Source: Mesorhizobium sp. WSM3859
GTDB taxonomy: Bacteria > Pseudomonadota > Alphaproteobacteria > Rhizobiales > Rhizobiaceae
Reading direction: 5' to 3'
Length of the DNA: 64,000 nucleotides
NCBI RefSeq assembly: GCF_002295065.1
Contig: NZ_NSGG01000002.1
Span: 1 to 64,000 of the forward strand
This document shows, piece after piece, positions 1-64,000 of this stretch (positions within the stretch are counted from its first letter, which is position 1; every line of letters begins with the position of its first letter). Made by a program: the position numbers and the translations under genes. The notes beneath the pieces were generated by a model. That model searched no databases. It saw nothing but the letters and a program-made list of their open reading frames with translations, and was not told the origin of the DNA.

Positions 1-82
1 GCGGCGGACAGCAACTCAGGGGGAAAACTGTAACCCATGTATCCGGTTCAAAGTGTTACCCATCTATCGGCTGGACACAATC
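1..82. mobile_element. Possible terminus of an insertion sequence at the window edge
   Basis: Two similar direct motifs, TAACCCATGTATCCGG (31-46) and TTACCCATCTATCGG (56-70), lie close together. Such spaced, related motifs resemble the multiple terminal repeats of IS21-type elements. No transposase is visible, so the element body, if any, lies to the left of the window. The call is a pattern impression only. Confidence 0.3.
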
Positions 83-117
83 GCGAAGGGCGCGGCCTTG
101 AAAAGCCTGGGTTCCTC

Positions 118-176
118 GCCCCCGCCAAAGGCGGGGGAGAGGTGGCTCGGCGAAGCCGAGACGGAGAGGGGGAGCG
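118..176. repeat. Palindromic intergenic repeat, copy 1
   Basis: The stretch has a GC hairpin (CCCCCGCC and GGCGGGGG) followed by a second hairpin built on GGCTCGGC-gaa-GCCGAG and a G-rich tail. A related copy in the opposite orientation lies at 28749-28806. It is intergenic, beyond the 3' end of the GGDEF/EAL gene, and no coding potential was seen in it. Confidence 0.6.
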
Positions 177-296
177 CCCTACGCGATTGCGCACGACATC
201 GGAGCGCTTCCCGCCGCCCGGGCGCTCCACGTCGGCTAACCCTGCCCTTTCGCCGCTGCTTGTCAGCCGAACTACGAAGAATGCTGCGCGGGCCGA

Positions 297-2276
297 TCAG
301 GCGGCGGTGCCGCTGCGGGGATTGCGAAGCGGCTCGAAAATAACCTCAGCGCTGGCCGCGTCGAAGGCGAGCGCGTCGCGCATCGGCAGTGCCGCCGAAA
401 ACAGATAGCCTTGCGCGATCTTGCAGCCCAGCGAGCGCAGGATCATGCGATCGGCGTCGGTCTCGACGCCCTCGGCCATCACCTCTATGCCGAGCGTACG
501 GCCAAGGCCGATCACCGCCTCGACCACGGCCTGGTCCTCGACGGATTTCGCAAGGTCGCGCACGAAATCCTTGTCGATCTTGATCTTGCGGATGCGGCTG
601 TCCTTCAGCGACACCAGGGTGGAGAAGCCGGTGCCGAAATCGTCGAGCACGATCGATATGCCCGCATCCGCCAGGCGCCCGACCTTTTCACCAACCCTGT
701 CGCGGTCGACCGGCGCCTCTTCGGTGATCTCGATCTCGAGCATCGCGGCCGGCACGTTCTTCGCCTTCAGGCCGTCGAGGATCATGTCGTCGACATTGCC
801 GGCCTCTAGCTCGCGCGGCGAAAGGTTCATCGCGACGCGAACATCCGGACGTCCCTGCCGCATCAGCTCGCCGATCATGGCGCAGCAATTCAAGAACACC
901 GTCTCGGTCAAAAGCGAAAGCAGGCCGGTTTCGCGCGCGGCGGTTACGATCTCGGGCGGCGAGATGGCGCCGTGGACCTCGTGGGACCAGCGCAGCAGCG
1001 CCTCGAAGCCGACGACCGCGCTGGTGTCGAGCCGCACCAGCGGCTGGAACCAGGAAGAAAGAGCACCGTTTTCAATAGCCCCACGCAGGTCGCGCTCGAT
1101 GCGGTTCTTGCGCTCCAGCGCGGCGTCGAGCCCGGCGTCGAAGAGGCAGTATTCGTTCCTGCCGCCGCGCTTGGCCGCGTAGAGCGCGAAGTCCGCCTTG
1201 AGCAGCATCTCCGTCAATCGCGGCTTCTCCGCCTGATAGATGCCGATCGAGGCGCCGACGCGCACCGAATTCAGCTCCGGGTCCGGATTGGCGATGGCCG
1301 CGATGATGGCGGATGCAAGCTCGCCGGCCGGCCGCGAGGATCCGCCGGCGGAAAAAAGCAGCACGAACTCGTCGCCGCCGATGCGCGCGATCGTAGCGCC
1401 TTGCGGCGCGCGGTCCTCGATCCCGCGCGCCACCTTGACCAGCAGGCCGTCGCCGATGTTGTGGCCGTAGGTGTCATTGACGGATTTGAAGCCGTCGAGG
1501 TCGATCAGCATGGCCACGAACGGGCCGTCGGAAGGACCGAGCTCGCCGATCGCCTGCTCCAGCCCGTACCGGTTGAGCAGGCCCGTGAGCGGGTCGCGCC
1601 TGGAGTTGCGCTCCATCTCGGCGGCGAACTCGCGCGCCTCGTATTTGAGGCGGCCGGTCTCGCGGAAGCGGGATTGTCCGATCAGCGCGCCCCTGACCAT
1701 GCCGGCGAGGAACATCGCGATGGTGAAGGCAAGCACGTAATTTGCGACGCCGCCATGCGCCAGCACGCAGCCGGCGGCGATGAGAAGCGGCAAGGTAATG
1801 AAGTTGATCGAGGCCGGCGCGTAGGAGGTGCCGTAGGTGACCGAGCCGGCCGAAGCGCCGGCAAGCACGATCAGGTAGAGCGGCGCCTCAGCCGTGGCGT
1901 ATCCGTCGCTGAGCAGTGCCAAAAACGACCAGGCGATGCCCGAGGCGAGCGCCAGCAGGCCATAGACCGACAGCCGGGCGCGGACCGCCTCCGGCCTGTC
2001 GTCGGCCGCGCCTGATTGCGCGACGGCCAGCACCAGGCGCGCGCCGTTGATCAGGGCGATCGCGACGAACCACAGAACCGCGCCAAGGCCGCCGCCGGAG
2101 ATCAGCTGCACCACCAGGATCAGCGCCGACAGCACCGTGCCGACGGGCATCGAGATGAAGACGCATTTGCTCAGATCGGCGAGCTGGTCGCGCAGGATGC
2201 CGGCTTCCACGGCTTCGCTCCGTCCCTCCGAAGAGGGGCCCGCAGCCAGCCGCTCGTCATGCGTCGTCATGGCCAT
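297..2276 (-). CDS. Membrane-anchored GGDEF/EAL cyclic-di-GMP turnover protein
   Basis: This is a 659-residue protein of the cyclic-di-GMP signalling family. Residues about 37-200 form five or six hydrophobic membrane segments (MASE-like sensor region, exact type not recognised). A GGDEF domain follows at about 225-380 with an intact RIGGDEF motif at 298-304, and an EAL domain at about 400-650 with GFEALLRW at 423-430 and the DDFGTG metal motif. Both catalytic signatures look intact, so diguanylate cyclase and phosphodiesterase activity are both possible. Positions -9 and -6 before GGDEF are Pro and Ala, so the usual RxxD product-inhibition site is missing. A second ATG two codons downstream (MTTHDER) is an alternative start. 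It is transcribed alone and its 3' end faces the repeat at 118-176. Confidence 0.93.
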   Translation of the reverse strand: MAMTTHDERLAAGPSSEGRSEAVEAGILRDQLADLSKCVFISMPVGTVLSALILVVQLISGGGLGAVLWFVAIALINGARLVLAVAQSGAADDRPEAVRARLSVYGLLALASGIAWSFLALLSDGYATAEAPLYLIVLAGASAGSVTYGTSYAPASINFITLPLLIAAGCVLAHGGVANYVLAFTIAMFLAGMVRGALIGQSRFRETGRLKYEAREFAAEMERNSRRDPLTGLLNRYGLEQAIGELGPSDGPFVAMLIDLDGFKSVNDTYGHNIGDGLLVKVARGIEDRAPQGATIARIGGDEFVLLFSAGGSSRPAGELASAIIAAIANPDPELNSVRVGASIGIYQAEKPRLTEMLLKADFALYAAKRGGRNEYCLFDAGLDAALERKNRIERDLRGAIENGALSSWFQPLVRLDTSAVVGFEALLRWSHEVHGAISPPEIVTAARETGLLSLLTETVFLNCCAMIGELMRQGRPDVRVAMNLSPRELEAGNVDDMILDGLKAKNVPAAMLEIEITEEAPVDRDRVGEKVGRLADAGISIVLDDFGTGFSTLVSLKDSRIRKIKIDKDFVRDLAKSVEDQAVVEAVIGLGRTLGIEVMAEGVETDADRMILRSLGCKIAQGYLFSAALPMRDALAFDAASAEVIFEPLRNPRSGTAA

Positions 2277-2423
2277 TCTGGTTAGGCGAGCGGGATGAAA
2301 ATCGTGTTAAGGATTCCGGCGGTTAGGGCATATTTCCGCGGCGCAGCAATGCGCGCGTCCGCGGTCGGGAAGGCGAGCAACGACACGAAAACCGGGACGC
2401 TGTCCCGGGTTCCGTGGGCGAAG

Positions 2424-3329
2424 CTACAGTTGGTCGCGGACGAAGTTGCCGGCGCTCGCAAGCGCGCGGTGACCGGCATTCAATTGCGCATTCCAGACCG
2501 GCCACGCGTGGATCATGTGAGGCCAGATCTCGAGGCGAACCTTGACGTCGGCCGCGCCGGCGGCCTCGGCGAGCCGCGTCGCATCCGACAGCAGCGTCTC
2601 GGCCGAGCCGACCTGGATCAGCATTGGCGGAAAACCGCTCAGATCGGCAAACAACGGCGAGATCAGCGGATCGCGCCGGTCAACGTCATGAGGAACATAG
2701 GCGCTCGCCAATTCCTCCAGATAGGCGCGGTGAATGATGGGATCGACACCGTCCTTGGTCGCCAGCGTTGCGCCGGACATCGAGAGGTCCGTCCACGGCG
2801 AGACCAGCCAAAGACAGTACGGCAGCCGCTCGCCCGCCGCGCGCAGCCGGCCGACCAGCGACAGGCTGAGATTGCCGCCCGCGCTGTCTCCACCGACCAC
2901 GATACGATCCGGCGCGACGCCTTGCCGAGCAAGGAAGCGCCATGCCGCGAGCGCGTCTTCGTGCTGCGCGGGAAATGGATGTTCCGGCGCGCGTCGATAG
3001 TCGATCGCCAGCGTGCGCATTCCCATTGCCCGGCCGGCCTCGGTCACCATACGTTGATGGCTCTTGATCGAGCCGGAGCAGTAACCGCCACCGTGGAAGA
3101 AGAGCAGCACCTTGTCCCCGTCGCTTCCGGGCGCCAGGGACCACTCCGCGGCGAGGCCGTCGAAGACCACCGCCTCGCATCGTATATCGCCCGCAACCGG
3201 CCATGACGAGCCGACCTCGTCGAGCCGCGCCCGCCGTTCGTCCCAGCCCACCGGACGCGGCCTCGACGCCAACAGGGCGCGGATGGCGCCAATCTCCGTC
3301 AGATCGAGCTGTTCTTCCGCATCGCTCAT
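2424..3329 (-). CDS. Alpha/beta hydrolase of the hormone-sensitive-lipase (HSL) family
   Basis: This is a 301-residue esterase/lipase-like protein of bacterial lipase family IV. The oxyanion-hole motif HGGGY is at residues 79-83 and the nucleophile elbow GDSAGGN at 147-153, with Ser149 as nucleophile. A likely acid residue lies in VGSAETLLSD and the catalytic His in PHMIHAW near the C-terminus. There is no signal peptide, so the enzyme should be cytoplasmic. Family members hydrolyse short-chain acyl esters, but the substrate here is unknown. The length is typical of the family. The 147 bases between it and the GGDEF/EAL gene show nothing recognisable. Confidence 0.9.
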   Translation of the reverse strand: MSDAEEQLDLTEIGAIRALLASRPRPVGWDERRARLDEVGSSWPVAGDIRCEAVVFDGLAAEWSLAPGSDGDKVLLFFHGGGYCSGSIKSHQRMVTEAGRAMGMRTLAIDYRRAPEHPFPAQHEDALAAWRFLARQGVAPDRIVVGGDSAGGNLSLSLVGRLRAAGERLPYCLWLVSPWTDLSMSGATLATKDGVDPIIHRAYLEELASAYVPHDVDRRDPLISPLFADLSGFPPMLIQVGSAETLLSDATRLAEAAGAADVKVRLEIWPHMIHAWPVWNAQLNAGHRALASAGNFVRDQL

Positions 3330-3403
3330 TTTTTCCCCGGTTCGAAGTCAGCTACCGCGGTGGAGCAGCTCACCACCCGCGAAAACTCCGCTCGATCTCT
3401 TTG

Positions 3404-3446
3404 TTTTTACGCAATTGCGGACGGAAAACCTATCGCGTTTCCTGGA
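3404..3446. repeat. Degenerate copy of the GCAATTCC/GGAATTGC palindromic repeat
   Basis: The sequence around 3404-3446 contains ACGCAATTGCGGACGGAAAA and then TTTCCTGGA, matching the better preserved copies at 34832-34875, 34923-34966 and 35821-35864 but without the terminal GGAATTGC arm. It sits in the 316-base gene-free stretch 3330-3645, which otherwise shows only the hairpin at 3594-3626. Confidence 0.5.
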
Positions 3447-3593
3447 CCGTCGTCGAGTTGCCGGATGACGCAAGAGGTCTCCGCCGGCCCTTGCCCAATC
3501 GAGCGGTACCCGCTCGCGGGTCCATTCCTGCAGCGCGGCTTCGGCGGCGTCCGCCGCGCGGTGCCGGTTTCACGTCAGCCCTCCAGGCAGAGC

Positions 3594-3626
3594 AAAACCC
3601 GACCGCCGCAAGGCGTCCGGGTTTTT
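3594..3626. terminator. Bidirectional-looking intrinsic terminator
   Basis: Arms AAAACCCG (3594-3601) and CGGGTTTTT (3618-3626) form an 8-bp stem. The T run is clear on the plus strand and there are four T on the minus strand. It lies 20 bases beyond the minus-strand hydrolase remnant ending at 3646 and probably ends the AraC/hydrolase transcript. Confidence 0.5.
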
Positions 3627-3645
3627 CTTGACGGCTATGCTTGGT

Positions 3646-3769
3646 TCACTTCGTCGCGGCGGCAGCCTTTTCGATGAGGTCGGCGACGGCCTTGGGGTTG
3701 GAGACGTAGACGGCGTGGCTGCCGGGCACTTCCACAGTCGTCGCCTTGGCGCGGCTGGCCATCTCCTCA
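3646..3769 (-). pseudogene. C-terminal remnant of a third alpha/beta hydrolase
   Basis: Directly after the stop codon of the hydrolase at 3773-4456, an open frame reads VEEMASRAKATTVEVPGSHA and on to a stop at 3646. The fragment ends YVSNPKAVADLIEKAAAATK. It aligns by eye with the ends of the two intact neighbours (SSHVPMLSQPGVVADFIAKA and SSHAVMLSHPQDVASFIESA), including the catalytic His. The rest of that gene, with start and nucleophile elbow, is absent. The simplest reading is that three tandem paralogues were reduced by deletion, leaving about 40 codons of the third. Confidence 0.7.
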
Positions 3770-3772
3770 ACC

Positions 3773-4456
3773 CTAAAGAGCTGAAGCCGCCTTGGCGATG
3801 AAATCCGCAACGACGCCGGGCTGCGAGAGCATCGGCACATGCGAGCTTTTGAGCTCGAGGGTCTCGGCACCCATCCGGGCCGCGGAATCGCGCTCGACTG
3901 CAGGCGGGATGGTCTCGTCTTGCGTCGCGACGATGTACCAGCTGGGCCTGGATCGCCACGCCGCAGTGCTGATCTTGTCGCCGAAGCATTTCACCGCCAA
4001 CGGACCCTGCGTCGCGTAGACGATGTCTGCCTCGTCCGTCGGGATGTCCTGCACGAAGTGCTTGCGCACTCCTTCTGGGGTCAGGGCGACATAGCCCTGG
4101 CCGTACGGCTTGATCTCGGCGGCGCCCGGCGCCGGTGTATAATCCTTCCACCAGTCCTGGAACGATTGACCGCTGTCAGGCGCGCCCGCCGCAATATAGA
4201 CGAGGCCCTTCACATTCGGATGGTTGCCGGCCTCGGTGATCACGGCGCCGCCCCAGGAGTGCCCGCAGAGGAGCACGGGACCTTGCTGCATATCGATGAC
4301 CCGGTGCGCGGCCGTCACGTCGTCGGCCAGCGCGCTAAGTGGATTCTGGACGGCGATCGCCTTCAGTCCGCGCTTGGTGAGCAGGGGAATGACCTTCGCC
4401 CAGCACGAACCGTCGGCAAAAGCGCCGTGCACGAGGACAATTGTGTTGATGGCCAT
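3773..4456 (-). CDS. Alpha/beta hydrolase (cytoplasmic, tandem paralogue)
   Basis: This 227-residue protein starts with the hydrolase strand MAINTIVLVHGAFADGSCW. The nucleophile elbow is GHSWGG (65-70, Ser67), the acid lies in TQDETIPP and the catalytic His in SSHVPML. It lacks a signal peptide, unlike its neighbour at 4502-5260, with which it shares the HGAF..GS.W, QNP...DDV and GHS.GGAVI.EAG blocks. The substrate is unknown; related small esterases act on acyl or aromatic esters. The start has a good upstream AAGGAGG in the minus strand. It is probably the last intact gene of the AraC-AraC-ORF-hydrolase-hydrolase run. Confidence 0.88.
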   Translation of the reverse strand: MAINTIVLVHGAFADGSCWAKVIPLLTKRGLKAIAVQNPLSALADDVTAAHRVIDMQQGPVLLCGHSWGGAVITEAGNHPNVKGLVYIAAGAPDSGQSFQDWWKDYTPAPGAAEIKPYGQGYVALTPEGVRKHFVQDIPTDEADIVYATQGPLAVKCFGDKISTAAWRSRPSWYIVATQDETIPPAVERDSAARMGAETLELKSSHVPMLSQPGVVADFIAKAASAL

Positions 4457-4501
4457 GGATTTGTACCTCCTTTGTGTTGAACTTCGTCCAGATCCTGTCG
4501 G

Positions 4502-5260
4502 CTACCGCGATGCGCTTGCGGCGCTTTCGATGAAGGAGGCCACGTCTTGCGGGTGGGACAGCATCACGGCGTGGCTGCTGCCGATCTCAACCAGCTTGCC
4601 GCCGGTCCGCTTCGCCATCATCCGCTGCGTGCTCGGCGGGATCATGTGGTCCTGCGTCGTCAGCAGGTAATAGGTGGGCTTGCCCTTCCAGGCCGCCTTG
4701 GCGAGCTTCGCCTGCGGGGCCTGCAATCCCCAGGGCATCTGCGCCGCCGCCATGAACCGCGTCGTCGACAGGTCTACGTCGGCGGCGAAGGCAGTGGGGA
4801 ATTTTGCCGGGTCCACCAGCAGATAGCCATCCGCCGGCGGCAGCAGCGGGGCGCTCGGCTCGCCTGGGGTAGGCTTTTCCGCGAGCTCAAGGACGGATTC
4901 GCCTTTGTCCGGCGCGAAGGCCGCCAGGTAGACGAGGCTCCGCACCTTCGGATCGTCACCCGCTTCGGAGATCACCGCGCCGCCATAGGAGTGCCCCACC
5001 AGGACGACCGGGTGCTTGGCCGACGCAATGACACGCGCGGTGGTCGCGACATCGTCTTCCAGCGTGCGCGTCGGGTTCTGCACGATAAGCACCTCGTATC
5101 CGTCCTTGGTCAGGATGTCGTAGACCGGCTTCCAGCCGGAACCATCGACGAAAGCGCCGTGAACCAGCACGATCGAGATCGGCTGCTCCGTCTGCGCCAC
5201 TGCGCCGGCCGGCCAAGCCATCAGAAGAGCAGCGAGGAACGCGTAAGCCAGTCGTATCAT
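4502..5260 (-). CDS. Exported alpha/beta hydrolase (tandem paralogue)
   Basis: Counting from the ATG at 5260, this 252-residue protein has a clear signal peptide (MIRLAYAFLAALLMAWPAGA, cleavage probably after AVA near residue 22). The hydrolase core follows, with HGAF, the elbow GHSYGG, the acid in TQDHMIPP and His in SSHAVML. The start was chosen because it follows an AGGGAGA ribosome site and fits the signal peptide; a longer in-frame start exists but would bury it. The start codon overlaps the stop of the upstream 57-codon ORF as ATGA, which suggests translational coupling. It is the exported counterpart of the cytoplasmic hydrolase downstream and likely acts in the periplasm. Confidence 0.88.
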   Translation of the reverse strand: MIRLAYAFLAALLMAWPAGAVAQTEQPISIVLVHGAFVDGSGWKPVYDILTKDGYEVLIVQNPTRTLEDDVATTARVIASAKHPVVLVGHSYGGAVISEAGDDPKVRSLVYLAAFAPDKGESVLELAEKPTPGEPSAPLLPPADGYLLVDPAKFPTAFAADVDLSTTRFMAAAQMPWGLQAPQAKLAKAAWKGKPTYYLLTTQDHMIPPSTQRMMAKRTGGKLVEIGSSHAVMLSHPQDVASFIESAASASR

Positions 5261-5430
5261 GACGTTGGTCTCCCTGAAAAAAAGCTGCAGCGATGAGCGA
5301 GTATCTCCAGGCGCCCGATCGTGACGCCGTCTTCCATCAGTTCGGGACGCGGGCTGAACCAGTGCTTGCAGCAGATCAGCTCCCACCCATCCGAGAGGGC
5401 TTGGGCGATCGGGTCGGTGTTGGACCGCAT
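5257..5430 (-). CDS. Hidden 57-residue ORF coupled to the exported hydrolase
   Basis: This short frame begins at the ATG at 5430, eight bases after the stop of the AraC gene, and ends in the ATGA overlap with the hydrolase start at 5260. The protein starts MRSNTDPIAQALSDGWELIC and has strong G/C third-position bias, much like its neighbours. It contains three Cys (a CC pair and one near the end) and two Trp. No family is recognised. Its perfect fit between two genes and its codon bias argue that it is translated, at least to couple hydrolase expression. A longer frame from 5577 overlaps the AraC gene and is unlikely. Confidence 0.55.
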   Translation of the reverse strand: MRSNTDPIAQALSDGWELICCKHWFSPRPELMEDGVTIGRLEILAHRCSFFSGRPTS

Positions 5431-5438
5431 CGGACGCT

Positions 5439-6320
5439 TCAACCATGGCGAACCGCACGATAGGCCCGCGGTGACAGGCCCGTCAGATTGCGGAACACCC
5501 GTGCGAAACCCGCCGACGACGCGAAACCCGTCATCGACGCAATCTCGGGCATTGGAAGTCGGCTCTTCTCCAGCCATTTCTGCGCCTCCTGCACGCGGCG
5601 GAAATTGACGTAGCGATGCGGCGGCACGCCGATTGTGGCGCGGAACAGCCGTCCAAGGTGGTATTCGCTGACGCTTGCTTGCGCCGCGAGCTCGGCCAAA
5701 CCGATGTCGTCCGCGAAATGCGCCTCGATATAGTCGATGACCCGTTCGAGGCGATCGCCGTCGAGGTCAGGCAACCTTCCCGAGCGCACCCACCGGTCGA
5801 CCGAATATTTTTCGATCAGGTAGGCCGCGAGCGCCGCCTGCATGCCGTCCAGGTAAAGCCGCTCTGCGGGCTCCATTGGCTGACCGAGTGCCTCACGGAA
5901 GGCCATGGCGATCCCATAGAGCTTCGGGTCTTCCAACGCGCCGGTGTAGGACAGTTCGGCCTTCGCCGGATCGACATCATAATCGGCCGCGGCACTTCTT
6001 TCGATCAAGTCTGGCGGCAGGTAGATATGCAGGCTTTCGAGCGGCGACGTGGTGCCGCTGGCTTTCTCGAAAGTGCCCGCCGGACAGACGCAGGATATGC
6101 CCGGCCGAATGAAGTTCCGATGCGTCATGCCGTTGGCGGATTGGAGTGCGTAGGTCCTGCCGGCAAGCACGAAGACAAGCTCATGGCACTGGCACACGCC
6201 GGGCTTGTGATGGCCGGGCTTCAGCCGGCGGCGGTCGATGCGCAGACTGGAAAAATGCAGCGACGCGATCAGGTCGGTCGTGCCTTGATACTTCCGATCG
6301 CTATGCGTGCTGAGCTTCAT
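5439..6320 (-). CDS. AraC-family transcriptional regulator (paralogue 1)
   Basis: This 293-residue regulator has an N-terminal cupin-like effector domain and a C-terminal AraC double helix-turn-helix at about 190-290 (ERVIDYIEAHFADDIGLAEL; FASSAGFARVFRNLTGLSPR). It is clearly paralogous to the next gene upstream: GHH.PGV, SPLESLHIYLP, AELSY.G.L.DPKLY and DRLYLDGMQAALA blocks match. The effector is unknown. Position suggests it controls the two hydrolases transcribed behind it on the same strand. Confidence 0.92.
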   Translation of the reverse strand: MKLSTHSDRKYQGTTDLIASLHFSSLRIDRRRLKPGHHKPGVCQCHELVFVLAGRTYALQSANGMTHRNFIRPGISCVCPAGTFEKASGTTSPLESLHIYLPPDLIERSAAADYDVDPAKAELSYTGALEDPKLYGIAMAFREALGQPMEPAERLYLDGMQAALAAYLIEKYSVDRWVRSGRLPDLDGDRLERVIDYIEAHFADDIGLAELAAQASVSEYHLGRLFRATIGVPPHRYVNFRRVQEAQKWLEKSRLPMPEIASMTGFASSAGFARVFRNLTGLSPRAYRAVRHG

Positions 6321-6413
6321 CCTCCGACTCTAAAGCGGGGAAGGATCGCTGTATTTACGCTTCCTGCGGAGCTATGCGCGAATCTTGCTATTGCCGGACG
6401 CGGGCGGGCCGGC

Positions 6414-7292
6414 TCAATGCTTGCGCAGCAGCCGATACTGCCCGGGCGTGAGCCCCGTCGCCTTGCGAAAAACCCGAATGAAGTTCGCCTGCGAGCCGAA
6501 ACCGGTTTCGAGGGCGATCTCCACCAGCGAGGGTCGGCCAAGCAAGCGTTTTTGTGCCTCCTGCACCCGGCGGAAAGTCACGTAACGATGTGGCGAAAGG
6601 CCGGTCGCCTCGCGGAACAGCCGAGAGAAGTGGAACTCGCTGAGACACGCTTGCGCGGCCAGATCGGCCAGTCTGATCTCGCCGGACAGATAGGTTTCGA
6701 TATAATCGAGCACGCGCTTGAATCGCTTGGCGTCGAAATCCGGTAATCGGGCGGGCGGCCGCCAACGATCGATGGCGTAGGCGCCGAGCAGGTATCCGGC
6801 AAGCGCCGCCTGCATACCATCCAGGAACAGCCGATCCGTCGGCTCAGAAGGCCGTCCAAGCACATCATTGAATCCCATGGCGATCTGATAGAGCTTCGGG
6901 TCCCTGAGGCCGCCGACATAGGACAACTCCGCCTTCGCCGGATCGATGTCATAGTCGGCAAGCGCGCTTTGCGCGATAAACGTGTCCGGGAGATAGATGT
7001 GCAGGCATTCGAGCGGCGAAGTGTTTGCGCTTTCGGTCTCGTCGACACCCCGGGGCAGAATGCAAGCGATGCCGGGCTGGATGAAATATCGGCCGGTGGC
7101 GCCGTTGGTATTCTGCTGCGCAAAAGCACGGCCGGCGATGACAAAGGCCAGTTCGGTGCACGATCGCACGCCGGGCGTATGGTGGCCCGCTTCCAGAAGC
7201 CGTTGCTCGACGCGCAGGTGGGGAAGCTCGATAGCTGTCCTGAGCTGGCTGCTGGCGTGATACTTGTGCTCGCTATGCGAATTCAGCGCCAT
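6414..7292 (-). CDS. AraC-family transcriptional regulator (paralogue 2)
   Basis: This is a 292-residue AraC regulator when started at the ATG at 7292, which follows a good GGAGG site; an upstream in-frame start at 7439 looks like intergenic read-through. The N-terminal effector domain contains the conserved SPLECLHIYLP and GHHTPGV blocks and the C-terminal half carries the helix-turn-helix pair (SQANFIRVFRKATGLTPGQY). It is a tandem duplicate of the gene at 5439-6320. A gap of about 90 bases separates them, so each copy may have its own promoter. It probably senses a related ligand. Confidence 0.92.
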   Translation of the reverse strand: MALNSHSEHKYHASSQLRTAIELPHLRVEQRLLEAGHHTPGVRSCTELAFVIAGRAFAQQNTNGATGRYFIQPGIACILPRGVDETESANTSPLECLHIYLPDTFIAQSALADYDIDPAKAELSYVGGLRDPKLYQIAMGFNDVLGRPSEPTDRLFLDGMQAALAGYLLGAYAIDRWRPPARLPDFDAKRFKRVLDYIETYLSGEIRLADLAAQACLSEFHFSRLFREATGLSPHRYVTFRRVQEAQKRLLGRPSLVEIALETGFGSQANFIRVFRKATGLTPGQYRLLRKH

Positions 7293-7513
7293 GATCGCCT
7301 CCGCTGAAAGCGCTGGCAGGTGGACTTGTCGGTGAGCAAGGCCCAAATCTGTAGACCAAATGCTTGCCGCCGGCAACGGCGCCAGGCCGCAGCGGCCACC
7401 CTTGGCCGATCCTGGCGATGTTCTGTTCCAAGAGCGCACGGCTTGCCATCAGGTGCCGACGCGCTAAGACAGCAGGGCTCACCGAGATAGTCATTCAAGC
7501 GGAGCGCCAACCC

Positions 7514-8662
7514 ATGACCCTGACAAATCGCGACCTCATCGAACTCACCGAATGGCGCCGCAAGCTGCACCGGCAGCCCGAGATTTCGAATGAGGAAGAA
7601 AAGACCGCCAGGGAGGTGGTGAACTTCCTCGCCGATACCGGGCCGGACAAGGTGCTGACGGGGCTCGGCGGGCACGGCGTGGCGGCGGTCTATGACAGCG
7701 GCAAGGCCGGGCCGACCGTGCTGTTCCGCTCCGAGCTCGACGCGCTGCCGATCGAGGAGCTTTCGGGCGTCGAGCATGCCTCGCAGGTGCCGGGCAAGTC
7801 GCATATGTGCGGGCATGACGGGCACAGCGCGATCCTGGCCTCGCTTGGCCGCCAGTTCGGCCGAGAGCGGCCGGCGCGCGGGCGTGTCGTGCTGATGTTC
7901 CAGCCAGCCGAGGAAACCGGCAATGGCGCCGCCGGCGTCGTCGCCGATCCGCGCTTCGCCGAGATCGCGCCGGACTTCGCCTTCTCGCTGCACAACCTGC
8001 CCGGCGTGCCGTTCGGCGAGGTGCGGCTCAAGTCCGGTACCGTCAACTGCGCCTCGCGCAGCATGCGCATCGTGCTCGAGGGCAAGACCGCGCATTCCTC
8101 GATGCCGGAAACCGGCACCTCGCCGATGCCGGCGGTGAGCGAGCTGATGCCGGCGCTGCCCGCGCTCGGGCGCGGCACTTTCGCGGACGATGATTTCAGC
8201 ATGGTGACCGTCACTCATTGTTCGATGGGCGAAGCCGTGTTCGGCATCGCGCCGGGCTATGCCGAAGTGTGGGCGACGCTGCGCACAAGGCGCGACGAGC
8301 GCATGGCCGAACTCGTCGCCTCGGCCGAAGCCCTTGCGGCAAAAATCGCCGCCGCGCATGGTCTCTCGGTGCGCTTCGACTATCACGAGATCTTCGTCGC
8401 CAGCGTCAACGCGCCGGACGCGGTCGCCCATCTCGCCCGCGCGCTCGACGAGGAAGGCGTTTTACGCAGCGAGGCGGCGCTGCCGATGCGCGCCTCGGAG
8501 GATTTCGGCATTTTCGGCCACAGCGCCAAATCGGCGATGTTCTTCCTTGGCGCGGGCGAGCGCCATCCGTCGCTGCACAATCCCGACTATGATTTCCCCG
8601 ACGATCTGATCCCGATCGGCTCGCGTATCTTCATGCGCGCGGCGCGAAATCTGCTGGGGTGA
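7514..8662 (+). CDS. M20-family metallo-amidohydrolase (hippurate hydrolase-like)
   Basis: This 382-residue protein belongs to the M20D amidohydrolase group, which cleaves N-acyl amino acids such as hippurate or IAA conjugates in the cytoplasm. Visible signatures are RRKLHRQPEIS at the start, the metal-site region SELDALPIEE, the CGHDGHSA metal motif, EETGNGA and the closing HNPDYDFPDD, where His is a ligand. The start at 7514 was chosen because MTLTNRDLIELTEWRRKLH matches the usual N-terminus; the frame stays open further upstream. It is transcribed away from the AraC genes across a 221-base gap. The actual substrate cannot be told from sequence. Confidence 0.9.
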   Translation: MTLTNRDLIELTEWRRKLHRQPEISNEEEKTAREVVNFLADTGPDKVLTGLGGHGVAAVYDSGKAGPTVLFRSELDALPIEELSGVEHASQVPGKSHMCGHDGHSAILASLGRQFGRERPARGRVVLMFQPAEETGNGAAGVVADPRFAEIAPDFAFSLHNLPGVPFGEVRLKSGTVNCASRSMRIVLEGKTAHSSMPETGTSPMPAVSELMPALPALGRGTFADDDFSMVTVTHCSMGEAVFGIAPGYAEVWATLRTRRDERMAELVASAEALAAKIAAAHGLSVRFDYHEIFVASVNAPDAVAHLARALDEEGVLRSEAALPMRASEDFGIFGHSAKSAMFFLGAGERHPSLHNPDYDFPDDLIPIGSRIFMRAARNLLG

Positions 8663-8738
8663 GCGTCACTGCAGCCAAGGAGCGGCCACCGCGCATCGAA
8701 AGCTCGCATTATGGGCAATTTGTCGTTATATTTGGCTT

Positions 8739-8948
8739 ATGACCAAAGCACAGATCAAACAGGAAGCAACAGGCAAATGGGCGGTGCGTGATTCACGCAG
8801 CGGTCGCTTCGTGGAGGTGCGCGGGGCAGACTCCTTGAAGGCGTCGCAATTGCCGCTGAAGAAAGGCCTGGATCTTACAAAGCCGATAGCAGAGCAAGCA
8901 CTCAAAGACGACTCCGACAAGGTCCGTAAACCCACCGTCAAGAACTGA
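8739..8948 (+). CDS. Putative antitoxin of a PIN-domain module
   Basis: This is a 69-residue, Lys-rich protein beginning MTKAQIKQEATGKWAVRDSR. It sits three bases upstream of a PIN-domain toxin gene, the normal position for a VapB-type antitoxin. No AbrB, Phd or ribbon-helix-helix pattern is clear. The central part, SGRFVEVRGADSL, looks like a small beta-strand pair rather than a known DNA-binding fold. The role is inferred from arrangement. Confidence 0.7.
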   Translation: MTKAQIKQEATGKWAVRDSRSGRFVEVRGADSLKASQLPLKKGLDLTKPIAEQALKDDSDKVRKPTVKN

Positions 8949-8951
8949 CGT

Positions 8952-9383
8952 TTGCCAGGCGCCCTGCTCGACACCCATACACTTTATTGGCTGGTGACGG
9001 CGGCCGGCACGCTTTCCGAAGAAGCCCTTGTCGCGATTGCCGATGGCCAATCCTCCGGAACGCTTTACGTGTCACCGATCACGGCATGGGAATTGACGAT
9101 CGCCTCCCGCAAGCCTGCGCATAAGGACCCGCCGAATCTCGGCACGGGAACCCCGTCGAAGTGGTTCTCGGCGGCGGTGGCTGCCACAGGAGCGAAGATT
9201 GTCCCCATCAAGCAGCGTATTGCCTGCGAGGCAGCTGCTGTAATAGCCGATACCGGCCACAAGGACCCAGGTGATTGTTATCTGATCGCGACGGCGCGCG
9301 TGAGAAGGGTCCCGATCATCACGCGCGACGCACTCGTGCTCGGCCTCGCTTCACCCAACTACCTAGAGGTGATTGTCTGCTAG
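8952..9383 (+). CDS. PIN-domain ribonuclease toxin (VapC-like)
   Basis: This 143-residue protein has the PIN-domain acidic residues in order: Asp in LLDTHTLYWL, Glu in TAWELTIA, Asp in KDPGDCYLIATA and Asp in ITRDALVL. PIN toxins are Mg-dependent RNases that cut tRNA or rRNA when released from the antitoxin. The start is a TTG at 8952, three bases after the antitoxin stop, consistent with translational coupling. The pair is flanked by ordinary metabolic genes, and no mobility gene is close. Confidence 0.85.
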   Translation: MPGALLDTHTLYWLVTAAGTLSEEALVAIADGQSSGTLYVSPITAWELTIASRKPAHKDPPNLGTGTPSKWFSAAVAATGAKIVPIKQRIACEAAAVIADTGHKDPGDCYLIATARVRRVPIITRDALVLGLASPNYLEVIVC

Positions 9384-9530
9384 AGCCAGCAAGAAGCGCG
9401 ATGGATGTTGTTGCGCCAGCCACACTAGGTCCGGTGTCAGCATCATCACAGCCGGCATCAACACGAACAAGGCAATCACGGCAGCGCGCCGGCAGGATGA
9501 TCATGGCCTATCTGACCAGCGCGGGCCGCC

Positions 9531-10082
9531 ATGCCGCCTGATCGGGACTTCTTCGCCCGCGACGCGCTCGTGGTCGCCCGGGCGCTGATCGGCGCCACGC
9601 TTGGGCTCTCCGGTGTCGGCGGCATCATCGTCGAGACCGAGGCCTACCGGCCCGACGATCCAGCCTCGCATGCCTATCGCGGCCGCACGCCGCGCAACGC
9701 GCCGATGTATGGCGCGCCCGGCACGGCCTATGTGTATCGTTCCTACGGCCTGCACTGGTGCCTGAACGCGGTATGCCTGCCGGGCAGCGCCGTGCTGATC
9801 CGCGCGATCCAGCCGCAATCAGGTATCGCCGAGATGCGCGGCCGGCGCGGCGTGGACGACGAGCGGCTGCTCTGCTCCGGGCCCGGCAAGCTCTGCCAGG
9901 CGCTGGGCATCGACGGCTCGCACAATCGGCTGCCGCTCACCGCGCCGCCCTTCGAGTTCGCCCCATTGCGGACCGATCCGGCCGCGATCGTCAGCGGCCG
10001 CCGGATCGGCCTGACCAAGGCGATGGAATTCGAGTGGCGGTTCGGGCTTGGCGGGTCGGCCTATCTCAGCCGGAAATTCTGA
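9531..10082 (+). CDS. mpg: DNA-3-methyladenine glycosylase (AAG/MPG type)
   Basis: This 183-residue base-excision-repair enzyme removes alkylated purines such as 3-methyladenine from DNA. The family signatures are the catalytic-Glu segment [42 protein letters not shown] and the [11 protein letters not shown] block. The length is normal for the bacterial family. Start ATG at 9531 ([21 protein letters not shown]) fits the usual N-terminus DFF.R....VA..LIG. It follows the toxin gene by about 150 bases with no recognisable signal between. Confidence 0.93.
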
Positions 10083-10167
10083 GCGGGGCCATATCCGTTT
10101 CCGATCCCGCGTGATGGATCATTCGCGGCGAGCGCGCGTTTCGAGACAGATATCGGAGGAACGGACG

Positions 10168-10467
10168 ATGGCGAATGACAAATACGAACGCATCCAACGC
10201 CGCGCCTATGAAATCTGGCAACGCAGCGGCGAAGCGGATGGCCAGCACGAGGAACACTGGCATCGGGCTTGCGAGGAAATCGAGCGCGAGGACAAGGGAC
10301 TGGGCGAACAGCCTGGCGCCGCGATGCCCGGAGCGGTGACGATACCGGCCGGCCAACCAGACCCGCTGGCAGCCGAAGCGCTGGCGCGCAAGGCGATGGA
10401 AAACCGGCCAGAAGGGCCGGCTGCCGATAATCCAGCGCCGACGAAGCGTAGCCGGCGCAAAGGCTGA
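10168..10467 (+). CDS. DUF2934 small protein
   Basis: This 99-residue protein starts MANDKYERIQRRAYEIWQRS after a GGAGG ribosome site. The N-terminal 40 residues (RRAYEIW...G...HEEHWHRA..EIE) are the DUF2934 signature, common in rhizobia and of unknown function. The rest is a low-complexity Pro/Ala-rich tail ending in a basic KRSRRKG. A second DUF2934 gene lies at 28873. The longer upstream start at 10048 has no ribosome site. Confidence 0.85.
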   Translation: MANDKYERIQRRAYEIWQRSGEADGQHEEHWHRACEEIEREDKGLGEQPGAAMPGAVTIPAGQPDPLAAEALARKAMENRPEGPAADNPAPTKRSRRKG

Positions 10468-10558
10468 AGCCGATCACATTCAATGTCGAACAGGCCGTCG
10501 ACGAGACTTTCTCGGGACGCGAGCCGGCGGACGGAGCAGCCCGCGTCAGCCGCGGGTT

Positions 10559-10873
10559 CTAGACCTCCCGGCTGTCGAAAAGGAAAATCTGCACGCCTGA
10601 CTCATCAGGCGCGTAGAGCCGGCGATCCGCGCCGGCCGCTTTTCCCTGCGGGCTGGCGAAGCCCTTTTTCATCGCGTCGAGATCGTCGAAATGCAGCGTC
10701 CCGATCAGGTAGACGTCGGACGGTCCGGCCAGCACCGTGATCGGCCCTTGGCTGACCTCGTATTTCCTCAAGCCCGGTATCTTCTTGGCCAGCGGTATGT
10801 GCGTCTCGAAATAGTGCTTGTCGAACGCCTGCGCGTCGTCCGGCTGCTTGTAGATGACGACCATTCCAGCCAT
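10559..10873 (-). CDS. EthD-family protein
   Basis: This is a 104-residue ferredoxin-like alpha/beta protein of the EthD family. MAGMVVIYKQPDDAQAFDKH, FETHIPLAKKIPGLRKYEVS and the closing DESGVQIFLFD match the pattern of small dimeric alpha+beta-barrel proteins often linked to catabolic gene sets. The start at 10873 has AAGGAGAG upstream. It stands alone between DUF2934 and a lipoprotein gene. No catalytic residue assignment is possible. Confidence 0.8.
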   Translation of the reverse strand: MAGMVVIYKQPDDAQAFDKHYFETHIPLAKKIPGLRKYEVSQGPITVLAGPSDVYLIGTLHFDDLDAMKKGFASPQGKAAGADRRLYAPDESGVQIFLFDSREV

Positions 10874-11071
10874 TGCGGCTCTCCTTTTCGTTGCGGATGA
10901 CCGAAGGACGAAACGGCGGGAGAAAACGGAACGGGGTCTCGGAAAATTTCTGGAAAGCGCAGAAGGACGGCGATTGTGGCTTCCGGGCCTCCATCCGGCT
11001 TTTGCCGCCATCTCGCTTGTGCGAAGAAGCATTCTGTGGTCTCTCCGGCCTAAATTAGCGAGGACTCAAGG

Positions 11072-11431
11072 ATGAGAAATGCGGTGATCGCCGCGCTCTG
11101 CGCGGGTGTGGCTGGATGCGTGTCCTCGCCGGCCAACTATGGCGCCTCGCTATCGCAGCAGGATCCGAAATGGGCATCGCCGGGATGCCAGCAGGCCCGC
11201 GCCGCTGCCGCTGACTACGCGCAGCGCGAGAAAGACCATCCCGGCTGGGGTTTTGGCGTCCTACTTGGGCCTTACAGCATGGGAATGGTGGCGGCGGTGA
11301 AAGACCATGAGCAGCAGCAGCGGCGGCTGCTCGCGCGCCAGATGCATCTGCAGTGCTCGAGCCAGAAGCTGCCGAAGGAACTGGATTTCGATCCGGCAAT
11401 CTACGCGCCGAAAAAGCAGCATTATCCGTAG
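11072..11431 (+). CDS. Small lipoprotein of unknown function
   Basis: This 119-residue protein has a short signal sequence and lipobox (MRNAVIAALCAGVAGC, Cys16 as lipidation site). The mature part is polar with a segment GWGFGVLLGPYSMGMVAAVKD that may be a membrane-associated hairpin, then a Gln-rich helix. No family is recognised. It probably resides in the outer or inner membrane leaflet. Confidence 0.75.
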   Translation: MRNAVIAALCAGVAGCVSSPANYGASLSQQDPKWASPGCQQARAAAADYAQREKDHPGWGFGVLLGPYSMGMVAAVKDHEQQQRRLLARQMHLQCSSQKLPKELDFDPAIYAPKKQHYP

Positions 11432-11447
11432 GGCGGCGGCGTGGTTT

Positions 11448-12059
11448 CTACTGCGGCCGCTCCGCCGCTCTGTTGCCGTCAAATACGTAGCTGAGGATCG
11501 CCACGCCCGTCGCGGTCGAGACTTGGTCCGACAGCTTCAGCGCCGCAGGCGCCTGTCCCGGCTCGAAAAGGCGCGAGCCATCCCCGAGAACCAGGGGGTG
11601 GACCATCAGCACCAGCTCGTCGACAAGCCCGTGTCGCATCAGCGCGCGCAGCAGCTTGCCGCTGCCGAACATGACCAGCGTCTTGTCATGGCTTTGCCTG
11701 AGCTTGCGCACTGCCTCCCCGGCATCGCCGGCAAGCAGCGTCGAATTCTCCCAGCCTGGCTCATAGCCGCCGTCATGCGAGGCGACGAATTTCCGCGCGC
11801 CGGTCAGCGCCCTGGTCATCGGACTGCCCGGCTCGCGGACAGCCCAGGCTTCGTATAGATCCTCATAGGTCGTCCGGCCGGCGAGCAGCGACCAGCCACC
11901 GGCCATGGCGCGGCCGATGACCTCCTGCATCTTCGGATCATTGCCCGGATTGCTCCAGCCGCCATGCGCAAAACCATTGCGCGTGTCTTCGTCCGCCCGC
12001 GCCGGCGCCTGGAAGACACCGTCCAGCGTCAGATGCTCGATGGCGATGATCCTTGCCAT
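11448..12059 (-). CDS. Dihydrofolate-reductase-fold protein (RibD C-terminal family)
   Basis: This 203-residue protein belongs to the RibD_C/DHFR-like family often annotated as a deaminase-reductase. Visible motifs are the opening LTLDGVFQAPA, LLAGRTTYEDL (GRxTYE), VMFGSGKLLRAL and ELVLMVHPLVLGDGSRLF. Such proteins bind NADPH, but their substrates are mostly unknown. It is followed in the same direction by nothing closer than the lipoprotein gene facing it. The cupin gene upstream is eight bases away, so the two are probably cotranscribed. Confidence 0.87.
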   Translation of the reverse strand: MARIIAIEHLTLDGVFQAPARADEDTRNGFAHGGWSNPGNDPKMQEVIGRAMAGGWSLLAGRTTYEDLYEAWAVREPGSPMTRALTGARKFVASHDGGYEPGWENSTLLAGDAGEAVRKLRQSHDKTLVMFGSGKLLRALMRHGLVDELVLMVHPLVLGDGSRLFEPGQAPAALKLSDQVSTATGVAILSYVFDGNRAAERPQ

Positions 12060-12066
12060 TTCAGCC

Positions 12067-12591
12067 TTAGCTCCATGCTTTCAGCAGCGGCCCGTCGCTG
12101 CCATGGATCGGGTCCTTGTCGGGACGGCGGACCTCCGGGATCGTGCGCAGCGCCTCGGCATGCTGCTCCGGGCTCCGGCACAGATCGTATGTGCCGAAGG
12201 GCGGATAGGCGCCGATCACGAGCAGATCCGCGGAGGCGGACAGGCGTTGATGGCCCGTGCCGGCCGGCAGGACCGCCACGTCACCCGCCTTGACCTCGAT
12301 CACCTTGCCCTTGTCGCCGCCGAAGCGCACCTCGGCGGAGCCGCGCGCGATGCCCAAAACCTCATGAATGCGCGAGTGATAATGGACGAAGCCGTAGATG
12401 CCGTCGCGCCAGCTGTCGCCCCAGCCATTCGCGCCGAAAATATCCTCGAAGACCGCGGCCGGATCGACGTCGTCCGGCAGCGGCACCGCGCCGGGATAGA
12501 CAAGCATGGGCCAGCGCGGATGATTGGGCACCAGCCCGTCATCGGCGAAGCGAAAGGCGAGAGGCTCCTGCTTTTTGACTTGTTGCGCCAT
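12067..12591 (-). CDS. Cupin-domain protein
   Basis: This 174-residue protein contains one cupin barrel. The first motif is FVHYHSRIHEVLGIARGSAE, with metal-ligand-type His and Glu, and the second is AGDVAVLPAGTGH. It starts at the ATG at 12591 (MAQQVKKQEPLAFRF), and its stop lies eight bases before the DHFR-like gene, so they form an operon. Cupins of this size bind a metal and act as small oxygenases, isomerases or sensors; which applies here is unknown. Confidence 0.85.
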   Translation of the reverse strand: MAQQVKKQEPLAFRFADDGLVPNHPRWPMLVYPGAVPLPDDVDPAAVFEDIFGANGWGDSWRDGIYGFVHYHSRIHEVLGIARGSAEVRFGGDKGKVIEVKAGDVAVLPAGTGHQRLSASADLLVIGAYPPFGTYDLCRSPEQHAEALRTIPEVRRPDKDPIHGSDGPLLKAWS

Positions 12592-12670
12592 CCTTGCCAC
12601 TCCTGCAACCTGCACTATTGGGTCTAACGGTTTGCAGCGCGCTTTGCTCCGGTCGACCGAGGAGGTCACG

Positions 12671-13192
12671 ATGACCGCGTTTTCGACAATCGGCTTTCTC
12701 GCCCCAGCGCTGCTTTCGGCCTTTGTCGCTGCCGCCAGCGCCGCGCCGGCGCCGACTGCCGCGGCGCAGGATCTTTACAGCTTCTGCCGCCAGGTGAAGA
12801 ACGACGACACGGTCCGCCCCTATTCGCATGAGCTTTACAACGGCACGGTCAAGGCGTTCAAAAAACTGTTTCCCGACGCCATGAGCGCGCCGCAGGAGCA
12901 GGAACTACAGACGCAGGCCAACTATCGCTGCATGAACGGCAAGGTGCTGGCCTGCTTCGTCGGCGCCAACCTGCCCTGCGCCAAGATGAATGCCGCGCGC
13001 GACAATCCGGGCGCCGACGAATTCTGCAAGACCAACCCGAATGCCGATGTCGTGCCGGCCTTCGCTACAGGCCACGACGCCGTCTATTTCTACAAATGCG
13101 CCAGTGGCAAGGCGGTGGTTGCCGGGCGTTCGTGGGCGCTCGACAAGCGCGGCTTTGCCAGGAAGCTGTGGACCGTGATTTCGGAACACTGA
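12671..13192 (+). CDS. Exported protein of unknown function
   Basis: Counting from the ATG at 12671 (GGAGG upstream), this 173-residue protein begins with a signal peptide whose hydrophobic core is TIGFLAPALLSAFVAAASA. The mature part carries six Cys in the segments YSFCRQV, YRCMNGKVLACFVGANLPCA, EFCKTN and FYKCASG, suggesting disulphides in the periplasm. It is divergent from the cupin gene. No family is recognised. Confidence 0.75.
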   Translation: MTAFSTIGFLAPALLSAFVAAASAAPAPTAAAQDLYSFCRQVKNDDTVRPYSHELYNGTVKAFKKLFPDAMSAPQEQELQTQANYRCMNGKVLACFVGANLPCAKMNAARDNPGADEFCKTNPNADVVPAFATGHDAVYFYKCASGKAVVAGRSWALDKRGFARKLWTVISEH

Positions 13193-13352
13193 GACGATTC
13201 AGCGCCACAGCAGCTAGACCCCAAGTGCAGTCGAGAAGCGACCGTTTGCGCGGGGGCGGGTCGGAAAGCAGCGGCACCAGAAGCGGCGGCCCGCGCGGAC
13301 GCATGGTTCTGCAAGAATAGGACGTACGGTGCGGGAATCGAGCGGCCGGCGG

Positions 13353-13685
13353 TTACTGCGGAAGCAGCCGCGAGACCTTGAGCCGCGGCGCGAAGAAGCA
13401 GCGCAGATAGGGCTGGTTGGTGATGACGTATCTGTTCTCGCAGATATGGTATCGGCCGTCGGGCGATTCCTGCACGCGGTCGCGCGGGATGTTGAAGCCA
13501 TCGGGCAGATAGACATAGCCGCCGTCCGTCCTGGACTGCACCGAGGATTCCGGTATCGGGCGGCAATCCGTGCCGCCGCAGCATTTGAAGTTCGTTACCG
13601 GATCGACCTTGTTCTGGTACCAGTCATGGGCGTCGACGCCTGTCGCGGCGGCAAGGCAGATGGCGGTGACAACGACCCTTCGCAT
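13353..13685 (-). CDS. Small exported Cys-containing protein
   Basis: From the ATG at 13685 (GAGGAA upstream) the product is 110 residues with a signal peptide, MRRVVVTAICLAAATGVDA. The mature segment DPVTNFKCCGGTDCRPIPES is followed by DGGYVYLPDGF, ICENRY and RCFFAPR. The CCGG..DC pattern and GGYVYLPDGFNIPRDRV recur in alphaproteobacterial periplasmic proteins of unknown role. An upstream ATG (MSSASAS) would spoil the signal peptide. Confidence 0.75.
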   Translation of the reverse strand: MRRVVVTAICLAAATGVDAHDWYQNKVDPVTNFKCCGGTDCRPIPESSVQSRTDGGYVYLPDGFNIPRDRVQESPDGRYHICENRYVITNQPYLRCFFAPRLKVSRLLPQ

Positions 13686-13845
13686 GGCATTCCTCGACGA
13701 GGCGGAGGCGCTGCTCATTCGAACGTCATGTATATAGCCTTGCGCCGGAAATGCCATCGACCGGCGAAGTCCGGAACGCGAGGCCTGGCCCTTGTGGCAG
13801 CGATGGACGGAGCCGGATCTCAGAGATTGGTCCGGCCCTTTCCGA

Positions 13846-14577
13846 TCACACCAGCCGCTGGCCGCCGTCGATATGGATGGTCTCGCCGGTCATGAAAGCG
13901 TTCTGCATCAGATAGAGATAGGCCGGCGCGATGTCGGCGGGCCTGGCGATCCTGCCGGCCGGAATGCGACGGCCCATCTGCTCGAAATAGCCTGTCTTGG
14001 CCTCGCCGACGATCTCGTCCCACATCTCAGTGTCGACCCAGCCAGGCGAGACGATGTTGACGCGGGTCGGCGCCAGCTCCAGCGCCAGAGCGCGGGCGAA
14101 ATAGGTGAAGGAACCGGCGACCGCCGAGACCACGGAGCCGCCGGGGACCGGCGGGCGGTCCTTGTTGATGCCCGAGGTGAAGATCATCGAGCCGCCTTTG
14201 TTCAATTTGCGCACCGCATACTTGGCCAGCATCACCGCGCCGACCAGCTTGCCGTCAGCGAACTGGCGCACGAAATCCATGTCGGTTTCCCCAATCGGAT
14301 CATTAGGCGGCGGCGTGCCGGCGGTCGCCACCAGATGATCGAAGGCGCCGCCCGTATCGAACAGGCGGGCAACGTCCGCCTCGCTGGCCATGTCGGCGGC
14401 GATGCGCGTCACGCGCCCTGCCCCGCCGAGCCTCTTCGCTGCGGCCTTCAGGTTGTCCTCGGAGCGGCCGACGATCACGACTTCCGCACCGTGTTCCAGT
14501 GCAGCGGCCGCGACGCCGAAACCAATGCCGGAGCTGCCGCCGACGACGATGATCTTCTTTCCCGTGAGAGTGGTCAT
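13846..14577 (-). CDS. Short-chain dehydrogenase-like protein lacking the YxxxK motif
   Basis: This 243-residue Rossmann protein has the cofactor motif GGSSGIGFG (13-21) and the C-terminal ALALELAPTRVNIVSPGW block of SDR enzymes. The catalytic Ser region is IFTSGIN. Aligning back from RALALE, the positions for Tyr and Lys read Val and Ala (SVVSAVAG), so the classical YxxxK is missing. A divergent SDR subgroup with this change is known, but its chemistry is unclear. The gene lies downstream of the VOC gene on the same strand and may be cotranscribed with it under the LysR regulator. Confidence 0.88.
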   Translation of the reverse strand: MTTLTGKKIIVVGGSSGIGFGVAAAALEHGAEVVIVGRSEDNLKAAAKRLGGAGRVTRIAADMASEADVARLFDTGGAFDHLVATAGTPPPNDPIGETDMDFVRQFADGKLVGAVMLAKYAVRKLNKGGSMIFTSGINKDRPPVPGGSVVSAVAGSFTYFARALALELAPTRVNIVSPGWVDTEMWDEIVGEAKTGYFEQMGRRIPAGRIARPADIAPAYLYLMQNAFMTGETIHIDGGQRLV

Positions 14578-14613
14578 GGGTCTTCTCCGTTCTTCAACTG
14601 CGGGATGTTTTGT

Positions 14614-15099
14614 TCAGGCGCGGCCGGCGTGGGCTGCTTCAAGGTCGGCGAGGATGATCTTCCTCATCGAGTACATCGCCTGGTGTGCCCGATCGGCCTT
14701 TTCGCGGTCGGGGTCGTTCATCAGGCGCAAGGCATCGCTGGGGATGACTTGCCAGTAGACGCCGAACTTGTCCTTCAGCCAGCCGCAGGGTTGTTCCGAG
14801 CCGCCGTCGGCGGTGAGCGCGTTCCAGAAATAATCGGTCTCGGCCTGGTCCATCGTCTCGATGTAGAGCGAGATGCGCTCGTTGAAGGGCGGCACCCCGC
14901 CGGCGTTGAGCGCGGTGAAGCGTTGCCCTTCGAGCTCGAAGTCGAAGATCGCGTGCGGCACGGTTTTGTTGGTGCCGCCGACATGGTCGGTGAAGGTGAT
15001 GGTGTTCAGCGCCCGGCTGTTCTTGAAGACCGACAGATAGAAATCCCGCGCGGCTTCGGCATCGAGGTTGAACCAGAGGAAGGGATGAACGGTGGCCAT
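14614..15099 (-). CDS. VOC/PhnB-like protein (3-demethylubiquinone methyltransferase-type fold)
   Basis: This 161-residue protein starts MATVHPFLWFNLDAEAARDF at 15099, the typical N-terminus of the PhnB/3-dmu-9_3-mt family. Conserved blocks FYLSVFKNSRAL, FTALNAG, FNERISLYIE and CGWLKDKFGVYWQVIP are present. The fold is vicinal-oxygen-chelate. Members are usually unassigned and often sit beside LysR or sigma-factor genes. It is transcribed divergently from the LysR gene across a 131-base promoter region and is followed by the SDR gene 36 bases later. Confidence 0.88.
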   Translation of the reverse strand: MATVHPFLWFNLDAEAARDFYLSVFKNSRALNTITFTDHVGGTNKTVPHAIFDFELEGQRFTALNAGGVPPFNERISLYIETMDQAETDYFWNALTADGGSEQPCGWLKDKFGVYWQVIPSDALRLMNDPDREKADRAHQAMYSMRKIILADLEAAHAGRA

Positions 15100-15131
15100 G
15101 GTGTCCTCGCAGGTTTTGAAGTGAGTGTTGA

Positions 15132-15146
15132 TCACAAATTCTGTGA
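15132..15146. promoter_or_regulatory. Palindrome TCACA-N5-TGTGA between VOC and LysR genes
   Basis: TCACAAATTCTGTGA is a 15-bp inverted repeat centred in the divergent promoter region. Its place and TN11A form suit a LysR-type binding site, probably for the adjacent regulator. Confidence 0.45.
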
Positions 15147-15230
15147 GGATTTCTGACTGGAAAAAGCTCGACGGACAAACCAAAGTTTGGCAAGGATTTG
15201 TTACCAGATTTCACAAATGGCTTTGTCGTC

Positions 15231-16118
15231 ATGGTCCGCAGACTGCCGCCGCTCAACGCCTTGCCGGCCTTCGAGGCCGCCGCCCGGCACCTGAATTTTT
15301 CCAGGGCCGCCGGCGAACTCAACCTCACCCATGGCGCGATCAGCCGGGCGGTGAAACATCTGGAGGACCAGCTCGGCGTGCAGCTCTTCGAGCGCGCGAC
15401 GCGCTCGGTGCGGCTCACCCCTGTCGGCGAGCCCTATGCGATTGCGGTGCGCGAGGCGCTCGACCAGCTCGCGCTCGCCACACAGACGGCGACCTCGCGC
15501 CATTCCGGCTCGACTTTGAATGTCAGCACCTCCGACGGCTTCGCCGGCAAATGGCTGGTGCCGCGGCTCTACCGGTTTCACCGCGCGCATGGCGACATCG
15601 ACGTGCGCGTCTCGACCACCGGCCGGCTGACCAATTTCCGCGGCGACGGCATCGACGTCGCCATCCGCTATGGCGGCGGCCACTATCACGGCCTGACGTC
15701 GGAATTCCTCACCGGCGAGGAGGTGTTTCCCGTCTGCAGCCCGACGCTGCTCGAGGGTCCGCATCCACTGAGGCGGCCAGAGGACCTCAAGCACCATACG
15801 CTGATCCGCGACGGCTACCGTATCGACTGGGCGGCGTGGCTGGCCAGCGCCGGCGTCGAAGGCGTCGATCCGAACAGCGGCCTCACCTTCGATTCCGCCA
15901 CCTTCGCGGTGGAATCCGCCGTCCAGGGCGAAGGCGTGGTGCTTGGACGCACCATGCTGGTTTCCGCCGACCTCGCCACCGGCAGGCTGGTGCGGCCCTT
16001 CGACCACGCGCTGAAGGCGGTTTCCAGCTTCTATCTGGTCTATCCGCCGGAAGCGATCCGCCAGCGCAAGGTGAAAGCATTTCGCGACTGGCTGTTTGAG
16101 CAGATCAAGCCGGACTGA
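15231..16118 (+). CDS. LysR-family regulator (GcvA-like subgroup)
   Basis: Starting at the ATG at 15231 (MVRRLPPLNALPAFEAAARH), this is a 295-residue LysR regulator. The winged helix-turn-helix is FSRAAGELNLTHGAISRAVKHLE and the effector domain begins near LNVSTSDGFAGKWLVPRL. The PPLNALPAFEAAARH opening is typical of the GcvA-like subgroup. It is divergent from the VOC/SDR pair and probably regulates it. An in-frame start at 15198 adds 11 non-conserved residues. A decayed copy of part of this gene lies at 16690-16790. Confidence 0.93.
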   Translation: MVRRLPPLNALPAFEAAARHLNFSRAAGELNLTHGAISRAVKHLEDQLGVQLFERATRSVRLTPVGEPYAIAVREALDQLALATQTATSRHSGSTLNVSTSDGFAGKWLVPRLYRFHRAHGDIDVRVSTTGRLTNFRGDGIDVAIRYGGGHYHGLTSEFLTGEEVFPVCSPTLLEGPHPLRRPEDLKHHTLIRDGYRIDWAAWLASAGVEGVDPNSGLTFDSATFAVESAVQGEGVVLGRTMLVSADLATGRLVRPFDHALKAVSSFYLVYPPEAIRQRKVKAFRDWLFEQIKPD

Positions 16119-16321
16119 CGAGCAGCAACCATCTACACACCGCCTTGCGCGCGCGTGCTGCCTTCGAGACATGACACTCAGCTCGCGCCTCTTGCGGCAA
16201 TCCAACCTGTACGCCGATATATTAGCAATTGCTTCTTCATGGGATGGGCACGTGCTATTGTGGTTCCGGGAACGGCGGACGCGCCGTGAGCGCCCCGCGT
16301 TTCCCTTGTGGGAGGAAACCA

Positions 16322-16615
16322 ATGGCTCACTACGTATTGCTGTCGAATTTCACCGACCAGGGTATCAGGACCATCAAGGATACTCAGAAGCGTGCCGAGG
16401 CCTTCAAGGCAATGGCCAGCAAAAGCGGGGTCAAGATTCACACCTTGTTGTGGACGCTGGGCAAGCATGATGTCGTGGCGGTTGCCGAAGCGGAGGACGA
16501 CATCGCCGCGACCGCGCTGAGCCTATCAATCGCATCGATGGGCAACATCAGAACCGAGACCCTGAGGGCGTTCGATACGGCGGATATGGCCAAGATACTG
16601 GCAAAGATGGCCTGA
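16322..16615 (+). CDS. GYD-domain protein
   Basis: This 97-residue protein (MAHYVLLSNFTDQGIRTIKD) matches the GYD family: LTDQGI..IK.T..R, HTLLWTLGKHDVVAVAEAED and the SIASMGNIRTETLRAF block. It follows a GGGAGG ribosome site. GYD proteins are small alpha/beta proteins of unknown function, widespread in rhizobia. The gene stands alone; the 200 bases upstream include an AT-rich stretch that could hold its promoter. Confidence 0.88.
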   Translation: MAHYVLLSNFTDQGIRTIKDTQKRAEAFKAMASKSGVKIHTLLWTLGKHDVVAVAEAEDDIAATALSLSIASMGNIRTETLRAFDTADMAKILAKMA

Positions 16616-16689
16616 CCGTTACTTTACCAACGCACTTGGCGGATCGAAGCCGGCGCCGGGCCGGTGCCCGGCGCGGCCCGCTGACGAAT

Positions 16690-16790
16690 TCATCTCACCC
16701 ATGGCGGAGCAGCTCGGTGTGCAGCTCTTCGCGCGCGACGCTGTCGGTGCGGCTCACCCCTGTCGGCGAGGCCTATGCATCGGGCCTGGC
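16690..16790 (+). pseudogene. Decayed fragment of a GcvA-like LysR gene
   Basis: The stretch is clearly related to 15321-15450 of the LysR gene upstream: CTCACCCATGGCG, then CAGCTCGG, GTGCAGCTCTTC and GTGCGGCTCACCCCTGTCGG are shared. About 33 bases that encode the recognition helix are missing, and frame is lost on either side. It encodes nothing functional. It looks like the relic of a tandem paralogue. Confidence 0.65.
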
Positions 16791-16844
16791 TGACGCGTGG
16801 GCTCAGGAAACCTTCCTTCGGCTCCGCGGTTGATACCGACATCC

Positions 16845-17045
16845 ATGCCGAGACGAAATGGAGAGACGGCCAGACACAGCAAGCGGTCGCGCTCGCGTCC
16901 GCTGAAGGGCGAAGAGACGGAAGTGAAGCACGTCGTCGAGACGCAGGGTCTGTCACCTGCGCAGGCACGGGAACTTGTGCGGCGCTACGGCAACGATTGG
17001 CGCAAGATCGAGGAAGCCGCGAGAACCTACAAGAGCGACGACTAG
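16845..17045 (+). CDS. Small basic protein with a UBA/DUF3606-like helical motif
   Basis: This 66-residue protein from the ATG at 16845 has a basic N-terminus and then TEVKHVVETQGLSPAQAREL VRRYGNDWRKIEEAAR. That C-terminal helical motif recurs in two other products of this window, at 19409-19897 (GISDAQARRLIKAVGRDRPS) and 28873-29196 (GISGDEAQELLDRLGNDRAA). The function is unknown. A start at 16797 would run through the LysR remnant and is less likely. Confidence 0.6.
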   Translation: MPRRNGETARHSKRSRSRPLKGEETEVKHVVETQGLSPAQARELVRRYGNDWRKIEEAARTYKSDD

Positions 17046-17090
17046 CCCCGTGACGGCCTGAAGCAATCGCGATGGCCCGGTTGCCAGGTC

Positions 17091-17375
17091 TCAACCTGAG
17101 CGCAACACACCAGGCTCACCGGCCTCGTCCGTCTCACCGGGTCGCTGTGCTTCCGACACCAGATCCTGGAATTCGATGGTCGTCATCAGATAGCCGGCCT
17201 CGTCGTAGATCTTGGTCACCCAGGATGTCGGGTCCGATCCCGCAGCAATGCCATCGAGCATGGCTTCCTTCGCAGCACGTTTGGCCTCGGCTTTCGCGGT
17301 TTCGAGATTTTCCATCTCGAGTTGGATCGGCGGCCGCGCCGCGGATTCGAGGAACTCAAAGCGGAATTTCGGCAT
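17091..17375 (-). CDS. DUF6894-like small protein
   Basis: From the ATG at 17375 (GGAGAG upstream) the product is 94 residues, MPKFRFEFLESAARPPIQLE, with the helix ENLETAKAEAKRAAKEAM. This order of one beta strand, a spaced polar segment and an Ala/Glu helix is the pattern of the DUF6894 family. The function is unknown. The start overlaps by 20 bases the shifted frame of the DUF768-like gene upstream, so the two were probably one transcription unit. Confidence 0.75.
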   Translation of the reverse strand: MPKFRFEFLESAARPPIQLEMENLETAKAEAKRAAKEAMLDGIAAGSDPTSWVTKIYDEAGYLMTTIEFQDLVSEAQRPGETDEAGEPGVLRSG

Positions 17376-17710
17376 TCGGCTCTCCGTTTCCAGCGCCGGG
17401 CGGCGTAGGCGCAATCGATCCGTGATAATCGCCGCCGCCATCGCGTGGCTCCTCCAGCACGGTCTCGGCGATGTATTGCTTGAGGTCGCCCACTTCCTCG
17501 CTGATCTCATTCAGGCTCTATGCCTTGGCTTTCGGCGTCAGCGATACATTGGTCGGCCAATTCGGCGGCGACAATCTCGGTCGGCATCGGGACCCGAGGT
17601 TCGGCCTTGTGCTCATTGATCCATTCTTCCACGAAACGGGCGGTTTTATTGACGAGCATGTCGGCCTCCGGCGAGGCTTCGGCTACGGGCTGTTCCAGCT
17701 TGATGTCCAT
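17356..17710 (-). pseudogene. DUF768-like gene split by a one-base frameshift
   Basis: The frame from the ATG at 17710 (MDIKLEQPVAEASPEADMLV) contains FVEEWINEHKAE and IADAESQGIEPE, which resembles rhizobial DUF768 proteins, and stops at 17507. The next frame continues without a break in sense as NEISEEVGDLKQYIAETVLE, with coding-like codon use, and ends at 17356. Removing one T after GAGCCTGAA restores EPEEISEEVGDLKQY. The gene is therefore either a recent pseudogene, a sequencing error, or, less likely, a recoding site. Full length would be about 117 residues. Confidence 0.6.
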
Positions 17711-17899
17711 GCAAGACCATCCTTGAATGATTTTCTTCAACGCCGATTGTCGCAAAGGATGCAGCGCTCGATCGAGGTTGAGCGGCGGGGCTGGGATCGG
17801 CGGACGAAGCGCGGTCGGGGCCCGCGCAGGCCCAGCCGGGAACCTGAACCACGGTCGAACATTCTTGCTGTTGGGAAAAACCGACCGCAGGCGAAAGAC

Positions 17900-19240
17900 G
17901 TGAAAGCTGAGGGCTTTAGAGCGCTACTGGCCAGCAAGACACTCGCTGCCGGGCGCAACGCCGGTTATTGGCTCGACATCCTCAAATATGTGGCCGTAGC
18001 TGTCGCCGCCGCCGTTGTCACGCTGGCCGCGGTTAACCTGACCCCGGAGCCCCATGTCATTCGCACGATCGTTTCACACCGTTTCGACGCGGCGGATCCG
18101 CAATTTGTGCAAAGCATGAGCAGCTATTCGCAAGGTCAGATGTTCGAGCGCAACGCCGTGCAGACCCTCGTCAACGGCGACGAAATTTTTCCGGCGATGC
18201 TGCAAGCGATCGGCGCGGCCCGATCCAGCATCGACATGGAAACCTACATTTATTGGTCGGGCTCGGTCGGTTATCAATTCGCCACGGCCCTGGCCGAGAA
18301 GTCCCGCGAAGGCGTCGAGGTTCGAGTGCTGGTCGATTGGCTCGGCAGCCTGCCCTTCGACGAGAACCTCATTCACATCATGACGGGCGCTGGGGTGCGG
18401 TTCCAGCGCTACCGGCCCGTCTACTGGTACACGCTGGACCGGGTGAACAACCGGACGCACCGCAAACTGCTCATCGTGGACGGGCAGGTTGCGTTCACAG
18501 GCGGGGTCGGCATCGCCGACAACTGGCTGGGCGATGCGCGCAATCCGAACGAGTGGCGTGACACCCATTATCGGATTGAAGGGCCTACGGTAGCCGCGTT
18601 CCAGGCAGCCTTCGCCGAGAACTGGCTGGAGACCGTAGGCGAAACACTGCAAGGAGAGAAGTTCTATCCGCCACCCGAACCCGCAGGCGCGCTTAGCACC
18701 CAGTTGGTCCTTTCATCGCAACCGAACGGCTCCGAGGACCTGGAGCTGATGATGCTGGCTGCCATCGCCGCGGCCAAGGATCATCTACGCATCGGCATGG
18801 CCTATTTCGTGCCGGACGAAATCGCGCTGCAGCAGATACTCGACGCCAGGAAGAGAGGCGTGGCCGTCGACGTCATCGTGCCCAATTCGCTGACCGACGT
18901 GCCCATCGTGCGAAAAGGCTCGCGCCACTTCTGGGGAGAATTGCTGGAAGCGGGCGTGCGTATCTACGAGTTTCAGCCGACGATGTATCACCCCAAACTG
19001 CTCATCGTCGACGACGTCTGGGCAAGCTTCGGCTCCACCAACCTGGACGAGCGCTCGTTGCGCCTGAATGACGAAGCCAGCCTCAATGTCTACGGCAGGG
19101 ATTTTGCGCAGACGCAAATCGACTTGTTCAACGAGGACCTGAAACGGTCGCGGCAGATCAGCCTGGCGGAGTGGCAGGCGCGCCCGCTGACCGAGAAAGT
19201 CACCGACTGGCTTGCGAGCAAGCTGCACACCCAGCTCTAG
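17900..19240 (+). CDS. Phospholipase D-superfamily protein (cardiolipin synthase-like)
   Basis: From the GTG at 17900 the product is 446 residues. One membrane segment (YVAVAVAAAVVTLAAVNL) near residue 30 anchors it. Two HKD motifs, HRKLLIVDG and HPKLLIVDD (HxKxxxxD), mark the two halves of the phospholipase D active site. The second is followed by GSTNLDERSLRLNDEA as in cardiolipin synthases. Expected activity is phosphatidyl transfer or phosphodiester cleavage at the inner membrane. An ATG at 17759 is in frame but adds an Arg-rich stretch that looks non-coding. It is divergent from the DUF768-like gene. Confidence 0.9.
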   Translation: MKAEGFRALLASKTLAAGRNAGYWLDILKYVAVAVAAAVVTLAAVNLTPEPHVIRTIVSHRFDAADPQFVQSMSSYSQGQMFERNAVQTLVNGDEIFPAMLQAIGAARSSIDMETYIYWSGSVGYQFATALAEKSREGVEVRVLVDWLGSLPFDENLIHIMTGAGVRFQRYRPVYWYTLDRVNNRTHRKLLIVDGQVAFTGGVGIADNWLGDARNPNEWRDTHYRIEGPTVAAFQAAFAENWLETVGETLQGEKFYPPPEPAGALSTQLVLSSQPNGSEDLELMMLAAIAAAKDHLRIGMAYFVPDEIALQQILDARKRGVAVDVIVPNSLTDVPIVRKGSRHFWGELLEAGVRIYEFQPTMYHPKLLIVDDVWASFGSTNLDERSLRLNDEASLNVYGRDFAQTQIDLFNEDLKRSRQISLAEWQARPLTEKVTDWLASKLHTQL

Positions 19241-19408
19241 GTTCGGCGCGAAGAGTTTCGCGCTACGATTCACCTGGGTTAGGGCGAAATCATCAACAAA
19301 CATGCAGGATGGTCGTGCCTGAACGTTGGGGTTGGCAGGCCCGGTCGGCGGTCGTTGTGTCACGAGCATGTCCGGGCATCCTTTGGGCTGGTGGACGGAG
19401 GAGGAGAC

Positions 19409-19897
19409 ATGCCGATTACGAGACTGTCGAAAGGCGCGTTCCTGCCGGACGAGGTGACCTTTCTTGGCCGCGTCCTTGAAGTCAGCGCCGGCGCCGACGA
19501 AACCGCGGAGCAGCGCGAGCGGCGGGCCTTGCGCATCATCGCGAACTATATGGCGGGGATCACCGACGAGCGGGAACTGGCCGAGCTATCGCGAAGACCG
19601 CTGGCGGATAACGCGCAGCGGAGCGGCCAGGCAAAGCAAGACCGTGATGAAACTTTCGACGGGTTTTCCAGTTCGGTTGTGAGGAGGATCTTCGATATGA
19701 CTGAACCCGGCGAAGGCAGTTCCCCTGGCCGAATTGACGACAAGCAGCTTGTCATTCTGCTTAAGCAAAAAACCGGCATTTCCGATGCGCAAGCCAGGAG
19801 GCTGATAAAGGCCGTCGGACGCGACCGCCCCTCGCTTCTGCGAGAAGCCCGGATCATAAGGGCGCGTGTTCAAACGTCCACGTCAGGGCGCATGTGA
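19409..19897 (+). CDS. Hypothetical protein with C-terminal UBA/DUF3606-like motif
   Basis: This 162-residue protein starts MPITRLSKGAFLPDEVTFLG after a GGAGGAG site. The N-terminal part is helical (RALRIIANYMAGITDERELA) and the C-terminal part reads RIDDKQLVILLKQKTGISDA then QARRLIKAVGRDRPSLLREA, the same motif as in the products at 16845 and 28873. No catalytic residues are visible. It is probably a soluble helical regulator or adaptor, but this is a guess. Confidence 0.75.
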   Translation: MPITRLSKGAFLPDEVTFLGRVLEVSAGADETAEQRERRALRIIANYMAGITDERELAELSRRPLADNAQRSGQAKQDRDETFDGFSSSVVRRIFDMTEPGEGSSPGRIDDKQLVILLKQKTGISDAQARRLIKAVGRDRPSLLREARIIRARVQTSTSGRM

Positions 19898-20044
19898 ACG
19901 GCGGAGTGCGGCGCGTGTTCTCCCGGACTTCGCGACCGTGAAGGCGCTCCGCGGCTTACGGTTTCGCAGACCAGGCCGAAGGCAGCGGCTCGTCCAAGTC
20001 CGCCGACTTGCACGGGGGTGCCGTTTGCGCGATGCTCAACGGTG

Positions 20045-20272
20045 ATGACCACCCAGTATCTGGACCACAAATTGGAATGCCCGTTTTGCGGCGTCATCCG
20101 TTTGAACATTCCAGCCGATGCCCAACCCACAACGCCGATCCATTGCGCCGAGTGCGGCGAATATCTCGGCACGTGGGATGAGCTTCAAACCGACTTCGAG
20201 CAGCAAGGCGGCACGGACGGTGTGTTCCGGCTGGATAAGGGGCGTATCCAAAAGCTCAATTCCAGTGGGTAA
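20045..20272 (+). CDS. Small zinc-ribbon protein
   Basis: This 75-residue protein (MTTQYLDHKLECPFCGVIRL) carries CPFCG and CAECG about 30 residues apart, a CxxC...CxxC zinc ribbon. The remainder is polar and acidic. The ATG at 20045 is used; a GTG lies one codon earlier. The function is unknown. Confidence 0.7.
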   Translation: MTTQYLDHKLECPFCGVIRLNIPADAQPTTPIHCAECGEYLGTWDELQTDFEQQGGTDGVFRLDKGRIQKLNSSG

Positions 20273-20461
20273 GAAGGCCGCCGACGGCGGCCCGGATGCC
20301 GGCTGATCGGCGCGCAGAACATCAGGCTTGAGCAATCGGAGTTGAGCGCATCCGCCAAGTCCTTGACGGTTCAAACTCATAAACCCATATCGCATTCGGC
20401 GCGGGCCGCCGCGGTCCCGCCGCTATCAAACTCAAATTGTTCGTTCGACTTGGAGGATCTT

Positions 20462-20764
20462 ATGAACGATCGGATGTTCGACAGCCCCGTTTTCGTCAAG
20501 AGCGGAAACAGCCTCATCCAGGAAATCGCTTGCCTCGAGGACGCCCTGGAATTCCTCTATGAATGGCCCAAGAACCGGCGCGGGCCGATCTATGAAACGG
20601 CGCTGCGCGCCTGCCAGAGGGCCTTCGACAGCGGCTTTCCGCTGACGGCCGCCAGAGAGGCATTTTGCGGTTTCGCGAAATCCGCCCGAATCCATGAAGA
20701 CGTGAGCACCACCCTGCCCTGGATGATCGGCAAAGGCCGCAAGGGCGGCGGGCTGACCGCCTAG
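20462..20764 (+). CDS. DUF982 protein (first of a tandem pair)
   Basis: This 100-residue protein follows a GGAGG site (MNDRMFDSPVFVKSGNSLIQ). The DUF982 pattern is present: FDSPVFVK.G...I..I.....ALEFL.EWP..RRGP.YE.A..AC..A..G..P...AREAF..FAK.A.I. DUF982 proteins are rhizobial, often in multiple copies, and of unknown function. It is followed 26 bases later by another DUF982 gene. Confidence 0.85.
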   Translation: MNDRMFDSPVFVKSGNSLIQEIACLEDALEFLYEWPKNRRGPIYETALRACQRAFDSGFPLTAAREAFCGFAKSARIHEDVSTTLPWMIGKGRKGGGLTA

Positions 20765-20790
20765 CAGCGCCGCGGATCGAGGAGGTTGCG

Positions 20791-21075
20791 ATGTTCGCCA
20801 AACCGTTCGAAAAACCAATCCGGGTTTGGGTAGGACTTGGATTTCCGCGTCAGTTGAACACCGTCGTGGACGCCTATCAATTCGCCATCGACTGGTGCGG
20901 CAACAGCCCCGAGCAGAAGGCGGCCATCCGTGCCTGCAGGGCTGCGCTCGCCGGGGATGTCGATGCGGAAACAGCGCGGGGCGTTTTCGTCGCCTTCGCG
21001 CGCAAGAAGGACATCCTCATCGAGGATGGCGCCATTCCCCCCATCCTGGGAAGTGCTCACCCAAAACATGCCTGA
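20791..21075 (+). CDS. DUF982 protein (second of a tandem pair)
   Basis: This 94-residue paralogue of the gene before it (MFAKPFEKPIRVWVGLGFPR) has the same order: FEKPI.V......R....V.DAYQFAIDW..NS.E.KAAI.AC.AA..G...ETAR..FV.FA.KK.IL. It has a strong GAGGAGG site and is surely cotranscribed with the first copy. A hairpin terminator follows at 21081-21105. Divergence between the two copies suggests an old duplication. Confidence 0.85.
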   Translation: MFAKPFEKPIRVWVGLGFPRQLNTVVDAYQFAIDWCGNSPEQKAAIRACRAALAGDVDAETARGVFVAFARKKDILIEDGAIPPILGSAHPKHA

Positions 21076-21080
21076 CTTTA

Positions 21081-21105
21081 TGAGGCGGCGGCCAGCGCCG
21101 CCTCA
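21081..21105 (+). terminator. Hairpin after the DUF982 pair
   Basis: Arms TGAGGCGGCG and CGCCGCCTCA (perfect 10 bp, 5-base loop) start five bases after the DUF982 stop. Only a short T-containing tail (CTCGTTTC) follows, so termination may be weak. Confidence 0.55.
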
Positions 21106-21234
21106 CTCGTTTCAGGCGCGATCGCCGGTGGCGAAGCACCCGCGACGATCTTCACATTGTCCCCGAATAGGAACCAGATCGAGGCTGCCGCGTCATAGAG
21201 GCAGAGTCATTGTCGCGGTTCCGGAGTGACGTCG

Positions 21235-22233
21235 ATGGTCAGGTTCCTAGTTGTCGTCGCGGTGGCGCTCGGCATTGCGTGCGGCGTCGCGCAGGCAGCG
21301 AGGCTGGAACCCGATGGCGTCAATCAAGCGCAATTCAGCGAGGGCGAACCCAAAGGCGTCAGCCCCATGCTGCTCAAGGCCCAGGTGCTTCTGGATCGCG
21401 CGCGCTTCTCACCCGGCCTGATCGACGGCCGTCTGTCGCAGAACTTCACCAAGGCGGTCGCGGCCTTCCAGGCGGCGAACGGACTGCCGTCCGACGGCAA
21501 GCTCACGCGGGAAACCTGGGACAAGCTCGCGTCCACTTTTGCCGGTCCGGTGATGAGGAGCTATGAGACGACCGCGAAGGATGCGCGCGGCCCCTTCACA
21601 AGGCGCATCCCCACCCGCATGGAGAGCATGGCGCATCTCAAGCGCCTCGGCTACCGTAACGCGCGGGAGAAGCTGGCCGAGCGGTTCCATATCAGCGAAC
21701 AATTGCTGAGAATGCTCAATCCCAAAGCCGGGTTCAACAAGGCTGGCACGACCCTGGTGGTGCCCGATGTCGGCCGAAACGATCCGCCTTCACAGCTAGC
21801 CAGCGTCGAGATCGACAAGGCATCCCGCCAGGTGCGCGCGCTCGATGCGTCGGGCAAGGCGATCGCCGTCTACCCCGCCTCGATCGGCAGTGAGGAAAAG
21901 CCGGCGCCGAGCGGTGCGGCGGAGGTCAGGCGCGTGGTGCACAATCCGACCTATCACTACAATCCGAAATTCGCCTTCAAGGGGGTGAAGACCAAGCATC
22001 CCTTCACCATCGCCAAGGGACCAAACAATCCCGTCGGATCGGTGTGGATCGACCTCTCGATCGAGAGCTACGGCATCCACGGCACGCCAGACCCGGGCAA
22101 GATCGGCACCACCTTCTCGCATGGCTGCATCCGGATGACCAACTGGGACGCCGAAGACCTTGCCGCGATGGTCAAGCCGGGAACGAAGGTCGACTTCAAG
22201 GACGAGACGGCGCAGGACGGGCAAGCCCAGTGA
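21235..22233 (+). CDS. L,D-transpeptidase with peptidoglycan-binding domain
   Basis: This 332-residue exported protein has a signal peptide (MVRFLVVVAVALGIACGVAQ), a PG_binding_1 helical domain (LLKAQVLLDRARFSPGLIDG), a LysM-like spacer and a YkuD catalytic domain. The active site is the HGTPDP...GTTFSHGCIRM motif with catalytic Cys in SHGCIR. L,D-transpeptidases make 3-3 peptidoglycan cross-links or attach proteins to the wall in the periplasm. The ATG at 21235 has GGAG at good spacing; a GTG three codons upstream is an alternative. Length and domain order are normal for rhizobia. Confidence 0.92.
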   Translation: MVRFLVVVAVALGIACGVAQAARLEPDGVNQAQFSEGEPKGVSPMLLKAQVLLDRARFSPGLIDGRLSQNFTKAVAAFQAANGLPSDGKLTRETWDKLASTFAGPVMRSYETTAKDARGPFTRRIPTRMESMAHLKRLGYRNAREKLAERFHISEQLLRMLNPKAGFNKAGTTLVVPDVGRNDPPSQLASVEIDKASRQVRALDASGKAIAVYPASIGSEEKPAPSGAAEVRRVVHNPTYHYNPKFAFKGVKTKHPFTIAKGPNNPVGSVWIDLSIESYGIHGTPDPGKIGTTFSHGCIRMTNWDAEDLAAMVKPGTKVDFKDETAQDGQAQ

Positions 22234-22274
22234 TTGCCTGCAGCTGATCCCGCCCACCGAAATCAGATGCTACG

Positions 22275-23276
22275 CTATTTCACCTTGATAACGACCTTGC
22301 CTTTCGCACGCCCCGTTTGGACGAAGGCCAATGCATCGCTCGTTTCCTCGAATGGGAATATCCGATCGATCACGGGGCGAATCGTCCCGGATTCGAGCAG
22401 AGGCGTCATCTTGCTCAGCTGATCGCCCTGCGCCCACATGAAAAGAAACGAATATTCGACGCCGGCGCGTTCGGCCTTCTTCCTGATGCCCCGGCTCAAG
22501 GCCCGCATGACCAGATTAAGCACCATGTTCAGGCCCAGCTTCCTGGCGAATTCGGCGTCCGGCGGACCCGAGATCGATATGAGCTTGCCGCCGGGTTTCA
22601 GGACACCCAGCGATTTTTCAAGCGTTTTGGCGTCCTGGCTGTTGATGACGACATCATAGCCCTTCAGAAGCTTCTCGAAGTCGTCTTTCCGGTAATCGAC
22701 CACGATATCGGCGCCAAGGCTCTTCACCAGCGCCGTACTTGCGCCCGCGGTTGTCGCGATCATCGCGCCGAGATGCTTCGCCAGTTGGATGGCGAATGTG
22801 CCCACACCGCCCGACCCCGCCTGGATAAAGACCTTCTGGCCTCTCTTCAGACCGGCCTTTTCGACGAGCACCTGCCAGGCGGTCAGGGCAACGAGCGGAA
22901 TCGAGGCGGCTTCCTCCATGCTGAGATTCTTCGGCTTCAGGGCGACGTCGGCTTCATTGATCGCGATGAACTCGGCGAATGTTCCCACACGGCCGTCGCG
23001 TGGCCGGGCATAGATCTCGTCGCCGGGTTTGAACTTGCGGACTTTCGATCCCACGCGAACGACGATCCCGGCAACGTCGTGCCCCAGGACGAAAGGTGGG
23101 CGGTAGCGTAGAAAGGGTTTGAACTCCCCGTCCCTGATCTTGGCGTCGAGAAGATTCACGCCCGCAGCGTGGATTTCGACCAGGACATCTTCGTCCTGCA
23201 GGGCCGGCGCCGGCACCTCGGCAAGCCGCAGAGCCGCCTTCTTCCCATATTTGTCGACAACAAAGGCTTTCATCAT
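22275..23276 (-). CDS. Medium-chain (quinone/zeta-crystallin-type) oxidoreductase
   Basis: This 333-residue NAD(P)H-dependent oxidoreductase has the N-terminal GroES-like domain (VEIHAAGVNLLDAKIRDGEF, LGHDVAGIVVRVG) and the Rossmann motif AGSGGVGTFAIQLAKHLGA. There is no zinc-binding Cys cluster, consistent with quinone reductase-type activity on reactive carbonyls or quinones. It lies 75 bases downstream of the SDR gene on the same strand, so both may be under the divergent TetR repressor. Confidence 0.9.
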   Translation of the reverse strand: MMKAFVVDKYGKKAALRLAEVPAPALQDEDVLVEIHAAGVNLLDAKIRDGEFKPFLRYRPPFVLGHDVAGIVVRVGSKVRKFKPGDEIYARPRDGRVGTFAEFIAINEADVALKPKNLSMEEAASIPLVALTAWQVLVEKAGLKRGQKVFIQAGSGGVGTFAIQLAKHLGAMIATTAGASTALVKSLGADIVVDYRKDDFEKLLKGYDVVINSQDAKTLEKSLGVLKPGGKLISISGPPDAEFARKLGLNMVLNLVMRALSRGIRKKAERAGVEYSFLFMWAQGDQLSKMTPLLESGTIRPVIDRIFPFEETSDALAFVQTGRAKGKVVIKVK

Positions 23277-23351
23277 ATTCGCTTTCTGAAACGGGTTCTT
23301 GATGTCCGGCAGACCGGATAGGTGCTGGATCCGGCGCGACGCCTGGTCTGT

Positions 23352-24179
23352 TCAGACCGGCAAGCGGAACTGCTTGCGCAAGGCCTTGTCGAACAGTTCG
23401 GCCGGCGCGTAGCGGCGCAGCAGGCTGACTTGCCGCGCCGCCTTGCCGGCCGTATAGCGCCGCTTCGGGCGCCTTTCGGTGGCTACCTTGACAACGACCT
23501 CCGCCACCACCTCCGGCGGGTCCGCCTTGGGCATCACCTCTCGCAGGAGCGCGTCGACGCCAGCCCTGGCCTGATCGTATTCTCTCATCACCGAATCCGG
23601 CTCGATCCCGTTCTGGTCGAACACGGTGCGGACGAATGCCGGTTCGATGACCGACACGCGAATGTTGAAGGCACGAATTTCATGGTCGAGCGATTCCGAA
23701 TAGCCCTCGACGGCGTGCTTGACGGCTGAATAGTGCGCGGAGTACGGCGCGGGGACTACCCCCAGGATCGAGCCGATGTTGATGATGCGGCCGCCGCCTT
23801 GCCGCCGCATCGCCGGCAACACTGCATTCGTCATCCGCAAGACCCCAAACAGGTTTACATCGAACAGGGCCTGAACCTGCTCGATCGACGACTCCTCCGC
23901 GCCGGCCTGCAGTCCGATGCCGGCATTGTTGACCAGCAGGTCGATCCGGCCGGCCTTTGCGAGCACGGTCGAAACGAGTGCGTTGACGGACTCGGCGTCG
24001 GTCACATCGCAGCTCAGCATGGTCACCCGGTCGGGACTGTTGCTTATCGCCCGCCGGCTCGTTCCGAAAACGGTGAACCCCGCCCGCGCCAAGGCCTCGG
24101 CGCTTGCGCGACCAATGCCCGATGATGCGCCGGTCACAATGGCGGTCTTTCCAGAATGTTCGTTCACGTGATGCTCCAA
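23352..24179 (-). CDS. Short-chain dehydrogenase/reductase
   Basis: This 275-residue classical SDR has TGASSGIG, NNAGIG, the catalytic Ser in INIGSILG and the active-site YSAVK. NAD(P)H specificity and substrate cannot be fixed from sequence. It is divergent from a TetR gene; the 86 bases between them hold two ATTATGATCATAAT-type palindromes, so repression by that TetR is likely. The MDR gene follows on the same strand. Such SDR/MDR/TetR sets commonly respond to electrophiles. Confidence 0.92.
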   Translation of the reverse strand: MEHHVNEHSGKTAIVTGASSGIGRASAEALARAGFTVFGTSRRAISNSPDRVTMLSCDVTDAESVNALVSTVLAKAGRIDLLVNNAGIGLQAGAEESSIEQVQALFDVNLFGVLRMTNAVLPAMRRQGGGRIINIGSILGVVPAPYSAHYSAVKHAVEGYSESLDHEIRAFNIRVSVIEPAFVRTVFDQNGIEPDSVMREYDQARAGVDALLREVMPKADPPEVVAEVVVKVATERRPKRRYTAGKAARQVSLLRRYAPAELFDKALRKQFRLPV

Positions 24180-24206
24180 CTCGTCTAGCCTTTTTCCATT
24201 GAATAG

Positions 24207-24239
24207 ATTATGATCATAATATCACATTACGATCATAAT
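24207..24239. promoter_or_regulatory. Twin palindromic operator for the TetR/SDR divergon
   Basis: ATTATGATCATAAT (24207-24220) is a perfect 14-bp palindrome. ATTACGATCATAAT (24226-24239) is the same site with one change. Centres are 19 bp apart, close to two helical turns, in the SDR/TetR promoter region. Confidence 0.75.
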
Positions 24240-24265
24240 GCAATACTCGACTTGAAGGAGAGATC

Positions 24266-24832
24266 ATGCGTTACGAAAAGGGCCGCAAGGACGCATCGCG
24301 CAGCCGCATCATGGAGGTTGCCGCCGATCGTTTTCGGGGCGACGGCATAGCAGCGACCGGACTTGCAAGCATCATGAGCGACGCCGGGCTGACGAACGGG
24401 GCCTTCTATCCGCATTTTCAATCCAAGGCGGCGCTTGTCCGGGAATGCGTGGCAACTGCTCTGGAGGGTCAGTCAGGCCAGATCGCGGAGGCATTGGCTT
24501 CCGGGGGCCTGACAACCGCCATAGATGCGTATCTGTCGGCGCCTCATCGAGACAATCCCGACAAAGGCTGCGCATCGGCGGCGCTTCTGCCGGAAATAGC
24601 GCGCGAGGCATCTGAAACACGCCAAGTCTATACCGAGCGCTTCATGACATTGGTCCGCCAGGTGTCGGCGGCACTTCCGCCGCAGACCGGGAATCCGGAG
24701 GCTGTAGCGCTGGGCATTTTCGCAACCCTCATCGGCGCCCTTCAACTGGCACGCGCCGTGGACGGGACAGAATTGTCGGACCGCATACTCGCGGCAGGAG
24801 CAGACGCCGCGCGGACGCTGATCCAGCCGTGA
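24266..24832 (+). CDS. TetR-family repressor
   Basis: This 188-residue TetR protein has its helix-turn-helix at residues about 12-50 (RIMEVAADRFRGDGIAATGL, GLTNGAFYPHFQSKAALV). The C-terminal part contains a single Cys in PDKGCASAALLPEIARE, a pattern of TetR proteins that sense electrophiles or alcohol/aldehyde stress through the NemR-like CAS motif. It should repress the divergent SDR and itself through the two palindromes just upstream. Ligand assignment is inference. Confidence 0.93.
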   Translation: MRYEKGRKDASRSRIMEVAADRFRGDGIAATGLASIMSDAGLTNGAFYPHFQSKAALVRECVATALEGQSGQIAEALASGGLTTAIDAYLSAPHRDNPDKGCASAALLPEIAREASETRQVYTERFMTLVRQVSAALPPQTGNPEAVALGIFATLIGALQLARAVDGTELSDRILAAGADAARTLIQP

Positions 24833-25076
24833 TGGAGCGGCGATTGCAGACGGCGAAGGAGTTCGAAACGGATACTGAAGGCTCCGCAGCGCTAAGCCGA
24901 GAACGAAAGGCGAGACTGCCAGAACTGGTGCGCAATGGAGCCGACCATTGCGAGTTGGAGCCGCTGCATAAGCCCGATTTATCGTGACCCCTAATTTTTG
25001 AAGACGTTACAGCGCCAATCACCGCCTGTAGCTTCGACTACGGTTGTTCTCGGCTCGGTCGAAAATCGGTGGTTTG

Positions 25077-27515
25077 ATGCAGACACATGCGCGGGTGGTG
25101 ATCGTCGGCGGCGGGTGCGTCGGCGCGGGAATTCTCTACGGCCTGGCCAAGCGCGGCTGGACCGACGTGGCGCTGCTGGAGCGCACGCAGCTGACCGCCG
25201 GCTCGACCTGGCACGCGGCGGGGCTGATCCCGTCCTATGCCCGCAACATCAATGTCGGGCGCATGATCAACAAGACGATCGAGATCTATGAAGGACTGGA
25301 GGCCGAGACCGGGCAGCCGGTGGGCTGGCACAAATGCGGGCAGCTGCGCATCGCCAATTCGCGGGACCGGCTCGACGAGTTCAAGAGCTATATGAGCGTC
25401 GCCGAGGTGCAAGGCATGCGGGCGCAGTTGCTCACGCCCGACGAAGCGCGAAAACTCTGGCCGCTGCTCGACAACAAGGAGATGCTCGGCGCGCTCTACC
25501 ACCCCGACGACGGCCATATCGCGCCGGCGGACGTCACACACGCCATGGCCAAGGGCGCGCGGGATCTCGGCGCCAAGGTCTATCTCAACACCGAAGCCAG
25601 CGGCTTCAAGCGGACCGCCAGCGGTGAGTGGCTGGTCGAGACCAACAAGGGCGAGATCACTTGCGAGCATGTGATTTGCGCCACCGGCAATTACGCGCGC
25701 CAGACCGGCGCGCTGCTCGGCATCGACATTCCGGCAATCCCGATCCTGCACCAGTACTGGATCACCGAAGCGGTGCCGGAGGTGGTGGAGCGCAAGCGCT
25801 CGGGCCGGCCCGAAATGCCGATCCTGCGCGACGAAGGGTTTGAGGGCTATCTGCGCGAGGAAGGCGATGGCCTGATGTTCGGGCCTTATGAGCGCACCGA
25901 GCATCTCAAGCTGTTCGCCGAGGACGGCGTTCCCGCCTGGTTCGGCGCCGACCTTCTCGAAGAGGATTTCGAGGCGGTGTCCTGGAACTGGGAACAGGCC
26001 TTGCGGCTGGTTCCGGCGCTGGGACGCGTCGGCATCAAGGCCAATGTGCGCGGGCCCTTCCAGATGACGGCCGACGAGCTGCCCTTGATGGGACCGGCCT
26101 GGGGCCTGCCCAATGTCTGGCTTGCCGAAGGCGTGCCCGGCGGCATCCTGTGGGGCGGGACAATAGGCTATTACCTGTCGGAGCGGATCGTCGAGGGCTC
26201 CAACAGCATCGACACCTCCGACCTCGACCCGCGCCGCTTCGGCGACTATGCCAACAAGGAATGGACGCGCCAGAAGGTGCGCGAGGCCTGGGGCACGCAT
26301 GCGGAGCAGAAATATCCCGGACAGGACATGCCCGCCGCGCGGCCGCAGAAGACGGCGCCCTCCTATGACCGATTGACAGAACTCGGCGCTGTCTGGGGCG
26401 TGCTCAACGGCTGGGAGATGCCGAACTGGTTCGCGCGCGACGGCGTCGAGGCCAAGGACCAGTATAGCTGGCGGTGGACGCCCAAGGGGAACCTCGTCGG
26501 CGAGGAGGTGCTGGCGGTGCGCAACGCCGTCGGCCTGGTCGAGATGACGCCGATGACCAAGTTCGAGGTGTCCGGCCCGAAAGCCGCCCAATGGCTGGAC
26601 CGGATCATTGCCAACCGCTTGCCCTCAGTCGGCAAGGTGACGCTGGCGCATCACCTGACGGCCAACGGTGGCGTGCAGGCGGAATATATGGTGGCGCGTC
26701 TCGGCGAGGACTTGTTCTACCTGATCTCGACGCCGCGGGCCGAGCGCTGGAACTTCGACGACCTGTCCAGGCCGCTGCCCGCCGACGGCAGCGTGGACTT
26801 GAAGAACGTCACCAACAATCGCGGCTGCTTCACGGTCGTCGGCCCCAAGGCTCGCGAGGTGCTGCAGCCGCTGACGGAGATCGATCTTTCCAACGAAAGC
26901 TTTCCGTGGTTCGGCGTCAAGACCGGCAGCGTGGCTCTGGCCAGCGACGTGCGGCTGCTGCGCGTCAACTATGAAGGCGAGCTCGGCTGGGAGCTCTATC
27001 ACCCCCTGCCCTACCAACGGCAGTTGCTCGACGCGATCCTGAGAGAAGGCGAAAAACACGGCATGCGGCCGGTCGGACTGCACGCGCTGGAGTCGCTCAG
27101 ACTCGAGAAATCCTATCGCGCCATGTATCGCGACATGAACCCGGAGCTCAACGCGCTGGAGAGCGGGCTGGAACGCTTCATCCGCCTCGACAAGGGCGAC
27201 TTCGTCGGCCGCGAGGCGGTGCTGAGATACAAGGAGCGCAACGACCAGCGCCGGTCGGTCACGCTCAGGATCGATACGGACGGCGCCAGCACTTCAGCCA
27301 ATGAGGGGCTCTACAGCGACGGCAAGTTGGTCGGGCGCATCACGTCGGGCGGCTATGGCTATGCGCTTGGGCATGATGTGGCGCTGGCGCTGCTGCCGGA
27401 GCGCTTTTCAAGGCCCGGCACGAAGCTCGACGTCGCGATCCTGGGCGACTGGAATGTCGCCGAGGTGATTGCGGACTCGCCTTACGATCCGACTTCGGCG
27501 AGGGCGCGGATGTAA
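25077..27515 (+). CDS. Dimethylglycine/sarcosine dehydrogenase-like flavoprotein
   Basis: This 812-residue protein starts MQTHARVVIVGGGCVGAGIL with the FAD-binding GGGCVG. The WHAAGL segment holds the His that binds FAD covalently in family members. The N-terminal DAO-type oxidase is followed by the FAO_M linker and, from about residue 420, a GcvT-like folate-binding domain (VRNAVGLVEMTPMTKFEVSG, LRVNYEGELGWELYHP) and a C-terminal GcvT_C barrel. Such enzymes oxidatively demethylate N-methyl amino acids and transfer the C1 unit to tetrahydrofolate. The next gene encodes an enolase-superfamily enzyme, which suggests a betaine or N-methyl amino-acid route. Confidence 0.92.
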   Translation: MQTHARVVIVGGGCVGAGILYGLAKRGWTDVALLERTQLTAGSTWHAAGLIPSYARNINVGRMINKTIEIYEGLEAETGQPVGWHKCGQLRIANSRDRLDEFKSYMSVAEVQGMRAQLLTPDEARKLWPLLDNKEMLGALYHPDDGHIAPADVTHAMAKGARDLGAKVYLNTEASGFKRTASGEWLVETNKGEITCEHVICATGNYARQTGALLGIDIPAIPILHQYWITEAVPEVVERKRSGRPEMPILRDEGFEGYLREEGDGLMFGPYERTEHLKLFAEDGVPAWFGADLLEEDFEAVSWNWEQALRLVPALGRVGIKANVRGPFQMTADELPLMGPAWGLPNVWLAEGVPGGILWGGTIGYYLSERIVEGSNSIDTSDLDPRRFGDYANKEWTRQKVREAWGTHAEQKYPGQDMPAARPQKTAPSYDRLTELGAVWGVLNGWEMPNWFARDGVEAKDQYSWRWTPKGNLVGEEVLAVRNAVGLVEMTPMTKFEVSGPKAAQWLDRIIANRLPSVGKVTLAHHLTANGGVQAEYMVARLGEDLFYLISTPRAERWNFDDLSRPLPADGSVDLKNVTNNRGCFTVVGPKAREVLQPLTEIDLSNESFPWFGVKTGSVALASDVRLLRVNYEGELGWELYHPLPYQRQLLDAILREGEKHGMRPVGLHALESLRLEKSYRAMYRDMNPELNALESGLERFIRLDKGDFVGREAVLRYKERNDQRRSVTLRIDTDGASTSANEGLYSDGKLVGRITSGGYGYALGHDVALALLPERFSRPGTKLDVAILGDWNVAEVIADSPYDPTSARARM

Positions 27516-27570
27516 CAGGCGGGGCTTGCAAAGGCCCCGTTGCCGACGTGTCCTTCGGATGGAAACCCAT

Positions 27571-28680
27571 ATGCGCATCGAGCGGATCAACGTCTATTCG
27601 GCCCAATTGCCGGTCAAGAACGGCGTCTACCGCATGGCCAGCGCCGATGTGGAGGCGCTGGACTCCACACTGGTCGAGATCGTCACCGATGACGGCTTTG
27701 CCGGCTGGGGCGAGACCTGCCCGATCGGCCCGGTCTACCAGCCGCATCACGCGCTGGGCGCCCGCGCCGCCATCGCCGAGATCGCGCCCGGCCTCATCGG
27801 CGCGGAGGTCGCCTCGATCAGGCTGCTGGCGAAGCAGATGGACGAGCGGCTGAACGGACACGGCTATGCCAAGGCGGCCTTCGACATGGCGTTCCTCGAC
27901 CTGCTCGGCCAAAAGCTTGGCGTGCCGGTCTCGACGCTGTTGGGCGGCGCGCTGACCGACCGCGTGCCGGCCTATTATTCGCTGATCGTCGGGGCGCCGG
28001 AGGAGACGGCACGCATCGCCGCCGACGAGGTGAAGGCCGGCTATCCGCGCCTGCAGGTGAAGATCGGCGGGCGCAATCTGGAAGAGGACGTCGCCGTCGT
28101 CCACAAGGTTTGGGAAGCGGTCGGCTACAGAGCGCGCATCGCGGTCGACGGCAACCGCGGCCTGACCGTGGCTGCGGCGATCCATCTCGACCGTCTCTGC
28201 CAGGCAATCCCCTTCGTCTTCGAGCAACTCTGCAACACGATGGACGAGATCGCGACGCTGAAGGGTCGCGTCACGCATCCGGTCTATCTCGACGAAAGCA
28301 CCGAGGATCAGAACGCGGTGCTGCGGGCGATCTCGATGGGCATCGCCGACGGCTTCGGCTTCAAGGTGACGCGGCTCGGCGGCCTGACCAAGATGACGAC
28401 GGTGCGAGACCTCTGCGCCATCCGCTCGCTGCCGCACAGTTGCGACGACGCCTGGGGCGGCGACATCATCGCGGCGGCCTGCGTGCATCTGGCCGCCACC
28501 GTCGAGCCCCGCCGCATGGAAGGCGCCTGGATCGCGCAGGAATACATCAAAGGCCATTTCGACCAGAAGCACCCGGTCGTCATCAAGCAAGGCCACATCG
28601 CCGTGCCGCAACGGCCGGGGCTCGGCGTGAAGCCGGAGCCCGGCATGTTCGGCAAGCCGGTGGCAATATATGGGCGGTAA
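27571..28680 (+). CDS. Enolase-superfamily epimerase resembling hydroxyproline-betaine 2-epimerase (HpbD-like)
   Basis: This 369-residue protein of the mandelate racemase/muconate lactonizing group starts MRIERINVYSAQLPVKNGVY. Blocks GWGETCPIGPVYQPHHALGA, PRLQVKIGGR (base Lys), VDGNRG, FEQLCNT and LDES (metal ligands), FGFKVTRLGGL (second Lys) and LPHSCDDAWGGD resemble, from memory, the 4-hydroxyproline betaine/proline betaine 2-epimerase HpbD. Two Lys bases on opposite faces fit a 1,1-proton transfer. It follows the dimethylglycine-dehydrogenase-like gene by 55 bases and is probably in the same operon. An ATG four codons upstream (METH) is an alternative start. Confidence 0.85.
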   Translation: MRIERINVYSAQLPVKNGVYRMASADVEALDSTLVEIVTDDGFAGWGETCPIGPVYQPHHALGARAAIAEIAPGLIGAEVASIRLLAKQMDERLNGHGYAKAAFDMAFLDLLGQKLGVPVSTLLGGALTDRVPAYYSLIVGAPEETARIAADEVKAGYPRLQVKIGGRNLEEDVAVVHKVWEAVGYRARIAVDGNRGLTVAAAIHLDRLCQAIPFVFEQLCNTMDEIATLKGRVTHPVYLDESTEDQNAVLRAISMGIADGFGFKVTRLGGLTKMTTVRDLCAIRSLPHSCDDAWGGDIIAAACVHLAATVEPRRMEGAWIAQEYIKGHFDQKHPVVIKQGHIAVPQRPGLGVKPEPGMFGKPVAIYGR

Positions 28681-28748
28681 GCAAAAGCGGCGCGGCCAGG
28701 TTCGCGGTTTCGGATTGCCGCGGGTGTAGCCGATAATTTTCAGCGCCG

Positions 28749-28806
28749 TCCCCCACTCCGTCTCGGCTCCGCCGAGCCACCTCTCCCCCCTCCGGAGGGA
28801 GAGGAA
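28749..28806. repeat. Palindromic intergenic repeat, copy 2
   Basis: CCCCCACTCCGTCTCGGCTC then GCCGAGCCACCTCTCCCCCC is, on the other strand, close to 118-176. The internal hairpin GTCTCGGC-tcc-GCCGAG is conserved. A second small hairpin (CCCCTCCGGAGGG) follows. It lies in the 192-base gap before the DUF2934 gene and shows no coding potential. Confidence 0.6.
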
Positions 28807-28872
28807 ATAGTCAACGAAGAGGATCGTTCCGCCCTGTCCTGCGTTCTTGTGACACGCAACGGAGGAACGGCG

Positions 28873-29196
28873 ATGGACGACGATCGGACCGAGAAGATCA
28901 GGCAGCGCGCCTATGAGATCTTTCAGCGCGAGGGCGGCATCCTCGGCAATCATGAACGGCACTGGCAACAGGCCGAATTGGAGATCGACCGCGAGGCGGC
29001 GCTGCCGCTGACGGCAGACGACGCGCTGCCGGAAACCCGCGAGATCGACAGCGCGGATGTGCTGACAGTGGAGGCGCTGGCCATGCGCACCGGCATTTCC
29101 GGCGACGAGGCGCAGGAACTGCTCGACCGGCTTGGCAACGATCGCGCGGCGATCGAGCAAGCGGCACGAGATCTGAGCGCGAAGCGGCGCAGCTGA
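28873..29196 (+). CDS. DUF2934 protein with C-terminal UBA/DUF3606-like motif
   Basis: This 107-residue protein starts MDDDRTEKIRQRAYEIFQRE after a GGAGG site. The DUF2934 segment (RQRAYEIF...G...NHERHWQQAELEIDRE) is followed by LTVEALAMRTGISGDEAQEL LDRLGNDRAAIEQAAR, the helical motif found also in the products at 16845 and 19409. The two parts in one chain suggest that the short motif is a portable adaptor. The function is unknown. Confidence 0.82.
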   Translation: MDDDRTEKIRQRAYEIFQREGGILGNHERHWQQAELEIDREAALPLTADDALPETREIDSADVLTVEALAMRTGISGDEAQELLDRLGNDRAAIEQAARDLSAKRRS

Positions 29197-29212
29197 CAGA
29201 TCTTCGGCGCGC

Positions 29213-30208
29213 TTATCTGCGCTCGACTGTGAGCACCACCGGCATGCCCCAGGGCACGTCCCGCGCTGCCTGCAGCAGCGAGACCTTGCCGTCCGTCACC
29301 TGGGCTTCCCACCGCGCACAGTGCTTCAGCCTATAGCTCCTGGAGCGAACGCTGAGACCGGCGATCGGACCGCCATCGAGGTTGAGCGCGGTCTTGATGT
29401 CGAGCCCGGCGCTGAGCAGGAAGGCCGCCAGCCTGTCGAGCGAGAAGAAGGCATCCCTGGTCGAGCCGACGATGATGCGGCCCTGGCGATCCTCGGCGAT
29501 GAAGGTGCGGTTCGCCAGCCAGTTGCTCTTGGCGCGCACGGTATCGCGGCCATCCTCGGCAACGAGCAGAGGATAGGACACCATGGCGTTTTCGGCGCCG
29601 TCCAGCACCTGCCGCCAATCGCGACCGGCGAGGTCGACGACATGCGTGCCCGACGCATTGGCGACCCAGGCGCCGGCCTTGGCGTCATAGTCACGCGGAC
29701 CGAGCCTTTCGCCCATGCTGACCAGGGGCGTATCGGCCTCGCCCTTGAGCCCGAAATAGCTGCCGTTGACGATCAGCACCGTGCCGCCCGGACCTTCGGA
29801 ACTAAGGGCCGCTTCCCACTGGTCGATGTTCCTGGCGCCGTTCGGCTGGTTGCGGGCGACGAAGCGGAATTTGGCCGGGTCGAAGCGATTGAGATAGAGG
29901 CGGTCGACCTCCTGGCTTCCCGCGACAACCGGGATTTCGCTGACCTCGAAGCCCGGCTCCACGTCTTTCCAGGCGCTCTGCCCGGCGGCCACCGCGGGGA
30001 TCGCCGGCTGCAAGGCAAGGCGCATCGCCGGCGAGAGCCGCACATCATCAGCCGCGACGTCAATCCAATAGCTGCCGCCCCGGCGAAGCAGGACATTCAG
30101 GCCATAGGCGCCATTCCTCTGCCAGACGAACCAGGCGCCCGAAATAAGGACGAGCATCAATATGACAGCGGCAATCGAAATGGCTTTACGCAATGAATTC
30201 TCCCCCAT
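29213..30208 (-). CDS. Phosphodiester glycosidase-family protein (NAGPA/DUF2233)
   Basis: From the ATG at 30208 this 331-residue protein has an N-terminal membrane anchor (ISIAAVILMLVLISGAWFVW) and a periplasmic domain. Blocks NQPNGARNIDQWEAALSSEG, GTVLIVNGSYFGLKGEADTP and ALNLDGGPIAGL are those of the phosphodiester alpha-N-acetylglucosaminidase family, in which the LNLDGG Asp is central. Bacterial members are linked to exopolysaccharide or wall-sugar processing, with real substrates mostly unknown. It converges with DUF2934 and is divergent from the PRC-barrel gene. Confidence 0.85.
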   Translation of the reverse strand: MGENSLRKAISIAAVILMLVLISGAWFVWQRNGAYGLNVLLRRGGSYWIDVAADDVRLSPAMRLALQPAIPAVAAGQSAWKDVEPGFEVSEIPVVAGSQEVDRLYLNRFDPAKFRFVARNQPNGARNIDQWEAALSSEGPGGTVLIVNGSYFGLKGEADTPLVSMGERLGPRDYDAKAGAWVANASGTHVVDLAGRDWRQVLDGAENAMVSYPLLVAEDGRDTVRAKSNWLANRTFIAEDRQGRIIVGSTRDAFFSLDRLAAFLLSAGLDIKTALNLDGGPIAGLSVRSRSYRLKHCARWEAQVTDGKVSLLQAARDVPWGMPVVLTVERR

Positions 30209-30367
30209 GCCCGTGGCGGCAAGCTGGCCGGCATTGTCGTCCGGATGATGTCGGATATGTGCAGGAACCGCGCAATAAGGCTGGCGATCACAGAGCCCCT
30301 GCCGCAATTCGGACGGAACCCGGGGTCGCATCGGCGGTTTCCTCTTTACACCACAGGAGATTCCGTC

Positions 30368-30652
30368 ATGGACCACACCAGCCACGTAAGACTGACCAAT
30401 GCCGAGCTCACGCCCGCCATCCTCGAAGGCGCCACCATCTACGGGCCGGATGACGAGAAGATCGGCTCGGTCGACCATCTGCACGGCAGCCAGGTCGTCA
30501 TCGATGTCGGCGGCTTTCTCGGCATCGGCGCCAAGCCGGTGGCCGTTACCGCCAGCCAGCTCGATTTCATGCGCGACGAGGACGGCGACGTGCATGCCGT
30601 CACCAGCTGGACGAAGGACCAGCTGAAGGCGATGCCGGAGCATCGCGACTGA
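30368..30652 (+). CDS. PRC-barrel domain protein
   Basis: This 94-residue protein has one PRC-barrel-like domain: LEGATIYGPDDEKIGSVDHL, HGSQVVIDVGGFLGIGAKPV, then VTASQLDFMRDEDGDVHAVT. Such stand-alone proteins are frequent in rhizobia and bind RNA, protein or lipids; its role is unknown. The ATG at 30368 follows AGGAG. A clear intrinsic terminator follows at 30685-30712. Confidence 0.88.
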   Translation: MDHTSHVRLTNAELTPAILEGATIYGPDDEKIGSVDHLHGSQVVIDVGGFLGIGAKPVAVTASQLDFMRDEDGDVHAVTSWTKDQLKAMPEHRD

Positions 30653-30684
30653 CGCGTTGCGGTTTGTCAATGAATGAAGAAATC

Positions 30685-30712
30685 CGGGCCGGCGTTGTCG
30701 GCCCGTTTTTTT
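30685..30712 (+). terminator. Intrinsic terminator after the PRC-barrel gene
   Basis: CGGGCCG (30685-30691) and CGGCCCG (30699-30705) form a perfect 7-bp stem followed by seven T. The rest of the 317-base gap to 30969 shows nothing recognisable. Confidence 0.85.
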
Positions 30713-30969
30713 GCGCGCGGCAATATGTATCGTCGGCCTGACGAGCTTAAACGCAGATTCCGTTGAGCCGGTTCACACAAATCTCGCCTGCGTGAGACCG
30801 TTCAAGTCCGCGTCACAAGGTTCTGTTGTAGTTGCATCGCTCGGCGGCCTGCATCTGGCCGCGATGCGCAACGCGACGCTGGCCATAGCAGGACGATCCG
30901 CAGGCGATGATCCGGGTGATGCCGAGAGACATAACGGCGGTTGCGAGCGATGGGCCCTGCGGCTTCCAA

Positions 30970-31383
30970 TCAGGCTTGCCCCGGTTCGTAGGCGACCTTC
31001 TCGCCATCCTCCTTGACGAACTCCCGCACCGGATTGTCGAGCAGCGGCAGCACCGCCTCCGACGGCCGGCACAGTCTTGTCCCCTTCGGCGTCTCGACGA
31101 TCGGCCGGTTGATGAGGATCGGATGGGCAAGCATGAAATCGATCAGCTCGTCGTCACTCCATTTCGGATCGGCGAGACCGAGCTCGGCATAGGGCGTTCC
31201 CTTCTCCCGCAACAACTGGCGGGGTACGATCCGCATCGCCGCGATCAGTTCGAGCAGCCGCTCGCGGCTCGGCGGCGTCTTCAGATATTCGATCACCACC
31301 GGTTCCTCGCCGCTGGCGCGGATCATGGCGAGCGTGTTGCGCGATGTGCCGCAAGCGGGATTGTGGTAGATCGTGACCGTCAT
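30970..31383 (-). CDS. arsC: Arsenate reductase (glutaredoxin-coupled ArsC)
   Basis: This 137-residue protein of the ArsC/Spx fold reduces arsenate to arsenite using glutathione and glutaredoxin in the cytoplasm. The active-site Cys is in HNPACGTSRNT near residue 11 and the arginines that bind arsenate are in the INRPIVETPKGTRLCRPSE region. Length is normal. It lies downstream of arsR on the same strand, with about 100 bases between. No arsenite efflux gene (arsB or acr3) is visible in the window. Confidence 0.94.
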   Translation of the reverse strand: MTVTIYHNPACGTSRNTLAMIRASGEEPVVIEYLKTPPSRERLLELIAAMRIVPRQLLREKGTPYAELGLADPKWSDDELIDFMLAHPILINRPIVETPKGTRLCRPSEAVLPLLDNPVREFVKEDGEKVAYEPGQA

Positions 31384-31393
31384 GGCTCTGCTT

Positions 31394-31483
31394 TCAGTGG
31401 GCGGGTTGCTGCACGGTTTCGGGCTTGAGCAGCCAGCCCATCAGCGCAAGCGCGATCAGGGCGCTGGGCGAAGGGCGCGACAG
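31394..31483 (-). pseudogene. Possible remnant of a membrane protein between arsR and arsC
   Basis: In the frame of arsR but after its stop codon, the sequence reads SPSALIALALMGWLLKPE and then a stop at 31394. It looks like a C-terminal membrane helix. It may be the trace of an arsenite transporter removed by deletion, or a very small membrane peptide. No good start codon was found. Confidence 0.25.
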
Positions 31484-31834
31484 TCATTGCCGGGTCCCCT
31501 CGCCCGGCCGGCAGCAAGATGCGGCAAGCGCCGGCGCGCAGATTTCCGGGCGGCCCGAGCAGCAATCCTCCATCAGGAACCGGATCAGGCCGGACAGCGC
31601 GTCGTACTCGGCGCTGTAGACTATCGAGCGGGCATCACGCCGCGCGGTGACGAGGCCGGACCGTTCCAGTTCCTTGAGGTGGAAGCTGACATTGGAGGGC
31701 GAGACCTCGACCTGTTCGGCGAGCAAACCGGCGGCGATGCCGTCCGGTCCGGCAACGACCAACAGGCGAAGCAGGCGCAGGCGGGTTTCCTGCGACAGCG
31801 CGCCAAAGGCGATCAGGGCTTGACGTTCATCCAC
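31484..31834 (-). CDS. arsR: ArsR-family metalloregulator
   Basis: This 116-residue repressor has the winged helix (FGALSQETRLRLLRLLVVAG, EVSPSNVSFHLKELERSGLV). Cys residues for As(III) occur at the C-terminal side (EDCCSGRPEICA, ASCCRPG) rather than in the alpha3 helix, as in some plant-associated ArsR types. It is divergent from the DUF6428 gene across 42 bases that hold an inverted repeat. It presumably represses both directions until arsenite binds. Confidence 0.92.
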   Translation of the reverse strand: MDERQALIAFGALSQETRLRLLRLLVVAGPDGIAAGLLAEQVEVSPSNVSFHLKELERSGLVTARRDARSIVYSAEYDALSGLIRFLMEDCCSGRPEICAPALAASCCRPGEGTRQ

Positions 31835-31835
31835 G

Positions 31836-31861
31836 TTTCAATAATCCTTGAAATATTGAAA
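31836..31861. promoter_or_regulatory. ArsR operator candidate
   Basis: TTTCAATA (31836-31843) and TATTGAAA (31854-31861) form a perfect inverted repeat with a 10-base spacer. An overlapping TTTCAA-N6-TTGAAA is nested in it. It occupies the arsR/DUF6428 promoter gap and resembles known TTCAA-type ArsR sites. Confidence 0.75.
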
Positions 31862-31876
31862 TGAGGAATAGCCGAC

Positions 31877-32398
31877 ATGCTGTCTTCTGACAATCACAAA
31901 AACGCCAACCCGATCGACCCCTCCGACCTGACCATCGGCGACCTGCTGAGCGCGCTGGCCGATTACAAGGACAGGCCGCTGGTGTTCCGCTATGACGGGC
32001 GGCCGGTTAAACCGGGCTATCATGTCACCGAGGTGAAGGCGGGGCAGTTCGCGGCGTTGGATTGCGAGGCCAATCCGGAATCCTGGTCGGAGATCTTCGT
32101 CCAGCTATGGGATGTGGACGAAGGCGGGCCGATCCATATGCCGGCCGGCAAGTTCGCGGCGATCATCCGCAAGGTCTCGGATCACGTGGCCCTCGACCAG
32201 TCGGCGAAACTGACTTTCGAGGTCAGCGACGGCGTCCGCCCGATGGAACTGCACCGGGCGGCCCAGCCAAGCGTCGTTGGCGGCGCCATCGAGGTCGAGC
32301 TTTCGCCGCGGCCGGCGAGTTGCAAGCCGCGTGACCGCTGGCTGAAGGAACAGGCGGCCGCGGGCAAGCCGTGCTGCGGAGAAAGCCGCTGCTGCTGA
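31877..32398 (+). CDS. DUF6428 protein of the ars locus
   Basis: This 173-residue protein (MLSSDNHKNANPIDPSDLTI) has the DUF6428 pattern LLSALADYKDRPLVFRYDGR, KPGYHVTEVKAG.F.ALDC and VQLWDV. The C-terminus is Cys-rich (KPCCGESRCC), an obvious soft-metal site. Its place opposite arsR and its Cys tail suggest arsenite binding or sensing. The family function is not established. Confidence 0.82.
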   Translation: MLSSDNHKNANPIDPSDLTIGDLLSALADYKDRPLVFRYDGRPVKPGYHVTEVKAGQFAALDCEANPESWSEIFVQLWDVDEGGPIHMPAGKFAAIIRKVSDHVALDQSAKLTFEVSDGVRPMELHRAAQPSVVGGAIEVELSPRPASCKPRDRWLKEQAAAGKPCCGESRCC

Positions 32399-32427
32399 CC
32401 CGGCGAACAGCGCCGCGCCCCGTCGCA

Positions 32428-32517
32428 TCAGAATTTGATCAGGCCATTGGCCTGCAACAAATAGAGGCCCCCGAGAACGATAGCGATCAGCGCCACCCAA
32501 ACGGCTGTCCTGCTCAT
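32428..32517 (-). CDS. 29-residue single-span membrane peptide
   Basis: ATG at 32517 to TGA at 32430/32428 encodes MSRTAVWVALIAIVLGGLYL and then LQANGLIKF. It is one hydrophobic helix with a basic N-terminus and polar tail, in codons with G/C third positions. It lies in the 240-base gap between the DUF6428 and PilZ genes. Small membrane peptides of this form are often missed. The start has no strong ribosome site. Confidence 0.5.
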   Translation of the reverse strand: MSRTAVWVALIAIVLGGLYLLQANGLIKF

Positions 32518-32637
32518 GCGCGAAGTCCCAGTTGATCGGCCACATGAACGCACGCGCCACGGTTGCGTTCCCTATGTGCCGGGTTGCATGCCGCGCGGCA
32601 GGATCAAGTCACGAATTGCTGAGCGGCGGGCCGCGCG

Positions 32638-32910
32638 TCAGTCCTTCGGCGCATTGCTGTAGAGCGCCACGCCGATGCGATCATTGCGCCGCCACCGCAC
32701 CAAGGCGCGATAGGTCGTATCGTCGGCTGGGACCTCGAGCAGGAAGCGCTCCGGGATCTGCGTATCGGCGGCAACGCGCAACTCCGCGCCCTGCTCGTGC
32801 TGATTTCTGACCGAGCAGCCGATCCTGACCGCACCGGCAATGATCGTGGCTTCCTTGAGCACGAATTCGCGCGCATGAAGACGGCGCTCGGTCTCGGGAT
32901 AATTGGCCAT
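32638..32910 (-). CDS. PilZ-domain protein
   Basis: From the ATG at 32910 (AGGAG upstream) the product is 90 residues, MANYPETERRLHAREFVLKE. The RRLHAR segment matches the RxxxR of the cyclic-di-GMP-binding PilZ motif and a beta-barrel pattern follows (RFLLEVPADDTTYRALVRWR, RIGVALY). The second (D/N)xSxxG motif is not clear, so ligand binding is uncertain. With the GGDEF/EAL protein at 297 it is the second c-di-GMP-related gene here. The 363-base gap upstream to 33273 shows no other gene. Confidence 0.8.
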   Translation of the reverse strand: MANYPETERRLHAREFVLKEATIIAGAVRIGCSVRNQHEQGAELRVAADTQIPERFLLEVPADDTTYRALVRWRRNDRIGVALYSNAPKD

Positions 32911-33273
32911 ATCCGACGGGCTCCTAAGACGAGGCTCTCCTCGCCACGGAGCGGCACCATAACAGCGAGGCGTTTCCGTTCCGTTAGCGATCGCTGAAAC
33001 GACGGAGCAGCTCGATTTCCTACCCAACGGCCGTTGCGATTTGGCGGGGCGGCTTCGGGTTGCTTTGTTCGATCCGCTCGTTGTTTCCTTGCAAGAACCG
33101 AACAAGCGCAGCAGCGCGCGGCATAACTGCTCAATCTATCGATTGGGGCAGATGATCGCCGGCGCGACGCGAAAATCTAAGCCGCCTGTGGATATGGAAC
33201 ACAAAGGCTCGCCTTCGGCTATTAACAGGGGCTCAAACGTGCTTCGCTCAGTTAAAGCTTGGGAAGAAGAATA

Positions 33274-33642
33274 ATGAAACTTAGGCTCGCTTTCGCGACA
33301 ATCGTAGTAATTTCATTCTCGCCTTCGGCTGCTTGGGCCGCGAAGTCAAATATCGAGTATCTGGCTGGGCTGCCCGACGCCAAGTTAAATTTGGCCGCTA
33401 CAATCGCCGGCAACCTCGTCGGTGTGATGAAAAAGTGCCCGGCGCTGAGGCTAAATGAGGATGGAAAAGCTATGATAGCTGTTCCCGTCCTTTTGTATGA
33501 CGGGATAGACAAACACCTGACGTCGAATCCCCCCAAGTTCAAGAGGGCTGTACGTACCTATGAAAGAGCTTTCGCGATGGCGGCCCAGAGAGGGGACAAT
33601 TGCCAGACCGAGAAGGCTAGGTACCCAAAGCTTTACCGGTAG
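33274..33642 (+). CDS. Exported protein of unknown function with atypical base composition
   Basis: From the ATG at 33274 the product is 122 residues with signal peptide MKLRLAFATIVVISFSPSAA (cleavage after AWA). The mature part has two Cys (MKKCPALRL, DNCQTEKAR), maybe a disulphide. Codon use is more A/T-rich than neighbours and the 150 bases upstream are also AT-rich, which suggests horizontal origin. No family is recognised. Confidence 0.7.
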   Translation: MKLRLAFATIVVISFSPSAAWAAKSNIEYLAGLPDAKLNLAATIAGNLVGVMKKCPALRLNEDGKAMIAVPVLLYDGIDKHLTSNPPKFKRAVRTYERAFAMAAQRGDNCQTEKARYPKLYR

Positions 33643-33775
33643 ATGCATGGCAATGAAGATGTACGCGATCATGAGGATGCATGCCCCGCCATTCTGCGGC
33701 GCCTCGCCATCGCATCGACTGCTTCCTTGATCGTCTGCTGGCCGCCCGCATGCGGGATCAGTTGTGCCTGAATGT

Positions 33776-34348
33776 CTAGCCGCGGGCGATCACCCCGCTC
33801 GCATGCAGCACCCAGCGGCGGCCGTCGCTGCGGAACTCGGTGAGCGACAGCGGCTCGATGTCGATCTTCCAAACCGAGGAGAGCGACGCGCCCAGCACAT
33901 GCACGATGGCGGCGCGGATCGGTACGGCATGGGTGAAAGCGATGGTGTGGCCGCCCTCGCCGGCCAGCCGCTCCATCAGCGCAGCGCCGCGCCTGGCGAC
34001 GGCGGCAAGCGATTCGCCGCCATGGGGCGCGGCATCCGGATTGGCAAACCAGGCCGCCATGGCTTCCGGGTCTTCGGCCTGCATCGCCTCGAAGCTTTTG
34101 CCGGCCCAGCGGCCAAAATCCTGCTCGGCAAGCAGCGGCTCGACCGTCGCATTAAGGCCAAGCGCCTCGGCCGTCCTGCGCGCGGCAAGCGCCGGACTTG
34201 TCCAGACGCGGTCGGCCCGGCGCAGCGACGAAGCGAGCGCGCCGGCGCGGTCGAAGGCGCTCGGCTCCGGCGCCTCGTCCATTGGGAAGCGGCCCTTGCG
34301 CGTGGCCTGCGTCGCGCCGCTTGCGATCATCGTCAGGCGGGCGAACAT
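33776..34348 (-). CDS. Histidine-phosphatase-fold protein lacking the catalytic RHG
   Basis: This 190-residue protein has the second half of the phosphoglycerate-mutase-like fold: WTSPALAARRTAEALGL, FGRWAGKSFEAMQAEDPEAM, PHGGES and AFTHAVPIRAA with the second His. At the N-terminus, where LxRHGxT is expected, it reads TMIASGATQATR, so the phosphorylated His is missing. It is divergent from a cobalamin-riboswitch-controlled cbtBA cluster; homologues in that place are common. It may bind a phosphorylated corrinoid-pathway compound rather than hydrolyse it. Confidence 0.8.
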   Translation of the reverse strand: MFARLTMIASGATQATRKGRFPMDEAPEPSAFDRAGALASSLRRADRVWTSPALAARRTAEALGLNATVEPLLAEQDFGRWAGKSFEAMQAEDPEAMAAWFANPDAAPHGGESLAAVARRGAALMERLAGEGGHTIAFTHAVPIRAAIVHVLGASLSSVWKIDIEPLSLTEFRSDGRRWVLHASGVIARG

Positions 34349-34429
34349 CCCAAAACTCCTTGGTCCAGTGAAATTTCGGCCGCGCGAAGCCGCGTTGGCC
34401 ATTACATGTCGTTGACAGGCGAACGAAGT

Positions 34430-34560
34430 GCTGACAAGTGTTTTAGCGCTATACGGGATTGGAAGCCGGTGCGAGTCCGGCACGGTCGCGCCACTGTGAT
34501 CGGCACCCGCCGAAAGTCAGGCCTTATTCCGCAGCATAGTTGGATCAACGGGACGCAGCA
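34430..34560 (+). ncRNA. Cobalamin riboswitch upstream of cbtB
   Basis: GGAAGCCGGTGCGAGTCCGG and then GCGCCACTGTGA (34490-34499 region) match the conserved core and B12 box (GCCACTG) of cobalamin riboswitches. It ends just before the cbtB ribosome site AGGAGG. Adenosylcobalamin binding should lower expression of the cobalt uptake genes. Exact borders are estimated. Confidence 0.9.
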
Positions 34561-34577
34561 TCCCACAGGAGGTCAAA

Positions 34578-34787
34578 TTGTCCGACACCACCTTCGCCCC
34601 GACCTACGGCCCGGTTGCGATTCCCGTCCGCGAGCTTCTGCCCTGGGCCATCTTCGCCGGCCTGATGCTGATGCTGGCGATCTATTTCGTCGGCGCGGAA
34701 GAAGGCGCGACGTCGCTGATCCGTGGCACGGCGGTGCACGAATTCGTGCATGACGGCCGCCACCTGCTCGGCTTTCCCTGCCACTAG
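34578..34787 (+). CDS. cbtB: Cobalt transporter subunit CbtB
   Basis: This 69-residue protein has a TTG start behind AGGAGG, one membrane helix (LLPWAIFAGLMLMLAIYFVG) and the histidine-rich C-terminus HEFVHDGRHLLGFPCH typical of CbtB. It partners with CbtA in cobalt uptake for cobalamin synthesis. It directly follows the cobalamin riboswitch. Its stop codon abuts a composite palindromic repeat which separates it from cbtA. Confidence 0.92.
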   Translation: MSDTTFAPTYGPVAIPVRELLPWAIFAGLMLMLAIYFVGAEEGATSLIRGTAVHEFVHDGRHLLGFPCH

Positions 34788-34969
34788 GAACGGTTCAGCG
34801 AAGGCTGAACCGTTCTAGGTTTTGGTCTAACGCAATTCCGGACGGAAAACCGTTGCACACTTTTCCTGGAATTGCTCTGGAGCAGTTCGGCATCGCTGAG
34901 CCGTTCTGAGTTTTGGTCTAACGCAATTCCGAACGGAAAAACGCTTCGAATTTTTCCGGGAATTGCTTG
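34788..34969. repeat. Two tandem composite palindromic repeats between cbtB and cbtA
   Basis: A hairpin GAACGGTTCAGC/GCTGAACCGTTC (34788-34815) is followed by GCAATTCC...GGAATTGC (34832-34875). A second, diverged unit has GCAATTCC...GGAATTGC at 34923-34966 behind the same GTTTTGGTCTAACGC leader. The unit is about 90 bp. Related copies are at 35764-35864 and 3404-3446. Confidence 0.8.
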
Positions 34970-34982
34970 AAGGGACTCTGAC

Positions 34983-35723
34983 ATGGTCGGAAAACTCTTG
35001 CTGCGCGGCATGCTTGTCGGGCTGGTGGCGGGGATTCTGGCGTTTGCTTTCGCCCGCGTCTATGGCGAGCCGCAGGTCGACAAGGCGATCGCCTTCGAGG
35101 AACAGCAGGCCCAGGCGGCCGGCGAGGCGCCGGAGCCCGAGATGGTCAGCCGCGCCACGCAGGCAGGCATCGGTCTTGCAACCGGCGTGCTGGTCTATGG
35201 CGCGGCGCTCGGCGGGCTGTTCTCGCTGGTCTTTGCCTATGCCTATGGCCGGTTGGGCTCGCTCGGTCCGCGCAGCACTTCGGCGCTGCTGGCGCTGCTC
35301 GGCTTCCTTGCCGTTATCGTGGTTCCGAGCCTCAAATACCCGGCGAACCCGCCCGCGGTCGGCAATCCCGAAACCATCGCCTACCGCACCGAATTGTTCT
35401 TCATCATGATCGTCATCTCGATCGCGGCGATGGTGGCGGCGGTCGGCCTGGCTCAGCGGCTGTGGAGCAGGCTCGGCGCCTGGAACGCCTCGATCGTGGC
35501 CGGGCTCGCTTTCCTGGTCGTCTTCGCGCTGGTGAAGGCGGCCCTGCCCGACATCAACGAAGTGCCGGAAAACTTCTCGGCGACGGTGCTCTGGCAATTC
35601 CGCGTCGCCTCGCTCGGCATCCAGCTGGTGCTGTGGGCCGTCGTCGGCCTCGGCTTCGGCGCGGCTGCCGAGCGCGTGGTCGCGGCGCGCGACCAGCGCG
35701 GCCCTGCCCGCCGCTACGCTTGA
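34983..35723 (+). CDS. cbtA: Cobalt transporter subunit CbtA
   Basis: This 246-residue membrane protein of the CbtA family starts MVGKLLLRGMLVGLVAGILA. Further helices are at YGAALGGLFSLVFAYAYGRL, SALLALLGFLAVIVV, FFIMIVISIAAMVAAVGLAQ, ASIVAGLAFLVVFALVKAAL and LGIQLVLWAVVGLGFGAAAE. The conserved KYPANPPAVGNPETI loop and the LPDINEVPENFS block are typical. With CbtB it forms a cobalt permease of the inner membrane. It is controlled by the riboswitch if transcription runs through the repeats. Confidence 0.93.
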   Translation: MVGKLLLRGMLVGLVAGILAFAFARVYGEPQVDKAIAFEEQQAQAAGEAPEPEMVSRATQAGIGLATGVLVYGAALGGLFSLVFAYAYGRLGSLGPRSTSALLALLGFLAVIVVPSLKYPANPPAVGNPETIAYRTELFFIMIVISIAAMVAAVGLAQRLWSRLGAWNASIVAGLAFLVVFALVKAALPDINEVPENFSATVLWQFRVASLGIQLVLWAVVGLGFGAAAERVVAARDQRGPARRYA

Positions 35724-35763
35724 ACTCCCATGCGTTGGCCGCCACGGTTTTTCGCCCTGGCGG

Positions 35764-35864
35764 CCAAAGCGGCTCAACGGTCGACACGACCGCTGAGCCG
35801 CTTTGGTCTTTTGTTTTCTCGCAATTCCGGACGGAAAACCGCGGCACACTTTTCCTGGAATTGC
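35764..35864. repeat. Composite palindromic repeat downstream of cbtA
   Basis: A 19-bp hairpin with one mismatch (arms beginning CCAAAGCGGCTCA at 35764 and ending TGAGCCGCTTTGG at 35806) is followed by GCAATTCC (35821) and GGAATTGC (35857-35864). It has the same two-part order as the copies at 34788-34969 and abuts the start of the next gene. Confidence 0.8.
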
Positions 35865-35873
35865 TCGGTTGCA

Positions 35874-36467
35874 ATGCTGCTCGCCCTGCTGGCGGCGGCA
35901 TCGGCGCAGGCGCATAGCGGCTCGTCGGCTCCGCCTTCCCCGGGCATCCAGATCCCCAGCCTGACCCATGGCCAGATGGCGGTGATCGCGCGCTATCGCG
36001 GCGACATCCTCGACCTTGCCCAGCGCCAGACCGTGACCGACCCGACCTTCAGGCGGCTCTACAATCACGGCAATCTGCAATTCACCTACTGCCTGTGGGG
36101 CCTTATGCCGGGAAGCCTCGGCGACGAGGAAAGCCCCTTCAACGAATGCAGCCACGCTTATCTCGCCACCGCCAAGGCGCTGCTTGCCCATATGGCGACG
36201 ATGCCAGCGGCCGAACGCGAGGCGAAGGCGCTGATCTCCGACATCGACGCCGACATGGTGCGCAGCGGCGCGTCCTGGATCCTTTGCCAGTATAGCGGCG
36301 AGGCCTTCAGCACCGGCGCGGTGATCGAGCCGAGATGGCGGGATATGGTCTTCCATCTGCCGAGCCTGGCGGTGTTCCTTGCAACCATTGCCGCGCTGAT
36401 CGGGGCCGGCTGGTCGATCTTCGGCGCGCAACGGGTACGCGCTGTTTCACCGACTCGGGCCGGCTAA
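35874..36467 (+). CDS. Exported membrane-anchored protein of the cbt locus
   Basis: From the ATG at 35874 the product is 197 residues, with signal peptide MLLALLAAASAQAHS, a periplasmic domain (THGQMAVIARYRGDILDLAQ, YCLWGLMPGSLGDEESPFNE, CSHAYLATAKALL) and a C-terminal membrane helix (LPSLAVFLATIAALIGAGWS). The frame is open upstream through the repeat, but the signal peptide fixes the start. It follows cbtA and may assist cobalt uptake. The family was not recognised. Confidence 0.75.
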   Translation: MLLALLAAASAQAHSGSSAPPSPGIQIPSLTHGQMAVIARYRGDILDLAQRQTVTDPTFRRLYNHGNLQFTYCLWGLMPGSLGDEESPFNECSHAYLATAKALLAHMATMPAAEREAKALISDIDADMVRSGASWILCQYSGEAFSTGAVIEPRWRDMVFHLPSLAVFLATIAALIGAGWSIFGAQRVRAVSPTRAG

Positions 36468-36533
36468 CCGCGTCGAGATACCAGGCGAGTAACGCGGCTT
36501 GTTGCGCTGCGCGGATCGCGCCAGGCAGCGCGG

Positions 36534-37166
36534 CTACTTCGAGCGCACCCCATAAGCGGCAAGGAACGCTTCGACCGAGGCATCGGCGTGGCGCTCAAGG
36601 TCGGCTTTCGAGCGCGGGTTGCTTCCGGTGAACATCGCTTCGTTCATCGGGATCCAAAGCAGCATTCCAAAGAAATGGCTGGCCGCCAAACGGGGATCGC
36701 CGGTCTGCAACAGGCCTCGGCTGGTGAGCTTTTGAAAGCACTCCGCCACCGAGGCAAGCATGCGCTCAAAGCCTTTGTCGTACCAGCTGCGGCCAAGCTG
36801 CGGCATCCGATCGGCATTGGCGATAATCAACCGCCGGAGCTTCAGCAACTCGTCGTTCATCAGCGTCGTGGTCAATCGCCGGGCAAGCTGCTGCAGGCCG
36901 CCCTCCAGGAATTTTGCCTCGGAAAGCAATATCGTAACGGACTCGACTACGTCGTTGACCTGAGAAGCGGTTGACTCAACGACTTCGCTGAAAAGCGTCT
37001 CCTTGTCCGTGAAATGCTTGTAGACAGTCTGCTTGGAAGCGCTCGCCCTCGTGGCGATCTCCTCCATGCTGGTCCCATCATAGCCCTTGGCGATGAACGC
37101 GGCGGTCGCCGCCTCGATGATCTCACGATCCTTGCGGGCCGATCTGGTCTCAACAGCAATTTTCAT
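36534..37166 (-). CDS. TetR-family repressor
   Basis: This 210-residue TetR protein has its helix-turn-helix in IIEAATAAFIAKGYDGTSME and ASASKQTVYKHFTDKETLF. The C-terminal AefR-like ligand domain contains LLKLRRLIIANADRMPQLGR and ASHFFGMLLWIPMNEAMFTG. It is divergent from a VOC gene; the 105 bases between contain two GTACTAG-type palindromic sites, so autorepression and repression of the VOC gene are likely. Confidence 0.93.
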   Translation of the reverse strand: MKIAVETRSARKDREIIEAATAAFIAKGYDGTSMEEIATRASASKQTVYKHFTDKETLFSEVVESTASQVNDVVESVTILLSEAKFLEGGLQQLARRLTTTLMNDELLKLRRLIIANADRMPQLGRSWYDKGFERMLASVAECFQKLTSRGLLQTGDPRLAASHFFGMLLWIPMNEAMFTGSNPRSKADLERHADASVEAFLAAYGVRSK

Positions 37167-37181
37167 AGCGCCCCTCTATCA

Positions 37182-37243
37182 GTACTAGACGGTACCGTTC
37201 CCGCATGATAGCCATCGCTCTACAGTACTAGACTGACTAGTAC
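37182..37243. promoter_or_regulatory. Two operator-like palindromes between TetR and VOC genes
   Basis: GTACTAG-actga-CTAGTAC (37225-37243) is a perfect inverted repeat. GTACTAGACGGTACC (37182-37196) is a related, less symmetric site close to the TetR start. Confidence 0.6.
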
Positions 37244-37271
37244 CCGTAATTGAAACGGAGGTTTCAACCCG

Positions 37272-37676
37272 ATGACCCAGATGCTCTTCCTCAATCTGCC
37301 AGTGCGCAATCTACAGGCAGCAACCAAGTTTTATCTCGCGATCGGCGGCACGCTCAACCCGCAGTTCTCAAGCGACCAGGCCAGCTCGATCATGTTCTCC
37401 GAATCGATCGGGGTCATGTTGCTGACGCACCAGCACTACAGCCAGTTCACGGCCCGGCCGATCGGCGACGCCAAGCGCGAGAGCCAGGTGCTGATTGCGC
37501 TGACCGTCGACAGCAAGGACGCGGTCAATACGGTCATCGAGAAAGGCGTTGCGGCAGGCGGCCGCGCCGATCCCAACCCGCTGCAGGACCTCGGTTTCAT
37601 GTTCAACCGCCACATCGAAGACCCGGACGGCAATGTCTGGGAGTTCCTGTGGATGAACCCCGCAGCCATGCAATAG
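37272..37676 (+). CDS. VOC-superfamily (glyoxalase-like) protein
   Basis: This 134-residue VOC protein reads MTQMLFLNLPVRNLQAATKF at its start, with a second half repeat ending NRHIEDPDGNVWEFLWMNP, where a metal-ligand Glu lies in NVWEF. It belongs to the lactoylglutathione lyase-like group whose real substrates vary. It is divergent from and probably repressed by the TetR gene. The 5' GGAGG lies ten bases before the ATG. Confidence 0.9.
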   Translation: MTQMLFLNLPVRNLQAATKFYLAIGGTLNPQFSSDQASSIMFSESIGVMLLTHQHYSQFTARPIGDAKRESQVLIALTVDSKDAVNTVIEKGVAAGGRADPNPLQDLGFMFNRHIEDPDGNVWEFLWMNPAAMQ

Positions 37677-37872
37677 ACCGTCCGTATCGCCCTATGCCCG
37701 AATGACGCCCTGGAAGCGGCGGGGCACCCGCTCGGTCGCTCCCGTGTTCGGACCAAGCCCGACGCCGTCCTCGACTTGATATCTCGGTGCATGCGCCAAT
37801 GCGGTCGCCGGTCCGGCTAGCGCATTGCGGCGAGCCGGCGAAACCATCAGCCGTTGGCAGGCGCTGGGCGTC

Positions 37873-39198
37873 TCACCCATGCGCGTGCTCGTGGTGATGC
37901 CCTTCCGGCTCGGCCATGGCGAAAGGCAGGTCCTCGCTGTCCTGACCGGCCGCCAGTTGCAGCCTGGCGCTGAACTCGTGCGGCTCGGCCGGCGCGACAA
38001 GGCTTTGCAGATAATGATGGTCGCCGCCGACCGGCGACAGCGGCAGGCTTTCGACGGCCCCGCCGGCGCGTTCGATGGCGACGTTCGCCCGCAAGCCCTC
38101 GGCATGGCGCGAGAGGCGCAGCCGCATGCGCTCGCCCTGCGGCGTGTCGACAATCTCGAGCAGCCCGCTGGCCAGCTTGCCCGACACCAGGAACGGGTCA
38201 GGCGCGTGGTGGCCACCCTCGGCCTCGGGCGCGGCAAAGCGCACCGTGGCGACGTCGAGCGCGGGAATGTACGCGAAGAGCTCGGCCTTGAGCGAAGCGG
38301 CGATGTTGTTGGCGGCGGCGAGCAGCAGCCCGTCATTGACCGCGATCTCCACATCGACATGCAGCTTATGGCCGAGCCAGCGGGCCTTCGCGTCGACCAC
38401 CCTGTCGATCCCGGCGACATGTGCGGCGGCGTGATGAACCTCGTCGACCAGCCCCGGCTCCACGCCGTCGAGCATGCGCGTCAGCACGGAACGCGCCGAC
38501 TGCCAGACGATGCCGAAAATGGCGATGGTGATGACGAGGCCAATGATCGGATCGGCGAGCGGGTAGCCAAGCCAGACGCCGATCGCGCCGGCAACGACGG
38601 CAAGACTGGTCAGCCCGTCGGTGCGCGCGTGGTAGCCATCGGCGATCAGGGCCGCGCTGTTGATCTGACGGCCGACGCGGATGCGGAAGACGGCCACCGC
38701 CTCATTGCCGAGGAAGCCGATGATGCCGGCAGCGGCCAGCCAGCCCAGGAACCGCACCGGCTGCGGATCGAGCAGGCGATCGATCGCTTCGTAACCGGCC
38801 ACGAGCGCGCTCGCCAGGATGATCAGCACGATGACGATCCCGGCAAGATCCTCGACGCGACCGAGGCCGTAGGTGAACGTTCGGGTCGGCCTGCGTCGCG
38901 CCAGCACGAAGGCAATCCAGAGCGGAATGGCGGTCGTCGCGTCGGCGATGTTGTGGATGGTGTCGGCAAGCAGCGCCACGCTGCCCGAAAAGACGACGAC
39001 GGCGAGCTGCAGCGCGGCCGTTATCGCCAGGATGACGAACGACCATTTGATCGCCCAGATGCCGCGCTCCGTCGTGGCGATCGTGGCGTCGATCACGCCA
39101 TGCGTGTGCCCATGCGGCCCGTGATGGTCATGCAGCTGTTCGCCATGGTCATGCCCGTGCGAGCCGAAGCCGAACCAGTCGAGAATCTTCGTCAACAT
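37873..39198 (-). CDS. dmeF: Cation diffusion facilitator DmeF (Co2+/Ni2+ efflux)
   Basis: This 441-residue CDF transporter starts at the ATG at 39198. It has a His-rich N-terminus (GSHGHDHGEQLHDHHGPHGH), six membrane helices with the metal sites HNIAD and HARTD (HxxxD twice), and a long C-terminal cytoplasmic domain ending in EGHHHEHAHG. It exports Co2+/Ni2+ by proton antiport. The upstream gene, eight bases away, encodes its repressor, as in the rhizobial dmeRF operon. Confidence 0.92.
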   Translation of the reverse strand: MLTKILDWFGFGSHGHDHGEQLHDHHGPHGHTHGVIDATIATTERGIWAIKWSFVILAITAALQLAVVVFSGSVALLADTIHNIADATTAIPLWIAFVLARRRPTRTFTYGLGRVEDLAGIVIVLIILASALVAGYEAIDRLLDPQPVRFLGWLAAAGIIGFLGNEAVAVFRIRVGRQINSAALIADGYHARTDGLTSLAVVAGAIGVWLGYPLADPIIGLVITIAIFGIVWQSARSVLTRMLDGVEPGLVDEVHHAAAHVAGIDRVVDAKARWLGHKLHVDVEIAVNDGLLLAAANNIAASLKAELFAYIPALDVATVRFAAPEAEGGHHAPDPFLVSGKLASGLLEIVDTPQGERMRLRLSRHAEGLRANVAIERAGGAVESLPLSPVGGDHHYLQSLVAPAEPHEFSARLQLAAGQDSEDLPFAMAEPEGHHHEHAHG

Positions 39199-39206
39199 GA
39201 GCCGCC

Positions 39207-39464
39207 TCACAGATATTTGGTGAGCTGCTTCAGCTCTTTCAGCATGTCCCGGGTCGGCTCGCCGCCCTCGACAAGGCAATGCTCCATATGGTCGTGGATC
39301 AGCTCTCGCTTGGCGTTGCCGACGGCGCTTTCGACGGCATGGAGTTGTTGCGCGAGATCCAGGCAGGAACGGCCCTGCTCGAACATGGTGAGCACCGCGG
39401 CGAGATGGCCCTGCGCGCGCTTGAGCCGGGCGATGATGTCGGGATGGGAGCTGTGTATCGTCAT
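39207..39464 (-). CDS. dmeR: RcnR/CsoR-family metal repressor DmeR
   Basis: This 85-residue all-helical repressor has the FrmR/RcnR/CsoR fold. N-terminal His4 and His7, the Cys in GRSCLDLA and the His residues in LIHDHMEHC match the Co/Ni-type ligand set of RcnR more than the copper CsoR set. Metal binding releases DNA and allows dmeF expression. An operator-like palindrome lies immediately upstream at 39471-39492. It is in one operon with dmeF. Confidence 0.92.
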   Translation of the reverse strand: MTIHSSHPDIIARLKRAQGHLAAVLTMFEQGRSCLDLAQQLHAVESAVGNAKRELIHDHMEHCLVEGGEPTRDMLKELKQLTKYL

Positions 39465-39470
39465 GGCCAG

Positions 39471-39492
39471 ATCCTATCCCCCAGGGTAGGAT
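39471..39492. promoter_or_regulatory. DmeR operator candidate
   Basis: ATCCTATCCCCC followed by AGGGTAGGAT is an imperfect 22-bp palindrome with ATCCTA/TAGGAT arms around a C/G tract, like RcnR-type operators. It lies seven bases before the dmeR start. Confidence 0.7.
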
Positions 39493-39576
39493 ACGGCAAC
39501 CAAGGAAAGGACTACGTCCCACCGAGTGGGCGGATGCGCCGATCCCGAAATTCAATGATGATATCGGTCGGGCCGA

Positions 39577-40401
39577 TCAGGCCGACTTGCGGGCAGGCCT
39601 GGCTTTCGAGGGCGCCTTGATGCCTTCCCTGGCGAGGCTCTTCCTCAGCACCGAGGCGAGGTCGACGACATTTTCCTTTGGCGGCGGCGCGGCCTTCGGC
39701 GGTTTCTTACCCTTGCGCTTGGCATCGATCATCGCGATCAGCGCATCCTCGTAAGTGTCCTCGAATTTCGAAGGATCGAACTTCGTCACCTTCTTGTCGA
39801 TCAAAAGCTCGGCAATCTCGAGCAGGTCCTTGTCGTATTTCGGTGACGTCAGGTCTTCGAAGACGCTCTTTTCCGAGACCATCTCGTTGCGGGTGCGCAG
39901 TTCGGTGAGCAGCATGCCCTTGCCGAAAGGCTGGATGACAACCTCGCGGCCGCGCTGATAGAGCACCACGCAGGATCTTGCGGCGACGCGCTTCTTCTTC
40001 ATCGCCTCGCGCAGCACACTGAAGGCCTCGAGCGCGGCGCCATCGGCGGGGATGAGGTAATAGGGCTTTTCCAGATAGCGGGTGTCGATGTCGTCAAGGG
40101 CGACGAACTCGTCCACCTCCAATGTATGCGCCGAGGTGAGTTTCAGCTTCTTGATCTCATCCGGCTCGATCTCGATGAAATCGTCCTTCTCCAGCTCGAA
40201 GCCCTTGGTCTGGCCCTGGGTCTCGACGACATCGCCGGTCTGCTCGTCGACATAGGCGCTTTTCACCGGCAAGCCGTCCTTACGGTTCAGGATCTTGAAA
40301 TGAACTTTTCCGGTTTCGCTGGTCGCGCCGACCAGCTTCACGCCGCATGAGACCGACCCGACCTTCAGAAAACCCTTCCAGACCGCGCGTGGCGCAACCA
40401 T
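39577..40401 (-). CDS. ku: Bacterial Ku protein of non-homologous end joining
   Basis: This 274-residue protein has the Ku core from RAVWKGFLKVGSVSCGVKLV through GDVVETQGQTKGFELEKDDF, SAHTLEVDEFVALDDID, KPYYLIPADG and VVLYQRGREVVIQPFGKGML to YDKDLLEIAELLIDK. It should form homodimers that bind DNA ends and recruit LigD. A Lys/Ala/Pro-rich C-terminal tail (KRKGKKPPKAAPPPK, KARPARKSA) is typical of rhizobial Ku. No ligD is in the window. Confidence 0.95.
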   Translation of the reverse strand: MVAPRAVWKGFLKVGSVSCGVKLVGATSETGKVHFKILNRKDGLPVKSAYVDEQTGDVVETQGQTKGFELEKDDFIEIEPDEIKKLKLTSAHTLEVDEFVALDDIDTRYLEKPYYLIPADGAALEAFSVLREAMKKKRVAARSCVVLYQRGREVVIQPFGKGMLLTELRTRNEMVSEKSVFEDLTSPKYDKDLLEIAELLIDKKVTKFDPSKFEDTYEDALIAMIDAKRKGKKPPKAAPPPKENVVDLASVLRKSLAREGIKAPSKARPARKSA

Positions 40402-40473
40402 GTGCCATTCCCGTTGTCGTTGCGATCAACAGGAACATCTGGCTAGCCGTGTGGTTCCGCGGGCCGGGCGCCG

Positions 40474-40662
40474 CTAGTGCGCGGCCGCCCTGGCGTAGCG
40501 TCCGGGCGGCTGGCCGACATGGCGGCTGAAGGCGGTGCTGAAGGTGCTGGCCGAGCCATAGCCGATGCGCTCGGCCTCCTGCCGGCGCAGCAGGCCTTTG
40601 CCAGCGCCATGCGCCAAGCCAGCAGATAATCCTTCGCCTCTCGACACGCAGTCGGGCGGCAA
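40474..40662 (-). pseudogene. C-terminal remnant of an AraC-type regulator
   Basis: The frame RRQEAERIGYGSASTFSTAF followed by SRHVGQPPGRYARAA is the second helix-turn-helix of an AraC protein. Upstream the reading shifts: a neighbouring frame reads LLAWRMALAK-like residues where the first helix would be. The effector domain is missing. It lies beside ku, in the otherwise gene-free 40402-40762 region. Confidence 0.65.
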
Positions 40663-40762
40663 CCAAATCCTTGTTTTCCCGTTTATTTCAGCGGCTGCCG
40701 ATGCTCATCGTGCCGTCAGCCGGCTCCGGCGGCCAAAACCGCGGAGCGGAAAGGAGGCGTCC

Positions 40763-41098
40763 ATGACACGGCCGGCAGTAGAGATCGGCGACAGGGTGGC
40801 CGTGATCGCCACCGTGATCGAGCGCGTAAACGACCGCGTGACGCTGAGCCTCGACGGCAACGGCCATCGCTATTCGATGGTCGAGCCAAACGCCAAGGCA
40901 GGCGACAAGCTGAGGCTGGAGGGCGAGGTCGTCCATGTCGACGAGGATCTCGGACGCACGACGGTGCAGGTGCTGGGGCGGGTGACCGTCGATACCGGGT
41001 CGGTCGAGATGGTGACGAGACGCTGCGACCTCGACCATATCGGCTCGAACGTGCCTGGCCACCCTCGCCCGCGCACGCAACCGATACCGCACGGGTGA
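40763..41098 (+). CDS. Hypothetical small beta-rich protein
   Basis: This 111-residue protein has a strong AAGGAGG site and begins MTRPAVEIGDRVAVIATVIE. It alternates hydrophobic and polar residues (RVTLSLDGNGHRYSMVEPNA, KLRLEGEVVHVDEDLGRTTV), as a small beta barrel would. The C-terminal PGHPRPRTQPIPHG is disordered-looking. No family is recognised. Confidence 0.7.
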   Translation: MTRPAVEIGDRVAVIATVIERVNDRVTLSLDGNGHRYSMVEPNAKAGDKLRLEGEVVHVDEDLGRTTVQVLGRVTVDTGSVEMVTRRCDLDHIGSNVPGHPRPRTQPIPHG

Positions 41099-41160
41099 AC
41101 CTTCCCGGTGCAACGGCGGTCGCTCCTGGGGCGTTTCCGTCACCGACACTCATCGTTGTC

Positions 41161-41310
41161 CTAGTGGCGCTTAAAATACTGCACTTCGCGCTCGTGCTTT
41201 TCGGCCGCCTCGCGCGACTTGAAGGTGCCGAGATTGCGGCGCTTGCCGGTTCTCGGGTCGACCTTGCGCGAATAGAGCCGGTATTCGCCGGTTTTCAGTT
41301 TGCGGATCAT
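41161..41310 (-). CDS. 49-residue basic protein
   Basis: From the ATG at 41310 (GGAGG upstream) the product is MIRKLKTGEYRLYSRKVDPR then TGKRRNLGTFKSREAAEKHE and REVQYFKRH. This small basic protein with GEYRLYSRK and GTF.SREAAEKHE.EV.YFKR is a conserved-looking family in proteobacteria, of unknown function, possibly nucleic-acid binding. A longer frame to 41427 is unlikely. Confidence 0.75.
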   Translation of the reverse strand: MIRKLKTGEYRLYSRKVDPRTGKRRNLGTFKSREAAEKHEREVQYFKRH

Positions 41311-41553
41311 GGAAACCTCCTGTGTACGGGGCCATGGCACCAACCCGCGCGGGGCCGACTCGGTTCCGATCACCATGGAGCCCGCGCGGCCGGCGGCAAA
41401 AACGCATCTGTCGGTGAACCATTTCACGGACGAAAACGACCCAATGTCGGAATCGACATCGCAACGACACGATTAAGTCGAATTATTTGTATTCAAATGA
41501 CTTTCGCGACGTTATGCGGATGTTGCGAGCGTGCCGGATCTGAGGAGGGTGAG

Positions 41554-41736
41554 ATGGTGGCGGCGAAGCTTCACGGTGTTGAACTCGTCAGGGGACAGAA
41601 GTGGACGGTGCGCGTCACCGCCTACGGCACGACGCTGATCTTTCCCTTCGAAGCCGAGCAATATGCGCGTTCCTACGCGGATGGCCAGGCTTTCCGCCTC
41701 GGCGTCGAGGTTGTCGAGTTGAAGGACTGCGCCTGA
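41554..41736 (+). CDS. 60-residue protein of unknown function
   Basis: Product MVAAKLHGVELVRGQKWTVR then VTAYGTTLIFPFEAEQYARS and YADGQAFRLGVEVVELKDCA follows a GAGGAGGG site. It is a compact beta-rich protein without recognisable family. AT-rich sequence around 41475-41505 (GAATTATTTGTATTC) may hold its promoter. The next gene begins 62 bases later. Confidence 0.65.
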   Translation: MVAAKLHGVELVRGQKWTVRVTAYGTTLIFPFEAEQYARSYADGQAFRLGVEVVELKDCA

Positions 41737-41798
41737 GAGGCCAGGTCCGGTGTTCGTCCGTTGGCCCGAAGACCCGCGCGGCCGTATACAATAGCCTC

Positions 41799-42170
41799 AT
41801 GTCAGCTCTCGACTCGGCAAAGCAATGGGCGCGCGCCATCAAGCGCGATGTGGTGGCGCTGTGGATAGCGGCCCTTGATTCGCGCGTGCCCTGGTACGCA
41901 AAAGCCACCGCGGGCGCCGTCGCGGCCTACGCGCTGAGCCCGATCGATCTCATCCCGGATTTCATCCCGATCATCGGCTATCTGGACGACCTGCTGATCG
42001 TGCCTCTCGGCATCATGCTCGCGGTCAGGCTGGTGCCGCCCAACCTGATGCGGGAATTCCGCGAGGAGGCCACGCGGCGCGAGAAGCCGGTCAGCAAAGC
42101 AGGTCTCGCCTTCATGATCGCGGTTTGGGTGCTGGCGGCGCTGGCGCTCACCTGGCTGTTCCTGGCCTAA
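41799..42170 (+). CDS. YkvA-family (DUF1232) membrane protein
   Basis: This 123-residue protein has the DUF1232 signature VPWYAKATAGAVAAYALSPI, DLIPDFIPIIGYLDDLLIVP, followed by membrane helices and a C-terminal segment FMIAVWVLAALALTWLFLA. The family is widespread and its function unknown. From the ATG at 41799 the length is normal. It is followed by a repeat whose first arm begins seven bases after the stop. Confidence 0.9.
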   Translation: MSALDSAKQWARAIKRDVVALWIAALDSRVPWYAKATAGAVAAYALSPIDLIPDFIPIIGYLDDLLIVPLGIMLAVRLVPPNLMREFREEATRREKPVSKAGLAFMIAVWVLAALALTWLFLA

Positions 42171-42176
42171 GCCGGC

Positions 42177-42280
42177 CTAAAGCGCGTCGCGATCTTTCAG
42201 ATTCGCTCCACGCGCTTTAGTTTTTGGTTTTACGCATGTCTTTATCCCGAAACCGGTTCCCACTTTCGGGAGACATGCTT
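42177..42280. repeat. RIME-like two-hairpin intergenic repeat, copy 1
   Basis: CTAAAGCGCG (42177-42186) pairs with CGCGCTTTAG (42211-42220), and GCATGTCT (42234) pairs with AGACATGC (42278), enclosing CCCGAAA/TTTCGGG. This two-hairpin order with CCCGAAACCGGTTCCC is typical of intergenic elements in rhizobia. A truncated copy is at 42638-42736. Confidence 0.85.
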
Positions 42281-42462
42281 TAAGCTCGCCTGTTTGGGCT
42301 CGAACCGGACAGCATCGATTGAAGTCTAACTGGCCGTTCTTGCGCCAGCAGCGGCGCCTCCAGTTGAATTAGCGACCTCTTGTATTCGATGTAAATCAGG
42401 ATCAAGCTGAAGGGTGCGCGGATTAACGTGCGCTGCGGGTGGGTCAAAAGGGGTAAGGCGTG

Positions 42463-42621
42463 ATGGAGTTTGCAGTGTGCTACGACCACAGCGGGTTCGA
42501 TCTGGCGCGGTCGATCTTCCTCGATGTCACTGCTTTCCTTGCGCTGATGACGCCATGGGCGATCGCGCGGCTGATCGAGATCGCGCGCGAGGATGCCGCG
42601 GCCGGACTGCAGGTCGCGTGA
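42463..42621 (+). CDS. 52-residue small membrane protein
   Basis: The product MEFAVCYDHSGFDLARSIFL then DVTAFLALMTPWAIARLIEI and AREDAAAGLQVA runs from the ATG at 42463 behind GGGGTAAGG. It has G/C-biased codons and one amphipathic to hydrophobic helix. It sits between the two RIME-like repeats. No family is recognised. Confidence 0.6.
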   Translation: MEFAVCYDHSGFDLARSIFLDVTAFLALMTPWAIARLIEIAREDAAAGLQVA

Positions 42622-42637
42622 CGGGCTGAAAGCCGCG

Positions 42638-42736
42638 TTCCTGGAATTGCGCTAAAGCGCGTCGCGATCCTTTGGATTCGCTCCATGCGCTTTAGGCTTT
42701 TGATTTACGCATGTCTTTGTCCCGAAACCGGTTCCT
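42638..42736. repeat. RIME-like repeat, truncated copy 2, behind a fragment of the GGAATTGC repeat
   Basis: TTCCTGGAATTGC (42639-42650) is the right end of the other repeat family. It is followed at once by CTAAAGCGCG (42652) and the same two-hairpin element as 42177-42280, cut off after CCCGAAACCGGTTCC. The junction is a mosaic of two element types. Confidence 0.8.
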
Positions 42737-42956
42737 AACCGTCGCGGCCGACCTTTCGGATCGGCAGGTCGCCGAACAGCGCCGAACAGTCGATCTCCTC
42801 CTGGAAACGCGCCTGCGGATCGAGCACCAGCCAGGAAGCGTGGGTGCGAAGCTTCTTCAGCCTGGCGTTCTTTTCCTCACGCGCCAAGCGCTCCGCCTCG
42901 TCTGTTGAGGCTTGAACCGGCCTTTCGGCCTTGTGATGGTGAGGAGTCCTCGGCAT
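42735..42956 (-). CDS. 73-residue charged helical protein
   Basis: The product MPRTPHHHKAERPVQASTDE then AERLAREEKNARLKKLRTHA and SWLVLDPQARFQEEIDCSAL is basic at first and helical after. The stop codon TAG (42735-42737) lies at the broken end of the truncated RIME-like repeat, so the C-terminus may have been set by that insertion. Codon use is coding-like. The function is unknown. Confidence 0.6.
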   Translation of the reverse strand: MPRTPHHHKAERPVQASTDEAERLAREEKNARLKKLRTHASWLVLDPQARFQEEIDCSALFGDLPIRKVGRDG

Positions 42957-43060
42957 CGCGGCCTAGAACGCGCCCGACCTGCTTTCGTTCCGCCGCATTG
43001 CGATGGCCACGGCCATAGGTTTCGACGACGGACCAGTCTTGGAGCATTGAGGGAGTGAGG

Positions 43061-43112
43061 TAGCCCGGCTTGCCTTGGCGTAAAAGAGCTCTCTTACAGG
43101 CAAGCCGGGCTA
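43061..43112. repeat. Long perfect hairpin
   Basis: TAGCCCGGCTTGCCT (43061-43075) and AGGCAAGCCGGGCTA (43098-43112) form a perfect 15-bp stem. The 22-base loop itself contains TAAAAGAG/CTCTCTTA, a near-perfect inner stem. There is no T run. It lies in the 326-base gap 42957-43282, where nothing else was seen. Confidence 0.75.
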
Positions 43113-43282
43113 AAGCGCCGACCATTGGGTTTCCTTGGGGGGAGCCGGCGCACGGACACAGTGTCCGTTTCCACCTGCGCCCGCAATTGTCGCTGAGGTC
43201 CTATGCGTCGGCGCAAAGGTCCGAGCGGCCAGGGCCGAAACGTTCCTCCCTGGAATCGTCCGGCTTCGGGACGCCTGAACGC

Positions 43283-43468
43283 TCAGGCCCGCGTCAGCGG
43301 GCTGCCTTTTTGGAGCGCTCTCTTGACGAAATGCTCGGCGTGCCGCGCCCATTCGGCTTCGGTGACGTCGTTCTCACGAACAGACCGCCTGAATGCTTCG
43401 CGCAATGCCTCGAGCTCAAAAATCGACAGCCGCTGATTGGTTTTGTGGTTTTTTGTGCCGACGTCCAT
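43283..43468 (-). CDS. 61-residue hypothetical protein
   Basis: The product MDVGTKNHKTNQRLSIFELE then ALREAFRRSVRENDVTEAEW and ARHAEHFVKRALQKGSPLTR is helical and charged. Codons are G/C-ending in the second half. No good ribosome site precedes the ATG, so the start is uncertain. No family is recognised. Confidence 0.5.
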   Translation of the reverse strand: MDVGTKNHKTNQRLSIFELEALREAFRRSVRENDVTEAEWARHAEHFVKRALQKGSPLTRA

Positions 43469-43995
43469 ACTGCGTTGCCACGAATAGCAAGGTACCGTCC
43501 ATCGTATAGGCGGCGCGTGTCCGGCCGATCAAGGCCCTGGACTTGACTTCTTTTGGGGGCAAATGCCGTCGCGAATTCCCGCGTCTTATGCAAGGACCGA
43601 GCGGCCCGGCCGAGGGGCTCGGGCATCCGACAGACATCGCTATATATTCATATCCACAACGCCCGATGACAGGATCGCGCCAGGCCGAGATGGCCGCGCC
43701 GCGGCGCTATATTCTGCGGGGCATATGTCTTTTGGTCTGGACCTGGGGCGGGATTGGTGGTTGTGTCGACGCTACAAGAAATTCAGGTGGCAGCCGGCCC
43801 GCGTCTTCCCCGTCAACAGGAGTGGCGCGGGCATTTGCCATTCGGGGTATGGGCGATATTGCCACTTGCGAATCGGAGCTGCCCCGCCGGCGCGGCGGCA
43901 ACGGCCGGCCATTAACCTTCCGCATCGGCACGGACCAAGGTCGGTGTCGCAATTGCATCCCCTCGCCTATACTGTCGCGAACGGGTGGGTGAACG
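43469..43995. other. Gene-free stretch upstream of the two-component system
   Basis: About 527 bases without a convincing gene. Open frames on both strands here have mixed codon use and no homology signals. AT-rich pockets (ATATATTCATATCC near 43640) may hold the promoter of the sensor kinase. Confidence 0.4.
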
Positions 43996-45399
43996 GTGCC
44001 GATGTTTGGGAGGTATCTGAAACGACTTGCACGAATCTGGAGCGGGCTCTCGCTTGCCTGGCAGTTCGTGATCGCGGGCGGCATTGGCCTTCTGGCAGTG
44101 ATGCTCGTGGTCGGGCTGTGGGTGACATCGCAGATCCGTGACGGCGTCCTGCACAATTCCGCCGCCACCACCGCGCTCTATGTCGACAGCGTGATCGCGC
44201 CGCTGCTGCCCGACATGCGCAAGAGCCAGGAGTTGGACGACACCGTCAAGCGGGCGCTGGACGAGACGCTCGGCCAGGGGGCGCTCGGGAAAAGGCTGGT
44301 CTCGTTCAAGCTATGGCGGCGCGACGGCACGATACTCTATTCGAAGGACGCCGACCTCATCGGCAGGCAGATCAAGCCCAACGCCAACCTCATCGCCGCC
44401 TTCGCCGGCAACGTCATGGTCAAATACAACACGCTCCAAGACGAGGAAGACGACAAGGAACGGTCGCTGGGGGTGCCGCTGCTCGAGATCTACAACCCGG
44501 TGCGCGAACCCTGGTCGGGCGAGGTCGTGGCCGTGACCGAATTCTACGAATTGTCCGGCGATTTCGAGGAATCGCTGCACTCGGCCCTGTTGTGGAGCTG
44601 GCTGGTGGTGGCGGGCGCCACGGCGGCGGCGCTTGCCCTGCTCTCGGGCATCGTTTTCCGCGGCAGCCGCACCATCGTCACGCAGCAGGCGGCACTCGAG
44701 GCCAAGGTCTCCGAATTGCAGGCGGCGCTGGCGCAGAACTCGTCGCTGCGCCAGCGCGTTCAGCGCGCCTCGCGCCGCGCCACCGCCATCAATGAGCGCT
44801 ATCTGAGACGAATCGGCGCCGACTTGCATGACGGGCCGGCGCAACTGGTGGCACTCGCCGCGCTCAGGATGGACAGCCCGGCGCTGGTCGATCCGGCCAC
44901 GTCGAGCACGCTGCGCGAAGCCGAGATCGCCGGTATCCACAAGACGCTCGGCGAAGCGATGCGCGAGATACGTGGCATCTGCAACGGGCTGGTGCTGCCG
45001 CAGGTCGAAACCCAGGCCATCGCCGACATCCTGCGGCTGGCGGTGGCCGAGCATGAGCGCCGAACCAGCACCAATGTGTTACTAACCCTGCCAGAGCGCT
45101 TGCCGGAACTCGGCACCTCGGAAAAGATCAGCATCTATCGCTTCGTGCAGGAAGGCCTGAACAACGCCTTCCGGCACGGCAAGGGCAAGGGCCAGCAGGT
45201 CAGGGCCACGACGAAAGGCGGTAAGCTTCTCGTCGAGGTCGTAGACACCGGCCCCGGCTTCGACCCGGCCCGAAGCGAGGGACTTGGGCTTGCGGGCCTG
45301 AGGGAACGTATCGAAAGCATAGGCGGTCAGTTCGAGACACTGACAGGGCCCGGAGGAACAAGACTGGTGATCACCCTGTCTGTCGAGGAGCAACCGTGA
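43996..45399 (+). CDS. NarL-type sensor histidine kinase
   Basis: This 467-residue kinase has two membrane helices (FVIAGGIGLLAVMLVVGLWV and SALLWSWLVVAGATAAALAL) around a periplasmic sensor domain of about 150 residues. A coiled segment precedes the HisKA_3 H-box RIGADLHDGPAQLVALAALR with the phosphorylated His, the N-box FVQEGLNNAFRHGKG and G-box VVDTGPGFDPARSEGLGLAG. The start used is GTG at 43996; an ATG two codons later is as likely. The stop overlaps the response-regulator start (GTGA). The signal sensed is unknown. Confidence 0.92.
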   Translation: MPMFGRYLKRLARIWSGLSLAWQFVIAGGIGLLAVMLVVGLWVTSQIRDGVLHNSAATTALYVDSVIAPLLPDMRKSQELDDTVKRALDETLGQGALGKRLVSFKLWRRDGTILYSKDADLIGRQIKPNANLIAAFAGNVMVKYNTLQDEEDDKERSLGVPLLEIYNPVREPWSGEVVAVTEFYELSGDFEESLHSALLWSWLVVAGATAAALALLSGIVFRGSRTIVTQQAALEAKVSELQAALAQNSSLRQRVQRASRRATAINERYLRRIGADLHDGPAQLVALAALRMDSPALVDPATSSTLREAEIAGIHKTLGEAMREIRGICNGLVLPQVETQAIADILRLAVAEHERRTSTNVLLTLPERLPELGTSEKISIYRFVQEGLNNAFRHGKGKGQQVRATTKGGKLLVEVVDTGPGFDPARSEGLGLAGLRERIESIGGQFETLTGPGGTRLVITLSVEEQP

Positions 45400-46040
45400 G
45401 CACATCCATCCGCATCGCAATAGTCGACGACCATCCCCTGTTTCGCGAGGGCGTGGCGCGCAGCCTCGGCGAGATAGGCGGCTTCGAACTCGTGGGCGAA
45501 GGCGCAAGCGCCGAGGACGCCGAAAGGCTGGTGCGCGCCAGCACGCCCGATATCCTTCTGCTCGACATCAGCATGCCGGGCGGCGGCCTCAGCGCGCTCG
45601 CCAGCATCCTTTCAGCGACGCCCGAGCAGAAGATCGTCATGCTGACGGTGTCGGAGACCAATGCCGACGTCGCCCAGGCGCTGAAGGCCGGCGCGCGCGG
45701 CTATGTGCTGAAAGGCGTCGGCTCCAAGGCGCTGGCCGAAATCCTGCGCGATGTCGCCAACGGCCAAAGCTATGTTTCGCCGAGCCTTTCGGCCAGGCTG
45801 CTTTCCGACCTTCTGCAGCCCACCGGCAGCAAGCCGGACCCGCTCGCCCAGCTCACCGGCCGCGAGGCCGAGATCCTGAAGCTGGTCGCGGAGGGGCTGA
45901 GCAACAAGGAAGTGGCCGCCCGGCTGTCATTGCAGGAAAAGACGGTCAAGCACCACATGACCAGGGTGCTCGCCAAGCTCAACGTGCGCAACCGCACCGA
46001 AGCGGCGCTGCTGATGCATGAGGCGAGGGAGAGGAATTAG
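45396..46040 (+). CDS. NarL/LuxR-type response regulator
   Basis: This 214-residue regulator has a receiver domain (VDDHPLFREG; phosphorylated Asp in ILLLDISMPGG; Lys in YVLKG) and a LuxR-type helix-turn-helix (LTGREAEILKLVAEGLSNKE, VKHHMTRVLAKLNVRNRTEA). The GTG start overlaps the kinase stop by four bases. Its stop codon (46038-46040) lies at the very edge of an octamer tandem array, so repeat changes could alter the end of the gene. Targets are unknown; the nearby Gly/Asn-rich exported genes are candidates. Confidence 0.93.
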   Translation: MSTSIRIAIVDDHPLFREGVARSLGEIGGFELVGEGASAEDAERLVRASTPDILLLDISMPGGGLSALASILSATPEQKIVMLTVSETNADVAQALKAGARGYVLKGVGSKALAEILRDVANGQSYVSPSLSARLLSDLLQPTGSKPDPLAQLTGREAEILKLVAEGLSNKEVAARLSLQEKTVKHHMTRVLAKLNVRNRTEAALLMHEARERN

Positions 46041-46188
46041 GGGAATTGGGGAATTGGGGAATTGGGGAACTGAAGAATTGAGGAATTGAGGAATTGAGGA
46101 ATTGAGGAATTGAGGAAAAGTTAGGCTAAGCTTCCTTTTTCTTCAATTCTTCAATTCTTCAATTCCTCGGTTCCCAGTTCCCCTCCCC
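46041..46188. repeat. Octamer tandem array with an inverted counterpart
   Basis: Ten consecutive octamers of type (G/A)GGAATTG fill 46041-46120, starting directly after the response-regulator stop. After a 20-base spacer, CTTCAATT is repeated three times (46141-46164) with three diverged units behind it. The two halves are complementary and can fold into one long hairpin. Confidence 0.9.
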
Positions 46189-46199
46189 GAAAACGCAAT

Positions 46200-46225
46200 C
46201 ACCCCCGCCTCAAGGGACGGGGGTG
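46200..46225. terminator. GC-rich hairpin downstream of the Gly/Asn-rich gene
   Basis: CACCCCCG (46200-46207) and CGGGGGTG (46218-46225) form a perfect 8-bp stem with a 10-base loop. It lies 44 bases beyond the minus-strand gene ending at 46269. There is no clear T run, so this is weak. Confidence 0.4.
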
Positions 46226-46268
46226 ACATGCGAGGGTGCCGGAAAAAGGGGGTAGCCTTTCCCGGCCA

Positions 46269-46808
46269 TCACAGGCTCAGCAGACGATTCAGATCCTCCT
46301 CCGTCGCCTGCCGCTCGATGATGGTGCGGCCTTGCGCGTCGGTCATCTCGAAACGGCCGTCCTGGACTTCCTCCTTCATGCCGTTGCGATGGACGACGGT
46401 GACCTTGTTGCCGTCGATCGAGATCGTGTCACCGGTTGCCGTGTTGGTATAGCTGCTCCTGCCGCCGGGATTGGCATTGCCCTTGCCGTTGTTGTTGCCA
46501 GGTCCCGCATTGGGGTTGCCCCCGCCGGCATTGCTGTTGTTGGAATTGCCACCGGCATTGCTGTTGCCGCTGTTACCGGAATTCGACCCCCCGGCCGAGC
46601 CCGAATTGCCGCCGTTTCCGGCACCGCCATTACCGCCGCTACCGCCATTGCCCCCGTTACCGCCATTGCCGCCGCTGCCGGCGTAGGCGGTTGACACGAG
46701 CTTTGTCACGTTGGCCGGCGCCAACAGGCAGGGCGCGACCACAACCGCCACCGCGACAGAGAGGCGCAGCGAGAGGTCGACTAGCCTTTTGCAGGCGGGT
46801 TGGCGCAT
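46269..46808 (-). CDS. Gly/Asn-rich exported protein, paralogue A
   Basis: From the ATG at 46808 (AAGGAAAAG upstream) this 179-residue protein has a signal peptide ending near VSTAYA, a long low-complexity Gly/Asn/Ser region (GGNGGNGGNGGSGGNGG type) and a conserved C-terminal domain. That domain reads DTISIDGNKVTVVHRNGMKE, EVQDGRFEMTDAQGRTIIER and ATEEDLNRLLSL. The same domain ends the gene at 47182-47736. The low-complexity part is expected to be disordered and extracellular or periplasmic. No family name is known to me. Confidence 0.85.
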   Translation of the reverse strand: MRQPACKRLVDLSLRLSVAVAVVVAPCLLAPANVTKLVSTAYAGSGGNGGNGGNGGSGGNGGAGNGGNSGSAGGSNSGNSGNSNAGGNSNNSNAGGGNPNAGPGNNNGKGNANPGGRSSYTNTATGDTISIDGNKVTVVHRNGMKEEVQDGRFEMTDAQGRTIIERQATEEDLNRLLSL

Positions 46809-47017
46809 TCTTTTCCTTCTTGCCGGTTCCACCTCGGTTTGCCGAAGTTCCGCTCACGGCGCAGGCGAAGCGGAACCGGTCTCTTGACGGAGGCTAGGAT
46901 CACATTCCGGCAGCGCGACGAAAGCGGCCCACGACCCATGCTCCGGCCGATCAGACCATTTCCGCCGCCATGAGTGACCAATGTCGCAACAGCAACCATC
47001 GCCACAGCTTGAAAAAA

Positions 47018-47043
47018 TTACCCCCGCACGGAGGCGGGGGTAA
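47018..47043 (-). terminator. Intrinsic terminator after paralogue B
   Basis: TTACCCCCGC (47018-47027) and GCGGGGGTAA (47034-47043) form a perfect 10-bp stem. On the minus strand it is followed by TTTTTT, so it ends transcripts of the gene at 47182-47736. The remaining 373-base gap 46809-47181 shows no gene. Confidence 0.8.
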
Positions 47044-47181
47044 GGTGAGTAGCCAGATTCCATCGCAAGACGATCAGGACCGCAGAGACGAAGCAAAAGG
47101 TGGCAACCTGATTTTGCAGCGCTGACCTTCGGTCCCTTAAGATCTAATCCGGATAAAACCTCGCTCCCACAAACTCTGCTT

Positions 47182-47736
47182 TCACAAACTGTTCAGGCGA
47201 TTGAGATCGGCCATGGTGGCCTTGCGGTCGATGATGGTGCGTCCGTATTTGTCTTCCATCCTGAACCGGCCCTTCTCGATCGTCTCCTTCATTCCATTGC
47301 GGTGCGTGACCTGGATGCTGCCGGCGGTGGCCTCGACCTTGTCGCCGGTCGCCGCGTTCACGTGGCTGTCGACATCGGCGGCGCTTGCCGCGCCGGCACT
47401 GTTGCTCGAGCTGTTGTTCCCGCTGCTGTTGCCGTTACTGTTCCCGCTGTTGCCGTTTCCGTTATTCCCGCCGCTATTGCCGTTTCCGTTCCCGTTGTTG
47501 CCGCCGTTTCCGCTATTCCCGCCGCTATTGCCGCCGCCGTTCCCGCCGCTGTTTCCACCACCGTTGCCGCCGCCGTTGCCGCCGCCATTGCCGCCGCCAT
47601 TGCCGCCTTTGGCATAGGCTTTGGTCACAACGACACCAACGACACCATCGACGGAGAGACTGAAAGGCGCGACAACGAGCGCCAACGCAGTCAGCGCTCG
47701 CAAGACCAGCCTGCAGCCCCTGCGCGATGCGCGCAT
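47182..47736 (-). CDS. Gly/Asn-rich exported protein, paralogue B
   Basis: From the ATG at 47736 (GGAGAG upstream) this 184-residue protein has a signal peptide (LVLRALTALALVVAPFSLSV, then VVTKAYA), a region of GGGN and GNNGNGN repeats of about 70 residues, and a C-terminal domain EATAGSIQVTHRNGMKETIE, KGRFRMEDKYGRTIIDRKAT, MADLNRLNSL. It matches paralogue A in order of parts. The pair may encode matrix or surface proteins, but this is inference. Each has its own terminator, so they are separate units. Confidence 0.85.
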   Translation of the reverse strand: MRASRRGCRLVLRALTALALVVAPFSLSVDGVVGVVVTKAYAKGGNGGGNGGGNGGGNGGGNSGGNGGGNSGGNSGNGGNNGNGNGNSGGNNGNGNSGNSNGNSSGNNSSSNSAGAASAADVDSHVNAATGDKVEATAGSIQVTHRNGMKETIEKGRFRMEDKYGRTIIDRKATMADLNRLNSL

Positions 47737-48019
47737 CCCGCTCTCCCCACGCCAGCCCTTCAGCCCGTCGGCCGAACTACCCCACCGGCAATGTCGCAGC
47801 ATAAGCATCCCCAATCAGCCCATGATTAGGAAGTGGCCCACGACCCTTGTCTTGTCCACTCGGACTTATCGCCATTTTCGATAGGACCTAAGTCTTATTT
47901 CAACCACCGGATGTGGTCGGATATCGCCGCCGCAGACATCGATTTCTCCAAGCCGGGCAGCGCTTTGGAGCGCGCCGCTCAGAAATGGATACGGGTGCGC
48001 GCGACCGGCTTGCAGAGAG

Positions 48020-48907
48020 TCAGGCCGGCGAAGGCGCCGGCCGCCGCGCCGCGACCGCCGTGCCGAAGGCGGCTGCAATGACGGCGGCGATGCCGGCGCA
48101 TTGCAACAGGTTGAGCTTCTCTGCCAAAAACAGGAAGCCGGTCAGCGCGGCGCCAGCCGGCTCCAGGCACACGAGCATGCCGTAGACCTTGGCCGGCATG
48201 CGGGCCAGCACCAGCATTTCCAGGTAGAAGGGCAGCGCGCTGGAGAACAGGCCGACCACGGCCGCGCCAGCCATGACGTGGGGGTCGGCGAGATGGGCTT
48301 GAGCCGCGCCGAAGCCGAAAGGCAGCGCCAGCACCGCGGCGATCGCCATGCCATAGGCGGAGGTGCGCGCGCCGAGTTCGGCGCCGGCCTTCTGCGCGAA
48401 GATGATGTAGAGCCCCCAGCAGACGCCGGCCGCCAGCGCCAGCGCCACGCCCAGCGGATCGAGCCCGCGGCTGATGCCGGCAAAGGGCGACAGCAGCGCG
48501 ATGCCGGCTATCGCCAGCGCCACCCAGACGAGGTCGAGCAGGCGCCTGGAGCCGAGGGTCGCGACGAACAGCGGCCCGGTGAATTCCAGCGCCACGCAGA
48601 TACCCAGCGGAATGCGCTGGAGCGCGGCATAGAACAACATGTTCATGGCGCAGACGGTGATGCCGTAGGCGGCGAGCCAGGGCAGGTTTTTCCGCGAGGG
48701 CAACACCTTCCATGGCCTCAGCACCGCGGCCAGCATCAGCGCGCCAATGGCAAGCCTGAGCATGGTCGTGCCCTCGGGCCCCAGCACAGGGAACAGGCTC
48801 TTGGCAAAGGCGGCGCCAACCTGCACCGACAGCATGGAGCCGAGCAGGCCGAGGATGGGCATGGCGCCGACATGCGCCTGCGGTTTTGCAATCGGCGTCG
48901 ACGTCAC
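48020..48907 (-). CDS. EamA-family (RhtA-like) transporter
   Basis: This 295-residue protein has ten hydrophobic helices in two EamA halves. The motif FAKSLFPVLGPEGTTMLRLA, the block LGICVALEFTGPLFVA and the block VYGMLVCLEPAGAALTGFLF are close to RhtA-type threonine/homoserine exporters. It is predicted to export amino acids or related metabolites through the inner membrane. The 283 bases between it and paralogue B show nothing certain. Confidence 0.9.
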   Translation of the reverse strand: MTSTPIAKPQAHVGAMPILGLLGSMLSVQVGAAFAKSLFPVLGPEGTTMLRLAIGALMLAAVLRPWKVLPSRKNLPWLAAYGITVCAMNMLFYAALQRIPLGICVALEFTGPLFVATLGSRRLLDLVWVALAIAGIALLSPFAGISRGLDPLGVALALAAGVCWGLYIIFAQKAGAELGARTSAYGMAIAAVLALPFGFGAAQAHLADPHVMAGAAVVGLFSSALPFYLEMLVLARMPAKVYGMLVCLEPAGAALTGFLFLAEKLNLLQCAGIAAVIAAAFGTAVAARRPAPSPA

Positions 48908-49505
48908 CTGCTCTCCGTTCCCCCTGCCCCGGTCGAGATCGGAGATAAGGCTTTTGCGGCAGCGCCGTCATGAGGCAGCGGGCGGCGGATGGTGGGACAA
49001 GGCGCCCCTTCCCCGGGCGGCAGGCCTGCTGCACCGCACAAGAACTTGAAATTCAAGATGTTTTCACAGACCTTCACTGTAGAATTTGCCACCCCGATCA
49101 AGCTTCTTTCCCAATATTTCCATCATACTCGCTTTAGTTGCGGGGATAATTCGTCAGCATCCCTGACGATTGATTACTTTCACACATCGGACCAATTGCC
49201 CATGACCTCATAGGACCATTGGATGGTCCGTACGGATATTTTCACAACACAACCATTTACGTCTCACAACGGCATCACATCTTGTTTCAGAGCCGTAAGC
49301 ATTTTGTGTTGCACCGCAACATCCGCCGCGACAATCGTGAAGCGGGGGCATGCCTGTTGGAGGATGCCATTATTGTGACTCGGATGGGCATTCCGCCGGC
49401 CGGCTGGAATTGCGCCCCCGGCCCGGACGGTGAGCGGTTGGCCCGCGGCGGCGAGATTCGCTCGCCCGTTGCCGCGTGGCGTGACCAAGCTTGCGAATAC
49501 CGCTG
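48908..49505. other. AT-rich regulatory region before the polysaccharide operon
   Basis: About 600 bases without a convincing gene. From 49050 to 49330 the sequence is clearly AT-richer than the surroundings. It includes a perfect palindrome at 49213-49229. It probably carries the promoters of the EamA gene and the acyltransferase operon. Confidence 0.6.
49213..49229. promoter_or_regulatory. Palindrome GGACCAT-TGG-ATGGTCC
   Basis: Perfect 7-bp arms with a 3-base centre in the AT-rich region, about 280 bases upstream of the acyltransferase start. It could be an operator; the binding protein is unknown. Confidence 0.5.
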
Positions 49506-50651
49506 ATGGCCAACGCGCGCGACATCCAACTCGACTCCTTGCGGGCAGTTGCCGTGACGCTGGTGCTCTACGCGCATTTCCTTGCGCCAAACGGTACCTC
49601 CTTCCTCGGCCATCTCGGGGTCAGGCTGTTCTTCGTTCTCTCCGGCTTCCTGATCACACGGCTTTTGCTGGACGCGCGTGATGCCGATGCATTCGCCACC
49701 GGACCGGCGCTGCGCTCCTTCTATGCGCGGCGCGTGATCCGTATCTTCCCGCCCTACTTCGCAGTGCTGGCGCTCGTCTGGTTCACCGATCTGGAACAGT
49801 CGAGGTCCTCGCTCGCCTGGCATGCGCTCTACCTCTCGAATTTCTGGTACGCGCTGCACAACGACTGGAACCCCTGGCTGCTCTGCCATTTCTGGAGCCT
49901 CAGCATCGAGGAGCAGTTTTATCTCGCCTGGCCGCTGATCGTGCTTCTGGCGCCGCGCCGGCGCATCGAGGCGATCGCAATCGGCGTCATCGCTTTTTCG
50001 CTCGCCTACCGGTTCTACTGGCCGATCGCCGCCAGCCCGGCGCTCGCCCGCGACCTGCTGCCGCCGGCCTCGATGGACGCGCTTGGCTGCGGCGCCCTGC
50101 TTGCCGTGCGCCGCGCCAGGGGCGCCGATGCGCCGCAATGGATGCGGCTCTGCTGGCCGGCCCTGGCGGTGGTGTTCCTGTTCGTGGTCCGATCCGATCC
50201 GGGGCCGGCGAATTCGGCCTGGGAGTGGCCGCGCTGGATGCTGGTGCAAGTGCTGCCGCTGGTGCCGCTGACGGTGATCGTCGCCGCCTGCTCGAACGGC
50301 CTCGGCGGCACGCTCGGCAGGCTGGCCGAACTGCCGCCGCTGCTCGGGCTCGGCCGCATCAGCTACGGCGTCTATCTCTACCATCCGATCCTACTTGCCT
50401 ATGCCGTCAAGGCGCAGCCATGGATCCCGGTCAACGTCTCGGAACAGGGGCCAGGCCGCTTCCTCGTCGCGGGCGCCGCGACGCTGGCCGTCGCCTCGCT
50501 TTCCTGGGTGTTTTTCGAGAAGCCGCTCAACGGTCTCAAGCGCTATTTTCCGTATGTCGCGCCCGCTCGTCCGCGCGGCGCAAGCGAGGCCCTCCGGTTC
50601 GGCGCCGCCCCGGCGCTCGATCTGCAGCCGACGGACCGGAGCCGACCATGA
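49506..50651 (+). CDS. Acyltransferase-3 family membrane protein
   Basis: This 381-residue protein starts MANARDIQLDSLRAVAVTLV, the usual LDSLRAVAV opening of acyltransferase-3 (OafA/NodX type). About ten membrane helices follow. The conserved block HFWSLSIEEQFYLAWPLIV and GRISYGVYLYHPILL are clear. It would add acyl groups (acetyl, succinyl) to a surface polysaccharide. The ATG at 49506 is used; a TTG five codons upstream is possible. The stop overlaps the next gene by ATGA. Confidence 0.9.
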   Translation: MANARDIQLDSLRAVAVTLVLYAHFLAPNGTSFLGHLGVRLFFVLSGFLITRLLLDARDADAFATGPALRSFYARRVIRIFPPYFAVLALVWFTDLEQSRSSLAWHALYLSNFWYALHNDWNPWLLCHFWSLSIEEQFYLAWPLIVLLAPRRRIEAIAIGVIAFSLAYRFYWPIAASPALARDLLPPASMDALGCGALLAVRRARGADAPQWMRLCWPALAVVFLFVVRSDPGPANSAWEWPRWMLVQVLPLVPLTVIVAACSNGLGGTLGRLAELPPLLGLGRISYGVYLYHPILLAYAVKAQPWIPVNVSEQGPGRFLVAGAATLAVASLSWVFFEKPLNGLKRYFPYVAPARPRGASEALRFGAAPALDLQPTDRSRP

Positions 50652-51757
50652 CCGCCGCGCCGCTCATCTCCGTGCTGTTGCCAGTCTACAATGCCGAGCC
50701 CTACGTGGCCGCCGCGATGCAGTCGATCCTGCGGCAGGACTACAACCGGCTCGAAATCATCGCCATCGATGACGGATCGACCGACAGGTCGCTTAAGATC
50801 CTCGAACGCTGCCGCCGGGACGACAGCCGCGTATCGATCATCTCGCGCGAAAACCGTGGCCTCGTTGCCAGCCTCAATGAAGGACTGGCGATCGCGCGGG
50901 GCGAACTCGTCGCGCGCATGGACGCCGACGACTTCGCCTATCCCTGGCGGCTGTCGCGCCAGGCGGCGCTGTTTGCCGCGCGGCCGGAGCTCGGCTTCTG
51001 CGGCGCGCTCGTCGATACGCTGCTGCACGGCCGCGTCCTTAAGGGGCGGCTCGACCCGGTGTTCCGTCTCAGCCTCCCGGAGCTGTCGAAATTCTTCACG
51101 ATCTTCCTGCACCCGACGGTGGTCTATAACCGCAAGGTCATCTCCGAGGCCGACCTCCACTATGACGGCGCTTATCGGCATGCCGAGGATTTCGACCTCT
51201 TCCGGCGGCTGGCCGACCGCTATCCGGCGGCGCTGATGCCGGAGAGCCTGCTGGTCTACCGCGTCCATCCCGGCAGCGTGACCAGCCGGCACGGCAAGGA
51301 GATGCGACGCACGCATCTCAAGATTGTCGGCGAGAACCTCGAGCGCCTGGGTTTGGCGCAGGACTGCGAGGACCTGCGCGCCATCGGCGATCGCGTCTGC
51401 CTCGACACCGTGCGCCGGGCGGCCGCTTTCATCCGGGCGCTTGAAGAGCGGATCTCGGCATTGCCCGACCCGACGCGGCCGAGCTTCGAGGCCGGCGCGC
51501 TCAACCTGTTCTATTTCCTCTACCAGCTCGTCAACGACGAGGAGCGGCCGGCGCTGTCGCATGAACTGCTGACGCTGACCGGGAAATGGAACGCGATCCG
51601 CCGCCGCGAGAAATACGCGCTCGGCCCCGGCGCCTGGGCGCCCTGGCTGAGCCAGGCCTCGATGTGGGCGGGCAAGCGCGCGGACTGGATGGCCTACCGC
51701 TTCAAATCCGCGCCGGCAGCGTCAGTGCTGGCGCCCTACAGGATGGGGGCGGCATGA
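50648..51757 (+). CDS. Glycosyltransferase family 2 (first)
   Basis: This 369-residue GT2 has the GT-A fold: ISVLLPVYNAEPYVAAAMQS, IIAIDDGSTDRSLK, the RMDADDFAYPWRLSRQ metal motif and HAEDFDLFRRLADRYP. It should add one sugar from a nucleotide sugar to a lipid-linked glycan at the cytoplasmic face. The C-terminal 150 residues are family-specific. It overlaps both neighbours by four bases. Confidence 0.92.
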   Translation: MTAAPLISVLLPVYNAEPYVAAAMQSILRQDYNRLEIIAIDDGSTDRSLKILERCRRDDSRVSIISRENRGLVASLNEGLAIARGELVARMDADDFAYPWRLSRQAALFAARPELGFCGALVDTLLHGRVLKGRLDPVFRLSLPELSKFFTIFLHPTVVYNRKVISEADLHYDGAYRHAEDFDLFRRLADRYPAALMPESLLVYRVHPGSVTSRHGKEMRRTHLKIVGENLERLGLAQDCEDLRAIGDRVCLDTVRRAAAFIRALEERISALPDPTRPSFEAGALNLFYFLYQLVNDEERPALSHELLTLTGKWNAIRRREKYALGPGAWAPWLSQASMWAGKRADWMAYRFKSAPAASVLAPYRMGAA

Positions 51758-52785
51758 ACGCCGAGCGCCATCCGTTGCTGCGGCACCTGCGCCCCGCACT
51801 GCCCGCTCCTCCGTGGCCCAGGCAGCGGCCACAGGTTTCCTTCATCGTCTGCACGCGCGACCGGCTGGACGTGCTCGAAGCCTGCATCGACTCGATCTGC
51901 GCCGCCTGCCGGGCGCATCCGGCCTTCGCGGCCGAGCTGGTGGTGGTCGACAACGGCTCGCGCGACGGCACGGCCAGTTATCTTTTGGCGGCCGCCGCGA
52001 CCTCGGACATCCCCCTGACCGCAATCTCGGAGCCCCGCCCCGGACTGGCGGCGGCGCGCAATGCGGGACTGGCGCAGGCGCGCGGCCGGGTGCTGGTGTT
52101 CGTTGACGACGACTGCAGGCTCGACCGCAACTATCTCGCCGACCTCGAGCGGCATTATGCGAGCGGCGAGAAGTGGCTGATCCGCGGCGGCCGCGTCGAG
52201 ATCGGCGACGCGCTCGACCTGCCCTTCACGATAAAGCGCTGCGACCAACGCGAAGTGCTGACGCATGCCGTCCACCCGGGCGGCTTCGTGCTAGGCTGCA
52301 ACATGACCATGCACCGCGACGTCGCCGCCCGCATCGGCCCCTTCGACGAGCGCTTCGGCGCCGGCGGCGCGCTGCGCTCGGCCGAGGACACGGACTATCT
52401 GGTGCGGGCGATGCTTGCCGGCATGGCGGTGGAATACGTGCCCGACATGACGATCTTCCACCATCACGGACGGCGCGACCGCATGGCGATCGACCGGCTG
52501 CACCGCGACTATCATTTCGGCAACGGCGCGCTCTGCCTGAAGCATTTTCGCCGCGCACCCTGGCTGCTTCGCCATTTCTACTGGGCGGCGCGGGCCGCCA
52601 TGCGCGAGCTCGCCGGCGGGCCGCGCTTCGACCACGATCTCAAACTGTCGCATTGGCCGATCGTCCTGATGAACCTTGCGGGCGCGGCGAAGTTCATGGC
52701 TCTCGTGCTTGTCAGGCGGCCGGGTCGGCAGCCGCAGTCGGGCAGCGAGACCATCGAGGCCAGGGCGGAGGCCGGCGCGCCGTGA
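51754..52785 (+). CDS. Glycosyltransferase family 2 (second)
   Basis: This 343-residue GT2 has VSFIVCTRDRLDVLEACIDS, LVVVDNGSRDGTASYLL, the DXD-like VFVDDDCRLDRNYLAD, and GAGGALRSAEDTDYLVRAML, a typical GT2 C-terminal ED block. A C-terminal stretch GAAKFMALVLVRR could touch the membrane. It overlaps the ABC exporter start (GTGA), so the four genes are translationally coupled. Confidence 0.92.
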   Translation: MNAERHPLLRHLRPALPAPPWPRQRPQVSFIVCTRDRLDVLEACIDSICAACRAHPAFAAELVVVDNGSRDGTASYLLAAAATSDIPLTAISEPRPGLAAARNAGLAQARGRVLVFVDDDCRLDRNYLADLERHYASGEKWLIRGGRVEIGDALDLPFTIKRCDQREVLTHAVHPGGFVLGCNMTMHRDVAARIGPFDERFGAGGALRSAEDTDYLVRAMLAGMAVEYVPDMTIFHHHGRRDRMAIDRLHRDYHFGNGALCLKHFRRAPWLLRHFYWAARAAMRELAGGPRFDHDLKLSHWPIVLMNLAGAAKFMALVLVRRPGRQPQSGSETIEARAEAGAP

Positions 52786-54554
52786 GCGGGCGCCCGACCC
52801 TGCCGATGCTGCGCCAGGCGCTCGGCCGCCGGCAGCTCGGCCTGTTGCCGATCGTCGTCGCGCTCGGGCTTGCGAGTGCAGCGCTCGAAGGTTTCGGCAT
52901 CGGACTGATCATCCCCCTGCTCGGCATCATCATGGGGCATGGCGAGGCGACCGGCATGGCCGGCCTGTCGGCCCTCCTGCAGAAGGTCGGTGCCGGGCTC
53001 GGCGAGCGCGAGCGGCTGATCGCCCTTGCAGTCGCGATCCTCGGCTCGATCCTCTTGAAGAACCTGCTCGGCTTCGCCAATTCGGTGCTCACCGCCCATA
53101 TCTACGGCAAGGCCAGCCAGGCGATCCGCGGCGCGCTCGCCGAGCGGCTGCTCAATATCGGCTATCCGTTCTTCCTGAAGGAGAGCCCCGGGCGGCTGCT
53201 CAACATCATCTCGAGCGAATCCTGGCGGGCGTCGGATGCCATCCAGGCGATGCTTGGCTCGATCGTCAGCGCCTCGGCGTCGCTCATCCTGCTCGGTTTC
53301 CTGCTGCTGCTCTCCTGGCAGATGACGCTGCTGGTGATGCTCGGGCTGGCGCTTGTCCAGGTTGCGCATATGGCGCTGTCGGCGCATCTGAGAAACCCGA
53401 GCCGAAGCGTTGCCTCGCGCAACAGTGCGCTCGCCTCGCGGATGCTGCATCTTGTGCATGCCGGCCGGCTGATCCGCATCTTCGGCCAGGAAGCGCGCGA
53501 GAAGGCGGCGTTCGGGGCGGCATCGGACGGCGTGCGCCGGGCGGCCTTCCAGCTTTCCAACCGCCAGGGCGCGCTGGGCCCGGTGACCGAAGTGCTGCAC
53601 GCCATGTTGTTCCTGGCGGTGGTGATCGGCGCATGGCTGGCGGGCCTGAGCTTCCCGCTGGTCGCCGCCTTCCTCATCCTGCTCTACCGGCTGCAGCCGC
53701 ATGTCAGAGCGCTGCAGATGACATGGAGCCAGTTGCAGGGGCTTTCAGGTTCGCTGGAAGAGGTGACCTGGCTGCTCGACCCCAAGGGCAAGCCGGCACC
53801 GCCGCAAGGCAGCCGGCCATTCGCGACTTTGAGCGAAAAAATCGCCTTTGAGGGCGTGAGCTTCAGCTACGCCAATGAGGAGCAGCGCGCGGCGGTGCTG
53901 CATGCCGTGAGCTTCGACATAAGAAGCGGTCGCTCGACGGCGCTGATTGGCCGCTCCGGCGCCGGCAAGACGACCATCGTCAACCTGCTCTGCCGCTTCG
54001 TCGAGCCGGACGGCGGCCGCATCCTCGTCGACGGCGCGCCGCTCGGCGAGATCGATCCGGTCGCATGGCGGGCGCATATCGCCCTGGCCAGCCAGGAACT
54101 GGAGCTGGTGGACGGCACCATCCTCGACAACATCACCTACGGCAAGGACACGGCGAGCATGGAAGAGGCGCGCCGCGCGGCCGCGCTCGCCGAGGCGCAT
54201 GAATTCATCGAACGCCTGCCGCAGGGCTACCAGACGGTCGTCGGCTATCGCGGCGTCAATTTGTCGGCCGGCCAGAGGCAGCGCATCGCGCTCGCCCGCG
54301 CGCTTGTGCGCGATCCGGATATCCTGATCCTCGACGAGGCCACCAACGCGGTGGACGGGCTTTCGGAAGCGGCGATCGTGGAAACGCTGAAGTCGCGCGC
54401 CGGCCGCCGCACAACGATCGTCATCAGCCACCACCACTCGACGATCTCGTTCTGCGACGATCTGGTGATTTTGGAGCATGGACGGGTGAGGAAGCAGGCG
54501 CCGTTCGCGGAACTGGCGGCGCGCAGCATGGATGAATTGTATCAGCCGGAGTGA
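52782..54554 (+). CDS. ABC exporter with fused membrane and ATPase domains (MsbA-like)
   Basis: This 590-residue half-transporter has about six membrane helices (residues about 20-310) and an ATPase domain with Walker A GRSGAGKTT, the signature LSAGQRQR, Walker B ILILDEAT and the H-loop ISHHHSTI. It probably exports the lipid-linked glycan made by the two GT2 and modified by the acyltransferase. The GTG start overlaps the GT2 stop. Beyond its 3' end lie three MITE-like repeats. Confidence 0.94.
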   Translation: MSGRPTLPMLRQALGRRQLGLLPIVVALGLASAALEGFGIGLIIPLLGIIMGHGEATGMAGLSALLQKVGAGLGERERLIALAVAILGSILLKNLLGFANSVLTAHIYGKASQAIRGALAERLLNIGYPFFLKESPGRLLNIISSESWRASDAIQAMLGSIVSASASLILLGFLLLLSWQMTLLVMLGLALVQVAHMALSAHLRNPSRSVASRNSALASRMLHLVHAGRLIRIFGQEAREKAAFGAASDGVRRAAFQLSNRQGALGPVTEVLHAMLFLAVVIGAWLAGLSFPLVAAFLILLYRLQPHVRALQMTWSQLQGLSGSLEEVTWLLDPKGKPAPPQGSRPFATLSEKIAFEGVSFSYANEEQRAAVLHAVSFDIRSGRSTALIGRSGAGKTTIVNLLCRFVEPDGGRILVDGAPLGEIDPVAWRAHIALASQELELVDGTILDNITYGKDTASMEEARRAAALAEAHEFIERLPQGYQTVVGYRGVNLSAGQRQRIALARALVRDPDILILDEATNAVDGLSEAAIVETLKSRAGRRTTIVISHHHSTISFCDDLVILEHGRVRKQAPFAELAARSMDELYQPE

Positions 54555-54560
54555 GGTCTG

Positions 54561-54704
54561 GGATCCCCCTCGAGGGGGAGATGTCGCCGAAGGCGACAGA
54601 GGGGGTCGCCGCGCATGAAGCGCCGTGGCGAGCGATGAAGTCGGCGATCTACGTGAGACGACCCCTTCTGGCCTGCCGGCCATCTCCCCCTCGAGGGGGG
54701 AGAT
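54561..54704. repeat. MITE-like element, copy 1
   Basis: It is about 144 bp, nearly the same sequence as 54770-54924. The right end is the 23-bp terminal repeat (54682-54704); the left end is damaged (GGATCCCCCTCGAGGGGGAG). The internal hairpin GTCGCC-gaa-GGCGAC and TCGGCGATCTACGTGAGACG are conserved. No gene. Confidence 0.8.
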
Positions 54705-54769
54705 CAGATGTCGCGCAGGCATTCGCCAATTGTCAGCCTTGCAGAAGTGACGCGGCGCCGGAGCTGCCA

Positions 54770-54924
54770 ATCTCCCCCCTCGAGGGGGAGATGTCGCCGA
54801 AGGCGACAGAGGGGGTCGCCGCGCGTGGAGCGCCAACGCCCTGGGTGGCGAGCTATGAGGTCGGCGATCTACGTGAGACGACCCCTTCTGGCCTGCCGGC
54901 CATCTCCCCCTCGAGGGGGGAGAT
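54770..54924. repeat. MITE-like element, copy 2, perfect 23-bp terminal inverted repeats
   Basis: Left end 54770-54792 and right end 54902-54924 are perfect inverted copies of a 23-bp sequence built on CCCCCTCGAGGGGG. The 155-bp element has no coding capacity. It matches copy 1 across its length. Confidence 0.85.
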
Positions 54925-54977
54925 TCCGCGCTCGGCGGCTTTGCCCAATTGTCTGCGCTACTCGCGTCGGCGCCCTA

Positions 54978-55103
54978 CCTCCCCCTTGTGGGGAGGTCGG
55001 ACCGAAGGTCCGGGTGGGGGTCGGCGCCGACCCCGAGAGGCTGGCGGGACAGCACCCCCTCCCCGATCCGCTTTGCGGATCGACCCTCCCCACAAGGGGG
55101 AGG
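54978..55103. repeat. MITE-like element of a second type, perfect 19-bp terminal inverted repeats
   Basis: CCTCCCCCTTGTGGGGAGG (54978-54996) is repeated inverted at 55085-55103. Inside are two hairpins (GGACC-gaa-GGTCC and CGATCCGC-ttt-GCGGATCG). It lies eight bases beyond the stop of minE. No coding capacity. Confidence 0.85.
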
Positions 55104-55110
55104 GTAAAGA

Positions 55111-55383
55111 TCACCCCGCCATGGCCAGCGGGGCGGCGCTTTTGTTGGGGATCTGGATGTCGATCTCCAGCGTCGACATGGTGGCGCCGCGGTCCATCGA
55201 GACCTGGAGGTAGTCCTGGTCGATCTGCACATGCTTGGCAATGACCGCCATGATCTCCTCGCGCAGGATGGAAACGAGGTCCGGCTGGCCGCGGCTCTGG
55301 CGCTCATAGGCGAGCAGCAGCTGCAGCCGCTCGCGCGCCACCGGCGCGCTGGTGCGCCGCTTGAAGAGGTCGAGGATGCTCAT
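55111..55383 (-). CDS. minE: Cell division topological factor MinE
   Basis: This 90-residue protein has the MinD-binding N-terminal helix region and the dimerising C-terminal domain: [40 protein letters not shown] and LEIDIQIPN. It stimulates MinD ATPase and limits MinC to the poles. The start overlaps the minD stop by four bases. Length is normal. Confidence 0.96.
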
Positions 55384-56195
55384 GCCGCCCTCCTTCCGAG
55401 AAGCCGGTCGAGGAAGCCCTTGCGTTCGAAGGGGACGACCACCGGCAGGTCTTCGCCTTCCAGGCGTCTTGCCGCTTCGAGGTAAGCCTTTGCGGCACCA
55501 TTGAGCGGTTCCGAGAGCGTGACGGGCGAGCCGAGGTTGGAGGCGCGCAGCACGTCCTGGCTTTCCGGGATGATGCCGAGCAGCGGCGTGGAGAGTATCT
55601 CCAGCACATCGTCGATCGACAGCATCTCGCCGCGCGAGGCGCGGGCCGCGTCGTAGCGGGTAACCAGCACGTGTTTTTGCACCAGCTCGCCCTGCTCGGC
55701 CTTCATGGTGCGGGCGTCGAGCAGGCCGATGATACGGTCGGAGTCGCGCACCGACGACACTTCCGGATTGGTGACGATGACCGCCTCGTCGGCGAAGCGC
55801 ATGGCGAGCTGGGCGCCGCGCTCGATGCCGGCCGGGCTGTCGCAGAAGACATAGTCGAACACCGAGCGCAGCCTGGCGATGACTTCGGCCACGCCCTCTT
55901 CGGTCAGCGCGTCCTTGTCCCGGGTCTGCGAAGCGGGCAGCAGATAGAGCGTCTCCAGCCGCTTGTCGCGGATCAGCGCCTGCGACAGCTTCGCCGTGCC
56001 CTGGATGACGTTGACGAGGTCGAACACCACGCGGCGCTCGGCGCCCATGATGAGGTCGAGATTGCGCAGGCCGACGTCGAAATCGACCAGCGCCACCTTC
56101 TTGCCGGTCTTGGCCACGGCGGCGCCGAGCGCGGCCGTCGAGGTCGTCTTGCCGACGCCCCCCTTGCCCGATGTGACCACGACTACCTTGCCCAT
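55380..56195 (-). CDS. minD: Septum-site ATPase MinD
   Basis: This 271-residue protein starts [20 protein letters not shown] with the deviant Walker [24 protein letters not shown] and the [10 protein letters not shown] block follow, and the C-terminal amphipathic membrane-targeting helix is [14 protein letters not shown]. It binds membrane as an ATP dimer and recruits MinC. It is the middle gene of minCDE on the minus strand; 96 bases separate it from minC. Confidence 0.97.
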
Positions 56196-56291
56196 AAATT
56201 CAGCCTCCGTTGGCGATTCTTATTCATGACCGTGCCGGGCACGGCGGACTCGTTAACAACCTTGGCACGCGAAACCGGTCCGAAGCTTGCC

Positions 56292-57182
56292 TCAGCCGAG
56301 CGGCACCACGCACAGTGCATCATTGTCGAGGAAGGCCTGCACGGCCTTGCCGCGCGAGGTGCCTTCCATCTCCTCGGCCGTGGTGTACCAGCCGTCGACG
56401 GCGAGCAGCTCGGCCTCGTTCTTGCGGCAGAAGATGCGCGCCGAAACATTGCCTTCCGAGCCGGCGATCGCGCGGCCGCGCAGCGTGCCGTAGACATGGA
56501 TCGAGCCGCCGGCGACGATCTCCGAGCCGGACGCGACCGAGCCCAGCACGATGACATCGCCATGCGGATGGAACACCGACTGCCCGGAGCGGATCGGCGC
56601 CTTGATCATCAGCGTGCCGGCCGAAGGCTGCGCCGGCTCGGCGCCCGCGCTTGCGGCCTGCGCCGGTTCGATCCTGACCGCTTCGAGCCTTGCCAGCTCG
56701 GGGTCCACCGGCTCGTCGGCGGAGGTCGCGATCTGCGGAGCCTCGGCCGGGGCCGCCTCCGCGACCAGCTGGATCTCTCCAGCGGCCTGGGCCTGCTCCC
56801 CGGCGGCGGCTTCGAGCTCCTCGGCCCGCGCCTTGCGCGCGGCGCGGCCCAGCAGCCCCTCAGCGGTCGCCTCCTTGGCGCCGGCAAGCAGCGGCGGCAG
56901 TTCAGGCCCCAGCTCGGCGCCTTCCAGTTCGATGGCATAGACGCGGATGCCGCGCGAGCCGAGCACGCCGACCAGCGCCCCGATCTCCTCCGGCCCCGGC
57001 TGCAGGACGTTCAGGTCCAGCACCACCGGGCGCCCGTTGAAATAGCCCGGCGAGTTGGCGATCCAGCGGTCCAGCCCCTCCAGCCAGTCGGCGATCGGCG
57101 CCTCCGGCGTCAGCGTGAAAGCGACGAAGGAACGGGCGCGGAAGCGGATGGATTTGTTCTGCAAAGGGGCGGCGAAGGTCAC
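56292..57182 (-). CDS. minC: Septum formation inhibitor MinC
   Basis: This 296-residue protein has the N-terminal FtsZ-inhibiting domain (FRARSFVAFTLTPEAPIADW) and a long Ala/Glu/Pro linker at about 115-190. The C-terminal beta-helix domain binds MinD (RSGQSVFHPHGDVIVLGSVA, GGSIHVYGTLRGRAIAG). The start is GTG at 57182 and no strong ribosome site is visible, so a slightly different start is possible. The linker is longer than in enteric MinC. Confidence 0.95.
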   Translation of the reverse strand: MTFAAPLQNKSIRFRARSFVAFTLTPEAPIADWLEGLDRWIANSPGYFNGRPVVLDLNVLQPGPEEIGALVGVLGSRGIRVYAIELEGAELGPELPPLLAGAKEATAEGLLGRAARKARAEELEAAAGEQAQAAGEIQLVAEAAPAEAPQIATSADEPVDPELARLEAVRIEPAQAASAGAEPAQPSAGTLMIKAPIRSGQSVFHPHGDVIVLGSVASGSEIVAGGSIHVYGTLRGRAIAGSEGNVSARIFCRKNEAELLAVDGWYTTAEEMEGTSRGKAVQAFLDNDALCVVPLG

Positions 57183-57367
57183 GACCAGGCGAATCCTTAC
57201 TCAATGATTAAAGGGTGCCGGGGCAATGGTTAACAAAAGGTTAATTTTGGGGGTTGAGGCCGTTAAGGAAGTGGCGCGGCTAAGTTCTGTGGCAGCGCGG
57301 TGACAGGGTCCGCCGATGCCGCTATCGTCTCACCCCCAGCCTGGCGCAAAGCAAGGGAGATCATGTC

Positions 57368-57799
57368 ATGGGACAGGAGATCAGCAAGCCCGAGGACGCC
57401 GCGACCGCCTTCGCCGATGCCTGGAACAGGCATGACATGGACGACTTCGCGGCGCTGTTTAGCGAGGACGCGAATTTCGTCAATGTCGTGGGCATGTGGT
57501 GGAAAAACCGGGCCGAGATCGAAGCGGCGCACCGCGCGACTCACAAGACCATGTTTCGCGACAGCCGGCTGGAGGGAGTTGCCGCGTCAGTCGTCGAGCT
57601 GTCTCCCGGCCTCGCATCGGTGCACTACAGATGGACCCTGACAGGCGCATCCGCCCCGGACGGCTCGCCCGCCGGAACGCGGGAAGGCATCCTGCTTCTG
57701 GTGCTGAAGAAGGAACAGTCCGGCTGGCGCATCAAGGTGGCCCAGAACACCGACATCGTCCCAGGCGCGATCGCTCCCCCTGCCCGCGCAAGCAGATAG
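57368..57799 (+). CDS. NTF2-like (SnoaL/DUF4440-type) protein
   Basis: This 143-residue protein has the cone-shaped NTF2 fold pattern: AATAFADAWNRHDMDDFAAL, FSEDANFVNVVGMWWKNRAE and GWRIKVAQNTDIVPG. Such proteins of the SgcJ/EcaC group have small-molecule binding or isomerase roles; a specific activity cannot be stated. ATG at 57368 is behind GGGAG. Divergent from minC. Confidence 0.88.
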   Translation: MGQEISKPEDAATAFADAWNRHDMDDFAALFSEDANFVNVVGMWWKNRAEIEAAHRATHKTMFRDSRLEGVAASVVELSPGLASVHYRWTLTGASAPDGSPAGTREGILLLVLKKEQSGWRIKVAQNTDIVPGAIAPPARASR

Positions 57800-57911
57800 A
57801 ACGGCCAAGCCAGTTCGAGTCGCGCATGTGAAGCGGCTAATATACAGGCGATGTCCAGCCGAGCACCATCCCGCCCGGGACTTTCCATTCTTCAGGGACA
57901 AGGAGACGGGC

Positions 57912-58346
57912 ATGGGCATCGATCGGGAAGACTGCAAGCGAGCAGGCAGGGCAACCACAATCCTGGCAGCGCTGACGCTGCTGGGAGGATGCATGACGCA
58001 CCGGCCGACCGGCATAGACGCCTACCAGACGAGCGGCATCGACCAATGGCTGGCGACGGCCGATGCCGACAAGGTCGTCAACGCGATGGCCACGAAGGGC
58101 CTGATGCCCGCGACCATCGACTGCCGCTTCGCCGACACGACGCCCGGACAGGTGGCTTATCTGTCGAAATTCACCTGGATGCGGGCGCCCGCCAACACAC
58201 GCTACCACTGGGAAGTGGGCGACCCAGCCTATCTCGCGAGCAAGGAACTGAAGGCCAACCGGGTGGGGTTGCGGCGGGTGGATGCGAAACTGGTGCGGGA
58301 CAGCGCTACAGGGCAGAAGGTTGGGTGCTCGGTGTGGGTGGGTTGA
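57912..58346 (+). CDS. Putative lipoprotein
   Basis: From the ATG at 57912 (GGAGACGGGC upstream) the product is 144 residues with a signal peptide and lipobox (TILAALTLLGGC, Cys near residue 27). The mature part has TIDCRFADTTPGQVAYLSKF and a C-terminal GCSVWVG. It is probably membrane-bound and periplasmic. No family is recognised. Confidence 0.75.
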   Translation: MGIDREDCKRAGRATTILAALTLLGGCMTHRPTGIDAYQTSGIDQWLATADADKVVNAMATKGLMPATIDCRFADTTPGQVAYLSKFTWMRAPANTRYHWEVGDPAYLASKELKANRVGLRRVDAKLVRDSATGQKVGCSVWVG

Positions 58347-58394
58347 GGGGTCCTACGAAACAAATCGAAATCGGTTGAGTGCTCTCCGGCCGAG

Positions 58395-59915
58395 CTAGGC
58401 CAAGGGGCGGATCGCTGGGCCGTTGAGGACAGCTCCGTCCGGCGAGAACTGCGAGCCGTGGCAGGGGCAATCCCAGCATTGCTCGGTCGAATTCCAGTGC
58501 ACGATGCAGCCGAGATGGGTGCAACTGGCCGAATGCCGGTGGAGCCTGCCGTCGCGGTCGCGGCACACGGCGAACTTGCTCAAGCCGTCCTGAAGGATGC
58601 CGCCTTCACCAGGCTTGAGATCGTCGGCCGATTTGATCTCGCCGGGCAGCAAATAGCCGGCAAGGTTCTTCACTGTCGTGAGGTTCTCATTGACGTATTG
58701 TGCAAAGGCTGCGGGCGGCGTCCGGTCCGGGGCGTACACGGCTTCCCAGGGGTTCGATCCTTCCACGATCAAATCGCGGATCAGCAGTCCGGCCAGTGCG
58801 CCGTGCGTCATGCCCTGGCCGGAGTCGCCGGTGGCGATGAAGACGTTGCCGTTGCCGGGGCTGCGGCCTATGAAGCCGCAATAGTCGATCGTATCGAGAA
58901 CCTGACCCGACCATCTCGCTCTTTCTCTTCCGAGATCGGGCACCAATGCCCTGATCCAGGCTTCGAGCGCAGTAAACCGAGCCTCGCCGTCATCGGCTTC
59001 GCCCGATTTGTGATCGCGTCCGCCGGCAATGATACGGTCGGTCCCGCCGGGGCCGGGATTGAGTCGGACATAATAATAGGGATCGTCCATGTCCCAATAG
59101 AGCGCGTCCGGAAGAATTCCCCTTTCGATGTCGAAAGCCATCGCATAGGTGCGGTAAGGCGCCATCTTGCTATGGATCTTTACCCAGGTGTTGATCGGCG
59201 AATTAGTGGCAAACACCGCGTTGGATGCAATGATGGTGGAGCCGCCATCGCATTTCAGGCGAACCTGCTTCCCCTCCTCGATTTCGACGACGGCGCTGTC
59301 GGCGAATACCTTGCCGCCTCGCTTCTGGAAATCGGCCAGCAGCGCGCGAAGATATTTCAGCGGATGGAAAGTGGCCTGGTTCGGATATCGCAGTATGGGC
59401 GCCGATTCGTGGCCCTTGAGCGGTACACCCTTACCGTGCTCAACCTCGACGCCGATCTTTGCTGCGGCGGCATATTCCTTGTTGCATTCTCTGGCGGCCT
59501 CTCTCTCATCCATCCAAGCGGCGGGGAAAAGGAAGCCGTCCAGACGCCGAAAGTCGCAGTCGATCTCCAGCCTGCCGACATGCTGTTCGATACAGTCGAC
59601 AGCGGCTTGCTGGCTTTCCTGAAATCCGCGCGCGAGGGCCTCGCCACGCATCTTGACCAGAGCGCTCAAACCGTCATCGCAGATCGGCGCCAGATGGGCG
59701 GTCGTGCGGGATGTCATGCCGCCGAGCAAGGGGCCGCGATCCACAAGCACCACCTTGCGTCCTGCCAAGGCCAGCTCATAGGCGATGGAAACACCGGCGA
59801 TGCCGGCTCCGATGACGGCCACATCGCAATGCTCGTCCTGCTCGAGGCGGGGAGCGCTGGGGAAGCTGGTGTCGAGCATCCAAAAAGATCTGGTCGCTTC
59901 GCCGCTGACGTTCAT
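58395..59915 (-). CDS. FAD-dependent oxidoreductase fused to a Rieske [2Fe-2S] domain
   Basis: This 506-residue protein has a DAO-type FAD domain (VAVIGAGIAGVSIAYELALA, residues about 30-380) and a C-terminal Rieske domain. The cluster ligands are CTHLGC and CPCHGSQF (CxH...CxxH). The first half also has the SRTTAHLAPICDDG block known in such fusions. Substrate is unknown; the family may oxidise amines or thiols and pass electrons to the iron-sulphur cluster. There is no signal peptide. The gene is divergent from the exported globin. Confidence 0.9.
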   Translation of the reverse strand: MNVSGEATRSFWMLDTSFPSAPRLEQDEHCDVAVIGAGIAGVSIAYELALAGRKVVLVDRGPLLGGMTSRTTAHLAPICDDGLSALVKMRGEALARGFQESQQAAVDCIEQHVGRLEIDCDFRRLDGFLFPAAWMDEREAARECNKEYAAAAKIGVEVEHGKGVPLKGHESAPILRYPNQATFHPLKYLRALLADFQKRGGKVFADSAVVEIEEGKQVRLKCDGGSTIIASNAVFATNSPINTWVKIHSKMAPYRTYAMAFDIERGILPDALYWDMDDPYYYVRLNPGPGGTDRIIAGGRDHKSGEADDGEARFTALEAWIRALVPDLGRERARWSGQVLDTIDYCGFIGRSPGNGNVFIATGDSGQGMTHGALAGLLIRDLIVEGSNPWEAVYAPDRTPPAAFAQYVNENLTTVKNLAGYLLPGEIKSADDLKPGEGGILQDGLSKFAVCRDRDGRLHRHSASCTHLGCIVHWNSTEQCWDCPCHGSQFSPDGAVLNGPAIRPLA

Positions 59916-60225
59916 CGCATTCTCACCGAGACGACATAAGCTCGCCGGATCGACCGATTTTGGCCGCTGCGAGCGGGGGCCGTGCGTTTCAAACTCCGCT
60001 CGACGCGGAATGTTCCTGAACCTGGACGACGCTCGCGCTAGCGCGGTCGTCCAACTGGCGTAGCCACGAAACAGGCCGCTCGAACGGAATATTTGGGGCT
60101 GGGGACTCGTTCGTTTCTCAGACGATGCCAAGGTAAGGCAAAGTGGACATATCCGACGATCAAAATCATTGAAGCCGCCAGACAGGCCGCGGCTTGCTCT
60201 GGCGTAACCTCGAAGGGAACCGGAG

Positions 60226-60777
60226 ATGACAACGGCTGTTTCGACCTCTTTCACAAGACGATGTGTCGTCGCAGGGCTGGCGGTGGCCGCCGCATCGACG
60301 GCTGCATTGCCCGCCGACATGGCGCGCGCGCAGACCAAGCAAACCACGCCTGACAAAAGCCTGTACGAGCGGTTGGGGGGCGTGTTCGCCATCGCTGCGG
60401 TGGTGGATTACTTCAGCGACGCCGTCGTGAAGAATCCCATCGTCGGCAAGAAGTCCAAGAACCCGCAGCTACGGAAATGGCACACCCAGAACCTTGAACG
60501 GCTCCCCGGCCTCAAATTCATGCGCACGCTGTGGGTCTGCGACGTTTCCGGCGGCCCCTACAAGTTCGTGGCCACAAGGCCCGGCGCGACACCGCTCGGC
60601 CTCGAGGAGGCGCATCGCGACTTGCGGATCTCTCCGGCGGAATTCGACGAGGTCGCGGCGGAACTGGGGCGGACCTTGGACCACTTCAAGGTGCCGAAGG
60701 CCGAAAAGTCGGAGGTCCTGGAGGCCTTCGCCGCGCACAAGGACGAGGTTACCGCCGGCTTCGCCAAAAAGGGCTGA
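60226..60777 (+). CDS. Exported truncated haemoglobin (group I-like)
   Basis: This 183-residue protein has a twin-arginine-type signal (TRRCVVAGLAVAAASTAALP, then cleavage near ARA). The mature part is a truncated-globin domain: SLYERLGGVFAIAAVVDYFS, NPQLRKWHTQNLERLPGLKF, HRDLRISPAEFDEVAAELGR and a proximal-type His in EEAHRDL. Truncated globins bind haem and O2 or NO. Export, possibly with cofactor already bound by Tat, is unusual. It is divergent from the FAD/Rieske gene across about 310 bases. Confidence 0.87.
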   Translation: MTTAVSTSFTRRCVVAGLAVAAASTAALPADMARAQTKQTTPDKSLYERLGGVFAIAAVVDYFSDAVVKNPIVGKKSKNPQLRKWHTQNLERLPGLKFMRTLWVCDVSGGPYKFVATRPGATPLGLEEAHRDLRISPAEFDEVAAELGRTLDHFKVPKAEKSEVLEAFAAHKDEVTAGFAKKG

Positions 60778-60996
60778 CGCCAGACCGTCGGGCGGCTCTT
60801 TTTTGCCGATCTTGTGCCCCAGCCCGGCGACGGGCTTGGATGGCGCTGTCTTCGCGCGTTTGACATCGAGCGCGCCCGCAGCAGCGGGCTTCGCGTCCTG
60901 ATATCCGCGAGTCCAGAACGGCCTCTTCGGTAAGCTCCGTGACTCGGAGGCTCCGGTTCCTCTATAGAACATCGCTTCCCTCCCCGGAGCCTTCGC

Positions 60997-62388
60997 ATGT
61001 CCGCCTCCCTCATCTCCGGTTTGCATGCCGCCCTCCCCACCGCCACCATCTGGGACGCCGCCGAACTCGCGCAGCGCGATCCGGGCTTCGATGCCCTCAA
61101 TTTCGGCGCTTCGGCGCTGGTGCGGCCGCGTGATGTCGAGGGCGTCGCGACGCTGGTGAAGTTCTGCGCGGAGCGTGGCGTCAGCCTTGTCGCCCAGGGC
61201 GGGCGCACGGGGTTGGCGGGCGGGGCGGCGACCTCCGCCGGGCAGATCATCTGCGATCTTGGCGGGCTTACCCAAATCGAGGAGATCGATCCGTTCGCGC
61301 GGGTGGCGATCGTGCAGGCGGGGGTGACGCTGGGGGCGCTGCGGGAGGCTGCGGCGGCGCATGGGCTCGATCCGGGCATCGACCTTGCGGCGCGCGGCAG
61401 CGCCACCATCGGCGGCATGGTTTCCACCAATGCCGGCGGCATCATGGCCTTTCGCAACGGCACGATGCGCCACCGCGTGCTCGGCCTCGAGGCCGTGCTG
61501 CCGGATGGGCGGGTGTTTTCCGATCTCACTCGGGTGCTCAAGACCAGCGCCGGCTATGACCTGAAGCATCTTTTCATCGGCGCGGAGGGCACGCTGGGCA
61601 TCGTCACCCGCGTGGCGGTGCGGCTCGACCCGGTCGCAGGCGCCAGCGCCACGGCGCTGGTCGGCGTGCCGGATGCGGCAAGTGCCCAGCGCATCGTGCG
61701 GCATTTTTTGGGCTCGACCAGCGCGCGGCTCAGCGCCGCCGAGATCCTGTGGCGCAATTTTGCCTCGCTGATGCAGCGGGGGCTGGGCTATGCGCCCGGG
61801 CAGTTGCCGCTCGATGCGCCCTGCCTTCTGGTGCTGGGGCTCGGCGCCGACTCGATCGAGGCGGCCAGAGGCGTGCTGGAGGACGGGTTGGCGGCTATCT
61901 GGGAAGAGGCCGGCATTCTCGACGGGCTGTTCGCGAGTTCCGAGGCGCAAGCCGCCCAGATGTGGCGGCTGCGCGAGGAGACGGTTGAGATCGAGCGCGC
62001 GCACGCCATGGCGCCCTCCTTCGACGTGTCCGTGCCGGGCGGCGCGCTGGACGCCTATGTGGCGCGCATCGAGGCCGGGCTGAAGCGGATCGACGCCGCC
62101 TACGCGCCCTATGTCTACGGCCATCTCGCCGACGGCAATCTGCACATCTCCATCAATTGCGACGGACCGCTTCCGCATGAGCGGCACGCGGCGATCGAGG
62201 ACGTGCTTTATGAGGGCCTGCGCGAAGCCGGCGGCTCGTTCTCGGCCGAGCATGGCGTGGGGCTGGAGAAGCGCGAGGCCTATGAGCGGCATGCGGATCC
62301 GGTGAAGCGGGATTTGGCGAAGGCGATCAAGGCGCTGATCGATCCCCACAACATTCTCAATCCGGGGAAGATTATTTCCAGAGAGTGA
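60997..62388 (+). CDS. FAD-linked D-2-hydroxyacid dehydrogenase-like enzyme
   Basis: This 463-residue flavoprotein of the FAD-binding/oxidase-C (D-lactate, glycolate oxidase GlcD, D-2-hydroxyglutarate dehydrogenase) family reads LVRPRDVEGVATLVKFCAER and VAQGGRTGLAGGA for the FAD domain and STNAGGIMAFRNGTMRHRVL, LKHLFIGAEGTLGIVT, VYGHLADGNLHISIN, FSAEHGVGLEKREAY for the rest. It oxidises a D-2-hydroxyacid and feeds electrons to the respiratory chain. The next gene but one encodes an FMN-dependent L-2-hydroxyacid enzyme. Confidence 0.92.
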   Translation: MSASLISGLHAALPTATIWDAAELAQRDPGFDALNFGASALVRPRDVEGVATLVKFCAERGVSLVAQGGRTGLAGGAATSAGQIICDLGGLTQIEEIDPFARVAIVQAGVTLGALREAAAAHGLDPGIDLAARGSATIGGMVSTNAGGIMAFRNGTMRHRVLGLEAVLPDGRVFSDLTRVLKTSAGYDLKHLFIGAEGTLGIVTRVAVRLDPVAGASATALVGVPDAASAQRIVRHFLGSTSARLSAAEILWRNFASLMQRGLGYAPGQLPLDAPCLLVLGLGADSIEAARGVLEDGLAAIWEEAGILDGLFASSEAQAAQMWRLREETVEIERAHAMAPSFDVSVPGGALDAYVARIEAGLKRIDAAYAPYVYGHLADGNLHISINCDGPLPHERHAAIEDVLYEGLREAGGSFSAEHGVGLEKREAYERHADPVKRDLAKAIKALIDPHNILNPGKIISRE

Positions 62389-62441
62389 GGGCTACGCCTG
62401 AGAGGCAGGCAGGACAGAGGGGAGCGCGACGGGTCGCGGCG

Positions 62442-63050
62442 TCAGCCAAGCTTGGGTTCGATGGACAGGCCGCCTCCCATCAACCTTTTCGCCGCCTCCG
62501 CCGCCGCCGTGCAGTAGCTCGCGTCGCCGTGGATCAGCAGCATCACCATGGCGCCTTCGATCAGCAAAGCGAGCTCGCGCGCACGCGCCTTCGGCGACGG
62601 GATGTCCGCCCTGGCGAGCAACGTTTCCAGATGCGCTTCCATCAGCGCCTTGTGCTGGCTGGCGATCGAGCGCGCCGGGTGGCCGGAGAGGTCGGCGAGC
62701 TCGATCGCCAGCCGCGTGAAGCCGGAGCCGGCCCAGCGTGGCTTGGACGACCATCTGACCAGGCCCTCGAACAGCTTGTCGATCAGCGCGTCCGGGCCAC
62801 CCGACAGGTCGATGCCGTAGTTCTGGAAGTCGGCGAAGGTGCGCTCGTGCTGCGAGGCAAGCACGGCGGTCAAGAGCGCGTCCTTGCTGTCGAAGTGATA
62901 GTAGAGCGTGCGCTTGGTGACGCCGGCGGCGTCGGCGATCTCGTCCATGCCGACGCGGAAAAAACCCCGGCGGCGAAACAGCTTGTATGCCGCCTGCAGG
63001 ATCACGGGCCTGGTTGCATCGGATGATCTGGGCATGGGCGGCGCTGCCAT
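62442..63050 (-). CDS. TetR-family regulator
   Basis: This 202-residue TetR protein has the helix-turn-helix in VILQAAYKLFRRRGFFRVGM and AGVTKRTLYYHFDSKDALL. The ligand domain ends ALLIEGAMVMLLIHGDASYC. It is divergent from the FMN-enzyme gene and could repress it. The start at 63050 is used; an ATG five codons inside (MPRSSDATRP) is an alternative. Neither has a good ribosome site. Confidence 0.9.
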   Translation of the reverse strand: MAAPPMPRSSDATRPVILQAAYKLFRRRGFFRVGMDEIADAAGVTKRTLYYHFDSKDALLTAVLASQHERTFADFQNYGIDLSGGPDALIDKLFEGLVRWSSKPRWAGSGFTRLAIELADLSGHPARSIASQHKALMEAHLETLLARADIPSPKARARELALLIEGAMVMLLIHGDASYCTAAAEAAKRLMGGGLSIEPKLG

Positions 63051-63141
63051 CGCGGTGAAAGTATACTCGCTAGTGAATTTACATCGGCAGGCTTGCGGCC
63101 TTCAATGATCAGCGCAAGCTAATATTCGGTAGGAGGACGGC

Positions 63142-64000
63142 GATGGAAAGAGTAGTCCCCACGGTGCTTGATGTTCCGACAGGAATCGTGGCGCTGCCCA
63201 GCGAATCCAGGGCGGCGTCGACGGCGCCGAAGCTGATGACGGAAATGACCTGCATCGAGGACCTGCGCGAGGCGGCGCGGCGGCGCGTGCCGCGCGTTTT
63301 CAACGACTATCTCGAGGCCGGCTCCTATGCCGAGCAGACCTTGCGCGCCAACCGCGCTGATCTCGAGCGCATCACGCTGAAGCAGCGCGTGCTGGTCAAT
63401 GTCGAGCAGCGCGACACGGCGACCACGATCCTCGGCGAGAAGGTCTCGGTGCCGGTGGCGCTGGCGCCGATCGGTCTTGGCGGCATGCAATGGGCCGATG
63501 GCGAGATCCTCGCCTGCCGCGCCGCCAAGACCGCAGGCGTTCCCTACACGATGAGCACGATGTCGATCTGCTCGATCGAGGACGTGGCTGAGGCCGTCGA
63601 TTATCCGTTCTGGTTCCAGCTCTATGTGATGAAGGATCGCGGTTTCGCACGCTCGCTGGTCGAGCGGGCGATCGCCGGCCGCTGCGGCGCGCTGGTGCTC
63701 ACCGTCGACCTGCAGGTGCTAGGCCAGCGCCATGCCGATGTCAGGAACGGGCTTTCGGTGCCGCCGGCGTTGAAACTTCGCACGATCCTCGACATAGCCG
63801 GCCATCCGGCCTGGGCGGCCCGCATGCTCACCGCCAAACGCTGGACCTTCGGCAACCTCACCGGCCATCTCAAGGGCGAGGACGATGTCCGGGCGGTGGC
63901 GGACTGGGTAGCGCATCAGTTCGACGCGACGCTGAATTGGAGCGACGTCGAGTGGATCCGGAGCATCTGGCCGGGCAAGCTGATCGTCAAAGGCATCCTC
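63142..64000 (+). CDS. lldD: FMN-dependent alpha-hydroxy-acid oxidising protein, partial at the window end
   Basis: From the ATG at 63142 (GGAGG nine bases upstream) 286 codons are open to the right edge. The protein reads EDLREAARRRVPRVFNDYLE, GSYAEQTLRANRADLERI, VPVALAPIGLGGMQWADGEI, the FQLYVMKDRGFARSLVERA block and VDLQVLGQRHADVRNG, then WPGKLIVKGIL at the edge. These are blocks of L-lactate dehydrogenase/glycolate-oxidase-type enzymes. It oxidises an L-2-hydroxyacid, likely L-lactate. The C-terminal active-site half lies outside the window. Confidence 0.88.

Follow-up and report, generated by a model that had tools for sequence, protein, structure and literature searches.

Genes for two exported Gly/Asn-rich proteins

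The window, that is the whole stretch of 64,000 nucleotides of the soil rhizobium Mesorhizobium sp. WSM3859 that was analysed, contains two genes encoding exported Gly/Asn-rich proteins. The name GNP is used here for both proteins and for their relatives. The features identified at these genes were:

46198..46227, minus strand: terminator-like hairpin 3' of copy 1 (hairpin scan)
46269..46808, minus strand: GNP copy 1, exported Gly/Asn-rich protein, reading frame open to a GTG at 46832
46272..46454, minus strand: C-terminal domain of copy 1, 61 aa (AlphaFold2 pLDDT 94.6, pTM 0.76)
47018..47043, minus strand: terminator-like hairpin with a T tail, 3' of copy 2 and ahead of copy 1 (hairpin scan)
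47182..47736, minus strand: GNP copy 2, exported Gly/Asn-rich protein, reading frame open to a TTG at 47814
47185..47367, minus strand: C-terminal domain of copy 2, 56% identity to copy 1 over 61 aa

The reading frame of copy 1 (46269-46832) gives 187 aa from the GTG and that of copy 2 (47182-47814) gives 210 aa from the TTG; the ATG codons at 46808 and at 47736, the latter being the end coordinate of the original prediction, are the likelier starts. Both frames lie on the minus strand and, as that prediction held, encode exported, Gly/Asn-rich proteins, each with a hydrophobic N-terminal stretch up to AYA, then a Gly/Asn/Ser stretch and finally an end common to both. The shared C-terminal domain, which had been noticed from the sequence alone, was borne out by BLASTP with 36/70 identities over the final 70 residues (E 1e-21), the low-complexity part not being involved. 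Copies 1 and 2 were the only carriers of this domain in the window's own genome, where two further rows had E values of 0.64 and 4.2. Since a terminator-like hairpin of its own follows each gene, the two copies look like two transcription units; the scan found nine such hairpins where 4.3 were expected.

Range, composition and database status of the GNP family

In a sample of 199 genomes of the taxonomic family, a 61-residue query detected the domain in 48 genomes and in 34 of 109 genera; one of these 48, G111, is a borderline case (E 0.0095) and probably due to chance. Alignment of 25 domains gave the consensus VxHxNGxxExIxxGRYxMxDAxGRTIIxRxATxADxxRL. When 148 distinct relatives were compared, the domain lay at most six residues from the protein end in 147, and a hydrophobic N-terminal stretch was present in 138, preceded by a twin-arginine-like motif in 13; a lipobox-like motif was found in one. 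The middle part is highly variable among relatives, with mean contents of 40% Gly, 21% Asn and 15% Ser over the same set. Two or three copies per genome were common in the 119 genomes of the genus.

Outside the taxonomic family the domain is sparse. In the order-level sample 13 of 297 genomes matched, 10 of them from the window's own family, by a profile search that was insensitive because at most 21 candidates were scored per genome. The class-level and phylum-level surveys used a single 49-aa query, which misses divergent relatives; the former matched 1 of 385 genomes, the window's own, and the latter 13 of 398 (seven of the same genus, five of the same family and one of the same class). By tblastn, 163 plasmid records matched, mostly from Sinorhizobium, Rhizobium and Agrobacterium, and the module of S. 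meliloti is located on the pSymB megaplasmid. We take this copy to be SMb21518-21521, a guess made from the neighbouring min genes; these gene names were absent from the texts searched.

The domain had also been called apparently undescribed, and the profile searches agree with this. Neither window GNP reached a Pfam cut-off (best rows Big_3, 14.2 of 21.2 bits, and ULD_2, 12.3 of 24.5) or an NCBIfam cut-off (TafF, 19.2 of 420 bits, on the low-complexity part), and the 25 C-terminal domains, scanned singly, gave no family at cut-off, all listed families having E values of 0.004 or worse. A profile search of the PDB gave nothing above cut-off, the weak match being to CPAP (E 0.0054), and Rfam had 0 matches in 43500-48300. 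No paper on the GNP family or the module was found in the literature searched, most subscription journals and supplements lying outside its scope. The databases and papers searched contain no description of the GNP family or of its putative operator, presented below, and the type of circuit is a familiar one. Disordered exported proteins are usually passed over in annotation, and the constant end domain gives a handle by which this family can be named and traced.

Predicted fold of the C-terminal domain

AlphaFold2, supplied with 53 aligned sequences (the window's and Mesorhizobium-type ones), modelled the domain confidently as a meander of five antiparallel strands with an end helix. A Foldseek search with this model gave no match at E 0.001 or better; the best solved structures were polo-box 3 of PLK4 (E 0.011) and the TCP10 domain of CPAP (E 0.034). 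The VIA Z score was 7.1 both for the best polo box and for the best G-box, and values below 8 may reflect a common arrangement according to the tool's own note. The possible likeness is of fold only, polo-box 3 having the antiparallel meander with end helix and the CPAP/TCP10 G-box the bare meander; both belong to eukaryotic intracellular proteins that are not known to share a function with GNP. We read the domain as a small independent binding module without inferring homology.

C-terminal sorting signals such as PEP-CTERM, GlyGly-CTERM and LPXTG consist of a motif, a transmembrane helix and a basic tail at the C-terminus. GNP instead end in the modelled folded domain with its 8-residue helix. 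The earlier interpretation of these proteins stands as to export, Gly/Asn-rich composition and a C-terminal domain without family match; the matrix or surface role that it proposed, with the end as an anchor or export handle, is a possibility. The end is predicted to be a folded meander with a short helix and not a PEP-CTERM-like or transmembrane tail.

The adjoining sensor kinase and response regulator

Convergent to the GNP genes lies a two-component system with the following features:

43996..45399, plus strand: sensor histidine kinase (HK), HATPase_c above cut-off and HisKA_3 just below
about 44113-44640, plus strand: predicted extracytoplasmic sensor of HK (sensor model pLDDT 84.8)
45396..46040, plus strand: NarL/FixJ-type response regulator (RR) with recognition helix EKTVKHHMT (Response_reg 75 bits, GerE 71 bits)

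The NarL-type assignment made beforehand was correct: the Pfam scan found in RR a receiver domain and a GerE-type helix-turn-helix, both above cut-off, and the recognition helix is conserved among the linked regulators. In the window's HK, HATPase_c scored 39.7 bits against a cut-off of 26.4 and HisKA_3 21.8 against 24.0; the S. meliloti relative reached 27.8 bits for HisKA_3. There was no GAF row for this kinase in the Pfam scan. Its sensor model resembles the extracytoplasmic PAS/Cache sensors of WalK, CitA, DcuS and DctB (best E 4e-7), and from this predicted fold a periplasmic ligand is likely.

Linkage and co-occurrence of GNP with the two-component system

The original prediction went no further than adjacency between GNP and this pair, and the comparison of loci extended it to a genetic tie, in order and in co-occurrence, and to common promoter boxes. 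The convergent order HK, RR and then GNP, always tail to tail, was observed in 69 of 73 named loci, taken from the 80 best among 253 confirmed stretches. These 73 loci are not independent because nearly all are from Mesorhizobium. L116 and L249 denote one contig, and L115 and L145 appear a second time as L036 and L037. In 20 loci from different genomes, the window included, the HK family lay beside GNP in 18; RR was recovered by clustering in 15, and tblastn added three that clustering had missed (L039, L040 and L047). In the same 20 loci no transport or processing gene recurred beside GNP; only HK and RR did. Both partners kept the same arrangement in all four loci from other families (L240-L243; genomes G475, G471, G315 and G1053), where HK identity fell to as low as 40%.

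Presence and absence follow the same rule. The module is widespread in the genus: both partners occurred in 101 of the 119 genomes sampled and neither in 16, two had only a distant HK (34-35% identity), and GNP alone was found in none. In the sample of 199 genomes of the family, HK was present in 47 of 48 GNP genomes, and 13 HK genomes had no detected GNP; in one of these, G184, a diverged GNP is in place (profile E 2.8e-8). No GNP was found with the related kinases of G1209 and G1225, and none adjoins the more distant HK paralogues (L150, L152-L155). On an HK tree of 55 rows, the label "has GNP" required 2 changes compared with 16.0 in shuffles, and 0 of 500 shuffles were as low.

GNP copies apart from any HK were those of L116, L125, L134 and L138, which are the four exceptions among the 73 named loci, and those of L051 and L052. 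The strains of L116, L134 and L138 also carry a linked copy (L120, L130 and L140), as do the genomes of L051 and L052 (L244 and L246); for L125 there was no linked copy among the matches listed. The two-component system is our main finding: the module is inherited as one package, chiefly in Rhizobiaceae and Mesorhizobium-type bacteria.

Promoter boxes and convergent-gap repeats

Two conserved boxes, A and C, were recognized upstream of the genes of the module. Their positions in the window are:

43932..43943, plus strand: box A upstream of the HK gene, GGACCAAGGTCG (1 mismatch to GGACYWWRGTCC; comparative support)
46920..46937, minus strand: box C of copy 1, GGGTCGTGGGCCGCTTTC (promoter comparison, genome scan)
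46975..46986, minus strand: degenerate box A upstream of copy 1, CGACATTGGTCA (more than 1 mismatch; position conserved in the copy-1 promoter alignment)
47829..47846, minus strand: box C of copy 2, GGGTCGTGGGCCACTTCC (promoter comparison, genome scan)
47884..47895, minus strand: box A upstream of copy 2, AGACTTAGGTCC (1 mismatch)

Box A is the palindrome GGACYWWRGTCC, obtained by a de novo motif search of 34 GNP upstream regions and typically placed about 130-150 bp ahead of the GNP start. In 26 representative loci, L115 and L145 being left out, it was present with at most one mismatch in 16 of 27 GNP and 7 of 22 HK upstream windows and missing from the other 11 and 15, whereas the reversed control gave 0/27 and 0/22 and the control with swapped half-sites 0/27 and 2/22. 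Its density was 1.85 per kb upstream of GNP and 1.59 upstream of HK versus 0.057 elsewhere. Discovery relied on GNP upstreams alone, with HK upstreams and outgroup loci unused, and the GNP share of this enrichment is partly circular. In the outgroup loci box A was found before HK in 4/4 and before GNP in 2/4. It also precedes all four unused GNP copies away from HK (those of L116, L125, L134 and L138), as well as the kinase-free copies of L051 and L052, which belonged to the discovery set; it was not found upstream of HK in L244, L246, L247 and L248. RR very probably switches on the adjoining GNP genes.

Within the window alone, box A sites with at most two mismatches were no more frequent than by chance (7 versus 13.7 expected). 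Perfect boxes had no genome-wide excess (3 sites in G000 versus 13 for the reversed control), and box A was for this reason rejected as a genome-wide regulon finder. The general stress (EcfG/RpoE2) promoter, whose consensus is GGAAC-N15-18-[CG]GTT, was likewise rejected, as this pattern occurred in 1 of the 34 upstream regions.

Box C, common to both GNP promoters of the window, is GGGTCGTGGGCCRCTTYC. Allowing at most two mismatches, the 6.6 Mb genome contains exactly two sites, which are the two GNP promoters; at up to three mismatches the 40 sites are background, the reversed pattern giving 46. Both copies are preceded by the box in about 32 of the 43 named loci with two copies; the automated count was 31, and 32 is the better figure given that L081 is a truncated-contig artefact and the boxes of L089 and L094 lie farther out. 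With at most one mismatch it appeared in 1 of 30 single-copy named loci, so that box C, unlike box A, is a feature of a clade. A second operator, a promoter element or a part of the leader are the candidates for what this sequence may represent.

Between RR and copy 1 there is also an 8-bp tandem array of GAGGAATT (10.8 copies, 46031-46117), and beyond it an array of TTCTTCAA that is partly complementary (3.4 copies, 46139-46165). Together (46031-46165) these arrays could fold as a long hairpin in the convergent gap.

Comparison with known systems

The module shares with DosR (DevR) a NarL/FixJ-type regulator, paired with a kinase that may be of the HisKA_3 type as in DosR. In addition, box A closely resembles the DosR box of M. 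tuberculosis (PMC2275270, PMC5999986), whose core palindrome is GGACTWWAGTCC (PMC2275270), and a palindrome like it, as regards the core, appears at the module's own and presumed target promoters. Owing to this resemblance of the putative operator to the mycobacterial box, the regulon becomes directly searchable and testable. The core DNA-binding residues of DosR are K179, K182 and N183 (PMC5999986), and the third of them is apparently replaced by His in the module's RR. The target of the module is one exported protein, compared with a regulon of about 50 genes that is reported for DosR. The kinases differ as well, since that of the module has a predicted extracytoplasmic PAS/Cache-like sensor and is not of the cytoplasmic haem-sensing GAF type. 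DosS and DosT are cytoplasmic haem sensors. The two lysines of DosR are apparently kept in the E-K-T-V-K helix of RR, judging by our own alignment to DosR.

With CpxA-CpxR-CpxP the module would have in common a two-component pair, a linked small exported protein probably under control of the regulator, and possibly feedback. It differs in that GNP gave no row for the LTXXQ/CpxP family in the Pfam or NCBIfam scans, in that RR is NarL-type rather than OmpR-type, and in that GNP are mostly disordered. The CpxP-like operon SMb21560-21562, treated in PMC2912261, is a different system.

Proposed function of the module

We favour, with moderate confidence, a two-component module that is self-contained and regulates itself, with an exported protein of the envelope or surface as its conserved output. 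The extracytoplasmic PAS/Cache-like domain of HK would, to judge from its fold, read a periplasmic condition, and HK would then phosphorylate the NarL-type RR, a step established for these families. On strong sequence grounds, RR would bind GGACYWWRGTCC ahead of its own operon and ahead of one or more GNP genes, activating both; in the window's clade, box C would complete the GNP promoters. The N-terminal signal peptide would direct GNP to export. The last step is the least certain: the Gly/Asn/Ser-rich part may remain disordered and serve as hydrated filler, either periplasmic or surface-located, and the 60-residue meander-plus-helix domain may tether GNP to a partner in the envelope. Sequence supports the circuit and its regulation well, and the physical role of the protein is what we infer; a filler held by its end domain would agree with the composition, with the constant placement at the C-terminus and with how often the gene is duplicated. 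Anonymous low-complexity "hypothetical proteins" would in this manner become part of a defined and testable circuit of a sensor, a regulator, an operator and one exported output.

Less probably, GNP could instead be a secreted matrix or biofilm protein attached to exopolysaccharide, with the C-terminal domain as a polysaccharide or outer-membrane anchor. Acyltransferase, glycosyltransferase and ABC exporter genes come next in the window, the module of Ensifer canadensis lies near genes for a polysaccharide pyruvyl transferase and a UTP-glucose-1-phosphate uridylyltransferase, and that of Phyllobacterium near glycosyltransferase genes. However, such neighbours are inconstant, as only 23 of the 101 loci examined, all of Mesorhizobium, contained relatives of the window acyltransferase, and most other loci viewed differ.

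It is rather unlikely that GNP acts in the periplasm as partner to its own HK, by analogy with CpxP and CpxA, whose C-terminal domain would bind the sensor to damp or trigger it while the disordered part set its reach or responded to the envelope. The presence, absence and order of GNP track HK almost without exception, the sensor is predicted to be on the periplasmic side, and the probable control of GNP by RR would close a feedback loop. Against this, distances between C-terminal domains track the HK core no less closely than the sensor (39 loci: rank correlation 0.724 with the core and 0.709 with the sensor; partial correlation 0.345 for the core when the sensor is controlled for and 0.283 in the converse case), so that there is no special coupling between sensor and GNP, and co-evolution of the two as receptor and ligand was rejected. 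The GNP copies away from any HK listed above (L116, L125, L134, L138, L051 and L052) and the two or three copies common per genome also argue against a dedicated partner.

A more speculative and distinctly improbable extension is a three-gene envelope device, in which GNP would serve its own HK in two ways, as dedicated output and as feedback signal in the periplasm, with the polo-box-like C-terminal domain as the receptor-binding end and the Gly/Asn-rich part as a gauge of envelope space or hydration; if true, the cell would be measuring the filler that it secretes. Finally, it is very doubtful that the C-terminal domain serves as a tag for secretion or sorting, with the Gly/Asn-rich part as mere cargo, for although its position at the end is almost invariant (147/148) and the middle part widely variable, the domain is modelled as folded without a membrane helix or basic tail, no common transport or processing gene recurs beside GNP as HK and RR do, and none of the matches viewed carried it on unrelated cargo, a low-complexity middle being present in all of them.

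Gene neighbourhood

Returning to the module that we favour, its surroundings vary. Other neighbours were found at the GNP loci of Nitratireductor, S. meliloti, Agrobacterium, Neorhizobium and Shinella, and membership of an exopolysaccharide cluster was rejected as an explanation on account of this variation between loci. Three paralogous HK-RR pairs without GNP (L150, L152 and L153) adjoin genes for extracellular solute-binding proteins, which may be akin to ferric-ion binders; one of these proteins, scanned with NCBIfam, gave only sub-threshold aminoethylphosphonate models. In plasmids of Sinorhizobium, Ensifer, Agrobacterium and Rhizobium the HK gene has on its upstream side a divergent gene encoding about 215-250 aa (L214 12463-13218, L146 7463-8152, L215 9467-10111, L217 8115-8813 and L250 7935-8621); in L217, where HK is not listed, it precedes RR. 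Four of these genes were scanned and gave no Pfam match above cut-off.

The division-site genes minD and minC (TIGR01968, TIGR01222) are located at 55380-57182, some 8 kb from the window GNPs, and minCDE directly adjoins GNP on the S. meliloti pSymB (L214 7356-9278); relatives of the window MinD were present in 11 of 101 loci examined, and the division-site genes and the GNP module form an old neighbourhood. Genes for an acyltransferase-3, a family 2 glycosyltransferase and an ABC exporter (49491-54554) stand between the GNP/EamA block and minCD. Since the min genes follow closely in some Mesorhizobium loci, in place of these genes, the 49491-54554 segment looks like a strain-variable cassette. 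Additionally, genes of the DUF1236 and BA14K types are repeatedly present in the vicinity of GNP (L039 8964-9722, L043 7122-7472, L044 6814-7503, L219 and L250).
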